A DNA stretch of 47,737 bases. It comes from Clostridia bacterium (GTDB taxonomy: Bacteria > Bacillota > Clostridia > Christensenellales > Borkfalkiaceae). The position numbers were made by a program, and so were the translations under genes. Of the stretch, positions 1 through 47,737 are shown piece by piece (position 1 is the first letter of the stretch; each line of letters starts with the position of its first letter). The DNA is taken from NCBI GenBank assembly GCA_017471945.1, contig JAFURH010000077.1:1-47737 (forward strand). The letters run 5' to 3'. The notes below the pieces were generated by a model, which worked only from the letters and a program-made list of their open reading frames with translations, searched no databases and was not told the DNA's origin.

Positions 1-48
1 AAAAAATAATTAAAAGGCTTGCTTGTGTGCGGTAGGCGGTTTTGGACG

Positions 49-112
49 GTACTTAAGTACCTGCCAGTATAATGCCTTTTAGGGCAAAGTAAAGCCCCCA
101 TTTTAGTGGGGG
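49..112. other. Cluster of three compact hairpins, unidentified structured element
   Basis: A perfect 14-bp palindrome (GGTACTTAAGTACC, 49-62) is followed by a GCC-TTTTAG-GGC hairpin (about 74-84) and a CCCCCA-TTTTAG-TGGGGG hairpin (95-112). The two later hairpins share the loop TTTTAG. Such dense short stems suit a structured RNA or the end of an IS200/IS605-type or IscB-type element, but the gene that would go with it is left of the window. The rest of 1-325 holds no gene I can support. Confidence 0.35.
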
Positions 113-223
113 ATACTTACTTGCGTAAATTGAATTGGCGTGAGTAAATCAAAGTACTTTTCGTGATTTATGAAAAAATACTACTTCATTTTTTCCTTTA
201 AAATAAAGGCTTTTAGACGATTA

Positions 224-241
224 GTGCAACAAAAGTGCAAC
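224..241 (+). repeat. Two GTGCAAC direct repeats left of the att core
   Basis: GTGCAAC occurs at 224-230 and 235-241, with an 11-bp period. The same heptamer with the same period occurs to the right of the tRNA fragment. Short direct repeats flanking a core are what arm-type integrase sites look like; this role is inferred. Confidence 0.45.
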
Positions 242-325
242 ATTGGCTCATTTTGCATAAATGTATGTAAAAATTCACGTAAAAAATCAAACAAAATTCT
301 CGAAAAACGGGGAAACAGGCAACAA

Positions 326-358
326 AAAAGTGTTAGTTTTTGCAAAACTAACACTTTT
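326..358 (-). terminator. Rho-independent terminator of the tRNA-Ser gene
   Basis: A 15-bp perfect inverted repeat (326-340 and 344-358, loop TGC) directly follows the tRNA 3' CCA on the minus strand and continues into a T-rich run. It looks like the original terminator of the tRNA gene, so the DNA left of about 358 should be host or neighbouring-element sequence. Confidence 0.75.
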
Positions 359-416
359 GGCGCAGAAGACGAGATTCGAACTCGTGCTACGGTTTCCCAT
401 ACTACTCCCTTAGCAG
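358..416 (-). tRNA. tRNA-Ser(GCU) 3' fragment, attachment site
   Basis: Read on the minus strand this is the 3' part of a tRNA: anticodon loop CTGCTAA (anticodon GCT, serine), 3' anticodon stem GGGAG, a long class II variable arm, a T arm with TTCGAAT loop flanked by ACGAG and CTCGT, acceptor strand CTTCTGC, discriminator G and encoded CCA. The 5' acceptor strand, D arm and 5' anticodon stem are missing. The bases before the loop read AAGCAA and cannot pair with GGGAG. The break at the 5' edge of the anticodon loop is a common crossover point for tyrosine integrases, so this is read as an att site and not as a working tRNA. Confidence 0.85.
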
Positions 417-539
417 TTGCTTTTTTTCTTTCAAATAACCTGTGTTTTGTATAATATAACACGTATCCTTTCTAAAATCCAAAAATAATTTTCCTTTTAT
501 GCAAAACGGTAAATAACTTTTATAACTTTTTTCGCAATA

Positions 540-573
540 GTGCAACTTTTTTGCAACTTTTTTTGAGTGCAAC
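540..573 (+). repeat. Three (G/T)TGCAAC direct repeats right of the att core
   Basis: GTGCAAC at 540-546, TTGCAAC at 551-557 and GTGCAAC at 567-573 lie in the T-rich stretch inside the inferred element. The first two are 11 bp apart, as in the pair at 224-241. They are candidate arm-type integrase or excisionase sites. Confidence 0.45.
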
Positions 574-618
574 TTGTTGCGCTTTTTTTTATTTTACAGG
601 AGTTTGTTGAATATAAAA

Positions 619-837
619 ATGAATAAAAATAGACTTTCGTTTTGGTGTAATGACGACAAAGAACAAATACTTCGTATTTTTGCTACGAGCGGACTTTACC
701 TCCCCGAAAAATCGGACGGGTATTATGAGGGAACGGCGAGTAAAGCGGTGCGTGATACGACGAGTAGATATAACGTAAAGTCGAAAGCTCCACCGATTGG
801 AAAACCTACGAACTGTTTGGGCAAAGGCGGCAAGTAA
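619..837 (+). CDS. Small hypothetical ORF, 72 aa, doubtful
   Basis: An open frame from ATG 619 encodes 72 residues. I recognise no family, signal peptide or membrane segment. The only ribosome-like site (AGGAG at 598-602) is 16 nt upstream, too far for this ATG; a TTG start at 604-607 would suit it better. A second frame stays open across the 3' end into 840-1016, so the whole stretch may be the remains of a decayed gene. Between 838 and 1016 I see nothing else. Confidence 0.2.
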   Translation: MNKNRLSFWCNDDKEQILRIFATSGLYLPEKSDGYYEGTASKAVRDTTSRYNVKSKAPPIGKPTNCLGKGGK

Positions 838-1016
838 AAGAAAATCGGCTATCGGTTTTTAAGTTTTCGACCCTATTATTGCTTGAAAATACCTGCAATG
901 ATTTGAACGGCAATCAACAGAACACAAAGGCTTTTCGTATTTTAAGTCTTCTACGAAAAACGGTAGAAACGTCAACGTATAAATACAATTTCTTAAAGAT
1001 TATTTCCAAAAAAAAG

Positions 1017-1066
1017 AAAACGGCGGTATTTCGCAAAAGGGGCAGCGCGAAATACCGCCGTTTTTT
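1017..1066 (-). terminator. Strong bidirectional terminator after the AraC gene
   Basis: A perfect 18-bp stem (1017-1034 with 1047-1064) surrounds a 12-nt loop and has T runs on both strands. It sits about 30 bp past the stop of the minus-strand AraC gene and also shields the cluster from the left flank. Confidence 0.85.
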
Positions 1067-1094
1067 AGGCTTTAAGTTTATACGGCTTTAAAAA

Positions 1095-1880
1095 TCATTC
1101 ATTTTTCGAAGGGGGGGGGGTGTAGATTTTGTTGTTTTCGAGTAATTTTAACTGAAATTCATTTGGCGTAAATCCCGTTTCCTTTTTAAATACCCGACAA
1201 AAATAGGCGTGGTCGTCAAAGCCACAGGTTTCGGCAATTTCGTTGATTCGAAGATATCCGTCTTCTTTTTTGGATAATAATTGTTTGGCGAGCGTTAAGC
1301 GTTTTTGGAATAAAAACTTGGAAGGAGATATGCCGTGTTCCTTGATAAACAATTTTCGTATATGCTCTTTGGATAAGGGAACTAATTGATAAGCTTTTTC
1401 CAAATCGAATTTCGAGTCCGTGTAATGGTTAATAATTTCGTGAATGATGATTTGGGTAATGTTTGCTGAATCCGATTGCTTGATCAGCGTGTTCAAAAAA
1501 GCTTCGACGGTGTTTGTGTAGGCAAGATTTATCGGATGTTCTGCCGAAAATTGGTGAAAATAACGATAGGTCAATTTTAGAACCGAACAAAAATCCTTAC
1601 TCAAATCGGAAGAGGGAATTAAAAGCGGTTCTTTGATTGGCGGATTCCAATCTTCGATTGTCAAATGGATATTTTTAAAACCCAGAGAAGAATTATTAAC
1701 GTGTTGAAGGTTGGGAGGAATACAAATCGTTTCTCCTTTTTTGTATTCAATGATATGCTTGTCCGCAGTTTCAATCGTTCCCACACCTTCCGTCACATAG
1801 ATTATTTCCCAATCGTAATGCTTGTGCGGTTTAACTGTAAAAGTTTTTAAATGTTTTTCAATGTAGTTGATAATAGCCAT
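1095..1880 (-). CDS. AraC-family transcriptional regulator
   Basis: This 261-aa protein has an N-terminal cupin-like sensor half (about residues 5-100, with H/W-rich HKHYDWEIIYVTEG and a GETICIPPNLQH segment) and a C-terminal double HTH of the AraC type (about 160-250, ending INEIAETCGFDDHAYFCRVFKKETGFTP, quoted in parts: IAETCGFDD, YFCRVFKKETG, TPNEF). AraC proteins of this layout sense a sugar and activate the neighbouring catabolic operon. I choose ATG 1880, with GGGG about 7 nt upstream, over the in-frame TTG at 1886. It is divergent from the sugar cluster, so the likely targets are in 1930-2075 and the leader at 2460-2620. The last codons contain a run of ten C (G10 at 1111-1120 on the plus strand), so the C-terminal tail could vary by slippage. 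Confidence 0.9.
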   Translation of the reverse strand: MAIINYIEKHLKTFTVKPHKHYDWEIIYVTEGVGTIETADKHIIEYKKGETICIPPNLQHVNNSSLGFKNIHLTIEDWNPPIKEPLLIPSSDLSKDFCSVLKLTYRYFHQFSAEHPINLAYTNTVEAFLNTLIKQSDSANITQIIIHEIINHYTDSKFDLEKAYQLVPLSKEHIRKLFIKEHGISPSKFLFQKRLTLAKQLLSKKEDGYLRINEIAETCGFDDHAYFCRVFKKETGFTPNEFQLKLLENNKIYTPPPSKNE

Positions 1881-1922
1881 AACCAATCCCCGTACAAATT
1901 ATTTTAAATCATCGACGAAGGT

Positions 1923-1951
1923 ATTATACCAAAATAAGGAAAATTTGGCAA
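1923..1951 (-). promoter_or_regulatory. Sigma-A promoter of the AraC gene
   Basis: On the minus strand -35 is TTGCCA (1946-1951) and -10 is TATAAT (1923-1928), with a 17-bp spacer, about 45 bp before the start codon. Confidence 0.75.
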
Positions 1952-2037
1952 ATCTTTTTTATGGCATATCTAAAAAGTCCAAAATTATCACTATTTTCTC
2001 CAACGGCAAACGGATGACGGGGACGGGAGATGTATGA

Positions 2038-2043
2038 TATAAT
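2038..2043 (+). promoter_or_regulatory. -10 box of a likely activator-dependent promoter
   Basis: TATAAT lies 32 bp before the start of the broken heparinase-like gene. No good -35 is present at the expected spacing (about 2015-2020), which is what a promoter needing an AraC activator would look like. Confidence 0.45.
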
Positions 2044-2074
2044 ATAGTTGTAAAAACTGATCGGGGATGATTTT

Positions 2075-2436
2075 ATGTTCGCGTATAATTATGAAAATTT
2101 AAGCCGCATTGCACGAGGATAGTCGGGCAAAAGTTTTATGCAACGAATAAAGGAAGCATACGAAACGGCTTATGCGGGTAAGCCGATTTACGCATTGGAA
2201 TATTCTCAATTTAAGCGTTTTTATATTGACGGGGACAGGGACTCTTTTCAGTCACAGTATTTTGACCGCAGACGTAGGTTGCGCTTATTGCAAGCATTGG
2301 CGTTGACCGACGACCGTTATTTGGAGGATTTGGAAAATATTTTGTCCGCAATTTGCGACGAGTTTATATCTAATCGATTACGTCGTGGAAGATGCGGAGA
2401 AAGAAACGGAGTTTTTCTTTTCTTTCGAGGATTAGT
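2075..2436 (+). pseudogene. Heparinase II/III-like protein, broken by stop codon and internal deletion
   Basis: The ATG at 2075 opens a frame interrupted by TAG at 2120-2122, which continues to about 2370. The reading matches the N-terminal helical start of heparinase II/III-like polysaccharide lyases (a YSQFKRFYIDGDR segment, then a YFDRRRRLRLLQALALTDD segment and an AICDEF segment). Around 2370 the sense shifts to another frame reading IDYVVEDAEKETEFFF and ending FED-stop at 2434-2436, which looks like the native C-terminus. Some 400-500 middle residues are therefore missing, and the gene carries both a nonsense mutation and an internal deletion. The intact enzyme would have cut uronate-containing glycan. 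It still has a promoter-like box and a GGGGATGA ribosome site. Confidence 0.7.
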
Positions 2437-2543
2437 CTTCTAAATAAACGTTTTTATTTCGCATTATTTTTTTCTCCGTGTTCGTAGTTTTCGACGATAT
2501 AACGCACCCACCCGAAAAACGTAGAAAAGATAGTTATTTAAAC

Positions 2544-2592
2544 AGTCGGAAAAGCCTTTAGCCGATGGACTTTTTCGACTTACACAATCGGC
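2544..2592 (+). promoter_or_regulatory. Candidate pseudoknot leader RNA, copy A
   Basis: Stem 1 pairs AGTCGGAAAAG (2544-2554) with CTTTTTCGACT (2570-2580), 11 bp with one G-U. The 15-nt loop holds GCCGAT (2561-2566), which pairs perfectly with ATCGGC at 2587-2592 downstream of stem 1. That order is the topology of an H-type pseudoknot. It ends 31 nt before the next start codon, just ahead of the ribosome site AGGAGG. A second copy lies at 29620-29668 with the same loop and linker lengths. I do not recognise a known riboswitch class. Confidence 0.6.
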
Positions 2593-2623
2593 AAAAAAAT
2601 TATATTTTCAAGGAGGCTATAAA

Positions 2624-2773
2624 ATGAAGCAAAACAAAAAAACTTACGAATTGGCGGTTGTACGCATTACGCGTTTAACGAGCAACGACGTGTTTTTGCT
2701 GGTGTCAACCGAGAACGGCGTAGTGACAAAGGACAGGGATTGGAGCGGTTTTGGGCAAGGAGGTGATATCTAA
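2624..2773 (+). CDS. Short conserved-type peptide ORF, 49 aa
   Basis: ATG 2624 follows AAGGAGG by 9 nt, an excellent ribosome site, and the stop overlaps the next start (TAATG). The 49-residue product is polar to mildly hydrophobic (ELAVVRITRLTSNDVFLLVS) with a Gly/Asp-rich end (WSGFGQGGDI) and has no signal peptide. Short ORFs with this plan (a V-x-R-hydrophobic start and a Gly/Asp tail) are common in Clostridia next to secreted proteins, but I know no function. Coupling to the next gene and the structured leader suggest it is either a leader peptide controlling that gene or a small product of its own. Confidence 0.6.
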   Translation: MKQNKKTYELAVVRITRLTSNDVFLLVSTENGVVTKDRDWSGFGQGGDI

Positions 2774-4779
2774 TGAAAAGAGATCGTAAAATTCTTTTGA
2801 GTGTATTAGCATTGGCGTGTGTAGCAACGGGTGCGTTCGGCGTCAGCAATCTCAACGTTAGCGCTTCGGCAAGCGCAACGGAATCGACGATTCCCACGCT
2901 TACAGAAGAGAACCCGGTGGAGTTTAAAGCGGGCGCGGCGATTCGTATTGACACGGTTAATACGACGGTGGACAAATCGGAGTCCGGTATCCGTTTTACG
3001 GCTTACGTTCACGAAAGCGTGAAAGATAACGGACTCGGTATGCTTATATTGCCTTGCGATATCGTAGATATGTATAACGATTACGTAGAAGCTCAGCAAA
3101 CGGCAAGCGAAACGGCAAAGGACTTAATCGGCTGGCTGAGCGAGAACGACGTCACGCTTGACGAGGTTGGCGGAACGTTCGAAGCGGAGGATATCTGGGA
3201 AACGACGACGACGGGAACCTATGAGGTGAAGGGCGGCATTTATAAAATGCTTGCAGACCATTATCTCGACGACTATACGGCAATCGCCTTCTACGGCGCA
3301 GAAACGGCGCGTACGTACGTTTCTTCCGATATCGAAAAATCTATTTTGCGCGTAGCGGACGCTGCGCTGCCGGACTATGCAGGCGGCACGGAGGACGATG
3401 AAGAGGCGATAAAGGCATTGAATGCGATCAGATCGCACGCCGTAGGGTATAACACTGTGGAACAAGCTTTGGTTCGTGACGTGAATTACGAGCATAACTC
3501 GTTTGAGTTTAATCGCGACGTACTCGATAAAACTGGTGCAAGCGCTAGTAATCTACAAGTCAAGCAGACGGTGGGCGACCGTGATAACGTGGTTATCCAA
3601 AAAATGACGGGAAACGGCACGACGTATGATGAAAACACTGCCGTTCAAGGGAATGCTATGGGACGAATTGCGGTTGCCCCTTCGACGGGCGCAGTGCAAA
3701 ATTTGAATTACTACGCTGTGGCGGACGTTAAGTTGGAACACTTCCAAGCGGACGGAACGCTGAATTCAGAAGGAAAGAGCTATTTCGGCTTTGTTCTCAC
3801 GGGGAGCGACGCGTCGGGGGTCACGCACAACGTCGGCTTCCGCTACGATTACAATTTGGGCGTATTCACGAACGAAACGAGTATATATGAATCGAAAAAC
3901 GTAGCCGTTACGGATTTGGTGAGAGTCGTGGATACGGAGAACGGTTGGGCGACCACGACGTTTGATTTTTCGGATTGGAACACCGTCGTAATCAATCTTG
4001 TGGAATATCACAAGCTGGGCTTGACGGACGCTACGATTTCCTTCTGTAATTTTACCGATTTTACGGCAGACGCATCCTACGTGAATTTGTATATCGATAA
4101 CTACCGCTATATAACGCCTGAGCTTTTGGACTACGAAAGCGACGGAAAATACTACGCGGCGGACGACGGTTGCACGCGTTTGACAATGCATACCTACAAT
4201 AAGGAACTGCACACTCAGCACACTGGGAACGGCTCAACGGCGACGTTTACCACCGTTTTGGGGGATAAAAACGTTGTCAAGTTTTCGACTTCCTTGACGG
4301 AAGAAGCGAGGACTTACGGAAATGAGGCTTATTACTACGGAAGATGCTTATCGTTTGACTTAACCGATATTGACGTATCCAATAAATATTTATTGTTTGA
4401 TATATTCGTTCCCGACGATGCATGGGAAGGGGAGTTAACGCAAACGTCTGTGTATAAGTATCTCCCTAATTTCGAACTGAAAAAATCGAGTATGAGTGGT
4501 TGGGCTAAACCGGCATATGCGTGGGACGCTACGTTAGGTGGATTCGGCTTTGACAAAGCTTGGGCGTTTTTCGTTGACGAAAATATGAATAAGACGGTAT
4601 TGAAGAAAGGCTGGAATACCGTATGTATCGACCCGAGCCAAAGTTCAAGTCTGGCTACTAATTATCTTAACGGAACGTTATACTTGCACATTGAAATCGA
4701 ATTGCCGGACGGCGGCAATGCGGACGGAAAGGAGCTTGTGGCTTACTATTACGACGTTCGGATCAAGAACAAAGAATAA
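2773..4779 (+). CDS. Secreted multidomain protein, probable glycan binding
   Basis: The 668-aa product has a signal peptide (about residues 1-33, cut near VSASAS), no lipobox and no membrane anchor, so it is probably released. Residues about 45-240 form one module (FKAGAAIRIDT...SGIRFTAYVH, with the dots marking a skip) found in Clostridial secreted proteins. Two beta-rich modules follow, about 245-440 and 450-668. The last contains KYLLFDIFVPDDAW and GWNTVCIDPSQ, matching GYIFFDMYIPK and AWNTVRIDMN in the lipoprotein at 13444-16035. They are probably jelly-roll carbohydrate-binding modules. No catalytic motif is visible. It is translationally coupled to the short ORF before it. Confidence 0.75.
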   Translation: MKRDRKILLSVLALACVATGAFGVSNLNVSASASATESTIPTLTEENPVEFKAGAAIRIDTVNTTVDKSESGIRFTAYVHESVKDNGLGMLILPCDIVDMYNDYVEAQQTASETAKDLIGWLSENDVTLDEVGGTFEAEDIWETTTTGTYEVKGGIYKMLADHYLDDYTAIAFYGAETARTYVSSDIEKSILRVADAALPDYAGGTEDDEEAIKALNAIRSHAVGYNTVEQALVRDVNYEHNSFEFNRDVLDKTGASASNLQVKQTVGDRDNVVIQKMTGNGTTYDENTAVQGNAMGRIAVAPSTGAVQNLNYYAVADVKLEHFQADGTLNSEGKSYFGFVLTGSDASGVTHNVGFRYDYNLGVFTNETSIYESKNVAVTDLVRVVDTENGWATTTFDFSDWNTVVINLVEYHKLGLTDATISFCNFTDFTADASYVNLYIDNYRYITPELLDYESDGKYYAADDGCTRLTMHTYNKELHTQHTGNGSTATFTTVLGDKNVVKFSTSLTEEARTYGNEAYYYGRCLSFDLTDIDVSNKYLLFDIFVPDDAWEGELTQTSVYKYLPNFELKKSSMSGWAKPAYAWDATLGGFGFDKAWAFFVDENMNKTVLKKGWNTVCIDPSQSSSLATNYLNGTLYLHIEIELPDGGNADGKELVAYYYDVRIKNKE

Positions 4780-4792
4780 GAAAGCTTAGGCG

Positions 4793-4815
4793 TGCGCGAA
4801 TAACGACGGCGCGCA
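4793..4815 (+). other. Intergenic GC hairpin
   Basis: TGCGCG (4793-4798) pairs with CGCGCA (4810-4815). No T run follows, so it is more likely an RNA-processing or stabilising stem before the binding-protein gene than a terminator. Confidence 0.35.
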
Positions 4816-4847
4816 AATAAGCGAAAAAATGTTGGAGAATAATTATT

Positions 4848-6485
4848 ATGAAAGCAAAACAAAAAATAGCATTACTCTGCGCAGCGACGATTGTGGCGGG
4901 GAGCGGGTTCGGCGCCTGTTCGAGTGACGTTGAAGCTATCGACAAAAAGAAAACGCAGCTTTACATAGCGAACTATGAGGCGGGTCTGGGCTCGCGGTGG
5001 CTGGACGATTACGAGGCAGCGTTTGAAAAAGCCTATGCGGGCGAGTCTTTCGAAACAGGGAAGAAAGGCGTACAGGTTATCGTTTCTAAGGATAAATCGA
5101 TGTACACGGGCGATGCGCTGTACAACAACGAATCGATGACGACGGGCGATATCAATTTGTATTTTTGCGACAACGTTGACGTTTATAAATTCCAGCAAGA
5201 GGGCTGGCTCGCCGATATTACTGACGTCGTGAAAGAAACGTTGCCCGGAGAAGCGAAAACGATAGAAGACAAATTGTCGGCAGATCAAAAGGCAGGATAT
5301 CAGGTAGAGGGAAAATACTATGCTTTGCCTCACTACGAATCTTATAAAGGTATCGTGTACGACGTGGATTTGTTCGACGAACGTGGCTACTATTTCGACG
5401 GCGACGGCGAAATACTCGGCGTACCGCTGACGGAAGAAACGATTCTTTCGGCGGGCCCTGACGGGAAAGAAAATACGTTGGACGACGGGCTTCCCGCAAC
5501 CTACGAACAGTTTTTCGCACTTTGTAAGTTTATTAAGAACGACGGGGTGTATCCTATCATCTGGACGGGACAATACCGTGATTCTTATACCCAAAGCTTG
5601 TTAGAAGCGCTTGCTGCCGACTACGAAGGCGTGGCAGGCTCTAAGGTGAGATATGCTTTATCGGAAACGCCTGCGGACGCATCGATCGTGACGGGCTTTG
5701 ACGGCAATGGGAAACCGATCGTGGAAACGAAGGCAGTTTCGCAGAGCAATTACGAGGAGCTTTATAAGCTTGCCGGAACTTATTATTCAATGAGCTTTTT
5801 GGAAAGCATATTAAAAGGGAATTATTACCACTCGTACTCTTTTAGCGACGTACATTCTCACGAGATGACGCAATATCTGTTTTTGTATTCGCGTTATGAT
5901 TCCGCCATTGTGGATAAGCCGATCGCAATGATGTTGGAAGGCACGTGGTGGGAAGAAGAAGCTTCTTCCACGTTTAAGGAGATGGCAGAAAACTATGACG
6001 GTGCGGGAAGAACGGATAGACGCTTCGGGCTTATGACGTTGCCGAAGGTAGACGAATCGAAAATCGGTCAAACCACGTTGATTGGAGGTTCGTCGGAGAT
6101 GGTGGTTAATAAAGCGTCTTCGGCGGCGCAATTAAAAGCGGCGAAGGCATTTATCAAGTTTATTTCCACTGACGAGAATTTGAGAAAATTCCACACGATG
6201 ACGGGCGTAGGGCGCGCTTATTCCTACGAATTGACAAGCTTGGATTTGGATATGTTATCGTATTCGGCGTTGCAATTATACGACAACAAAAAGAGTGCGA
6301 CCATTGCTTACAGCGACTTGTTGTCGCCGCAAATATCCGGTTGGTATGCAGCGAATAAAAGTAAGCTGTGGCTGTATCGTGCGCGAAAAGGAAATTCGAT
6401 CTATTATAACGCGATTTTCGGGTTAGACGCCGGTCTTAGTGCGCGGGAATATTTTGAAGCTGTTGTCAACTACAATAAAAAATAA
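4848..6485 (+). CDS. ABC sugar transporter, extracellular substrate-binding lipoprotein
   Basis: The 545-aa protein starts with a lipoprotein signal ending in FGAC (Cys24). The mature part has the features of family 1 sugar-binding proteins: a YIANYEAGLGSRWLDDYEAAF start, a P-A-x-Y-E-Q-F-F-A-L-C-K-F hinge segment (about 212-224), MLEGTWWEEE, and MVVNKASSAAQLKAAKAFIKF near the C-terminus (given as two pieces, MVVNKASS and AAKAFIKF). It would capture an oligosaccharide at the membrane and pass it to the two permeases that follow. Its length, above the usual 420-450 aa, is typical of binding proteins for longer oligosaccharides (LipO/YtcQ type). No ATPase gene is present in the cluster, so a shared MsmX-type ATPase encoded elsewhere is expected. 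Confidence 0.93.
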   Translation: MKAKQKIALLCAATIVAGSGFGACSSDVEAIDKKKTQLYIANYEAGLGSRWLDDYEAAFEKAYAGESFETGKKGVQVIVSKDKSMYTGDALYNNESMTTGDINLYFCDNVDVYKFQQEGWLADITDVVKETLPGEAKTIEDKLSADQKAGYQVEGKYYALPHYESYKGIVYDVDLFDERGYYFDGDGEILGVPLTEETILSAGPDGKENTLDDGLPATYEQFFALCKFIKNDGVYPIIWTGQYRDSYTQSLLEALAADYEGVAGSKVRYALSETPADASIVTGFDGNGKPIVETKAVSQSNYEELYKLAGTYYSMSFLESILKGNYYHSYSFSDVHSHEMTQYLFLYSRYDSAIVDKPIAMMLEGTWWEEEASSTFKEMAENYDGAGRTDRRFGLMTLPKVDESKIGQTTLIGGSSEMVVNKASSAAQLKAAKAFIKFISTDENLRKFHTMTGVGRAYSYELTSLDLDMLSYSALQLYDNKKSATIAYSDLLSPQISGWYAANKSKLWLYRARKGNSIYYNAIFGLDAGLSAREYFEAVVNYNKK

Positions 6486-6510
6486 ATAAAAACAGAAAGG
6501 CGTTTCAGGA

Positions 6511-6539
6511 AAGGGCGACGAGTGCTTTTCGTCGCCCTT
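6511..6539 (+). other. Hairpin between binding protein and permease genes
   Basis: AAGGGCGACGA (6511-6521) pairs perfectly with TCGTCGCCCTT (6529-6539) around a 7-nt loop, with no T run. A stem at this position often protects the upstream mRNA, so that more binding protein than permease is made. Confidence 0.6.
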
Positions 6540-6569
6540 GAAAGCATAAAAAACGTTAGAGGTGAAAAT

Positions 6570-7484
6570 ATGATAGAAAACAAGAAAAAAAAGGGTGGTA
6601 TGTCGGCGGCGACAAGGCGTGATTTTTTGTTTATGCTCGCCATATTCATATTGCCGGCAATCCAATATGCAATAGAAACGGTTTGGATAAAAATCGACAC
6701 CATTATCCTTGCCTTTAATAACTATACGGGCGATATCGACGACGGGTACAGAACGTTTGCAGGATTTTATAATATCAAAGAAGTGTTGGACTTTATGTTT
6801 AACGATTCTCTATTCTTGCTGATGCTTAAAAACAACTTTCTGCGTTGGATAGTGCCGTTGCCCTTGACTTTTTTCGAGATTATTATCACTTATTATATGT
6901 TTCGTAAATTTCCGGGTACTTCCGTTTTCCGAACGATTATGTATATCCCGATGATGACGGGCGCGATGGCGTCGGTTTTGATGTCGAAGTTTTTTGTGAG
7001 TTTTACTCTTCCTTCTATATTAGGCTTGAAGGAAGGTTTGCTGAACGATACGACGTCGGCTTTTTGGACGTTGTTAATCTATGGCAAGCTATTTGCCTTA
7101 GGAGGCTCTATTTTAGGGCAGCTTGCCGTTATGAATTCTACCGACCAAAGCACGTTGGAGGCAGGGCAACTTGACGGCGTGGGCTTTTTCGGAGAGCTTT
7201 GGCATATCGTTTTACCGAAAAGCTATAAATTTATTTTTCTCGGTATAATTTCGGGTATCGGCTCTATTTTCACTAGCGAGGGTGGTTTGATACCCTACTA
7301 CGGTACGAATGCACCTACCGATTTGTGGGGCATTGGCTATTATACGCAGATAGGTATTTTGGAAGCGGAGCCGAGCAAGTATCCTTATTATGCGGCGTTC
7401 GGGGTTGTGCAGGCGATCGTATTAGTGCCTTTATCGAACGGATTGAGGGCGTTGATGAATAAAGTTGGACCTTCGGAAGATTAA
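6570..7484 (+). CDS. ABC sugar transporter permease, first subunit
   Basis: This 304-aa polytopic protein belongs to the MalF/LplB-like binding-protein-dependent permeases. About six membrane segments can be read, and the cytoplasmic EAA-type loop is EAGQLDGVGFFGELWHIVLP. I start it at ATG 6570, 6 nt after GAGGTG; the longer frame beginning at 6522 runs through the 3' side of the preceding hairpin and lacks a ribosome site. It pairs with the permease at 7500 to form the pore. Confidence 0.92.
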   Translation: MIENKKKKGGMSAATRRDFLFMLAIFILPAIQYAIETVWIKIDTIILAFNNYTGDIDDGYRTFAGFYNIKEVLDFMFNDSLFLLMLKNNFLRWIVPLPLTFFEIIITYYMFRKFPGTSVFRTIMYIPMMTGAMASVLMSKFFVSFTLPSILGLKEGLLNDTTSAFWTLLIYGKLFALGGSILGQLAVMNSTDQSTLEAGQLDGVGFFGELWHIVLPKSYKFIFLGIISGIGSIFTSEGGLIPYYGTNAPTDLWGIGYYTQIGILEAEPSKYPYYAAFGVVQAIVLVPLSNGLRALMNKVGPSED

Positions 7485-7499
7485 AGGAGTAATAGGAAA

Positions 7500-8417
7500 A
7501 TGGACACGACGAAAAGAAGAAGATCGAGAAAGACGGGAAGGGAAAAAGTCCCGTTTATCGGATGGTTTTTATTTGCATATTTACTTATACATTGCGTTGC
7601 AATCATACTATATTTTTCTTGGGGCTTTGGGGCTTCGGTAAAAACGAATTATGAGTTTATGAAGGATATGGTAGGCTATCCTGAGGGGTTGCCTTGGGAC
7701 TGGGCGTGGGAAAACTACAAAAAAGCCTTCGAATTGTTTAATATGAAGGTTTTGAGAGACGGCATTCTGACGAAAGTGACCGTTGTGGAAATGATCGGGA
7801 ATCAGCTCCTCTATGCGTTTCTTTCTATTTTTATGTCAAGACTTGCCAATTGGCCGGTTATGTACGTTTCGGTGGTTTTTTGGAAAAAGTTTAAGCTTGC
7901 GAGATTTATATACACGTTCCTTTACGTTATGATGTTCATTCCCACGTACGGCGCTATGGCGAGCGCATTTCTTCTCTATAAAAAGCTGGGAATGTACGAT
8001 AGCTGGTGGTACGTTATCTTTGCTTACTTTTCCTTTGGCGACGGATTTATTTTGACGCACGCATATTTGTCGGGATTGTCCTCCGAAATGAGCGAGGCGG
8101 CGAAGATCGACGGGGCGAATAATTTAGATATTATGTTGCGTATCTATTTACCCTTGTCTATGCCGCTGATCGGATTGCAGGTGTTAACTGCCTTTTTGAG
8201 CCGTTGGAACGACTACGAAACAATGCTGTATTGGTTGCCTTCTTATCCTGGTATTTCGTACGGCGTGTATAAGTTTACTACGAGTACGGCGACGGGCGCG
8301 AGCTGGCCTACTATTCAGTTGGCGGGCGGTATGATGTTGTTGGTTCCCGTACTTGCGATTTTTGCGGTATTCAGCAAAAAGATAATCGGCGGTGTGACTG
8401 TAAGCGTTAGCAAATAG
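7500..8417 (+). CDS. ABC sugar transporter permease, second subunit
   Basis: A 305-aa MalG/YtcP-like inner-membrane permease with a positively charged N-terminus, about six membrane helices and a clear EAA loop (SEAAKIDGANNLDIMLRIYL, followed by P-L-S-M-P). It starts at ATG 7500, 15 nt after the first permease gene, behind GGAG. The two permeases would work with the lipoprotein at 4848 and an ATPase from elsewhere. Confidence 0.93.
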   Translation: MDTTKRRRSRKTGREKVPFIGWFLFAYLLIHCVAIILYFSWGFGASVKTNYEFMKDMVGYPEGLPWDWAWENYKKAFELFNMKVLRDGILTKVTVVEMIGNQLLYAFLSIFMSRLANWPVMYVSVVFWKKFKLARFIYTFLYVMMFIPTYGAMASAFLLYKKLGMYDSWWYVIFAYFSFGDGFILTHAYLSGLSSEMSEAAKIDGANNLDIMLRIYLPLSMPLIGLQVLTAFLSRWNDYETMLYWLPSYPGISYGVYKFTTSTATGASWPTIQLAGGMMLLVPVLAIFAVFSKKIIGGVTVSVSK

Positions 8418-8427
8418 AGGTTTGATG

Positions 8428-11400
8428 ATGATAAGAAGTTGTATAAATTTGAGAAAAAAATGGGGCTTGGTAGCACTCGTCGTATGCTTGTGCTTTCTGA
8501 TCTTCGGGGCGATATTTTTTGCGCTCGGTGCGCGCGCTGAGGCGCAAGAGGAAGAGCCTTTTGAAGAAATGTATACAGTCGGGGATTGTTTAAAATTGCC
8601 CGAAATGTCGGTAGACACGCCAGAGGGAGCTGTGAAAGGCGAACCTATCATATACTGCCCCGACGGTACGGCGAAAATGGCATATTCCATTTCTTTGCTT
8701 GATATAGGACGGTATGAGATCGTTTATAGGGCGACGGCAAACGGAACGGTTTACAAAAAATCGTATTCAGTTGTAGTAAGCGATAAGCTCAACACGATAA
8801 CCAACAAAAAAGATTATATAGCGTACGAAGACGTCACTCTGAACGGCGGTACGGCGACGGGGTTAAATATACGTCTTTCTTACGGTAGTACGTATACTTG
8901 CAATCAGTTAATCGACTTGACGAAATATTCGAAGGAAGAGGATTTGATCTCGTTTTTTATCACGCCGGAGACGGTCGGTACATTCGATTGTAGAATATTT
9001 TACGTTCGCTTTGAGGATTATTACGATCCCACGAATTACTTCACGGCGCGTATTTATTATACTTCCGATTCTTCCACCGTCGTGTATATTGCGGCAAAGG
9101 CGGACGCGCAGGAGAGCGAGCAATTCTACGGCGCGCAAAAGGGAACACCGGACGGACCGATCCTTAGCAGCATTTATGGACTGGGCGCGCCAGCGTCTTT
9201 TAAGGGGGATTGTTTCGGCGATCCCAATTATCAGGTCGGTTTGCGTTATGACGAGGAGACGATGACGCTTTACGGCAGAAGATCGGCGAATGGTCAGGAT
9301 TACGTGATTGATTTTAATAACGGTGTTTTTAAAACTGGTTGGAACGGCTTTTCGAGTAATATCGTCAAGGTTTCTATGTGGGCGGACAGATATTCGGCGA
9401 ATCAAGAAACGGCGGGCGTCACCATTACGCATATCGCAGGCGTGGATTTATCGAAAGAGTATTTGAATATTAACGAACCTTCGGATTTAAAGGTGGATTT
9501 TGGTGAATATTCCAAAGATTCTTTGCCTAAGGCGACGGTTGGAAGCCCTTATAAAATTTTTGAAGCTACCTCCGAAGAGTTGTATACGCCCGAAACGATT
9601 ACCGTGAACGTATACACGGGGTATGGTTCGAATATACAAAAAAACGTAAATATTGTCAACGGCCGTTTTGTTCCGTTGCTTGCGGTTCCTCATACGATTG
9701 AATATAAGGTGACGGACGCGTTCGGGTATACGAAAACGGAATGTGTGAAGATAGACGTAGAGAAAACGGCGGAACCGATCGTCTTAAAGGTGGATACGAA
9801 TGCGCTTTCGTGTACGCTCGGCGAATATCTCACCGTGCCCCAAGCTACGGTGGAATCGGGAGGCAACGGCAGGGTGACTCTTTCGGCGGCGTTGGTATAT
9901 TCGGATGGAACGAAATGCGAAATCGAAGATAAGTCAATCCGCGTATTGAAAAAAGGTGATGCGAAAGTGGTATATACGGCTACCGATTACGCAGGCAATA
10001 CGGAAACGGTGGAGGTGGCGACGAGTATTGAAGACTCGCAAAAACCGTCTATGATTTATGATCCGCTTTTGCCGAGAATGTATTTGGTTGGCGGTAAATA
10101 TCCCGTGCCTGAATTGAAAGCCGAAGATTTTTCGGACGGTTCTTGCAAGGAAATCGAAACGCAATGCGTCGTTTCGGCTGACGGGGCTACGCAACCAACG
10201 GTAAAGGGCGGATATTTTACCGTTATGGGCGAGGGCGCTATCACGTTAACTTATACGGCAACGGACGCGTTGACACGCAAGAACGAAAAATCGTATACGG
10301 TATCCGTTTCGGATATCGGACTTTCCGGTACGCTTTCTTTGGGTAAATTTTATTCCGCTGAAAACGGTAGCGTAAAGGCAACGGACGATAATATTTTATT
10401 GACGGCAACTGCCGATAACGCACGTTTTTCACCTATACGCGAGCTCAACGGCAGATCGTTGACGGCTAGATTCCTTTTGGCGAAAAACAGTGTAAATTTT
10501 GAAAGAATTCGCTTTGTTGTAAGTGATTATCGCGACGAAAGCAAGAAAGTGGAGATCGCGTTGGAAGGAAAGTACAACGCTACCAATGAAACCAATATGC
10601 TTGCCGCGAGCGTGAACGGCGGCACACCGTTTATTACGAGTTATTTATTTGGCGGCGATATAAAAGAGATCTTCTTTCAGCTTACGGATGTATTATATTT
10701 GGGAACGACAAGAATAAGCGTGCCTACGTATACGGACGGAACGTCTTTTGACGGCTTTGCCGATTTCGTATATTTAGACGTCATCATCGAGGGCGTAGAT
10801 ACGGAAGCTTTGGCTGCGACCGAAGGGGAACAAAAGGCCGAAATACAATTAGTTGAATTAAACGGCCACACGATGACGAACGCGAAACGCGATAGAATTA
10901 AACCGCAGATTATGTATATGGGCACGGTACGGCATACAGCGGAAATAGGAGAGGAAGTAGAACTTTGCGCGGTGAAGGTATTCGACGTGTTGAATCCGTA
11001 TACGAAGGCAACGCTTACGCTTACGAAGGAAACGGAGACGGGGAAGACGGTTGTTGCAGGCGTTGATAAATTGCCGATTGAAAACGTCCCTTCGGACAAG
11101 GTTTACAAGTTTATTGCGGATGACTACGGCGCGTATACTGTCACCTATTCGTATGAGGTAGGAGACGGAACAAAAGAAAAGTTTTCGTATAAAATCAACG
11201 TATACGATACGGAGGCGCCCGAACTTGTATTGTCGTCGGTACAACTAAAAGGAAAAGTGAACTCGGCGATTAAGTTGCCTAAGATTGTATGTACGGATAA
11301 TATTGACTCTGCCGACGCGATAATTTTGAAAAAGACCTATCTTGCGCCTGATTATACGGCGGGCGTTATCGAGGGTTCTAAATTTACACCGACGCAGAAG

Positions 11401-11481
11401 GGCGTTTATAAAATAACGTTTGTAGTTATGGATAGCTCGAATAACGTCACTCTCCGTATGATAGAATGCGTTGTAGAATAA
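8428..11481 (+). CDS. Large surface or secreted protein with Ig-like repeats
   Basis: The product, about 1017 aa, has an N-terminal membrane segment (WGLVALVVCLCFLIFGAIFF) ending near ARAEAQ, which may be a signal peptide or an uncleaved anchor. The rest is beta-rich with several Ig-like modules marked by KVTDAFGYTKTE, YTATDYAGNTETVEV, YTATDALTRKNEKSYTVSV and the final TFVVMDSSNNVTLR. A non-Ig segment at about 100-340 and another at about 640-800 may bind glycan. No catalytic motif is seen. Possible starts are TTG 8422 and ATG 8425 or 8428; the AGAGG at 8416-8420 best suits 8428. It probably holds or presents glycan near the transporter. Confidence 0.75.
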   Translation: MIRSCINLRKKWGLVALVVCLCFLIFGAIFFALGARAEAQEEEPFEEMYTVGDCLKLPEMSVDTPEGAVKGEPIIYCPDGTAKMAYSISLLDIGRYEIVYRATANGTVYKKSYSVVVSDKLNTITNKKDYIAYEDVTLNGGTATGLNIRLSYGSTYTCNQLIDLTKYSKEEDLISFFITPETVGTFDCRIFYVRFEDYYDPTNYFTARIYYTSDSSTVVYIAAKADAQESEQFYGAQKGTPDGPILSSIYGLGAPASFKGDCFGDPNYQVGLRYDEETMTLYGRRSANGQDYVIDFNNGVFKTGWNGFSSNIVKVSMWADRYSANQETAGVTITHIAGVDLSKEYLNINEPSDLKVDFGEYSKDSLPKATVGSPYKIFEATSEELYTPETITVNVYTGYGSNIQKNVNIVNGRFVPLLAVPHTIEYKVTDAFGYTKTECVKIDVEKTAEPIVLKVDTNALSCTLGEYLTVPQATVESGGNGRVTLSAALVYSDGTKCEIEDKSIRVLKKGDAKVVYTATDYAGNTETVEVATSIEDSQKPSMIYDPLLPRMYLVGGKYPVPELKAEDFSDGSCKEIETQCVVSADGATQPTVKGGYFTVMGEGAITLTYTATDALTRKNEKSYTVSVSDIGLSGTLSLGKFYSAENGSVKATDDNILLTATADNARFSPIRELNGRSLTARFLLAKNSVNFERIRFVVSDYRDESKKVEIALEGKYNATNETNMLAASVNGGTPFITSYLFGGDIKEIFFQLTDVLYLGTTRISVPTYTDGTSFDGFADFVYLDVIIEGVDTEALAATEGEQKAEIQLVELNGHTMTNAKRDRIKPQIMYMGTVRHTAEIGEEVELCAVKVFDVLNPYTKATLTLTKETETGKTVVAGVDKLPIENVPSDKVYKFIADDYGAYTVTYSYEVGDGTKEKFSYKINVYDTEAPELVLSSVQLKGKVNSAIKLPKIVCTDNIDSADAIILKKTYLAPDYTAGVIEGSKFTPTQKGVYKITFVVMDSSNNVTLRMIECVVE

Positions 11482-11493
11482 GGAGACAATGAG

Positions 11494-13428
11494 ATGAAAA
11501 AGAGTAAGAAAGGTGTTTTTAGCGCTATATGCTTGTCGTTGGCTTTGGTTTTTTCGTTCGGTTGCAGCTGTGCGGGAGCCACGTCGGGAAGCAATCCGTC
11601 GGGGAATGACCCGTCGAATACGGATCAAACGGGTACGGGGTATTATCTTGTCGAAAACGGACATAGCGATTATACGATCGTTGTGCCTAAAGAAGCGGAT
11701 AAGAAAATATTACGGGCAAGTGAAGAACTTACAGATCTTTTTAAAGAGGCCACAGGTGTAGCATTGCCGACCAAGACGGACGAGGAGGTATCTTATTCGG
11801 ACGAGGGGAAATATTTTATACTTGGCGATACAAAGTTCTCGGATAAAACCGACGTGAAGGTGGCGGAGATTCCTTCGCAAGGGTTTGTTATTAACACGGT
11901 TGGGAAAAACGTGTTTATACAGTCAAAAGACCCAATCGGAACGTTATATGGCGTGTACGAATATTTGAATCAAACGCTGAATTACGAATATTATTCGACG
12001 GAAGTGTATTCGTTGGATAAAATGCAAACTGTGGAGCTTGAACTGTTTGATAATTTTTGCGACAGTCCCGACATCTTGTATAGAAATTCCAACTATGGTA
12101 TGTCGACGGGTTCCGAAGAGCGTGCGGATAAGTTCAGAATGACGTACGAGCCGTGGCTTACGGACAGATACCAGTTTGCACATAATGCGATACACGAATT
12201 TTTCGACTCTTGGTGCTATGAAGAGAAAAAGGACGTTTGGTATGCGGAATCCGGAGAACAGCTTTGTTATACGGCACACGGGGATGCGGACGAATTGAAA
12301 GCGATGCAAGCGCAAGTTGTAAAGCGTATGAAAGAGGTTGTAGAGGTGAATTATGCGCGCGGAAATTATGCGGAGCTTATTTCGTTTACGCAAACTGACG
12401 GGGGTGGTTATTGCGAGTGTGACGCGTGCAAAGCCGCAGAAAAGAAATATGGAGCCAAGTCGTGGGCAATCATCAATTTTATCAATCCAGTAGCCCGTGA
12501 AATGAAAGCTTGGATGGAGACGACATATCCTACGCGTAAACTGACGATTGCAATTTTTGCGTATAGCTGGTCTATAGATCCGCCCGGAGCAAAACAAGAG
12601 CCGGCATATTCTGATTTGGATGAAACTTGCTATTTGGAAGACAATGTGGCAATGATTTATGCGCCGATAAAAATGAATTTTAATTACGATTTTGACCACG
12701 AAGTCAATAAAGAATCTTTAGAGCTTTTGCAGAATTGGTCTAAATTCACAAAGAACTTTTTGTTTTGGACGTACAGCGCGAATTTCAATTATTATTTCAC
12801 TTGGTACGATTCGTTTAACTCAATGCAAGCCGTTTATCGGAAAGCCAAGGAAAGCGGCGCAATATGGTTATTTGATCAAGCGAATGAGGGAAGTAGGACG
12901 ACGTTTACCGCGTTCGGGCATTTAAAACACTATCTCAACTGTAAACTTGCTTGGAACGTGGACGCGGACGTCGCAGCGCTTACGAAGGCGTTTTTTAAAA
13001 ATTACTTTGAAGACGCGTCGGAGTCGATGCTGCGTTATTATGAAGGATATCGGGCTTGGTCGGAATACATAAAGAACTACGAGAATGCAAGCGGTGATAT
13101 TTACGCAAATCTTTCGGAGGAACGACTGTTCCCGAAAGACGTATTACTTGAATGGATGGATTGCATAGAAAGCGCTTACGTTGCAATCGAATACCTGAAA
13201 AATGAGGATTATACGTTATATTGTGCGTTGAAAGATAGAATCACGGCGGAGAGTATAGCTATACGATATCAACTTATTCAGATCCATTCAAGCAGTTATC
13301 CGGAAGAAAAGGCATTGGAAATGAAATACGCGTTTAAGAAGGATTTAGCGAGCCTTGGCTTTACAAGTTGGAGTTCGGTAAGTAGTTGGACGTTGAACAA
13401 GCTTTATTCGGACTGGGGTATTAATTAA
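11494..13428 (+). CDS. DUF4838 lipoprotein, probable exported glycoside hydrolase
   Basis: The 644-aa lipoprotein has a signal peptide with lipobox SFGC (Cys24) and then a Ser/Gly/Thr linker. Residues about 45-175 resemble the N-terminal domain of GH67-type alpha-glucuronidases (ADKKILRASEELTDLFKEAT, QGFVINTVGKN, LYGVYEYLNQ). The DUF4838 core follows (about 240-480), with YTAHGDADELKAMQ, SFTQTDGGGYCECDACKAA and IINFINPVAREMKAWM. DUF4838 is thought to be a TIM-barrel glycosidase-like domain; its substrate is unknown, and uronoside cleavage is only suggested by the GH67-like part and the KduI/KduD/GH88 neighbours. It is a paralogue of the cytosolic protein at 16061. Confidence 0.85.
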   Translation: MKKSKKGVFSAICLSLALVFSFGCSCAGATSGSNPSGNDPSNTDQTGTGYYLVENGHSDYTIVVPKEADKKILRASEELTDLFKEATGVALPTKTDEEVSYSDEGKYFILGDTKFSDKTDVKVAEIPSQGFVINTVGKNVFIQSKDPIGTLYGVYEYLNQTLNYEYYSTEVYSLDKMQTVELELFDNFCDSPDILYRNSNYGMSTGSEERADKFRMTYEPWLTDRYQFAHNAIHEFFDSWCYEEKKDVWYAESGEQLCYTAHGDADELKAMQAQVVKRMKEVVEVNYARGNYAELISFTQTDGGGYCECDACKAAEKKYGAKSWAIINFINPVAREMKAWMETTYPTRKLTIAIFAYSWSIDPPGAKQEPAYSDLDETCYLEDNVAMIYAPIKMNFNYDFDHEVNKESLELLQNWSKFTKNFLFWTYSANFNYYFTWYDSFNSMQAVYRKAKESGAIWLFDQANEGSRTTFTAFGHLKHYLNCKLAWNVDADVAALTKAFFKNYFEDASESMLRYYEGYRAWSEYIKNYENASGDIYANLSEERLFPKDVLLEWMDCIESAYVAIEYLKNEDYTLYCALKDRITAESIAIRYQLIQIHSSSYPEEKALEMKYAFKKDLASLGFTSWSSVSSWTLNKLYSDWGIN

Positions 13429-13443
13429 CAGGAGGGGCGTATC

Positions 13444-16035
13444 GTGAAGAAAAGAACTATATTTAGATTTACTAACGTTGTTTTTTTAACGCTGATAAGC
13501 TGGATTTGTTTTGCTTTAATCGGTTGCGCCGGTGCTCAAACGGAACCAAGCGTAAAAAGTTTGCTTGTATTCAACGAGAGTGATTTCGTGTTGATGGTAG
13601 GAGAACAAAAGCGTCTTACAGCCGACGGCGAAAATTTAACGTGGAGTTCATCCGACGAAAAGATAGCGACGGTAGATAACGACGGGCTCGTAACGGCGAG
13701 AGCGTTTGGAGAAGCGGAAATTACTGTAAAAGCGAGCGAGCAGAGCGCTTCCTGTAAGGTTTCCGTGACGGCGCAATACGTCCCCGTATTACGCATAGAC
13801 GCGACGAATAAAACGATGAACGTGGGCGATCATTATAATTTTTCTTATGCTTTGACGTATCAAGGTGAAGAAATAACGGGAAAAGTACGTTTTTTCACCG
13901 CAGATGAAAACGTCGTACGCGTGAGCGAAAAAGGCGAATTGGAAGCTTTGGCGATTGGAACGTCTACGGTGTTCGTGGAGTATTCGTACTTGGATTTTAC
14001 GGACGTTATTACGATTGACGTTTCGGTTGTGGAAAATGTTATTTTGGAGCTGGATATCCGTGAGGCAACGCTTTGCGTTGTGGACGGAAGTGAAACGGGT
14101 TTACCGACAAGCGTGACTGCAAACATAACGCAACTGTGGTATGGAGAAAATACGCTTGACAAAACGTCCGTCGTATGGGAAAGTGCCGATTCTTCCATCG
14201 TAGAGGTGTCGAACGGCGAAATTAGCGCGAAACAAGCGGGTACGACCTCAGTGTTTGCAAAATATACGACGAACAACGGAACGACGGCAAGCTTTGAAGT
14301 GGCGGTGGAAGTACAAAAAGGACTTAAAACCTTATCGGAAGAAACGGTAATAGTGATCGACCCCGATAAAATAGAGGAGGTGACGATAACGCCTTCGGAA
14401 GAGTACTCGGAACCCGTGAATAACGTAATTGGTTTATATAACGGGGAGAACGAGTTGATCTCGACCAATTTGAATTTGCTGTCGAGCCATCTTGTCAGGG
14501 GCGAAAACGAAATGGTTATGGAAACGGCGAAATGGCGTTATTCGTTTAAGGTATTGTTGTTGCATTCGCATTTTTCCTTTGAGCCTAACTATAAGGAGGG
14601 AGCAATAAATAGTTCGATGAACGAAAGCGCAGAGAATAAAAATACGCTTTCTTCGGCTGTTTTTGATGGTAAAAACGTCTTAAAGCTTGTTTCTAAAATT
14701 ACCTCGCATCCAGCGCCGTATTATTCCGGCTGTCGATTGGCATTGAATCTCGAAACGGATCAAAAAGGCTATATATTTTTCGACATGTACATTCCTAAGA
14801 CGGATTATAGCAATACCCCGAATATTACGTTTGGCTTAATATCCGAGTATGGGAAAAGTGAAAGAGCGACGGTGGTTGACGGGCAGTACGATGCAACGTG
14901 GATAAAATTCGTGGACGAGATGCTTTTACCGACTACAATGAAGACAGACGCTTGGAATACGGTGCGTATTGATATGAACGACGAAGCGCTGAAAAATATA
15001 AAATTGCAAAACGACGCATTTATTGAACTCGGCGTAGCGGATTTGCCCGATAGCAACGATGTGGCGACGGGAGCGACGCAAGATGGGGCTGCTGTATATA
15101 AAATCGATCCCAGAACGGCGTATTATGGCAACTTCCGTTTTTGGTTGAATGAATATTACGAAAAAGAAACGACTTTGGAGGAAGTGTTTATAGACGAGAC
15201 GTTAACGATTAACTTAAACGATGCTCCGTTTGCCGAAACGTATACTGTGGAATGGTTGTCGAAATTACCAATAGAGCAATCGGAAATGTACGGTATTTAC
15301 GATGAAAACAACGAACTCTTGTCGCGTTCGTTGGCGCTTCCTACCGCCGCCTTGAAAGAGGGGGAATGGAAGATGAGAATCGTTGCTCTTGATAAAAAAG
15401 CGTACGTTATCACTGCAAACGTGCAAAGAGAATGGTGGACGATGTCGCCGAGTTATCGAGCGGGGACGAGAAATGCGAAAAATACGTTAACGCAGACCAC
15501 GTTTGACGAAAAAGACGTGCTTGCGATTACAACAAACGTGACGGTAAAGACGTCTGCTCAGGCGGCAGATCCATATTATTGCGGGGTTCGAACGTCGTTG
15601 AATTTGACAACGGAAACGAGAGGATATATCCTTTTCAACGTATATGTCCCTGAGCTGGAATATAGCTTTACGCCCGTTATAAAAATAGGCAACGAGAGCG
15701 AGTATGCTAAATGCAAGAAGTCATACATTATTGACGGACAGTTTAACCAAAGCTGGATAAGTTTCGTAGACGCGAATATGCAAACGATTACGATGCAAAA
15801 AAATGCTTGGAATACGGTGTGCATTGATATGAATAACGAAACTCTTTCACATATAAAATTGCAAAGTGATACGATTCTTGAGCTCGGTGCTGGAGATTTG
15901 CCTGATAGCGACGACGTGGCAACGGGAGCGACGCAGGATGGTATGGCTGTGTATACGATCGATCCGAGAACGGCATATTATTGCGATTTCCGCTATATAA
16001 GCGCAGATTGCTTGAAGGACCAAACAAGCTCGTAA
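13444..16035 (+). CDS. Lipoprotein with Big_2 Ig-like domains and a duplicated C-terminal module
   Basis: GTG start at 13444 behind AGGAGGGG. The 863-aa product has lipobox LIGC (Cys28). Three Big_2-type Ig domains follow (about 40-110, 115-200, 205-290), for example LTWSSSDEKIATVDNDGLVT. Then come two tandem copies of a module of about 270 residues, each ending in the same ATGATQDG and YKIDPRTAYY or YTIDPRTAYY segments and containing KGYIFFDMYIPK or RGYILFNVYVPE. The duplicated module is also related to the C-terminal part of the protein at 2773. The overall build is that of a surface glycan-binding protein: a stalk carrying two binding modules. There is no visible enzyme motif. Confidence 0.8.
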   Translation: MKKRTIFRFTNVVFLTLISWICFALIGCAGAQTEPSVKSLLVFNESDFVLMVGEQKRLTADGENLTWSSSDEKIATVDNDGLVTARAFGEAEITVKASEQSASCKVSVTAQYVPVLRIDATNKTMNVGDHYNFSYALTYQGEEITGKVRFFTADENVVRVSEKGELEALAIGTSTVFVEYSYLDFTDVITIDVSVVENVILELDIREATLCVVDGSETGLPTSVTANITQLWYGENTLDKTSVVWESADSSIVEVSNGEISAKQAGTTSVFAKYTTNNGTTASFEVAVEVQKGLKTLSEETVIVIDPDKIEEVTITPSEEYSEPVNNVIGLYNGENELISTNLNLLSSHLVRGENEMVMETAKWRYSFKVLLLHSHFSFEPNYKEGAINSSMNESAENKNTLSSAVFDGKNVLKLVSKITSHPAPYYSGCRLALNLETDQKGYIFFDMYIPKTDYSNTPNITFGLISEYGKSERATVVDGQYDATWIKFVDEMLLPTTMKTDAWNTVRIDMNDEALKNIKLQNDAFIELGVADLPDSNDVATGATQDGAAVYKIDPRTAYYGNFRFWLNEYYEKETTLEEVFIDETLTINLNDAPFAETYTVEWLSKLPIEQSEMYGIYDENNELLSRSLALPTAALKEGEWKMRIVALDKKAYVITANVQREWWTMSPSYRAGTRNAKNTLTQTTFDEKDVLAITTNVTVKTSAQAADPYYCGVRTSLNLTTETRGYILFNVYVPELEYSFTPVIKIGNESEYAKCKKSYIIDGQFNQSWISFVDANMQTITMQKNAWNTVCIDMNNETLSHIKLQSDTILELGAGDLPDSDDVATGATQDGMAVYTIDPRTAYYCDFRYISADCLKDQTSS

Positions 16036-16060
16036 AGAATGGAAGTTAGGAGAAAGCAAG

Positions 16061-18160
16061 ATGCAACTGAGAATTGTTGAAAAGGCTACAAGCTCGTATA
16101 CTGTTGTCGTTTTCGAACCGAGCAAGGCGTTGCGAAACGCTGCGGATGAACTGGTATACTTTTTTAAAAAAGCAACGGGAATTACGCTTGACGTGATTCC
16201 CTTAGCGTCCGTTTCGTATGAAAAAAACAGTAAATACATAGTGCTGGGTAACGGGAGCTTAGTTGAAAGCGTTATCGGAAAATACTGTTTTTCGACACAG
16301 GAATATAAGGTTGTTTGCGACGGGGATAATATTTTGATCGCTGGTGACGACTGGGGCGTATTGTACGGCGTATATGCGTTTTTACACTATACTTTTGGAT
16401 ACGAAACGTACGGCGTAGACGAATGCTATATAGACGAAGGCGTGACGGAGAAGATTTTAGCGCCGTTTACTCTTTCCGATAAACCGGATATTTTATATCG
16501 TTTTGGAAACTATCACCCCGTTATGTACTACGAAGGGCAAATGAGCGAGGCGAAGGTGAGAGAAGTATCGCTATTAGCGCAAAGAATGCGGTTCTTTACG
16601 GAATTGACGACGTTTGCTGGTTGGTTTCATAACTCGTTGGATTATTTTAGGGAGCAGGATTCGTGCGAGATTAAAAATTGCGTGTGCGGTGGTAAGACGC
16701 ATTTAGACGGACACGAGAAATGGTACGCAAGCAACGCGTTTGGCGCAAGTTGCTGCGTAAATATCGCTGGAGAGAAAGTTTATAGAAAGATCGGAACGGA
16801 TAAATGGTTTACGATTTCGAAAGAAAACGGAATTGAGCGTGCTGTTGACTATACCGATACGGACGCGGTTGCAACGCAAAGAAAAAAACGCGCCCTGAAT
16901 CAGCTTTGCTACAATGCGCACGGTGATGCGGATGAGCTTGAAAAAATGCAAGACCGTATGCTGACGCATGCCAAGCGACTTATAACCAAGCGCTTTGACG
17001 CAGGGGTATACGTTGAAACGTTATTATTCGAGCAAACAGACGGCGGCGGCTGGTGCCAATGCGAGGCGTGCCGAGCCGATCGAAAAAAATACGGTACGGA
17101 TGCGGCTGCGATTATTCGTTTTATCAATCCCGTAGCGGATAAGCTCAAAGAATGGATGGCAAATAGGTACCCTAATAGACCTATGACGATTGTGTTTTTC
17201 GCGTATACGGCAACGGTCAACGCGCCAGTCAAAGAGGATGGAAAAGGCGGTTGGGAGCCTCTTGACGAGAGCGTTCGTCCGCGCGATAATGTAGGGGTAA
17301 TGTATGCGCCGATAGAAGCGAACTTTTTCTATGATTTTGACAGTGAAAAATATGGGTCGGAGAAACATTCTAACGCATATTACTTGCAGATGATAAAAAA
17401 ATGGGGCGCACTGAGCGATAAGCTGTATTTGTGGACGTACGGCGGGAATTTTATTCACAGATTGTCTTGGTTTGATTCCTTTGAGCCGATGAAGAAGGTT
17501 TATAAATACGCGAAAGAAAATAATGCCGTGTTTATGTTTAACGAGGGAGGCGGAACAAAGGTTTTATCTCGTTTTGATTCCTTGAAAATGTATTTACACG
17601 CAAAGCTTTCTTGGAAGACGGATATGAGCGAGCGTGAATACGATGAAATTTTAAACGATTTTTTCAAGCATTGGTTCAAGGAAGCGGCAGAGCCGATGAA
17701 ACGCTATTTCGACGCTTTTCTTTCCGCTTCCGCCGAAAGGAAAAAAGAGTATGCCGTACCGGGACATTATCAAAAGAAATATAACGGATACATTTATGCC
17801 TGTCACAATCACGACGCGTTTACAGAGCAAGAATATGCGGAATGGGGCGGATATATAAACGAAGCTTTACGATTGGCTGAAAATCCGCTTGTAAGAAAAC
17901 GTATTAAGGCGGAAGGCTTGGCGATAGAATACAACCGATTGTTAACATATTGCGACGTGCATGTGGGCGACGATGAGAATAATTACCTCCATTTCGATTC
18001 CAAAGAAATGTTAGAAACTCATAAAGCGAAAAGGGACGAACTTTTCGTTAACCTAAAGGAATTGTTTGGTGAAGAGTTGAAAATAGCTGAGGACGGAATT
18101 TGGAATGATAAAATTCTCGCTTGGTTAGACGGTACGTCGGACAAAGAAGTAAAGAGTTAA
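16061..18160 (+). CDS. DUF4838 protein, cytosolic paralogue
   Basis: A 699-aa protein with no signal peptide: it begins directly with the GH67N-like domain (MQLRIVEKATSSYTVVVFEP). The DUF4838 core matches its exported paralogue (YNAHGDADELEKMQ, EQTDGGGWCQCEACRAD, AIIRFINPVADKLKEWM). A segment with several cysteines (CEIKNCVCGG) at about 200-215 is absent from the exported copy. It would act on imported oligosaccharide. Reaction unknown; a uronosidase-like role is an inference from the neighbours. Confidence 0.85.
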   Translation: MQLRIVEKATSSYTVVVFEPSKALRNAADELVYFFKKATGITLDVIPLASVSYEKNSKYIVLGNGSLVESVIGKYCFSTQEYKVVCDGDNILIAGDDWGVLYGVYAFLHYTFGYETYGVDECYIDEGVTEKILAPFTLSDKPDILYRFGNYHPVMYYEGQMSEAKVREVSLLAQRMRFFTELTTFAGWFHNSLDYFREQDSCEIKNCVCGGKTHLDGHEKWYASNAFGASCCVNIAGEKVYRKIGTDKWFTISKENGIERAVDYTDTDAVATQRKKRALNQLCYNAHGDADELEKMQDRMLTHAKRLITKRFDAGVYVETLLFEQTDGGGWCQCEACRADRKKYGTDAAAIIRFINPVADKLKEWMANRYPNRPMTIVFFAYTATVNAPVKEDGKGGWEPLDESVRPRDNVGVMYAPIEANFFYDFDSEKYGSEKHSNAYYLQMIKKWGALSDKLYLWTYGGNFIHRLSWFDSFEPMKKVYKYAKENNAVFMFNEGGGTKVLSRFDSLKMYLHAKLSWKTDMSEREYDEILNDFFKHWFKEAAEPMKRYFDAFLSASAERKKEYAVPGHYQKKYNGYIYACHNHDAFTEQEYAEWGGYINEALRLAENPLVRKRIKAEGLAIEYNRLLTYCDVHVGDDENNYLHFDSKEMLETHKAKRDELFVNLKELFGEELKIAEDGIWNDKILAWLDGTSDKEVKS

Positions 18161-18244
18161 TTTTGATAAGGCTTACTATCGTATCCTGTTCTATTGACAA
18201 TTTGGCTACGATTAATGTTAAAAAGGATTGAGAGGAATATTATT

Positions 18245-20017
18245 ATGGCAGAGCTTACTTACAAAGATCAACAATTTTATATAGACGGAAAAAAGTTTAC
18301 TCTCTATTCGGGCGCGATACATTATTTCAGATGTCCGTCTGCCTATTGGTACGATCGTCTTTTGAAGTTAAAAGAGTGCGGGTTTAACACGGTGGAAACC
18401 TATCTTGCTTGGAATTTGCACGAACCCAAAGAGGGTGAGTTTGATTTTTCGGGCGAGTTGGATTTCGGTCGATTTTTAGATATCGCCGCCGAGCTTGGTT
18501 TGAAAGCAATCGTGCGTCCCGGTCCGTTTATTTGTGCGGAATGGGAAAACGGCGGGTTGCCTGCTTGGCTGCTTGCCTATAAGGATATTCAGCTCCGTTG
18601 CTACAATGCGATATTCCTTGAAAAAACGAGAAATTTTTTCAAGAAAGCGTTTGAGATTATTCGTCCCCGCTTGCTTTCAAACGGCGGCAACGTAATTATG
18701 TTGCAGGTGGAAAACGAATACGGTTCTTACGGAAACGACCATAACTATATGCGCGCGTTAGCGGATACGTATAAAGAGCTTGGAGCAGATTGTTTATATT
18801 TTACCTCCGACGGGATCGTTTTAAGTTTAATGAAAGCGGGAACGTTGGAAGATTGTTTGTGCTTTGTCAATTTTGGCAGCCAAACGGAACAAAGGATGGA
18901 GCTATTAAAGGAATACCGCCCTTCTCAGCCGCTTGTATGCGCGGAATTTTGGGGCGGTTGGTTTACGGCTTGGTATAATAAACGAGTGACGAGAGCTGAA
19001 AAGGAAATTAAGGAAGAAATTTCTCAATTTTTGAAAAACGGCTACGGGCTGAATTATTATATGTTTCACGGCGGCACGAATTTTGGGTTTATGAACGGAG
19101 CGCTCGTTTTAGACGACGGGAAATTTAAAGCCGTCACGACGTCTTACGACGATTATGCGCTTTTAAACGAAGCAGGCGATAGAACGGAAAACTATTATGC
19201 CGTTCGAAATGCGTTTATTGAAAACGGCTTGGAAGTCCCTAAGTTGACGGCAAAAGAAAGTAAAAAAATTGCGTATGGGCAAGTGCGTCTTACGCAATCG
19301 GCGGATTTATTTGAAAGCTTAAAAAATATCGGAACAGCGCAGGAAAGCATTACGCCTTTGCGTATGGAAGATTGCGGGCAAAATTACGGGTATATCCTTT
19401 ATTCCACCGAGATAGAACAAACTGCGCCGGAGTATGAATATGCTTTGCGTATCGACGGGTTGGCGGATAGAGCGATTATCTTTGTTGACGGGAAAAAGAA
19501 AGGCGTATACGAGCGCGGCAGAGAAATTACGCCTATCGTTCTTGAAGAAAACGGCGGAAAGCCTTTGCGGTTAGACGTTTTCGTGGAAAATATGGGGCGT
19601 ATCAATTACGGACCGTATCTTGGGGAAAAGAAAGGCATTGGCGCGGTTCGGCTTTCGCTCCAAAAGTTTTATCATTGGACGAATACCAGCTTGCCGATGG
19701 ATAATTTAGAGAAGCTTGAATTTCAGCCCGTACAAAAAGAAAATACGGATAAACCTACGTTCTTCAAAGGGGAATTTTACGTGGACGAGGTTGCGGACAC
19801 CTTCTTGAAAACGACTGGATTTGAAAAAGGCTTCGTCGTTATCAACGGATTTAATATAGGACGGTATTTTAATTCGGCAGGACCGCAGAATACGCTGTAC
19901 GTTCCCGCTCCGATAGTAAAGCAAGGGAAAAACGAAATCATCGTGTTTGAATCCGACGAAACCAAACAGCCGATCGTGGAGTTTGTAGATAAACCGGAGT
20001 GGCAAGAGGAATTTTGA
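18245..20017 (+). CDS. GH35 beta-galactosidase, intracellular
   Basis: A 590-aa GH35 enzyme that cleaves terminal beta-galactose. The catalytic domain opens with FTLYSGAIHYFR and TVETYLAWNLHEP; the acid/base glutamate lies in QVENEYGSYG (about E158) and the nucleophile in CAEFWGGWF (E234), followed by MFHGGTNFGF. The C-terminal third has the usual beta-sandwich domains, ending with KGFVVINGFNIGRYFNSAGP and TLYVPAPIVKQGKNEI. There is no signal peptide, so it acts on imported sugars. I choose ATG 18245, 11 nt after GAGAGG, over TTG 18194; that TTG is better read as part of a TTGACA box (18194-18199), a possible weak internal promoter. Confidence 0.95.
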   Translation: MAELTYKDQQFYIDGKKFTLYSGAIHYFRCPSAYWYDRLLKLKECGFNTVETYLAWNLHEPKEGEFDFSGELDFGRFLDIAAELGLKAIVRPGPFICAEWENGGLPAWLLAYKDIQLRCYNAIFLEKTRNFFKKAFEIIRPRLLSNGGNVIMLQVENEYGSYGNDHNYMRALADTYKELGADCLYFTSDGIVLSLMKAGTLEDCLCFVNFGSQTEQRMELLKEYRPSQPLVCAEFWGGWFTAWYNKRVTRAEKEIKEEISQFLKNGYGLNYYMFHGGTNFGFMNGALVLDDGKFKAVTTSYDDYALLNEAGDRTENYYAVRNAFIENGLEVPKLTAKESKKIAYGQVRLTQSADLFESLKNIGTAQESITPLRMEDCGQNYGYILYSTEIEQTAPEYEYALRIDGLADRAIIFVDGKKKGVYERGREITPIVLEENGGKPLRLDVFVENMGRINYGPYLGEKKGIGAVRLSLQKFYHWTNTSLPMDNLEKLEFQPVQKENTDKPTFFKGEFYVDEVADTFLKTTGFEKGFVVINGFNIGRYFNSAGPQNTLYVPAPIVKQGKNEIIVFESDETKQPIVEFVDKPEWQEEF

Positions 20018-20020
20018 TTT

Positions 20021-22180
20021 ATGATAAGCAAGGGATATGATTTACATAAAAAAGGACCAATCGCGTGTTGGGACGAGGGGTTTTCTATTGGAAACGGTAA
20101 ATTAGGCGCGCTTGTCTACGGAGATGAAAGCGTATGTTTTTCTTTGGACCGCGCGGGTTTATGGGATAATAGAGCCGCACCCCAGACAATGGAGAAAGGC
20201 TTTACGTACGCAAATATGGTTAGGCTTGTAAAGAGCGGGAAAGAGGAGGACTGGTCTGAATTTTTGCGCTTGTTTGACGAGTGTAGCGTTTTTTCTACTC
20301 CGACGAAAATCAACGCAGGCAAACTTATTTTCGATATAGCGGTCAATGAAAATACGGAATTTTTTCTGAATATCCGTACGGGCGAGGTATGCGTAGAAAG
20401 TGACGGACGGACATTACGAAGCTTTGCCGTTGCTGACGGAAAGCTGGGAGTCGCTTTTGCGGACGGAGACGTGTCCTTACGCATAGAGTTTCCCCCCTAT
20501 TATTACCAAACGCTCGGTTATGCAAAGCCGAAGGTGTTCAAGGTAGGAGAAACGACGGTATACGCGCACAAAAACGTTAATTGTGTCTTTGGCGTTGCGT
20601 ACCGTATTCGCCGAGAAAAAAATGGCACGCAGATTCTATATTATGTGTTTGACGAAAAAAACGAGGAACTTGCTATAAAGGATATAGAAGCTACGTTTGC
20701 AATAGGCGACGTAAGCTACGCTGCGCTTTTTCAACAGCATAAAAAATGGTGGCGAAGCTTTTGGGCAGAGTCCAACGTGTGCTTGCCCGATAAGGAAATG
20801 GAACGTGCGTATTATCTTTCTTATTATTTTTTTGGTAGCGGAAATCGATCGGGGAGTTATCCTATGCCCTTACAAGGGCTTTGGACTGCGTGTGACGGTG
20901 AATTACCTCCGTGGAAGGGGGATTATCATCACGATACGAATACGCAATTTACTTATATCTCTTATTTACGAGCAAATCACGTTGAGACGGGAAAATGTTT
21001 CGTGGAATATCTTTGGGATAATAAGTCCGTTTACGAGCGTTTTGCTAAGGATTTTTTCGGCGTGGAGGGAATACTTGTTCCTGCGACTTCGACGGCGGAC
21101 GGAAAACCCATAGGCGGTTGGCCTATGTATACGTTGTCGCCCACGATGAGCATTTGGCTAGCAAAAAGCTTTGACGATTATTATCGGTATACGGGAGATG
21201 AGAGTTTTCTGCTGAATAAAGCAGAACCATTTTTCGAGGGAGTGGGGAAGGCGATATCAAGTTTGTTGCAGGAACGGAACGGCAAATTATATCTACCTCT
21301 TTCGTCTTCGCCCGAATACGGCGACTGTACCCGCGAGGCATTTTTAGAATGGTCAAACAATGATTTACAGCTTGTACGTTATTTATACGAAAAGTTGACG
21401 GAATATTGTGTAATTACGGGGAAAGAAAATACAGAGTATCAAGACAAATTAAATAAACTCGACGATTTTTATATAGACAAGGACGACATTTTGCTATTGG
21501 ACGCTACTTCGCGAGTGGAAAAGACGCATAGGCATCACTCAAATTTGATGTGTATATATCCTTTGCAAACGTTAAAAGCCGACGGCGAACGGAATAGAAA
21601 AATAATAGAAGAAAACATTAAAAGGCTGGAAGAACTGGGCACTGGGCTTTGGGTTGGATTCTCGTTTCCGTGGTTTGCTTCTATTTGTTCAATGATAGCA
21701 AGTGCGAATAGAGCCTATTTTGCCTTAAAAACGTTTTGCAGATGTTTTTTGGGGGATAATGGTTTCCATTTGAATGGTGATTTCAAATATTACGGTGTTT
21801 CCCTTGCTCATTATCGTCCGTTTACTTTGGAAGCTAACTATGCTTATTGCGACGCAATACAAAATATGCTCGTACAGGATCATTTGGGATATCTATCGCT
21901 TTTTCCTTGCGTGCCGGATACGTGGAAAAATAAAAAACTCTCTTTTAGAAATTTTCTTACGTATAACGGCGTACGGATTGGAGCTAGTTATGAAAACGGT
22001 AAAGTGACAACGTTTACGATTTCTTCGCAAAAGCAAACGGAATTGACGATTAAAAACGTGTTCGGACAAAAGAATTTGCGCTTTTCCGACGGGAGGGAGA
22101 TTTGCTGTGAAACGGGACAAAACTTCACCCTTATCGTAAAAGGTAAAGTATCGTTGCTGTATAAGAATGCAAAGAAGTGA
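20021..22180 (+). CDS. GH95-like glycoside hydrolase
   Basis: The 719-aa protein follows the GH35 gene by 3 nt. It has the three-part plan of GH95: an N-terminal beta domain opening with FSIGNGKLGALVYGDE and SLDRAGLWDNR, an (alpha/alpha)6 core with PMPLQGLW, PPWKGDYHHDTNTQFTY and a GGWPMYTLSPTMSIWLA segment, and a short C-terminal beta domain. GH95 enzymes are alpha-L-fucosidases or alpha-L-galactosidases. This copy is a divergent member (the middle motif reads DYHHDTNTQ where typical members have a DYHTNIN-type motif), so substrate is open. No signal peptide. The FucU-like mutarotase at 29697 makes fucose release plausible. Confidence 0.8.
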   Translation: MISKGYDLHKKGPIACWDEGFSIGNGKLGALVYGDESVCFSLDRAGLWDNRAAPQTMEKGFTYANMVRLVKSGKEEDWSEFLRLFDECSVFSTPTKINAGKLIFDIAVNENTEFFLNIRTGEVCVESDGRTLRSFAVADGKLGVAFADGDVSLRIEFPPYYYQTLGYAKPKVFKVGETTVYAHKNVNCVFGVAYRIRREKNGTQILYYVFDEKNEELAIKDIEATFAIGDVSYAALFQQHKKWWRSFWAESNVCLPDKEMERAYYLSYYFFGSGNRSGSYPMPLQGLWTACDGELPPWKGDYHHDTNTQFTYISYLRANHVETGKCFVEYLWDNKSVYERFAKDFFGVEGILVPATSTADGKPIGGWPMYTLSPTMSIWLAKSFDDYYRYTGDESFLLNKAEPFFEGVGKAISSLLQERNGKLYLPLSSSPEYGDCTREAFLEWSNNDLQLVRYLYEKLTEYCVITGKENTEYQDKLNKLDDFYIDKDDILLLDATSRVEKTHRHHSNLMCIYPLQTLKADGERNRKIIEENIKRLEELGTGLWVGFSFPWFASICSMIASANRAYFALKTFCRCFLGDNGFHLNGDFKYYGVSLAHYRPFTLEANYAYCDAIQNMLVQDHLGYLSLFPCVPDTWKNKKLSFRNFLTYNGVRIGASYENGKVTTFTISSQKQTELTIKNVFGQKNLRFSDGREICCETGQNFTLIVKGKVSLLYKNAKK

Positions 22181-22208
22181 ACGCAATACAAACAAAGGGT
22201 TAAATAAA

Positions 22209-23885
22209 ATGTTGTATCTAAAAATTTTTGACAAATGCAACAATGTGAAATTTGAAGCAAAAGGCAGTGAGATTAGAGCGATTTATTATGGCGAATGGAA
22301 GGAAGGCGACGAGGTTTCTATTCGCTTGGACGGAACGAACGTTCTTGCAATGCAATTCGACGAAACGTTGCAAGAAAGCTATGTGTATTGCCCCAATAAA
22401 AGCTTTACTTTCACGATACCAAACGCACGAGAATTGCAAATGGGCTATAACCCACAGGCATTTCAAGGCGATACGCATCTAATTTGCGCGAGAGAAGTCG
22501 AGGACGAGGAATTTTATAAATCGCGAAATATTGCGTTAAATTCCCACGATTTACGGCGTAAAACGGGTGGATTTCCGCATGCAAGCGCAAACTTCGTCAC
22601 TCGTGAAGAGCCTTGCTTTTATGAGCGCAACGCCATAGACGGTGAAAAGAATAATCAAGGGCACGGACCATATCCCTATCACTCGTGGGCAGGCGGGGCG
22701 AGAAACGATTTGGAATATACGCTTGATTTCGGCAGAGAGGTGGAAGTAGAGAAATTGACCTTTTATCTTCGGGCGGATTTCAAGCACGATAGCAAGGGCG
22801 TTCCTCACGATAGCTATTGGAAAAATATAGATATTCAATTTGACGACGGAGAAATTATAAAAGGGAGCTTTAAGTTGGATAATACCGATTTAAATCCCGA
22901 AAACGAAAAAGGTCAAGAAATAGTTATAGAAAAGAAAAAGAAAACAAAAAAAATAAAACTTTTCAATTTTACACAAGCTACGGAAATTTTAGGTTTTGCG
23001 GCACTCACGCAAATGGAAGTTTACGGACAATACATTAAGGAGGATTTCAGTAAAATGGAAGTAAGACAGGCAAGCAACGCAAAGGACGTAAAGAACTACA
23101 CGACGGAAAGATTGAGAGAGGAATTTCATATCGCAAATCTTTTCACGAAAGACAACGTGCGTATGGTATATAGCCATATCGACCGTATCATCACGGCGGG
23201 ACTAATGCCCGTTCGTCAAGTATTAAAATTGGAAGCAGGCAAAGAACTTGCTGCGGATTATTTCTTACAACGCCGTGAAATGGGTTGTATCAATATCGGC
23301 GGTAAGGGTATTATCACGGTGGACGGCGTAGAATACGAAATGAACCCCCGCGACGGTATTTATATCGGTATGGGGAATAAAGAAATTACCTTTAAGAGCG
23401 TAGACGAAAACGCTCCTGCGAAATTCTACGTCAGCTCCTGCTCTGCGCATACGAGTTATCCCATCGTGAAAATCGACATTACGAAAGCAAAGAAAGTGCC
23501 TTGCGGCAGCGTAGAAGAATGTAATAAACGCGTCATCAATCAATACATACACCCCGAAGTAATGAAAAGCTGTCAGCTTTCGATGGGCTTGACGAATTTG
23601 GAAGTAGGCTCGAATTGGAACACAATGCCTTGCCATACGCACGATAGAAGAATGGAAGTGTATATGTATTTGGATATGGGCGAAAACGACGTCGTATTCC
23701 ATATGATGGGCGAACCCACGCAAACCAGACATATTATTATGCACAACGAAGAGGCGGTGATTTCGCCGTCTTGGTCTATTCACTCTGGCGTAGGCACGAA
23801 GAACTACTCGTTCATTTGGGCAATGTGCGGCGAAAATCAAGAATTTACCGATATGGACCATATCGAAACGAAGGATTTGTTATAA
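22209..23885 (+). CDS. kduI: KduI fused to an N-terminal sugar-binding-like domain
   Basis: The 558-aa product has two parts. Residues about 283-558 are a complete 5-keto-4-deoxyuronate isomerase: TERLREEFHIANLF, FLQRREMGCINIGG, FYVSSCSAHTSYP and the metal-site region TMPCHTHDRRMEVYMY, close to the usual 278-aa length. It would isomerise the unsaturated uronate released by GH88. Residues 1-282 are a separate beta-rich part with a discoidin-like section (RNDLEYTLDFGREVEVEKLT, HDSYWKNIDIQFDDGE), not part of normal KduI. Inside the gene, AAGGAGG at 23037-23043 precedes an in-frame ATG at 23055 exactly at the domain border, so free KduI may also be made. Start ATG 22209 was chosen over 22167, which lies in the previous gene. 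Confidence 0.88.
   Translation: MLYLKIFDKCNNVKFEAKGSEIRAIYYGEWKEGDEVSIRLDGTNVLAMQFDETLQESYVYCPNKSFTFTIPNARELQMGYNPQAFQGDTHLICAREVEDEEFYKSRNIALNSHDLRRKTGGFPHASANFVTREEPCFYERNAIDGEKNNQGHGPYPYHSWAGGARNDLEYTLDFGREVEVEKLTFYLRADFKHDSKGVPHDSYWKNIDIQFDDGEIIKGSFKLDNTDLNPENEKGQEIVIEKKKKTKKIKLFNFTQATEILGFAALTQMEVYGQYIKEDFSKMEVRQASNAKDVKNYTTERLREEFHIANLFTKDNVRMVYSHIDRIITAGLMPVRQVLKLEAGKELAADYFLQRREMGCINIGGKGIITVDGVEYEMNPRDGIYIGMGNKEITFKSVDENAPAKFYVSSCSAHTSYPIVKIDITKAKKVPCGSVEECNKRVINQYIHPEVMKSCQLSMGLTNLEVGSNWNTMPCHTHDRRMEVYMYLDMGENDVVFHMMGEPTQTRHIIMHNEEAVISPSWSIHSGVGTKNYSFIWAMCGENQEFTDMDHIETKDLL
23037..23057 (+). promoter_or_regulatory. Internal ribosome binding site and ATG before the KduI domain
   Basis: A full AAGGAGG (23037-23043) stands 11 nt before the in-frame ATG at 23055-23057, which is the natural KduI start (MEVRQA). 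The spacing is slightly long but usable. It points either to two products from one gene or to a recent fusion of two genes. Confidence 0.5.
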
Positions 23886-23909
23886 CCTTAAAGAGGAAAA
23901 ACATAAAAA

Positions 23910-25616
23910 ATGAACGATAAGTATTTATCCTTGATGGAAAAAACGCTTTCGGCTTATACGGACGAACATATTCTGCGTTATTTCAACGACGTAAAACGAA
24001 ACGGGTTGACGGAGCACGGGTTTCCGAGATTGACGGCGAATATAGGGATACTTATTTCCTATGGTAGACGATGCGACTTACTACCGCTTTTTCTTGAAAT
24101 GATGGAATTTTGTTGTAAAACGATTCCTACCGTTAAGGCAGCGAACGATTTTTCGGTGAGAGAAATGGTTTCGTGTATTATGGAATTGGAGAAAAACGAG
24201 GTTGTCAAGAAAGAGCATATAACGCGCTGGAAAGGGTATCTTGCGAAGATAAAACCAGAAAGTTGCTATGACCAATATGCAAAAACACTGACGGATTCCG
24301 TAAAGAATTGGGCGTTATTCACTGGGTGTAGTGAATATTTTAGACAAAGTATAGGGCTTTGTGACGCCTCTGAGTTTGTAGATCTTCAAATCGCGCAGCA
24401 ATTACAATGGTTTGACGAAAACGGAATGTATATGGATGCAATGGATGAATTTCATCACCCACTCGTATACGATCTCGTTTCGCGCGGTCTAGTTGCACTT
24501 TTGCTGTTTGCCGGTTATCGCGGGAAATATTACAAGGTATTAGACGATATTTTGAGGAAAGCGGGCTTGTTGACGTTGAATATGCAGTCTGCTACAGGAG
24601 AGTGTGCATTTGGAGGAAGAAGCAATCAGTTTGTACATAATGAAGCGTGGCTGGCGGCAATTTTTGAGTATGAGTCTTCTCGTTATCAAAGAGAGGAAAA
24701 CTATACTCTTGCTAAAAAATTTAAGGCTGCTGCGCTACAAGCGTTAAAGGTCATCGAGTTTTGGCTTTCTCAAAATCCCATTTCCCACGTTAAAAATAAA
24801 TTCTCTATAAATTCGAAGTTTGGCTGTGAAAAATATGCTTATTTTGATAAATATATGATTACAACGGCTTCTAACTTATATACGGCGAGTTTATTTTGCG
24901 ATGACGCTATTACTTCTTTGGAAACGGATTTTTCTCCTATGATTTGGAGTACTTCAAAATATTTCCACAAAACCTTTGTCAGAGCGGGGGAGTATTCGTT
25001 AGAGTTTGAGATGAACGCATCTGCGTATCTTGATGCGAACGGGTTAGGACGTATTCAAAAAAAAGGCGCGCCGAGCGCGATTTGTATTTCCGTTCCGTTC
25101 CCATTTTCGCAAGAAGGGTGTCATTATAGCACAGGAGATTACAAAAACGAGTGTAATTTTTCTGTTTGTCCGTCGATTAAAAAGGAAGACGGTTGGATTT
25201 TCGGGGCAGGAGTAAGTACGAAATATACGTTAGGCTTCGGCGAAATTGGTTCGAAAGATGCACAAATAAACTTTAATTGCAGTTTCGAGAACGGCGAAAA
25301 GCTCTGTTTTCTTTGTTCGGTAGACGAAGACGGCGTTTTGTTGAAAGCGCAAGGAAACGTAAACGAAGAAGTTGGAATTGCGTTGCCGATTTTTGCTTTC
25401 GATGGCAAAAACCACACTAAGATTAACGAAAGCAATAATCGAATAATCGTAGAATATGAAGGATGGAGCTGCGAATACTCGGCGCAAAATATTTCCAATT
25501 TACAAAAAGAATTTGCGAATCGCAATGGTATATATAAAGGATATATTGCGACGGGGAAAGGAAAGGTGAGCGTTAGAATAAAAATATATCCGTTCAAAGC
25601 GGAAGAAGGAGAATAG
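23910..25616 (+). CDS. Toroid plus beta-sandwich protein, polysaccharide-lyase-like
   Basis: The 568-aa protein lacks a signal peptide. Residues about 1-340 are all-helical with the rhythm of an (alpha/alpha) toroid (RLTANIGILISYGRRCDLLP, MQSATGECAFGGRSNQFVHN, SKFGCEKYAYFDKYMITTAS). Residues about 345-568 are beta-rich. This build is shared by heparinase II/III-like and related polysaccharide lyases, and the conserved His/Asn/Tyr residues in GGRSNQFVHNEAW and CEKYAYFDKYM could form an active site. I do not recognise a named family. Lying between kduI and kduD, a role in producing or trimming unsaturated uronides is plausible but not shown. Confidence 0.65.
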   Translation: MNDKYLSLMEKTLSAYTDEHILRYFNDVKRNGLTEHGFPRLTANIGILISYGRRCDLLPLFLEMMEFCCKTIPTVKAANDFSVREMVSCIMELEKNEVVKKEHITRWKGYLAKIKPESCYDQYAKTLTDSVKNWALFTGCSEYFRQSIGLCDASEFVDLQIAQQLQWFDENGMYMDAMDEFHHPLVYDLVSRGLVALLLFAGYRGKYYKVLDDILRKAGLLTLNMQSATGECAFGGRSNQFVHNEAWLAAIFEYESSRYQREENYTLAKKFKAAALQALKVIEFWLSQNPISHVKNKFSINSKFGCEKYAYFDKYMITTASNLYTASLFCDDAITSLETDFSPMIWSTSKYFHKTFVRAGEYSLEFEMNASAYLDANGLGRIQKKGAPSAICISVPFPFSQEGCHYSTGDYKNECNFSVCPSIKKEDGWIFGAGVSTKYTLGFGEIGSKDAQINFNCSFENGEKLCFLCSVDEDGVLLKAQGNVNEEVGIALPIFAFDGKNHTKINESNNRIIVEYEGWSCEYSAQNISNLQKEFANRNGIYKGYIATGKGKVSVRIKIYPFKAEEGE

Positions 25617-25620
25617 AAAA

Positions 25621-26418
25621 ATGGAAAATATGTTTAATTTAAAAGGAAAAGTCGCTCTTGTGACGGGCGCGAGCTACGGGATTGGTTTTGCGATTGCAAA
25701 GGCTTTTGCAAACGCAGGTGCAACGATTGTTTTTAACGATATTAAGCAAGAATTTGTGGATAAAGGTCTTGCGGGATACGAAGCGGAAGGTATTAAAGCA
25801 AAAGGGTATGTATGCGACGTGACGGACGAGGACGCCGTAAACGCCCTCGTTGCTACGATTGAAAAGGAAGTGGGTGTTATTGATATTCTCGTGAATAACG
25901 CGGGCATTATCAAGCGTATTCCCATGCACGAAATGAGCGCGGCAGAATTCAGACAGGTTATCGACGTAGACTTGAACGCACCGTTTATTTGTGCGAAAGC
26001 GGTAATTCCCTCGATGATGAAAAAGGGCGGCGGCAAGATTATCAATATCTGCTCAATGATGAGCGAGCTTGGTAGAGAAACCGTATCTGCATACGCGGCG
26101 GCAAAGGGCGGATTAAAAATGCTGACGAGAAATATTGCAAGCGAATACGGCGAATACAACATTCAATGCAACGGCATTGGACCTGGATATATCGCTACCC
26201 CTCAAACGGCACCGCTTAGAGAAAGACAAGCGGACGGAAGCAGACACCCGTTTGATAGCTTTATTATCGCAAAAACGCCTGCTGCGCGTTGGGGCAAACC
26301 CGAAGATTTGGCAGGACCTGCGGTATTCCTTGCAAGCGAAGCGTCTAACTTTGTCAACGGACACGTTTTATACGTAGACGGCGGTATTTTGGCGTATATT
26401 GGTAAGCAACCTAAATAA
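25621..26418 (+). CDS. kduD: SDR oxidoreductase, KduD-type
   Basis: A 265-aa short-chain dehydrogenase. The NAD-binding motif is TGASYGIG, followed by NNAG, catalytic serine in ICSMMSE and the YAAAK pair (Tyr158, Lys162). The C-terminal PGYIATPQTAPLR and AARWGKPEDLAGPAVFLASE are typical of 2-deoxy-D-gluconate 3-dehydrogenase / gluconate 5-dehydrogenase. Beside KduI and GH88 the best reading is KduD, reducing 3-deoxy-hexosulose-uronate to 2-keto-3-deoxygluconate. The start is 5 nt past the previous stop, behind GGAG. Confidence 0.88.
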   Translation: MENMFNLKGKVALVTGASYGIGFAIAKAFANAGATIVFNDIKQEFVDKGLAGYEAEGIKAKGYVCDVTDEDAVNALVATIEKEVGVIDILVNNAGIIKRIPMHEMSAAEFRQVIDVDLNAPFICAKAVIPSMMKKGGGKIINICSMMSELGRETVSAYAAAKGGLKMLTRNIASEYGEYNIQCNGIGPGYIATPQTAPLRERQADGSRHPFDSFIIAKTPAARWGKPEDLAGPAVFLASEASNFVNGHVLYVDGGILAYIGKQPK

Positions 26419-26450
26419 GAAAAGAGAAGTAATGAACAGGAGGTGCTGCT

Positions 26451-27584
26451 ATGAATAAGCATTTAAGTAGCGAAAATCAACAATGGGTTGAAAAAACTTG
26501 GAATAAATTAGACGAAAAGCTGTCAAAAGTAGCTTTGCGCTCTAAAAATAAGTTGCCGTATTCTACTGTATGCGGCGTACACGACGACTGGAAGAATGCT
26601 CCGTTGCAGTGGACGAACGGTTTTTGGGGCGGCTTGATGTGGTTAATGTATCTTGGGACAGGAAAGGACGTTTATAAAGCAACGGCAGAACATTCTGAGC
26701 GGTTGATGGATAAAGCATTTAATTATATGGACGGATTGAATCACGACGTTGGCTTTATGTGGCATATAACAAGCGGTGTGAATTATCGAATTACGGGTAA
26801 TTTGGATTCAAAAAACCGTAATCTTATCGCGGCAATGTCGCTGATGAGTCGCTATAACATTGAGGGTAATTTTATTCGCTGTTGGAATGGTGGAGCTGAT
26901 GAAGACGTATCCGGGTGGACGATTATTGACAGTATGTTGAATCTTCCATTGCTCTATTGGGCTAGCCGCGAAATTGGAGACACTCGTTTTAAGAAAGTGG
27001 CTATGCGGCAAGCCGATATGTCAATGCGCGATCACGTTCGTGCAGATGGTTCGGTAAATCATATTGTTGTTCACGATACGAAAAAGGCGGATACCGTGTT
27101 GGAAGTAAAGGCGAGGCAAGGCTATTCTAAAACTTCGTGTTGGTCTCGAGGTTGCGCGTGGGCGTTATACGGTTTTGTGCTTTCCTATATCCATACGAAA
27201 GAGCAACGTTATATAGATACGGCAGTTAAAGTGGCGGACTATTTTATTGCGGAAACGGCAAAAACGAATTGGTTGCCGAGATTGGATTTTTGTCAACCCG
27301 AAACGCCGTTATATTACGATTCAACCGCAGGTGCAATTGCTGCTTGCGGGTTAATAGAGTTGGCAAAAAACGTAGAGGAAAGCGAAAAGTTCCTTGTTCC
27401 TGCGTTGAATATTTTGAAAAATATGGAAAAAAATTGGTGCAATTGGGAAGAAAATGAAGATTGCATTTTACAAATGGGAAGTGAACGTTATGGAAGCAGA
27501 ATTCATGAGCCGATCATTTATGGAGATTATTTCTTTGCGGAGGCTATTTTTAAATTGAAGGGTAATGATTTTTTGACTTGGTAA
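26451..27584 (+). CDS. GH88 unsaturated glucuronyl hydrolase
   Basis: This 377-aa enzyme is full length for GH88/GH105-type hydrolases, which hydrate the 4,5-double bond left by polysaccharide lyases and so release unsaturated uronic acid. Both key aspartates are visible: Asp99 in HDVGFMW and Asp160 in IIDSMLNLPLLYWA. Further family features are WTNGFWGGLMWLMYLG, SWSRGCAWALYGF (with TSC before) and DSTAGAIAACGLIELA. The start at 26451 is behind AGGAGGTG. No signal peptide: it acts in the cytosol. Its presence implies that the imported oligosaccharides were made by a lyase, secreted by this cell or another. Confidence 0.93.
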   Translation: MNKHLSSENQQWVEKTWNKLDEKLSKVALRSKNKLPYSTVCGVHDDWKNAPLQWTNGFWGGLMWLMYLGTGKDVYKATAEHSERLMDKAFNYMDGLNHDVGFMWHITSGVNYRITGNLDSKNRNLIAAMSLMSRYNIEGNFIRCWNGGADEDVSGWTIIDSMLNLPLLYWASREIGDTRFKKVAMRQADMSMRDHVRADGSVNHIVVHDTKKADTVLEVKARQGYSKTSCWSRGCAWALYGFVLSYIHTKEQRYIDTAVKVADYFIAETAKTNWLPRLDFCQPETPLYYDSTAGAIAACGLIELAKNVEESEKFLVPALNILKNMEKNWCNWEENEDCILQMGSERYGSRIHEPIIYGDYFFAEAIFKLKGNDFLTW

Positions 27585-27654
27585 AATTTTAATAATTAAA
27601 GATGTCGTAAAAAAGAAAAGTTATGCCTTAAAACATCCTGATGAGTTTGAAATT

Positions 27655-28890
27655 GTGGGGGCGATTGATATATTGCCCTATAAATTGGCGCAAGCGCAAC
27701 AACTTTTTAGCTTGTCAACCGATTGTTTGTATTCGTCGTTAGATGAATTTTTATCAAAAAAAGTTCCTTGCGACGTTGTTATCAACAGCACTATGGACGA
27801 AATGCATTATGCAACTTCTATGCAGCTTCTTCAAAACGGTTATAATATTTTATTAGAGAAACCGATTACAGGCAATGCAAAAGAGCTGTTGTCGTTAGAA
27901 AAGATAGCGGAAGAGAAAAACTGCAAAGTGGTAGTTTGCCACGTGTTGCGATATACGCCTTTTTATAGAAAAATCAAGGAAATCATTGATAGCGGGAAAA
28001 TAGGTAAGGTGGTTGATATGCAGCTCAACGAGCACGTATGGCACGGGCATTTCGTCAACTCGTACGTGCGAGGGAAATGGCGCAGTGAAAAGGAATGCGG
28101 TTCGGGCTTTTTACTGGCAAAATGCTGTCATGATACCGATTTGATGTGTTGGTTAAACAACGCAACCGTGCCCACTGAGGTTTCAAGCTTCGGAGCGCGC
28201 GCTACCTATTGTCCCGAAAACGCACCTAAGGGGGCGACGGAATATTGTTATGATTGTCCCCATAAGGATAGCTGTGTATTCGACGCTATGCGTTTCGAGC
28301 TCGTAATGGACTGTTGTCCGCAATACACTTGGGTGAATTTGAAAAAGCCAATTGCCGAAATTACGGAAGAGGAAAAAATAGCCTTTTTGAAAAAGGACGT
28401 ATACGGAAAATGCATGTATAACACGGGTATGGATATCGTTGACAGACAGTGCGTTTCTGTCAATTTTGCCAACGGTTCTATCGGTACGCTGAATATGGTC
28501 GGCGGGACAAGTAAGGCGGGTAGACATATCCACGTTATTTGTGAGTACGGCGAAATCATCGGCTACATAGAGGATAATAAAATCATTTACAGAGAATACA
28601 ATAAAGGGTTGTCGGATACTAAGTATTTAAGCGACGATATGACGCATACGGACACCATAATCAAAATCGGTGAAGATTTCTCCGGTAAAGACAATTCGGT
28701 GACAGGACATTACGGCGGCGATTACTATATAGTTAAAGATTTAGTGCGTTTCTTAAATGGAGAGAAGACTTCGGTTTCTACAACGGTTATTAAAGATTCT
28801 ATCAATAGCCATTTGATATGCTATGCCGCAGAATTAAGCAGGAAAGAAAAACGCATTGTGGATATTAAAACAGAATTTTTAGAAACTTGA
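27655..28890 (+). CDS. Gfo/Idh/MocA-type oxidoreductase with eroded 5' end
   Basis: From GTG 27655 the frame gives 411 aa matching the family from its second beta strand on (EIVGAIDI, LLEKPITGNAKELLSLEKIA, VVCHVLRYTPFYR, LLAKCCHDTDLMCWL). The homologous frame is open further upstream to about 27577, but where the family has Gly-x-Gly-x-x-Gly this one reads KILIIKDVVKKKSYALKHP: the spacing is kept and the glycines are gone. No ATG and no ribosome site stand before it. Such enzymes oxidise or reduce sugars with NAD(P); without the glycine loop, binding should fail. I regard it as a probable recent pseudogene, unless a non-standard start or sequence error is involved. Four extra cysteines (YCYDCPHKDSCVF) mark a known subgroup. 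Confidence 0.65.
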   Translation: MGAIDILPYKLAQAQQLFSLSTDCLYSSLDEFLSKKVPCDVVINSTMDEMHYATSMQLLQNGYNILLEKPITGNAKELLSLEKIAEEKNCKVVVCHVLRYTPFYRKIKEIIDSGKIGKVVDMQLNEHVWHGHFVNSYVRGKWRSEKECGSGFLLAKCCHDTDLMCWLNNATVPTEVSSFGARATYCPENAPKGATEYCYDCPHKDSCVFDAMRFELVMDCCPQYTWVNLKKPIAEITEEEKIAFLKKDVYGKCMYNTGMDIVDRQCVSVNFANGSIGTLNMVGGTSKAGRHIHVICEYGEIIGYIEDNKIIYREYNKGLSDTKYLSDDMTHTDTIIKIGEDFSGKDNSVTGHYGGDYYIVKDLVRFLNGEKTSVSTTVIKDSINSHLICYAAELSRKEKRIVDIKTEFLET

Positions 28891-28969
28891 TAAAATTTCG
28901 TAGTGAAACGTGAAAAAAAGACCTGCAAATAAAAATCAAGTATTTTAATTTGACAATGTGAGGTCCGCT

Positions 28970-29470
28970 ATGTTTGGAGAAAAAGAAGAAAATTACGGTT
29001 TTAGAAAAGAATTATTGCGCGAAAACGAGCCAAACGTTTGCGATAAAAATATCGTAGCGAAGAAAGAGGAGCTTTCCCTTGCTTGCGGCGTGTTTTTCAC
29101 GAGCGAAGAGAGTACGGAAATAGCGGTGGCGAAAACGGATTTTCTCGAATTTTTAAGCGTTTCTTGCGGAATAGAAAAGCCGTTTAACGAAGACGGCGTG
29201 GAAATTTCTCTTAGTCTTGGCGGGGACTTAAAAGAAGTCAACGCGTATAAGGGCAGAAGAATCGTAGTTTCCGAGAATAAAATTCAAATTTACGGGTTCG
29301 ATTATCGCGGACTTGCGTGCGCGTTGTTTGACGAGCCGATGAGCGTGTGGCAATGGTTAGGGCTGCTGCTGTTTATGGTGGCGATATATTATAAAGAAAA
29401 GATTTCGTGGAAAAATATCGTCGGGATAATTTTGTGCGTAGGCGCGTTGGCAATCATAAACTTTTTATAA
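28970..29470 (+). pseudogene. Chimeric ORF: glycosidase N-terminus joined to a DMT-transporter C-terminus
   Basis: The 166-aa frame (ATG 28970 behind GAGG) has two unrelated parts. Residues about 1-120 are soluble and resemble the N-terminal domain of large glycoside hydrolases (VNAYKGRRIVVSENKIQIYG, FDYRGLACALFD). The remaining 45 residues are two membrane helices (EPMSVWQWLGLLLFMVAIYY and KNIVGIILCVGALAIINFL) like the end of an EamA/DMT-type transporter. The border is near 29330. A deletion that removed the rest of both genes explains this better than a designed fusion. The product is unlikely to work. Confidence 0.6.
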
Positions 29471-29619
29471 AAAGAATTTCGAAGGAGAGAGTAACGTTGT
29501 TGTAGATGACTTCCAAGTACATTTGCACAAATCTATTTCGCATGATTTTTTTCTTCGTTTTTATTGTTTAGGCAATATAATTATACTACAAAAACGGAGA
29601 AAAAAACAGTTGTTTATAT

Positions 29620-29668
29620 AGTCAGAAAAGCCTTTTGCCAATTGACTTTTTTGAATTTTACAATCGGC
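29620..29668 (+). promoter_or_regulatory. Candidate pseudoknot leader RNA, copy B
   Basis: AGTCAGAAAAG (29620-29630) pairs with CTTTTTTGAAT (29646-29656), with one mismatch and one G-U. The 15-nt loop holds GCCAAT (29637-29642), which pairs with ATCGGC (29663-29668) apart from one A-C mismatch. Compared with copy A (2544-2592), the fifth base pair changes from G-C to A-T, so pairing is kept. Loop length (15), linker (6) and distance to the start codon (28 versus 31) are nearly identical. About 80 bp upstream the two regions also share TTTCGCAT-ATTTTTTT-like sequence. Confidence 0.55.
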
Positions 29669-29696
29669 AAATATTATATAAAATTAAGGAGAAAAT

Positions 29697-30119
29697 ATGT
29701 TAAAAGGAATATCTAAAATTATTTCGCCGTCGTTATTAAAAATTTTAAGTGAAATGGGACACGGGGATGAAATCGTAATAGCGGACGGTAATTTTCCGAG
29801 CGAAACGAATGGCAAGAGGGTGGTACGCGCAGACGGAATAGGCGGCGTGGAAATGTTGAAAGCGGTTCTCTCTTTAATTCCGTTGGATACCTATGCTAAC
29901 GAGAATTTTATGCTTATGCAAACGACGCAAGGCGACCCTACGCCTACCATTTGGGAGGAATATTTTGCGGTGGCAAACGAGAAAGACGATAACGTTCGTA
30001 TTGGGGAATTAGAACGTTTTGCCTTTTACGAACGGGCGAAAAACGCTTACGCAGTAATTGCTACCAGTGAAGAAGCGGTTTATGCAAATATTATCATCAA
30101 GAAAGGCGTAATAAACTGA
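29697..30119 (+). CDS. fucU: RbsD/FucU-type sugar mutarotase, probably L-fucose mutarotase
   Basis: A 140-aa protein of normal length for the family, which interconverts the anomers of fucose or ribose. MGHGDEIVIADGNFPSE holds the conserved His/Asp, and FAFYERAKNAYAVIATSEEA with YANIIIKKGVI is closer to FucU than to RbsD. It has its own leader (copy B) and its own terminator. It fits the fucosidase-like GH95 gene. Confidence 0.88.
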   Translation: MLKGISKIISPSLLKILSEMGHGDEIVIADGNFPSETNGKRVVRADGIGGVEMLKAVLSLIPLDTYANENFMLMQTTQGDPTPTIWEEYFAVANEKDDNVRIGELERFAFYERAKNAYAVIATSEEAVYANIIIKKGVIN

Positions 30120-30142
30120 ATATAAGAAAATGCAAAATATAG

Positions 30143-30183
30143 CATCTATCAAGCGAACTTATCGCTTGGTAGATGTTTTTTTT
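30143..30183 (+). terminator. Rho-independent terminator after fucU
   Basis: CATCTATCAAGCG (30143-30155) pairs with CGCTTGGTAGATG (30163-30175) and eight T follow. It closes the sugar cluster. The AT-rich gap up to 30353 holds one further hairpin (CTTAAAATCT/AGATTTTAAG, 30222-30246) and a TGTATAAT -10-like box near 30325. Confidence 0.85.
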
Positions 30184-30353
30184 GTTATTGAAACGCTTCA
30201 TTTGCACTCGTTCGCATTCTCCTTAAAATCTTTGTCAGATTTTAAGAAAAAAGTTATAAAAAAATTTCAAAAAAATTAAAAAACTTTTTTTGTTCGTTCA
30301 GGCGTTGAACTATCAAAAACTGTATAATCGAAAATACACGAAAGGAAAGAAAG

Positions 30354-30572
30354 ATGAGAACGAGATATACACAAATAGAGATTTTGCTGTGTTTGTTTGA
30401 TTGCAAAAGTCATACAATTTCTGAAATACAGAATAAAACGGGGTATGGGAGTCAACGATACGACGGCATATTCAAGAATTATCTATTTATTTACCGATTG
30501 AGATATACAAAGGAAGTAGAAAGGGTATACGTGGCGGTGGAGGAGTTATTTTGCAAAAGAACTTTTTATTAA
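30354..30572 (+). CDS. Small hypothetical protein, possible DNA-binding
   Basis: A 72-aa ORF behind GAAAGGAAAG. The start (TQIEILLCLFDCKSHTISEI followed by QNKTGYG) has the pattern of a winged-helix or HTH N-terminus. I recognise no family. It is the first gene of the conjugation side and may be a regulator, intact or truncated. Confidence 0.5.
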   Translation: MRTRYTQIEILLCLFDCKSHTISEIQNKTGYGSQRYDGIFKNYLFIYRLRYTKEVERVYVAVEELFCKRTFY

Positions 30573-30691
30573 AAATACTTTTTGAAAAAGGCGAAATAGA
30601 AGTGCTACTGCGAAGTCTTGATTGTAATATTGAAAACGTAAAGGCGCAAAGAGTAAAAGAAAAAATTGAAAGGATGTTAGGGAACGGGTAA
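30551..30691 (+). CDS. Small hypothetical ORF, 46 aa, TTG start
   Basis: The TTG at 30551 stands 5 nt after GGAGGAG (30539-30545). The 46-aa product is charged and helical (LFEKGEIEVLLRSL, VKEKIERMLGNG). It overlaps the previous gene by 22 nt and ends 8 nt before the next start. No function can be given; the ribosome site and packing argue for a real gene. Confidence 0.45.
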   Translation: MQKNFLLKILFEKGEIEVLLRSLDCNIENVKAQRVKEKIERMLGNG

Positions 30692-30699
30692 GTACATAA

Positions 30700-30993
30700 A
30701 TGGAACAAAAAAGAGAGGGTTATTCTTTACGGAAAGGTCGGCTAATACGTTTTCTAAAAAAGAATAATTTTACATTGGAGGATATAGCTGCAAAGATAGA
30801 AATAAGCGAAAGAGAATTGCAAGAGCGTTTAGACGATTGGGATTATTTTAACGCAGAAGAAATAGAACGGCTTGTAGAATTTGTCGGTGCAAAAGCGGCG
30901 TATGATATAATTTTCTTTCCTACACGGAAAGAAAAGGAAGAAATTAAGAAAAAAGCATTTAGGAGAAATAGGTGGGCAAAACGAAAAGAGTAA
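30700..30993 (+). CDS. Small HTH-like protein
   Basis: A 97-aa basic protein. Residues about 15-65 (IRFLKKNNFTLEDIAAKIEI, ERELQERLDDW) have the layout of an XRE-type helix-turn-helix. The Lys/Arg-rich tail overlaps the next gene by 22 nt. Probably a DNA-binding accessory protein of the element. Confidence 0.55.
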   Translation: MEQKREGYSLRKGRLIRFLKKNNFTLEDIAAKIEISERELQERLDDWDYFNAEEIERLVEFVGAKAAYDIIFFPTRKEKEEIKKKAFRRNRWAKRKE

Positions 30994-33071
30994 GAGATAG
31001 AAATTCGGCAATACAAGAAATGTTGTCGGACGGCGATAAATTGAGGAATTTCTACCGTTTTACGGCGCAAAATCCGCATATAAATCTTCACGACGCTTGT
31101 CAGATCGTCATCAAACGTCCTGATGCTTCGATATGCTTTTCTTATGAGGAATGGAACGGCGAAGCTTTGGAACGCCGAATTATCGCAGGGAGAAAGGGAA
31201 TACCGTACTACGACGAAAACGGGAATAAGAAATTCGTATTCGACGTGCGGGATACGCACGGCAAGGAAAAATATAAACGCAGTATTTATCCTATGAGTAG
31301 GCTTTTGAAAGGCTTACGTGCTTTGACAGGTGCGGAAGTAAACGAAGTACAGGGCGATTATCGAAAAATAAAGGTTGGGGTTGTGAACTATCTCAATCAG
31401 AACGAACTGTTTTCGGAAGAAGACGAAGAAAGAAACCGCTTAATTATAGAGGGTATCACCTACTCTTTATATTGTAAGACAGGTTTTCCGAAAAATACGG
31501 GTATTTCCTTGCGCGGTATGCCGTATGGCTTATATGAAAACGCGGAATTATTTAAGGAAATGTATATCGACGCGGAAAATTTGTTTGATTCCATAGACGA
31601 AGCATATCGAGAATCGTTAAAGGAAATACCCGTCATAGACGATACGGAAGAAGAAACGGTATCGGACGAGCCCACTATACCCGTAAAGATTGTTGAAGAA
31701 GAAAAGCAACCTTTTCCTAAAAAGGAAAAATCAACAAACGCTTTATATAATTCATATATGGACGCGCAGGAAGAATATCCAAATGCCATCGTGATTATTC
31801 GTCTTGGCGATTTTTACGAGATAATGGGTGAGAACGCAAAAGTAATTGCGGACGAGCTTGACTTGACGTTGACGGGTCGCGACGTAGGACTTGAAGAGCG
31901 TGTACCAATGGTTGGATTTCCGTATCACGTTGCGGATCAATATATAGAAAAAATTCTTAAAAAGCATTCTATTGTGGTGGTAGAGCAAGGCGAAGAACCG
32001 AAATACATACTTTCGCATAAGCAGGTACGAGATGAAAGCGAAAAACCGCGCTTGATCGAGTTATCGGACGAGGACGCCACAGAGCTTGGCAACGCATTCG
32101 ATGACGGAGAACTTACTGACGTTTATGACGGAGAGTATGACGAAGAAGCTTCGAACGAGCAGGAGGGCAATCAACAGCTACAAGAGAAAAAGGGTAAATC
32201 GATTAAAGAACGTAAACGCAAAGAAAAATCGCAAATATCGTTGTTTGATTTTATGGAACAGGCGGAAACGAAAGAGGCAAGCTATAAAGATTTGCAAGAG
32301 CAAATGATAAAACGGCAGTTAAAGCGCGGTAGCGGTTTTCAACACGGGAAGTTCCGTATTTATGAGAAGTATCAAACAAATCCGTCTATCAATGAGTTTG
32401 CCGAGTTGTTGAAAAAGGAATACGGCGTAGGCGGTTATGGTAGCTATGGAGATAGTCAAAGTCACGATGCAAAAGGCATTAAAATGTCGTGGCGAAAAGA
32501 AGAAACCCGCGATTTGATAGCCGATGCCTTCTTAAAATGGAACGAAGTAGCAGTACGCGTGGCAGATTTAATAGACGACGGAGATTATCTAACGGAAGAA
32601 GAAAAAGAAAAATATAATTGGTATTTGGAGGAAAGAAACGAGCAAATAAAATCCGTTGAAACAGTCAATACCACGCAAACGGATAAAGAGAACCCTGAAC
32701 TCACGACCCTAAACGAAATCGGATTAGACCAAACGCCGTTTGGCGGGGCAAAATCGAAGTTCAGAAGCAATATCGAAGCGATACGTTTAATGGAACGGCT
32801 TTACGTAGAAAACCGTGCGCCGACGAATATGGAAAAGCTCACGCTTGCAAAATACGTAGGCTGGGGCGGACTTGCGAAAGCCTTTGATGAAAAGGACGAG
32901 AATTGGCAAAAGGAATACAAAGAACTCAAAGAAACGCTTTCAACGGACGATTACGCAAACGCAAGAGCAAGCGTATTGAGCGCGTACTATACGCCGAAAG
33001 AAGTGATAGAAGGTATGTATTCCGCGCTTGAACAGTTTGGCGTTAGGCGAAATGTTCCTTTCCCACCGTGA
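30972..33071 (+). pseudogene. LtrC/helicase-methylase-type conjugation protein with MutS domain I, 3'-truncated
   Basis: The frame gives 699 aa in four parts. Residues 1-200 resemble the LtrC/ArdC-like N-terminus of Firmicutes element proteins (NFYRFTAQNPHINLHDACQI). Residues about 255-350 are a MutS domain I (VIIRLGDFYEIMGENAKVIA, VPMVGFPYHVADQYI), keeping the mismatch-contacting Phe-x-Glu. Residues about 450-540 hold a KMSWRKEETRDLIADAFLKW segment. From about 600 starts the adenine-methylase/SNF2-helicase region (KYVGWGGLAKAFDEKD, SAYYTPKEVIEGMYSALEQF). Homology then stops at about 33040, just before the methylase motif I, and the frame ends eight codons later inside VirD4 sequence. Full-length relatives are usually 2000 aa or more. 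Start ATG/GTG at 30972 overlaps the preceding gene. Confidence 0.7.
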
Positions 33072-34578
33072 TGCGAGAACGCGAATACAGGAATTAAAAG
33101 ACGAGATATACGAAAACGCAATGGATTTGGTATATACGCTTTGTCCGGTACAAAATCACGAACAGCCGAATTGGGAAATGGGTGCGCGAAACTTAATCTT
33201 TGGGTTAGTGCTTGCGCTTTGCGAAGATTGTCTAAAAGGCAAAATTGAAGAAAAACAGTTATTGCTTTTCAACGTGTATCACAATATCACGAAGTATTGT
33301 TCGGAAGACACGACGGCGCTTAAAAAGTATTTATTGGAAGGACGCGACGAATTTTCAAAAGTACGTGGGCTTGTGAATACGGTACTGATTACGACGGAAA
33401 AGACTTTGACGAGCTATCTTTCGGAAGTGAACAGCTATATGCAACAGCTCGCAGACGACGGGATATTATCCTTAACGAGTGAGAACGATTTGGATATAGT
33501 GAATATGGACGAAGCAGCGAACGCGGTATTTATTATCGTGCCGGACGAACGTTTCACAAGACACCGTTTCGTAACGTTGTTTATTACGCAGATGTATAAA
33601 GAGCTTGTAGAAAAAGCGAATTTGAATTTGCGTAAGTCTCAAACGGAAACGGCGATATTGAAACGGAATACGTATTTTGTTTTAGATGAGTTCGGAAATT
33701 TGCCGAAGTTTGAAAATATGGAAGGAATGGTAACGGTAGCGCGTTCGCGTGGGATTCGATTCCTGTTCGTATTACAAAGTTTTTCGCAACTGACGGTCAA
33801 ATACGGGCGCGACATAGGCGACGTTATCAAAACGAATTGCAACGTGAAAATCTTTATCGGTACGGACGATAGCGACACGCGAAAAGAATTTTCCGAGCTA
33901 TGCGGACAAAAGAAGATTAAGAGCTTTTCCGTAAACACGAGCGTGGAACATTCCGCAAGTTCCACGACGGGCGCAGGAAATCAACCGCTTATTACGGTAG
34001 GTATGTTGGAACGGCTAAACGGCGACGAAAAGGGCGACGCGATTGTTTCGGTACGTGGTTATGAGCCGATATGGACGAAGTTCACGCCGTCGTATAAGCT
34101 ACAACATATCTATTTCAAAGACGGAAAAGCGGATTTATCCAAGCGCGAAGCCGTACTGTTTAAGAAGCAAGATTACGTATTCGATATATACAAAGAGCAA
34201 TTAGAAAGCGAAGAAGAAAAGATCCGCGATAAGTGTTTAGACGATCTCGAAGAATTGGAAAAAGAGGACGAAAAACAAGAGCGAGAGCAAGAGCAAGAGC
34301 GAGCAACGCATATAAGAGAACTACGTGCGAAGTGGGACAGTATTGTAAATGATATAGAACAAAAACTTCGTAAATTCGTCGTTTACCTTGACGGCAGGGA
34401 TAGCCGAGTAGTGCTTGCGGCAAAGCTCGAAAACAAAGCGACTTTATTGTATACGCTAATGGATAATTATTCGCAATCAACGGCAGAGCGGATGATGGGA
34501 ATGGCGGATTATATTTCGTCAAGATTGCTTTTGTTAGATAAAATACAAAAGCAAGCAGACAAAGCAAAAGGAGGATAG
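33052..34578 (+). pseudogene. VirD4/TraG coupling protein, 5'-truncated
   Basis: This frame carries the C-terminal two thirds of a VirD4-type coupling ATPase, the protein that feeds DNA into the secretion channel. Walker B and the following helix are clear (TYFVLDEFGNLPKFENM, ARSRGIRFLFVLQSFSQL), as is FIGTDDSDTRKEFSELCGQK. The N-terminal membrane segments and Walker A (GSGKS) are missing: VirD4-like sequence begins near 33045 directly against the methylase gene and in another frame. A start at ATG 33052 could produce a fragment of 508 aa, without ATP binding. It ends with a coiled, Glu/Lys-rich tail. Confidence 0.8.
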
Positions 34579-34581
34579 AAA

Positions 34582-36075
34582 TTGAAAAAAAATAAAAACA
34601 AACGACTAATGCTAATCGGCGCGGCGGCGCTGATGGCAATGACAATGCCGTTATTGGTAGGAAACGTATCGGCAAGCGCAGACGAGTGTGAACACGACTA
34701 CCAAACGGCGCAAGTAGAAGCAACCTGCACGGAACGGGGCTATATGCTATATGCGTGTACGGTTTGTGGGGACAGTTATCAAGATAACTACACGCAAGAA
34801 AAAGGGCACGGGTTTACAGACGTAATTGTAGAACCTACTTGTACGCATAAAGGTTATACGACGCATTTTTGTCAGGATTGCGGGTACGAATATACGGATA
34901 CGTATTTGGACGCGACGGGGCATACCTACGACGACGTAATCGTAGAGCCGACGTGCGTAGAACAAGGATATACGACGCATACGTGTATTGAGTGTAATTA
35001 TTTCTACGTGGATAGCGTAGTGCAAGCCAACGGACACGATTTTGAAGAAGAAATCAAGGAAGTGAATTGTATGGAAGGCGGTTATACGACGTACACTTGC
35101 AAGGTCTGTGAGTACACGTATCAAGATAACGTAGTAGAAGCAAAGGGACATACCCATCAAGAAAGCGTAGTAAAACCGACGTGCGTATCCTACGGGTTTA
35201 CGGTACATTTATGCGCGGATTGTGGGGACAGGTACGTGACGAACTATGAAAAACCCGTTGGGCATAGTTTTGAAGATACCGTATTTGAAGCAACGCTGGA
35301 AAGTATTGGATATACCAAACATCAATGTACGGTATGCGATTACAGTTATCTTTCCGATTTCGTAACGAGTGGGGATAACGGCTATACGCAAATCCCCGAC
35401 GAACCGACGGAAGAAGAACCGAGCGAACCTGTTCAGCCCGACACCCCCGTTGAGCCTGAAGAACCCGATACGCCGAGCGAACCTACCGAGCCTGAAACGC
35501 CCGTAGAGCCTGAACAGCCTGACGAGCCGAGCGAAGATACGGAACAGCACGAGTATATATTTAGTCCGTCGTTTGACGAAGAAAGCAAACTTTTGACGAT
35601 TGCGTACGCTTGCGAGTGTGGAGAGATTTATGCAAGGAACTTGCAGTTGTTTATTACGGATAGCGCGGAGAATACAACGGTGGAAGTGGTAAACGGCAAC
35701 GCGAGTATTGATTTTACGGAAAGAAAAGACGATTACACGATTATTGCAATCGACGAAACGGGAACGGTAGTCGGCGTGTTTGGCGTTGAGAATAAGGAAA
35801 ACGTAGAAACGGTACTTCCCGATGTTCCCGACGAGCCGAATGATACGGACAAGCCCGAACAACCGCAAGAGCCGCAAGAACCAAGTGAACCTAACGAGCC
35901 TACAACGCCCGAAACGGACGATACGGAAAGCGAAGAAAAGCAAGAGAATAACGTATTGCTTCCCGTGCTTTTAGGCGTACTTGTCGTGCTTGGCGTAGGC
36001 GGTGTAATAACCTTTATTTTCATTAAGAGAAACAAAAAAAATAATAAAAATAAAACGAAGAAAGGAGAAAAATAA
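34582..36075 (+). CDS. Membrane-anchored surface protein with six Cys-Cys-His repeats
   Basis: TTG start 7 nt after AAGGAGG. The 497-aa protein has a signal peptide (cut near VSASAD). Six repeats of about 38 residues follow (about 35-265), pattern C-x4-GY-x4-C-x2-C-x3-Y...GH, for example PTCTHKGYTTHFCQDCGYEY. The sixth has lost its first Cys and its His. Each full repeat offers three Cys and one His, enough to bind zinc. A Pro/Glu/Thr-rich stalk (about 270-320), a beta domain, a second stalk, one membrane helix (VLLPVLLGVLVVLGVGGVIT) and a Lys-rich tail complete it. No LPXTG motif. The repeats recur in the protein at 42160, so both probably act in mating-cell contact. Confidence 0.8.
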   Translation: MKKNKNKRLMLIGAAALMAMTMPLLVGNVSASADECEHDYQTAQVEATCTERGYMLYACTVCGDSYQDNYTQEKGHGFTDVIVEPTCTHKGYTTHFCQDCGYEYTDTYLDATGHTYDDVIVEPTCVEQGYTTHTCIECNYFYVDSVVQANGHDFEEEIKEVNCMEGGYTTYTCKVCEYTYQDNVVEAKGHTHQESVVKPTCVSYGFTVHLCADCGDRYVTNYEKPVGHSFEDTVFEATLESIGYTKHQCTVCDYSYLSDFVTSGDNGYTQIPDEPTEEEPSEPVQPDTPVEPEEPDTPSEPTEPETPVEPEQPDEPSEDTEQHEYIFSPSFDEESKLLTIAYACECGEIYARNLQLFITDSAENTTVEVVNGNASIDFTERKDDYTIIAIDETGTVVGVFGVENKENVETVLPDVPDEPNDTDKPEQPQEPQEPSEPNEPTTPETDDTESEEKQENNVLLPVLLGVLVVLGVGGVITFIFIKRNKKNNKNKTKKGEK

Positions 36076-36077
36076 TT

Positions 36078-36398
36078 ATGACAAATTTATTAGCAACCAC
36101 CTTTAACGATAGCTTACAAGGCATCGTAACGAAGCTCAACGAGCTTATGAACAGTTTTTGGATTTACATTGTACTTGCGATGGCGGCAGTCGTTGTAGTA
36201 TGGGGCGCGTATATCGGGATCAAAGTAGCAATCGCGCATAGAAACGAAGATAAAATCAACGCAAGAGATATGGTGAAAAACCTTATTATCGGCATCGTGA
36301 TTATGTTCGTAATCGCAGTCGGCGCACCGCTTCTTATCGAAGGCTTGTCGGCTTGGGTTGGTACGAGTTCTGCTGCGGCAGTCGTACCTACGGTATAA
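36078..36398 (+). CDS. Maff2-family small membrane protein, copy 1
   Basis: A 106-aa protein with two membrane helices (FWIYIVLAMAAVVVVWGAYI and LIIGIVIMFVIAVGAPLLIE) around a short charged loop (AHRNEDKINARDM). Maff2 proteins lie next to VirB6 and VirB4 genes in Firmicutes conjugative elements and have the size and plan of VirB2/TrbC-type pilin subunits; that role is an inference. Starts behind AAAGGAG, 2 nt after the surface protein. Confidence 0.85.
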   Translation: MTNLLATTFNDSLQGIVTKLNELMNSFWIYIVLAMAAVVVVWGAYIGIKVAIAHRNEDKINARDMVKNLIIGIVIMFVIAVGAPLLIEGLSAWVGTSSAAAVVPTV

Positions 36399-36413
36399 AA
36401 GGAAAAAAGAAAA

Positions 36414-36439
36414 CCTGCCCTTTAACCGTAAAGGGCAGG
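36414..36439 (-). terminator. Terminator of the inverted ATPase gene
   Basis: CCTGCCCTTTA (36414-36424) pairs perfectly with TAAAGGGCAGG (36429-36439); on the minus strand TTTTCTTTTTT follows. It lies 6 bp past the ATPase stop. Confidence 0.8.
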
Positions 36440-36445
36440 AAAGAA

Positions 36446-37843
36446 TTAAGCAAACAAATCGTTTATAGTAATTAATGTGATGTTGTGTTTTGAGGCTTCT
36501 TCTTTAACAGCCTGTGTAAAGCCACTTTTTGAGAAGAGATAGTAATACTTTTCAGAAACGTTCTTAAACAATGCGCTTGCATCAATGAGGTCATTTAATT
36601 CGGATAAGTCGAATAACTCATTTTTGAATTTACATTCGCAGAAAATACCTTTATTCCCATCAATACCGATTATATCAATATCATCTTGTTTCTTTTTAAC
36701 GGGGTTGTTGCCCCACCATTTGCCGAACCCATTAGGGATAAATGGCAGTTTGTCATTTCGAGCTTGATTGATCATATATTCGCGGCAAATATCTTCAAAG
36801 ACGAGTCCCATATAATCGGAAAGGGAATTGGAAATGCTTTCGGCGAGTTTACGTTCACCGAGAAGATTGATTTTGTTTTCATTAGGAAAGACAAAACGGT
36901 ACCAAAACTTGAAGTAGTTATCCTTGATAAGATAAATGCTTTTCTTTGAGCCGTCTTTTTCTCCGTAGGGCACGGATTTTATAATGATACGAAGTTCTTT
37001 TAAGGTGTCGATATATTTAGAAACTTTTGTCGTTTCTTCATATACTTTACCTGAAATTTCACCGATTTTTGTCGCTCCATCAGACACGGACAAAAGAATA
37101 GAATTGTAGAAGAGTGGCTCACGTAATTCCATTCTAAGTAGGTTCATCGGTTCTCTCCGCATAACGGACATAGGCGACAATAACCCTTTTTCAATGTTTT
37201 CCGTGACGGAATATTTATCCGAAAAACTTAAAAGATAAAGTGGAATACCTCCTAAAATGCCGTAAGTAATCACTCTGTCGATATTAGACATTTTGGGATA
37301 GAAGTCTTTGGTTATTGTATAATCAAAAGGAAGCAACTCGTATTCGTGAGTTGCTCGTCCGTGAAGCGGGGAAGAAGAACCCATTACGTCGTTAACCATA
37401 AAGGAAACACTGCTACCGCATAAAATAAGCAGCAGATTAGACATATTTTTCCATTTATGGTCAATGACAGTCTGTAAAGCACTTTTAATGGACGGATCTT
37501 CCTTTGCAATATACGGAAACTCGTCAATAATGATAACGATTTTTTGATTGGAATCGTCCCTTTCAATCAAGTCGGTAAGAAATTCAAAAATCGGTTTCCA
37601 TTCCTTGAACTGCGGAACAAAAGGGCAATGAAAGTATTCGCAAACGGTTTTTACGAAATCGCTTTGATTAAGCGGATTATTTTTCTCTTGTCCGGTGAAG
37701 AAAATACAGCGATGTTTTTCAGAAAAGGTTGTGAGCAAAGTAGATTTGCCTACACGTCTACGCCCATAAAAGTTTAGGAACTCAAAGTTAGTGGAATTAT
37801 ACAGTTCTTCTAACAAGGACATTTCTTTTTGACGACCAATCAT
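36446..37843 (-). CDS. AAA ATPase with C-terminal DUF234 domain
   Basis: A 465-aa protein: Walker A GRRRVGKST (residues 27-35), Walker B IVIIIDEFPYI, a sensor segment LLILCGSSVSFM, then a winged-helix part (about 255-330) and a C-terminal DUF234 nuclease-like domain with DIDIIGIDGNKGIFCECKFK (the D...ECK pattern of PD-(D/E)XK nucleases). Such proteins are common on mobile DNA in bacteria and archaea and their role is not settled. It stands in reverse between the two Maff2 copies, with its own promoter and terminator, so it looks like an inserted cargo unit. ATG 37843, 8 nt after AAGGATGG, is preferred to GTG 37849. Confidence 0.9.
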   Translation of the reverse strand: MIGRQKEMSLLEELYNSTNFEFLNFYGRRRVGKSTLLTTFSEKHRCIFFTGQEKNNPLNQSDFVKTVCEYFHCPFVPQFKEWKPIFEFLTDLIERDDSNQKIVIIIDEFPYIAKEDPSIKSALQTVIDHKWKNMSNLLLILCGSSVSFMVNDVMGSSSPLHGRATHEYELLPFDYTITKDFYPKMSNIDRVITYGILGGIPLYLLSFSDKYSVTENIEKGLLSPMSVMRREPMNLLRMELREPLFYNSILLSVSDGATKIGEISGKVYEETTKVSKYIDTLKELRIIIKSVPYGEKDGSKKSIYLIKDNYFKFWYRFVFPNENKINLLGERKLAESISNSLSDYMGLVFEDICREYMINQARNDKLPFIPNGFGKWWGNNPVKKKQDDIDIIGIDGNKGIFCECKFKNELFDLSELNDLIDASALFKNVSEKYYYLFSKSGFTQAVKEEASKHNITLITINDLFA

Positions 37844-37881
37844 ATACACACCATCCTTAATTTATAATCTTGATTATTATA

Positions 37882-37921
37882 ATCGTAAGTATATTATAAA
37901 CGATATTATTAAAAAAGTCAA
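37882..37921 (-). promoter_or_regulatory. Promoter of the ATPase gene with operator-like half-sites
   Basis: On the minus strand -35 TTGACT (37916-37921) and -10 TATAAT (37893-37898) with 17-bp spacing. ATCGT (37882-37886) and ACGAT (37900-37904) flank the -10, and a perfect ATAATC-TT-GATTAT palindrome lies at 37864-37877. The ATCGT/ACGAT half-sites recur at 45475-45514. Confidence 0.75.
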
Positions 37922-37952
37922 GAAAAATAAGAAGAAAAAGGAGAAATTTTTT

Positions 37953-38252
37953 ATGAATAATTTATTTTTAGCGGCTACGCTGGATGGTAGCCTTGCACAA
38001 ATCGTGGAAAAGCTGAACGTACTTATGGACAGTTTTTGGATGTATATCGTGCTTGCGCTTGCGGCGGTAATCGTAGTGTGGGGCGCGTATATCGGCATCA
38101 AGATTGCGATTGCGCATAAGAACGAAGAAAAAATCAACGCTCGTGATATGGTGAAAAACCTTATTATCGGTATCGTAATTATTTTCGTCGTAGCGATGGG
38201 CGCACCGCTTTTGATTGAAGGCTTGTCGGCTTGGGTAGGTATCGGGGCATAA
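37953..38252 (+). CDS. Maff2-family small membrane protein, copy 2
   Basis: A 99-aa close paralogue of copy 1: the same two helices and the shared core INARDMVKNLIIGIVI and GAPLLIEGLSAWVG. It starts behind AAAAGGAG and continues the transfer operon after the ATPase gene. Two similar subunits could be used together, or one may be redundant. Confidence 0.85.
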   Translation: MNNLFLAATLDGSLAQIVEKLNVLMDSFWMYIVLALAAVIVVWGAYIGIKIAIAHKNEEKINARDMVKNLIIGIVIIFVVAMGAPLLIEGLSAWVGIGA

Positions 38253-38269
38253 CCGCAAATACTGAAAGG

Positions 38270-38298
38270 AAAGGCGGCAAGAGAGCTTGTCGCCTTTT
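38270..38298 (+). other. Hairpin between Maff2 and the VirB6-like gene
   Basis: AAAGGCGGCAAG (38270-38281) pairs with CTTGTCGCCTTT (38286-38297), one G-U, followed by only a few T. A partial terminator here would let the small subunit be made in excess over the channel proteins. Confidence 0.6.
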
Positions 38299-38325
38299 CA
38301 AAAATAAAACAAAGAGAGGGTTAAT

Positions 38326-39525
38326 ATGCTTATATTTTTTCAAGAACTTATAATGCTTATCTTCCTATGGCTTTTGCGGTTGATTGACGGGATTATGGAT
38401 ATATTTTCCGCAATGGCAGGTGTCACGGACGTGCGTATAAAAGGCGAAGACGTGAATATAATCGAGTTCCTCGTCGGGGATTCTACGGTAAGTACAATCT
38501 TTTGGTGTGTGTTCATTTTGGCGGTGGGATTAACTTGTATATTCGGGATCGTTGCCCTTGTCAAAAATATGATTGCCAATAATCGAAACGTATCGTCGAT
38601 AATCGGGAAAATAGGGCTTTCGTTGCTTGGCACAATGGCAATGCTAACGGTAGTTATCTTGGGAATCCTTATTTCTAATTCGATATTAACGCTTGTAGCG
38701 GAAATTTTCCAAATCGGGAACACAACGAAATTATCTAACGCCTTATTTAATGCGTGCGCAGGTAAATGGCTCAACGGCTACACGATAGCGGAAGTGGATA
38801 TAACGAGTTGTAGCGTTTCGGCTATTATGGGAGATTATGCTACAACGGCGTTTGGAATATGGCCCACGTCTTGGAAATGCAACGGAATCGTAAATCCCAA
38901 TTCGTTTTTGTATTTGCCCGCAATGATTGCTTCGATTGCCATAATGATTGCGATGGTGGTTGCGATTATAAACCTTGCCAAGCGCGTGTATGAAATAGTG
39001 CTTATGTATATCGTAATGCCCGTATCTATGGCAACGCTACCTTTGGACGACGGGGCAAGATTTAAGGTTTGGCGAGAAACGTTCGTGACGAAAATTCTTC
39101 TTGCCTACGGTACGGTGTTTTCGGTAAATATATACGTATTGCTTTTACCGATCGTTTCAAAAATGCAAGTAGACGGGGTCGGTGAGTTTGGAAACGCTAT
39201 GTTCCTAATTTTTATGATCATCGGCGGAGCAATGGTAATCCCCGCAGGGCAAAACCTGTTTGCAAGATTATTCGGACAAGCGGACGATATGCACGCGGGC
39301 GGAAGTTTTTTGCACAGCGCGTTCTACGGCGGGCGAATTATGGGTGCGTTGACGTTTGGCGCGGCGTATAAGCTGATTAGAAGTGGCGTTGGGGTAGGCA
39401 AAAGTATTTCAAGAAAAGTAAAAAAAGAAAATAACGACGAAAACGGCGAAACCGAAGCAAAGAACAACTCGGATAAGTTCTCGGAAACTCAGGCTTTGAA
39501 AACGTTAGAAGGAGGTAGTGAATAA
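38326..39525 (+). CDS. VirB6/TrbL-like polytopic membrane protein
   Basis: A 399-aa protein with about six to seven membrane helices (TIFWCVFILAVGLTCIFGIV, IGLSLLGTMAMLTVVILGIL, MIASIAIMIAMVVAIINLA and others), a Cys-containing extracellular loop, and a polar Asn/Glu-rich C-terminal tail. Position between Maff2 and VirB4 and the helix pattern mark the VirB6-type inner channel component of Firmicutes conjugative elements. The stop overlaps the virB4 start (TAATG). Confidence 0.8.
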   Translation: MLIFFQELIMLIFLWLLRLIDGIMDIFSAMAGVTDVRIKGEDVNIIEFLVGDSTVSTIFWCVFILAVGLTCIFGIVALVKNMIANNRNVSSIIGKIGLSLLGTMAMLTVVILGILISNSILTLVAEIFQIGNTTKLSNALFNACAGKWLNGYTIAEVDITSCSVSAIMGDYATTAFGIWPTSWKCNGIVNPNSFLYLPAMIASIAIMIAMVVAIINLAKRVYEIVLMYIVMPVSMATLPLDDGARFKVWRETFVTKILLAYGTVFSVNIYVLLLPIVSKMQVDGVGEFGNAMFLIFMIIGGAMVIPAGQNLFARLFGQADDMHAGGSFLHSAFYGGRIMGALTFGAAYKLIRSGVGVGKSISRKVKKENNDENGETEAKNNSDKFSETQALKTLEGGSE

Positions 39526-42170
39526 TGCGTATTATTCCTAAAAAAATCAAAGTAAAGAATACGGTTTGGAAATGCTATTCTATGCCAGATATTCTCGTTG
39601 CGCTGGTCGTGTTTTCGATTATATTCATTTCGATAACGGCAGGGAATTGGGGCGTAGCAATCTTTATGGGTTTCATTTCAGTGATTATGTTTATGCCGAC
39701 GTCAGATGGGATTTTTTATTCGTGTATTTTTGAGAACTTGAAATTCCTATTTTCCAAAAAGAAATATAGCAAAGACGCGATAAAAGAAAAGGCGCGTATT
39801 GATACGCTTATCGGGCTGAAAGGTATTAAAGAGAACGGCTTATTGGAATACGCAAACGGGTATTTCGGGCGCGTGATAAAGGTAGGACAAAAGAACTTCG
39901 GGATAGAGGACGTTGTTCAGCAAAACATTGATATCGGCTATTTTGCCAACGCTTTCAAGCTTTTGGACGGAACGCAAACGGCGGATATCGTGAAGATAGA
40001 CCGTCCCGTAAACCTTGACGAATTTTCTTATGAGGTGTTTGAACGGCTAACGGACGTAAAAGACGGTTTGGACGAGGAAGAAATCAAGAAAATTAAGATA
40101 AATCTTTTACAAGAAAGGATAGACAAAATAGACAGGCTGAACAATATCCGCAAACAATATATATCCGATTATTATATCGTGGTGTATGGGAAGAGTGAAC
40201 TCGATCTTGAAAACAACGCTATCAATATCGCTTCTGAAATCAATAAATGCGGGCTTGAAACGAAGATTTTAGCGCGCAGGGATACGGCGGTGTTCTTAAA
40301 GTACAGCTATTCCCGTAATTTTGACGAACGGGAAGTGAACAAGGTGGAAGATACTGCGCTTTTAGACTGGGTAAAGCCGAACGAGATAGAGTTTAAAGCT
40401 AATTGCTATGTGATAGACGGCACGAAAGCGACGGTATTGACGATTGCGGATTATCCTTTGCGGGTAAAGAACGCTTGGGGTGCAGACCTTTTCAATATTC
40501 CGAACACAAAAGTCGTTATGCACGTAAAGCCCGTAGATAGGTATAAGGCGATTAAGCGCATAGATAAGGTAATCGGGGAAATGGAAACCAAACAAATCCT
40601 TTCGGAAAAGGCAAGTGAAGCGAATAGCGCGGAAACGCATAGGGCAACGATGCACGCGCTCTTGGATAGCTTGCAAACGGAAAACGAATGGCTTTTGGAC
40701 GTCACCTTGACGGTGACGGCGTATAACTACTTGGAAGATCCGAATTACAAGAAAAAAGTACGCCGTTCAATGCTCACGGGTAATTTCAAACCGTCTATGC
40801 TATACGGGTTGCAGGTGGAAGGATTTAAGAGCGCAAGCATTTCTCCCGTATCTACGCTTTCTAACTTTGAGCGCGGAATAAACAGCTCGTCACTTGCGGC
40901 GGTGTTCCCGTTTGTGAGAACGTTCGTTATGGATAAGGGCGGATATATGCTCGGCGAGAATAAGAATAACCGTTATCCGTTTATTTTCAACCTTTGGAAA
41001 CGCGGGAATTTGTATCAAAACTCTAACGGGTTTGTAATTGGCAAGTCGGGTAGTGGGAAATCGTATTTCTTGAAAAATTTAATTCTTAACGAGTGGGCGA
41101 ACAATACGAGAATTATCGTATTAGATCCCGAAGCGGAATATTTGAATTTAACGAGGTCTCTTTACGGGAATATCCTTGACGTAGGGAATGCGAAAGAGGG
41201 AAGAATCAATCCTTTCCATATTTATAAAGTGTTAACGGAAGACGGTTCGGCTGCAGACCCGATTATTACTTTTAATACGCATTTGAAAATGTTGGAATCG
41301 TTTTTTAAGATTGTTTTTGTCGGAGCTTCGGTAGACGTTATTGAGCTTATCAATAACTTGGCGGTGGAAACGTATGAACGAAAAGGAATTACGGAGACGA
41401 CGGACTGTACGGATTTTTCGCCCGAACAGTTCCCGATTTTTTCGGATATGCTGGAAACGCTCAAAGTAAAGGATAAAGAACAAATGGACGCATTAACGCT
41501 TCGGGATATGCGAACGGCAGAGCTGTATTTACAAAAATTCGTCAACGGTCGGTATAGCGATATTTGGAACGCGCCGTCCACGCTACAAGTAGATGCGGAT
41601 TTAATAGATTTCAACTTTCAGTCGCTCTTTGCGAATAAGAACAATACCGTTGCAAACGCGCAAATGCTTTTGGTGTTCCGCTTTATCGAACAGGAAATTA
41701 TCAATGCCAGAGAGTTAAACAAGAACGGTAAAAATCTTCATACAATGATCGTTTGTGACGAAGCGCATTTGTTTATCGACGCGAAATTCCCGATTGCGCT
41801 TGACTTTTTCTTCTCAATGTCAAAGCGTATCCGAAAATACGGCGGGAGCTTTATTCCCGCAACGCAAAATATAGCGGATTGGAACGCGAACGAAGAATTG
41901 CGCGGCAAGACGAGCGCGATTATCAAAAACAGTCAGTACACGTTTATTTTTAAGCTGTCTGCACCTGATATGAAAGACGTATTAGACGTGTATAAGGTCG
42001 GGGAGAGTTTTAACAACGACGAACAAAGAATGATAATTTCAGCGGGAACGGGGCAGGCGTTCTTTATCGGCTCAACGGAGCTTCGAGCTTGTGTGAGGAT
42101 TATTGCGGGGGATTACGCAAAACGGCTTTTTGATGAAAATAAAAGAAAGGAGGAGAACAATGAAGCTTAA
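39525..42170 (+). CDS. virB4: VirB4-type conjugation ATPase
   Basis: An 881-aa ATPase, full length for the family. Residues 1-70 hold a membrane-proximal region with hydrophobic helices (PrgI-like, LVALVVFSIIFISI), suggesting a fused VirB3-type segment. The CagE/TrbE/VirB4 N-terminal domain follows, then Walker A GKSGSGKS (506-513), Walker B VCDEAHLF (Asp745, Glu746) and FIPATQNIADW. It powers channel and pilus assembly. The start overlaps the preceding stop by one base, and its 3' end overlaps the next gene by 11 bp. It appears intact. Confidence 0.93.
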   Translation: MRIIPKKIKVKNTVWKCYSMPDILVALVVFSIIFISITAGNWGVAIFMGFISVIMFMPTSDGIFYSCIFENLKFLFSKKKYSKDAIKEKARIDTLIGLKGIKENGLLEYANGYFGRVIKVGQKNFGIEDVVQQNIDIGYFANAFKLLDGTQTADIVKIDRPVNLDEFSYEVFERLTDVKDGLDEEEIKKIKINLLQERIDKIDRLNNIRKQYISDYYIVVYGKSELDLENNAINIASEINKCGLETKILARRDTAVFLKYSYSRNFDEREVNKVEDTALLDWVKPNEIEFKANCYVIDGTKATVLTIADYPLRVKNAWGADLFNIPNTKVVMHVKPVDRYKAIKRIDKVIGEMETKQILSEKASEANSAETHRATMHALLDSLQTENEWLLDVTLTVTAYNYLEDPNYKKKVRRSMLTGNFKPSMLYGLQVEGFKSASISPVSTLSNFERGINSSSLAAVFPFVRTFVMDKGGYMLGENKNNRYPFIFNLWKRGNLYQNSNGFVIGKSGSGKSYFLKNLILNEWANNTRIIVLDPEAEYLNLTRSLYGNILDVGNAKEGRINPFHIYKVLTEDGSAADPIITFNTHLKMLESFFKIVFVGASVDVIELINNLAVETYERKGITETTDCTDFSPEQFPIFSDMLETLKVKDKEQMDALTLRDMRTAELYLQKFVNGRYSDIWNAPSTLQVDADLIDFNFQSLFANKNNTVANAQMLLVFRFIEQEIINARELNKNGKNLHTMIVCDEAHLFIDAKFPIALDFFFSMSKRIRKYGGSFIPATQNIADWNANEELRGKTSAIIKNSQYTFIFKLSAPDMKDVLDVYKVGESFNNDEQRMIISAGTGQAFFIGSTELRACVRIIAGDYAKRLFDENKRKEENNEA

Positions 42171-45100
42171 AAAACTAAGCACGGTAAAAGGTATGTTGGC
42201 GATTGTATGCGGTATATTTGCGGTGATTGGACTTGTTTGTATAAATAAACCAGAAACGCACACGGCAAGTGCAAGTACGACGCCGAAATATACCTTGACA
42301 GTTTCGGGCGAGCAGTTAGCCGGTGGTTGGGGCGGTAGCTCAACCTATGAGCTTACGGACGTTACGACGGTGAAAGTACAAAAGGGTACGGGGAATAAAT
42401 ACGATACGGTTAGTTTCTATTTAAGCGGTAGCTCGGTATCAGGTACGGGGACGTTGGTAAATAACAGCTACATAACGTTTTCAGACGTGACGATAAGCGC
42501 GTCGGTTTCGGATTGTAATATAACTATTTATGGAAGTCTTGGCGACGAAGTCGCGACGGGAACTTCCTCGATCTCCACAACGCTTCCCGACGGGAAATAT
42601 AAAGTACGATTTATTATTTCCCGTTCAGGCGGTTCAGGTTATTCAATGTGGACGAGCATAGTAAACGTAGAGACGTATTTTTACGTAGACGCCAATAAAC
42701 CGACCATTGTCGGTGCGTCAACGTCTACAACGTATTATAAAAATACGGCGTTTACGGTTTCGGCAAGCGATAGCGGTAGCGGCGTGAGCGCTTTATATAT
42801 GAAAGCGCCGAGTGGAAGTTATACTTCCGTTGAAACGTCGAAAAGCTTTGGTGCGGGAAGTGCGAACGGGTTGTATTCGTTTTATGCTATAGATAACGCC
42901 GGGAATCAATCGGCGACCTATTACGTGTATTATGATAACGTAAAGCCGACGGGCGTTATCAAAAATTCGAGTGGCACAACGTTGACTTCCGCTTATACGA
43001 ACGGAGCGTTTTATTATACGGCAAGCGACGGCGGAAGCGGTATCAGTTATTTACAGTATATGACGCCGAGTTCGTCAAGTTGGGCGAGCTATACGTCTGG
43101 AACGACGATTACGCTGACGGCAACAAACGGAACGTATCAATTCCGCGCGGTGGATAAAGCGGGGAATATTTCCGATACGGCTACAATATATCTTGATGCG
43201 ACAAAACCCGTTGGCGTATTGTATAGCGGAGCGACGGCGGTAAGCACGGGAATAAAATCGACGGCGAGTTATATTAAATACGTTGGTTCGGACGCTTTGT
43301 CGGGAATAAAAACGGTGTACGTAAAGAAGCCTAACGCAAGTAGTTATACCACTTATACAAACGGCGCGCAACTGACGGCGAATGGGAGTTATTCGTTTTA
43401 CGGAGTAGATAATGCAGGAAATTCGTCGGACGTAATGACGATTTCGTTGGATAATACACCGCCCGTTTTAACGTTATCCAAAGGAGATTGGGGCGATACG
43501 TTAAGCGAAAGTTTTACGGTAAGCGCAACGGATAATATCGGCGGTACGAAGCTGTACTATAAAACGCCAAGTGGTTCGTTCGTGCAGTCAACGGGTACGA
43601 GTGTTAGTATTGCCAAAACACAGCCCGACGGAACGTATCAGTTTTATGCAACGGACGGCTATGGGAATACGTCGGCAACGTATTCGGTGGTATTGAGTAT
43701 TCCTGCGCCCGTAGCGCAGGTTGTGCAAGCAAGCGACGGCAATAAAATTTGCGTGATTTGGACGGATAATAATTGTTCGGCGTTGCTCGACGGAGAAAGC
43801 TACGTAAACGGCACGTGGATTAGCGCGGAGGGAGAGCATACGCTTGTGTTGACGAACGACGCAAACCGTTCTACTACGTACACTTTTTCGATTGAACATT
43901 ATTATATTGTTTATGGAGTAGTCGAGCCAAGCTGTACGAAAATGGGATATAAGACTTATAAGTGTGAGAATTGTCATCACAGCTATTACGCAAATTATAT
44001 AAGTGCGCTCGGTCATAATTACATTGTGACGAAAGAAGTGGAATCGACGTGTACGGAAGAGGGATATTCGGTTTACGTTTGTACCCGTTGCGAGGATTTT
44101 TATAACGACGATATCGTATCGGCAAACGGACACGATTTTAATTCTTGGTATATCGTAAAAGATTCCACGTGCATAGAAACGGGAACAAGGCGACGGGATT
44201 GTATCAGTTGCGGCGCGTATGAAACGGAAACGATAGAAGAAAAGGGACACGAGTATATTCCAATATTGACCGCGCCGACGTGTATTGAGCAAGGCTATAC
44301 GACGAACGTATGTAGTAGATGTGATAATACTTATACGGATAGCTATACGCAAGCAGTGGGGCATAATTACGTAGCAACCGTGACTGAACCGACTTGTACG
44401 GAACGGGGCTATACCACGCAAACGTGTTCTCGGTGCGGTGATAATTACGTAGAAGATTATGTGGACGCAAACGGACACGCATACGGAGCTTGGAGTATTG
44501 CAAGCGAAGCAACTTGTCTTGAAAACGGTTTACGGTATAAAACGTGTGGAACTTGCGGTTATCAATATAATGAATCAATCCCCGCGCTTGGGCACGGCTA
44601 CGAAGCGGAAGTGGTAGAGCCGACTTGCGTGGACAAAGGCTATACGACACATATTTGTATGCGTTGCGGAACGGGGTATAACGATACGTTCGTGGATGCA
44701 CTCGGGCACGATTATCAGCCGATGCAAGTAGAGCCTACTTGTACGGAAGAAGGGTACGTAGGACAATGCTGTTCCCGTTGTTCGGATACGTATAAAACGC
44801 AAATTTTGAAAGCGAACGGACACGATTACGTGGAAACGTACGTGGAAGTGAGCTGCACGGAAGATGGTTGCGTTTTGCATATTTGTTTGACTTGTGGGTA
44901 CGAATATAAAACGGATATTATAAAATCAAGCGGACATTCTTTGGCAACGCAAGTATTGCTTGCTTCCACGTGCGAAGAAAAAGGCGAAAGATATTACGGG
45001 TGCAGTAAATGTGAATATGAAAGAATCGACGAAATTCCTGCGCGTGGGCATAGTTATGAACTTACGGAAGAAAAAAATTCGGAGGGAGTGATTACAAGAT

Positions 45101-45405
45101 TATATATTTGTTCTATTTGTACTGATTCTTATACGCAAGATATGGGCGTGCAGTATGAAAAGGTATCCAACTACGTGGAATATCTTTTCGACAAGTACAG
45201 CCCGTATATGATGTGGGTATTCTTAGCTACAGCGGGCGTATGGTCGATCGGAATGGGTATTGCTATTATAATCGCCCACAAGAACGAGGATAAAGCAAAA
45301 GCAAAGAAAATGCTTGTAAACTATGGCATCGGGCTAATAATTATCTTTGGACTTTTAGTCGCTGCGCCGTATCTTGCGCGCGGAATCGCCGCGTTAGTGA
45401 GCTAA
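42160..45405 (+). CDS. Giant surface protein with Ig-like and Cys-Cys-His repeats and a Maff2-like membrane end
   Basis: ATG 42160 stands 6 nt after GGAGG. The 1081-aa product has a signal peptide (about 1-38) and a beta N-terminal module. About five Ig-like repeats of 85 residues follow (about 170-560), each with GxYxFYAxDNAGN-type signatures. Ten Cys-Cys-His repeats come next (about 590-980), for example PTCTERGYTTQTCSRCGDNY, as in the protein at 34582. The last 75 residues have two membrane helices around AHKNEDKAKAKKML and then GIGLIIIFGLLVAAPYLARG, matching both Maff2 proteins in sequence and layout. A pilin-like subunit thus seems to carry a large adhesive ectodomain. Role in donor-recipient attachment is an inference. 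Confidence 0.8.
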   Translation: MKLKKLSTVKGMLAIVCGIFAVIGLVCINKPETHTASASTTPKYTLTVSGEQLAGGWGGSSTYELTDVTTVKVQKGTGNKYDTVSFYLSGSSVSGTGTLVNNSYITFSDVTISASVSDCNITIYGSLGDEVATGTSSISTTLPDGKYKVRFIISRSGGSGYSMWTSIVNVETYFYVDANKPTIVGASTSTTYYKNTAFTVSASDSGSGVSALYMKAPSGSYTSVETSKSFGAGSANGLYSFYAIDNAGNQSATYYVYYDNVKPTGVIKNSSGTTLTSAYTNGAFYYTASDGGSGISYLQYMTPSSSSWASYTSGTTITLTATNGTYQFRAVDKAGNISDTATIYLDATKPVGVLYSGATAVSTGIKSTASYIKYVGSDALSGIKTVYVKKPNASSYTTYTNGAQLTANGSYSFYGVDNAGNSSDVMTISLDNTPPVLTLSKGDWGDTLSESFTVSATDNIGGTKLYYKTPSGSFVQSTGTSVSIAKTQPDGTYQFYATDGYGNTSATYSVVLSIPAPVAQVVQASDGNKICVIWTDNNCSALLDGESYVNGTWISAEGEHTLVLTNDANRSTTYTFSIEHYYIVYGVVEPSCTKMGYKTYKCENCHHSYYANYISALGHNYIVTKEVESTCTEEGYSVYVCTRCEDFYNDDIVSANGHDFNSWYIVKDSTCIETGTRRRDCISCGAYETETIEEKGHEYIPILTAPTCIEQGYTTNVCSRCDNTYTDSYTQAVGHNYVATVTEPTCTERGYTTQTCSRCGDNYVEDYVDANGHAYGAWSIASEATCLENGLRYKTCGTCGYQYNESIPALGHGYEAEVVEPTCVDKGYTTHICMRCGTGYNDTFVDALGHDYQPMQVEPTCTEEGYVGQCCSRCSDTYKTQILKANGHDYVETYVEVSCTEDGCVLHICLTCGYEYKTDIIKSSGHSLATQVLLASTCEEKGERYYGCSKCEYERIDEIPARGHSYELTEEKNSEGVITRLYICSICTDSYTQDMGVQYEKVSNYVEYLFDKYSPYMMWVFLATAGVWSIGMGIAIIIAHKNEDKAKAKKMLVNYGIGLIIIFGLLVAAPYLARGIAALVS

Positions 45406-45450
45406 TAAAAAAATTCTTAAAATTTGTAGGGTGAAAATTGCTCAAAACAG

Positions 45451-45514
45451 TTGACAAACATAAAAAATTGTGCTATCGTATGAATACGATAATCGTAATA
45501 ATACGATATTCGTA
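45451..45514 (+). promoter_or_regulatory. Promoter with an array of TACGAT/ATCGTA operator half-sites
   Basis: -35 TTGACA (45451-45456), 17-bp spacer, -10 TATCGT (45474-45479). From the -10 on there are three palindromes: TATCGTAT-GA-ATACGATA (45474-45491), TACGAT-A-ATCGTA (45485-45497) and TACGA-TAT-TCGTA (45502-45514), five half-sites in all. Binding would cover the -10 and the transcription start, so it should repress tnpV and the genes after it. The RHH protein at 46106 is a natural candidate. Confidence 0.75.
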
Positions 45515-45535
45515 AAAAAGAAAGGAGATTGATTT

Positions 45536-45901
45536 ATGAAAACAGCGGAACTGAAAAGGAAAGCAAGAGAGAACGAAGGTATGACCGTTAAAGAAATCAA
45601 AGCGTATGAAAAGCTTGTTAAGCCGAAAGTACACGTGTACGGAAAATACGGAACGCTCGCCAAGAAATACTTGCAAGAGTATAATATCGTTAAGTATATG
45701 GCGTTGGCGGGGGATTTGCCCGAATACCTGCACGGTATTGACGAGCAAGCGGACGAAATGTATAAGGTTATGTACGAAAAACTGTCTAAATCTGAACAGT
45801 TCCAAAAGACGGGAGTGTTTTTACACGATTTGCGCGTGGAAGAAGAAATCAAACGTCGGATTGAAGAAGAAATCTTGAGTCAACTTGTGTATGTAAGTTA
45901 A
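45536..45901 (+). CDS. TnpV-family protein
   Basis: A 121-aa charged, helical protein. YGKYGTLAKKYLQEYNIVKY, LHGIDEQADEMYKVM and the end EEEILSQLVYV match the pattern of TnpV-type accessory proteins of Clostridial transposons and conjugative elements, whose role is not settled. It begins behind AAAGGAG, directly under the operator-bearing promoter at 45451. Confidence 0.7.
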   Translation: MKTAELKRKARENEGMTVKEIKAYEKLVKPKVHVYGKYGTLAKKYLQEYNIVKYMALAGDLPEYLHGIDEQADEMYKVMYEKLSKSEQFQKTGVFLHDLRVEEEIKRRIEEEILSQLVYVS

Positions 45902-45913
45902 GGGAGGTCAACT

Positions 45914-46036
45914 ATGAGAGCAATTTTCAAAGGATTAGGCAAAGCTATAAGAGTGGTATTAGGCGTAGGATTGATTGCTGCGAATATCGTTTTGGACGGC
46001 GTTGGACTTATTCTCGGCGCAATTACGAAAGGATAG
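45914..46036 (+). CDS. Small cationic hydrophobic peptide, 40 aa
   Basis: ATG 45914 follows AGGGAGG by 6 nt, a strong ribosome site. The 40-aa product starts MRAIFKGLGKAIRVVLGVGL and ends GLILGAITKG: Gly-rich, one amphipathic or membrane helix, five Lys/Arg against a single Asp. I recognise no family. It could be a membrane-active toxin, a leaderless-bacteriocin-like peptide or a small membrane partner of the transfer machine. Shares its operon with tnpV. Confidence 0.6.
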   Translation: MRAIFKGLGKAIRVVLGVGLIAANIVLDGVGLILGAITKG

Positions 46037-46047
46037 TATCAATACGA

Positions 46048-46076
46048 TTGACAAAGACAATTAAATATGCTATACT
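46048..46076 (+). promoter_or_regulatory. Promoter of the RHH regulator gene
   Basis: -35 TTGACA (46048-46053) and -10 TATACT (46071-46076) with 17-bp spacing, near consensus. An ATACGAT half-site (46042-46048) touches the -35, the same half-site as in the array at 45474-45514, which points to autoregulation. Confidence 0.8.
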
Positions 46077-46105
46077 TTCCATAACGAAACTATGAGAGGT
46101 AAGTT

Positions 46106-46321
46106 ATGGAAAGGAAAGCAAATACCCCGATGCGCGAAACGAGGCGTAGATATGAGGAAAAGCATAAAGAAGAACGGAAAGCGACGAATAAGGTATTCGG
46201 TACGAGCATTCCGAGAAAGGCTTGCGAGGAAATAGACGACTTTTTGAAGGCTCGTAATATTTCTAAGGTCGATCTGATTTATGCGGGATATGAAGCGTTA
46301 AAGCAGAATATCCGAAAATAA
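46106..46321 (+). CDS. Ribbon-helix-helix-type regulator
   Basis: A 71-aa basic protein: a Lys/Arg-rich N-terminal arm, then KVFGTSIPRKACEEIDDFLK and ISKVDLIYAGYEALKQ, which read as one strand and two helices of an Arc/MetJ-type DNA-binding fold. Such proteins bind repeated short palindromes as dimers. ACGAT/ATCGT half-sites lie before this gene, before tnpV and before the ATPase gene. Confidence 0.65.
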   Translation: MERKANTPMRETRRRYEEKHKEERKATNKVFGTSIPRKACEEIDDFLKARNISKVDLIYAGYEALKQNIRK

Positions 46322-46337
46322 TCTACATAAAAAACAG

Positions 46338-46372
46338 GAGAGCGCATCGAAACACGGTGCGTTCTCTTTTTT
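46338..46372 (+). terminator. Terminator after the RHH gene
   Basis: GAGAGCGCATCG (46338-46349) pairs with CGGTGCGTTCTC (46355-46366), two G-U pairs, followed by six T. It separates the regulator from the excision genes. Confidence 0.8.
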
Positions 46373-46400
46373 ATATTATATAATAATGTGAGGAGAAGAA

Positions 46401-46589
46401 ATGAATTTACCGAGAATGAGAAGTATTAGGCAAGCGTTGGAAATGATAAAGGAAGAAGACCCGAATAGTTGTTTGACGAGTTATTATATTCGAGATTTGT
46501 GCAAGAAAAATAAAGTTCGGCATATTAAATCGGGAACGAAAATAATGGTTAATTACGATGACTTGCTAAAATTTATTAGCGAAAAATAA
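46401..46589 (+). CDS. xis: Excisionase-type DNA-binding protein
   Basis: A 62-aa protein with the winged-helix layout of small excisionases (MRSIRQALEMIKEED, LTSYYIRDLCKKNKVRHIKS, MVNYDDLLKFISEK), placed 17 bp before the integrase gene. It would bend att DNA and favour excision. Confidence 0.75.
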   Translation: MNLPRMRSIRQALEMIKEEDPNSCLTSYYIRDLCKKNKVRHIKSGTKIMVNYDDLLKFISEK

Positions 46590-46606
46590 GTAAGGAGAAT
46601 TAAATA

Positions 46607-47737
46607 ATGGCTACGATAGTTGAACGGGAAAGAGTAGATGGGACAAAGGCTTATATGATACAGGTAAGTGTAAATATGGTTGGTAGCAAAAAAACGATAA
46701 GAAAATCAAAAACAGTAGTGTTGCCGTCTAACTTGTCAAAAAGACAAAGAGAAAAGGAATTGGAGCGAATTTCTGTTGAGTACGAAAAAGAAATGAAATC
46801 AATGTACGGTGTTGCGAACTATGTTTATGGAACGCCAGATACAACATTTGAAGAATTTTCGCAAAAATGGTTGGAGAGGATAAAAAGGGATAAATCGGCA
46901 AGCCATTATGCAAACAGTAAATTGGCGTTGAAAGATATCAATTCCGCAATCGGTGGGTATAAATTAAAAGATATTACGCCTAGCATTTTGCAATATTTTT
47001 ATGATAGACTTGATGAAAAGAAATTAGAAATCGTAAAAGTGAAAGTAAAAGAGAAACGATTAAACGAGTTATTGAGTAAATATAAAGTTGCAAGATATAA
47101 AATAGCCAAAGCACTCGGGGTAAGCGATGTGAGTTTAAAGGCTATGTTGGAAGGAAAAAACGTTAGATTGGAAAGTGCAGAAAAAGTCGCAAAAAATACA
47201 GGAAAAAAGTTGGACGAATTGTTTGATATTCAAATTATTTATCAAAAGTACGCATATCAAACAATTCGAAAGATAAAAGTGACGGTTCAAGGGATTTTAA
47301 CATATGCTAAGAAGTTGAGGTTAATAGAGCATAATTTCGCTACGAGAGAATATCTTGATTATCCCGAACAAATAAAAAATATTCCCGAACATTTATCGGA
47401 AGAAAATTCGTTAGCGTTTTATAGGTTTTTGGTTGAGTGTAAAGATATAAAAAAAAGGACGATAGCGTTAATCGTTCTTTTAACAGGGTTGCGACGTGGG
47501 GAAATTTGTGGGTTGGAATTATCCGATATAGATTTAAATAATCAAACGATAACCGTACGTCGTTCAAGAGTAGTGGTTAATGGGTTCGGCTTAATAGAAA
47601 AAGAGCCGAAAAATCAAACGTCGGTACGAACTTTTTCAATACCGAAAATTCTTGTGGACTGTTTGACCGAATATATTGTTTGGAGAGAAAATAAGAGAAA
47701 TGAACACGGAGATGCTTGGAAGGCAGGAAATAAATTG
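46607..47737 (+). CDS. int: Tyrosine integrase with inserted HTH domain, cut by the window edge
   Basis: ATG 46607 stands 9 nt after AAGGAG, and 377 codons are open to the window end. Residues 1-75 are an AP2-like arm-binding domain (VERERVDGTKAYMIQVSVN). The core-binding SAM-like domain starts at about 80 (TTFEEFSQKWLERIKRDKSA), is interrupted at about 147-207 by an XRE-type helix-turn-helix (VARYKIAKALGVSDVSLKAM, SAEKVAKNTGKKLDELF), and resumes with YAYQTIRKIKVTVQGILTYA. The catalytic domain opens with the first active-site arginine in LTGLRRGEICGLELSDIDL (about 292-310). The His-x-x-Arg and Tyr residues lie beyond the window. It would recombine the tRNA-Ser site. Confidence 0.92.
   Translation, partial: MATIVERERVDGTKAYMIQVSVNMVGSKKTIRKSKTVVLPSNLSKRQREKELERISVEYEKEMKSMYGVANYVYGTPDTTFEEFSQKWLERIKRDKSASHYANSKLALKDINSAIGGYKLKDITPSILQYFYDRLDEKKLEIVKVKVKEKRLNELLSKYKVARYKIAKALGVSDVSLKAMLEGKNVRLESAEKVAKNTGKKLDELFDIQIIYQKYAYQTIRKIKVTVQGILTYAKKLRLIEHNFATREYLDYPEQIKNIPEHLSEENSLAFYRFLVECKDIKKRTIALIVLLTGLRRGEICGLELSDIDLNNQTITVRRSRVVVNGFGLIEKEPKNQTSVRTFSIPKILVDCLTEYIVWRENKRNEHGDAWKAGNKL

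Follow-up and report, generated by a model that had tools for sequence, protein, structure and literature searches.

The 47,737-nt stretch of DNA analyzed here (referred to as the window) encodes a 1081-aa fusion protein, which is probably a surface adhesin for conjugation, with a foot paralogous to the VirB2-like pilin of the same mobile element, and tied to the type IV secretion system (T4SS). Such an arrangement suggests a grip on recipient cells that is an integral part of the DNA-transfer machine. The following features of the protein are established: (i) homology of its tail to pilins, (ii) a conserved fusion and gene order, (iii) a start that overlaps the virB4 stop codon or lies close to it, (iv) strong constraint acting on the tail, and (v) adjacency of the separate parts in more distant loci. 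The host of the mobile element encoding this huge cell-surface protein is a gut representative of Clostridia.

Structure of the fusion protein and its operon

The modules of the protein and the surrounding genes are summarized in Table 1. The N-terminal part (residues 1-180) is the least conserved region (mean identity 24.7%), and the protein matches NF047446 with 84.8 bits (cut-off 40). Ten C-x9-C-x2-C-xn-GH repeats were distinguished within residues 592-964, while in the structure model the tail forms a hairpin of two helices (residues 998-1041 and 1045-1080). No match was found for the protein in PHROGs. The first-pass annotation had described a giant ectodomain composed of Ig-like and Cys/His repeats, and both this architecture and the gene coordinates proved correct. 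Its proposal of sortase-independent anchoring agrees with the lack of an LPXTG-like motif within the C-terminal 150 residues of the 20 sequences inspected.

Table 1. Features of the fusion protein and of the neighboring genes in the window.
Feature	Coordinates	Strand	Remarks
VirD4 coupling ATPase	33028..34578	+	N-terminally truncated; relatives align only from residue ~238
Second surface protein	34582..36075	+	Cys-Cys-Cys-His repeats and single-TM anchor; between virD4 and pilin genes
Unfused pilin-like protein 1	36078..36398	+	106 aa; PF18895 25.0 bits (cut-off 26.6); NF045849 25.0 bits (cut-off 40)
Unfused pilin-like protein 2	37953..38252	+	99 aa; PF18895 25.6 bits; NF045849 23.1 bits
VirB6/TrbL-like membrane protein	38326..39525	+	NF045848 182.3 bits (cut-off 90)
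VirB4 ATPase	39525..42170	+	NF045975 (Mbov_0397 family) 562.9 bits, E 1e-168; just below cut-off 590
AGGAGG before ATG 42160	42148..42153	+	inside the virB4 end
Fusion protein	42160..45405	+	1081 aa; signal peptide, beta domain, Ig-like string, Cys-Cys-Cys-His repeats, pilin-like tail
Signal peptide	42160..42276	+	residues 1-39 (cleavage site placed by eye); hydrophobic stretch 11-29; modelled helix 8-27
N-terminal beta domain	42277..42690	+	residues 40-177; structure model and conservation
Ig-like beta-sandwich string	42691..43704	+	residues 178-515 (modelled from 177); structure model and NF047446
Repeat region	43933..45129	+	residues 592-990; ten repeats, then a final Cys-x2-Cys hairpin without His
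Pilin-like tail	45151..45402	+	residues 998-1081; helix, short Lys-rich loop, helix
Putative excisionase-like ORF and integrase	46401..47737	+	right end of the element, running off the contig; named from sequence and position

The ATG of the fusion gene overlaps the end of virB4, and the AGGAGG motif located there suggests coupled translation of the two genes. In all 16 loci examined, a start with a Shine-Dalgarno core is located within -19 to +18 relative to the virB4 stop. The operon also matches NF045889 (94.4 bits, cut-off 70), so that a VirB6 of the Mbov_0396/0397 type is recognized. Neither a VirB5 family nor an exclusion family is present among the family matches in the operon, and a structure comparison for the VirB5 fold gave matches dominated by Ig-like domains. 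VirD4 of the window lacks the first ~237 residues that its relatives have, and therefore this copy of the element may be transfer-deficient; no match to the VirD4 N-terminus or to the relaxase-like neighbor seen in two related loci (L031 and L113) was found within the window, the L113 neighbor itself scoring below the relaxase cut-offs.

Homology of the tail to T4SS pilins

The last ~75 residues of the fusion protein align with the separate 99-aa protein at 42% identity over 72 aa (E 6e-11) and with the 106-aa protein at 45% over 53 aa (E 3e-14), which corroborates the resemblance noticed in the first-pass annotation. A profile built from 30 unfused pilins only, with the fused tails left out, detects all 20 fused tails (E 3e-11 to 1e-19), including the truncated tail L079 from a rearranged locus, and recognizes the fusion protein of the window with E 7e-15. 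Among 4651 target sequences (including the 20 fused proteins, and with some loci redundant), every match longer than 160 aa at E<=10 has an ectodomain, or its remnant, preceding the pilin module. Since above this length the profile matches only ectodomain-pilin proteins, the similarity exceeds generic two-helix composition, and this ground on which the first-pass annotation could have been refuted falls away.

When searched in isolation, the window tail matches PF18895 (T4SS_pilin) with 24.6-24.7 bits (E 2.6e-5 to 2.7e-5), which is below the gathering score of 26.6, and NF045849 (Mbov_0395 pilin-like) with 22.7 bits, below the curated cut-off of 40; the whole fusion protein reaches 18.3 bits with PF18895. 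At E<=0.01, PF18895 matches 22 and NF045849 23 of the 24 module sequences. The unfused pilin L032 of a related element exceeds the gathering score of PF18895 (44.8 bits), and both L032 (62.1 bits) and L033 (42.6 bits) exceed the cut-off of NF045849. By these profile matches, the relatives of the fusion tail are the T4SS_pilin and Mbov_0395 pilin-like families. Maff2 (PF12750) is another small two-helix protein of conjugative elements, and this name had originally been given to the tail and the two small proteins; it was rejected, as the whole genome containing the window has no PF12750 match at E<=1. No conjugation pilin was present among the matches listed in a structure comparison of the tail hairpin, which was uninformative, or in a profile search of solved structures, and in both cases this absence carries no weight.

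Distribution of the fusion

Intact fusion frames were found on 20 contigs, and two further copies (of 22) contain an in-frame stop; in all 17 loci with a visible upstream region the fusion gene directly follows virB4. The expected recurrence of the fusion beside virB4 was thus confirmed, and with intact frames on 20 contigs, chance or an assembly artefact was rejected as its source. The relatives are hosted by metagenome-assembled genomes (MAGs) labelled Clostridia and the like. The count leaves out two rearranged tails, i.e., that of genome G042 (L027/L079) and the detached tail L076, which was dropped. In G042 the same tail is attached to an unrelated lipoprotein whose gene has chromosomal neighbors, and this was treated as a rearrangement or misassembly; the apparent free modularity was discounted because the tail begins halfway through helix 1 and 27 of 57 genomes of the genus encode proteins resembling the ectodomain of this lipoprotein. 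Two other candidates were rejected: (i) a 1160-aa frame of genome G022, on reading its sequence, and (ii) a protein of Butyrivibrio plasmid pCY186, which carries the same repeats and a single TM segment, but no pilin module. A sample of 398 genomes of the phylum yielded no strong long-frame match besides that of the window, but two weak ones (830-aa frame, E 1e-5; 491-aa frame, E 1e-4), and a sample of the order gave one weak match (473-aa frame, E 3e-4).

Conservation of the tail and alternative explanations

The tail is the most conserved part of the fusion protein (73% identity), it is gap-free, and its loop and both helices are kept. Within the same 8 elements it shows 75% identity vs. 41% for single-TM anchors, a strong indication that it is under greater constraint than an ordinary membrane anchor; the unfused pilins are more constrained still (dN/dS 0.047, 11 pairs). 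These values bear on the possibility that a duplicated pilin was co-opted as the two-helix membrane anchor of an ordinary surface adhesin, which would not assemble with the secretion machine. A mere anchor would be expected to drift like other anchors, so the conservation of the tail counts against this explanation, as does the separate origin of a second ectodomain-pilin fusion. However, the stem branch of the fused tails is long (1.88 changes per column), which means that they diverged strongly before settling and may have taken on a function outside the machine. Moreover, a second surface protein of the same operon, with the same repeats, uses a plain single-TM anchor, and 19 of 23 more distant loci encode, directly upstream of the pilin gene, a surface protein of its own with such an anchor. 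Reuse as an anchor is, on balance, rather unlikely. The separate neighbors in the distant loci form what may be viewed as a Rosetta-stone-like pattern for the fusion, and like the constraint on the tail they strengthen the first-pass interpretation. Residues conserved in unfused pilins are retained in the tail in 10 of 16 vs. 18 of 62 columns (p 0.019, the columns not being independent), the difference being not significant against the close pilin set (p 0.22), and this retention is modest.

Another explanation, which overlaps with the preferred one, keeps the link between adhesin and machine but not the filament: the small membrane proteins would be VirB3-like and belong to the inner-membrane complex. 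Like them, VirB3 is small and has two helices. The N-terminus of the window VirB4 has no PrgI/VirB3 match, and a review (PMC12857230) mentions VirB3-similar features of the mycoplasma proteins CDS13 and CDS15. The matches to both pilin families speak against it, and multiple divergent paralogues per element suit pilin arrays better; furthermore, a PrgI match was obtained for the VirB4 N-terminus of 4 of 16 relatives (best E 7.5e-5), and therefore the place of VirB3 may be taken. We regard a VirB3-like identity as unlikely. Exclusion proteins of conjugative elements are often surface or membrane proteins, and the protein could serve surface exclusion against other donors, or be directed at the host, recipient binding not being its job. 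Its variable N-terminal domain would be expected for any kind of specificity, but adhesion is a better fit for the large stalk of Ig-like modules and for the link with a transfer ATPase gene, and with no exclusion family among the matches such a role seems very improbable.

Proposed mechanism

For the preferred explanation, a pilin-footed conjugation adhesin, we infer the topology, assembly, adhesive function and position of the fusion protein as follows. The N-terminus would be exported by Sec and cleaved by signal peptidase, while the tail would enter the membrane as a hairpin whose two ends face outward and whose Lys-rich loop is cytoplasmic, and pack either on the VirB6 platform or among the unfused pilins. 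This would place the stalk of Ig-like domains and repeats at the opening of the transfer machine or on the end of a short filament, from where the variable N-terminal domain could reach the recipient. As the exported ectodomain sits on the N-terminus of the pilin module, the fusion hints at an N-out topology of this module. A more speculative and rather doubtful extension is that VirB2 and VirB5 are merged here in one polypeptide: in a bacterium of the Gram-positive type, a few stalk-bearing pilins might start on the VirB6 platform and be extruded to form the tip or crown of a conjugative filament whose shaft consists of plain pilins. If true, donors of this type would possess adhesive conjugative pili, thought to be absent from them. 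Through the conserved covalent link of stalk and pilin module, which starts at the virB4 stop, a likely partner can be named, and the question becomes accessible to testing. Overall, the interpretation in the first-pass annotation is partly supported.

Comparison with known systems

No such fusion is described in the titles or abstract beginnings found in the literature, a set outside which lie most subscription papers and all preprints. The tail resembles VirB2-like T4SS pilins (PF18895, NF045849 and VirB2 arrays of Patescibacteria; PMC12102498) in its two-helix module and basic loop, and the element shares with such systems the gene order pilin, VirB6, VirB4 and the presence of several paralogues. 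Unlike these pilins, one paralogue bears an exported N-terminal ectodomain of ~1000 residues and is located after virB4, and the window tail scores below the curated cut-offs. The protein also resembles the pilus-tip adhesin VirB5 of VirB/Trw systems, as the proposed recipient-contacting part of a machine, coupled to a pilin and VirB6. However, the predicted contact part is here fused to the pilin subunit and its ectodomain is modelled as Ig-like, while VirB5 is helical (PMC12624023).

The Gram-positive adhesins PrgB of pCF10 and TIE of pLS20 are likewise large modular surface proteins encoded with transfer genes. Anchoring of PrgB depends on LPXTG and sortase (PMC12857230), and the mode of attachment of TIE is given as unknown (PMC8092201); in contrast to PrgB, the anchor of the fusion protein is a pilin-like module. 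The surface lipoprotein CDS14 of mycoplasma ICEA, described as essential and belonging to an ICE with VirB6-like and VirB4 proteins (PMC6030558, PMC12857230), is a separate protein, whereas in the element analyzed here the surface part is joined to a small membrane protein.

Identification of the pilin module in the fusion protein

The C-terminal tail of the 1081-aa fusion matches both small proteins of the same operon, as the first-pass annotation had proposed: in BLASTP the 99-aa protein (at 37953) shares 42% identity with it over 72 residues (E 6e-11), and the 106-aa protein (at 36078) shares 45% over 53 residues (E 3e-14). Judged by its sequence, the tail is a pilin of this operon. A profile of 30 unfused pilins (13 of close and 17 of more distant elements) detected all 20 fused proteins tested, including truncated L079, itself not counted as a fusion; profiles of the close or the distant set only did the same. 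The target set comprised 4651 partly redundant sequences, namely these 20 proteins together with ORFs from the window and from loci longer than 9 kb. All matches longer than 160 aa were proteins with an ectodomain or its remnant ahead of a pilin module, and neither VirB6 nor the single-TM surface proteins matched at E<=10.

The name Maff2, used in the first-pass annotation, is abandoned here, since the genome contains no match to PF12750. At E<=0.01, 22 of 24 module sequences match the Pfam family T4SS_pilin (PF18895) and 23 of 24 the NCBIfam family Mbov_0395 pilin-like (NF045849). The three window copies score 25.0, 25.6 and 24.6 with PF18895, slightly under the curated 26.6, and 25.0, 23.1 and 22.7 with NF045849, far under the curated 40; related pilins pass both scores (44.8 and 62.1, respectively, for that of locus L032). 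The VirB6-like family model NF045889 is matched by 21 of 24 pilin sequences (best E 3e-5), the alignments covering profile positions ~48-122 of NF045889/NF045848, and VirB6 may contain a pilin-like hairpin.

The conservation of the tail bears on whether it is a mere membrane anchor. Mean pairwise identity among 16 complete fusions (578-1102 aa) is 73.2%, gap-free, in the last 91 residues, 24.7% in residues 1-180, 48.2% in the Ig part (31% gaps) and 45.9% in the repeat part (38% gaps). Within one set of 8 elements, identity is 75.3% for the core of the fused tail and 41.0% for the part of the neighbouring repeat protein around its single-TM anchor. The median dN/dS of the tail is 0.086 (maximum 0.165; 18 of 120 pairs, 0<dS<3); that of unfused pilins is 0.047 (11 pairs). 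A mere anchor would not need such constraint.

Distribution and origin of the fusion

A survey for the same fusion next to virB4, suggested in the first-pass annotation, found it in related elements. The tail is in frame with the repeats on 20 contigs, window included, from MAGs, other genomes of the order and one IMG/VR contig (see the table); these are 19 sources (L075 and L077 share one MAG), provided that the order genomes do not duplicate the MAGs. The fusions of L071, L072 and L073 are cut off by the contig start. Rearranged L076 and L079 were left out of the count, as were L117 and L120, whose fusion genes contain one in-frame stop each (in L120 immediately ahead of the pilin tail), explained by an error in the sequence, by decay or by a form that is secreted. 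In all 17 loci with visible upstream sequence (L117 and L120 included; L076 and L079 left out) virB4 lies directly ahead of the fusion, whose start, with a Shine-Dalgarno core, falls at -19 to +18 of the virB4 stop in 16 of 16 loci examined. The tail occurs in an open frame of at least 480 aa in 12 of 396 genomes of the order sample (2 of the 12 rows contain a stop), and in the phylum sample (398 genomes) a strong match in such a long frame was found only in the window's genome; these counts are not prevalence figures, because most loci were found via the pilin module itself.

Features of the window and of loci of related elements (L-numbers)
Locus	Coordinates	Strand	Feature
Window	4848-28890		glycan-use gene cluster, left of the element
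Window	30972-33071		MutS_I-domain ORF
Window	33028-34578		VirD4
Window	36446-37849	-	DUF234/ATPase gene, oriented opposite to the pilin genes on either side of it
Window	42160-45405	+	fusion
Window	45536-45901		TnpV-like gene
L027/L079	3239-5668		truncated tail in frame with unrelated lipoprotein
L030	8231-8534	-	surface-gene stop and pilin
L031	14553-15185		second fusion type, remnant
L069			fusion; MAG SIG396, window's genus
L070-L075, L077, L078			fusion; MAGs titled Clostridiales, Clostridia, Firmicutes or Bacilli (Bacilli once)
L075	1204-3075		623-aa ORF interrupting virB4
L076	1667-1906		detached tail
L077	3-797 and 800-1630		second fusion type, adjacent pilin genes
L110, L111, L113, L114, L115, L116, L118, L119, L121			fusion; nine genomes of the order
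L143	8869-9711		single-TM repeat protein
L144			fusion; IMG/VR contig

The truncated tail of L027/L079 lies beside chromosomal genes, and the detached tail of L076, from another MAG, precedes the same downstream genes. A TnpV-like gene (PF14198, 43.9 bits, cut-off 27) is located downstream of the window fusion, with homologues at this place in many related loci. Butyrivibrio plasmid pCY186 (L143) encodes a single-TM protein with the same Cys-Cys-Cys-His repeats, close to a gene annotated as T2SS/T4P/T4SS-family ATPase.

The 19 fused tails all group in a single clade (100/99) of the pilin tree, on a long stem and beside the unfused pilins from their own element family. This tree has 52 rows and 99 columns; its bootstrap had not settled, and the program flagged long branches. 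Three more pilins, of L077 (264 and 276 aa) and L031 (210 aa), carry a different N-terminal part of ~120-190 residues (~175-190 in each L077 protein) and form their own clade within the unfused group: a second, independent ectodomain-pilin fusion. The first L077 protein runs past the contig start, and no signal peptide was seen in that of L031. This second ectodomain has one weak match, in a 1116-aa frame of genome G409.

Of the 23 loci examined from more distant elements, two of which are near-copies in one genome, 19 have an ORF for a single-TM surface protein (375-2728 aa, some incomplete) that lies 15-243 bp upstream of the pilin; L134, L137, L140 and L037 are without one. In L030 the surface-gene stop is followed, five codons on, by the pilin in the same frame, and the 1436-aa protein of L033 aligns with fusion residues 5-587 (35%, E 5e-59). 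The parts are adjacent genes elsewhere and a single protein here, which therefore provides a Rosetta-stone argument for joint function.

Other genes of the window

The window VirD4 is cut at about residue 238, so that the first ~237 residues, with the P-loop seen in the relative from L031, are missing. Its gene overlaps the last part of an ORF with a MutS_I domain (by Pfam), which we take to be LtrC-like. The relaxase-like neighbour present in L031 and L113 has no match within the window; that of L113 stays below the family thresholds (PF03432, 23.3 of 24.6 bits; NF041499, 65 of 150 bits). The left end of the element in this window is rearranged or misassembled. The glycan-use cluster of the window encodes a solute-binding protein, permeases, GH35, GH95, GH88-like, KduI and DUF4838 proteins. 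The DUF234/ATPase gene matches PDC-S27 (E 3e-66), one of PADLOC's candidate defence models. L031 has a 95% identical copy in the corresponding position, and another element, L034, has a 54% relative.

Proposed role and topology

In the current model (PMC12624023), VirB6 brings in VirB2, and the tip that contacts the recipient is VirB5. No VirB5 family is found among the family matches of the operon proteins, and a pilin with its own stalk could occupy this place. In hosts assumed to be monoderm, the fusion probably ties an adhesin to the machine through a pilin-like subunit; the stronger version, in which it forms the tip or crown of a filament, is rather unlikely. A literature search at the level of titles and abstract starts yielded no description of a pilin-adhesin fusion.

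The signal peptide would place the ectodomain outside the cell. Under the positive-inside rule, basic loops fit the cytoplasm, and the inter-helix loop of the tail (HKNEDKAKAKK) is Lys-rich. With the ectodomain outside and this loop cytoplasmic, the tail would therefore be N-out, C-out, the same topology as that of VirB2 pilins, which have both termini outside.
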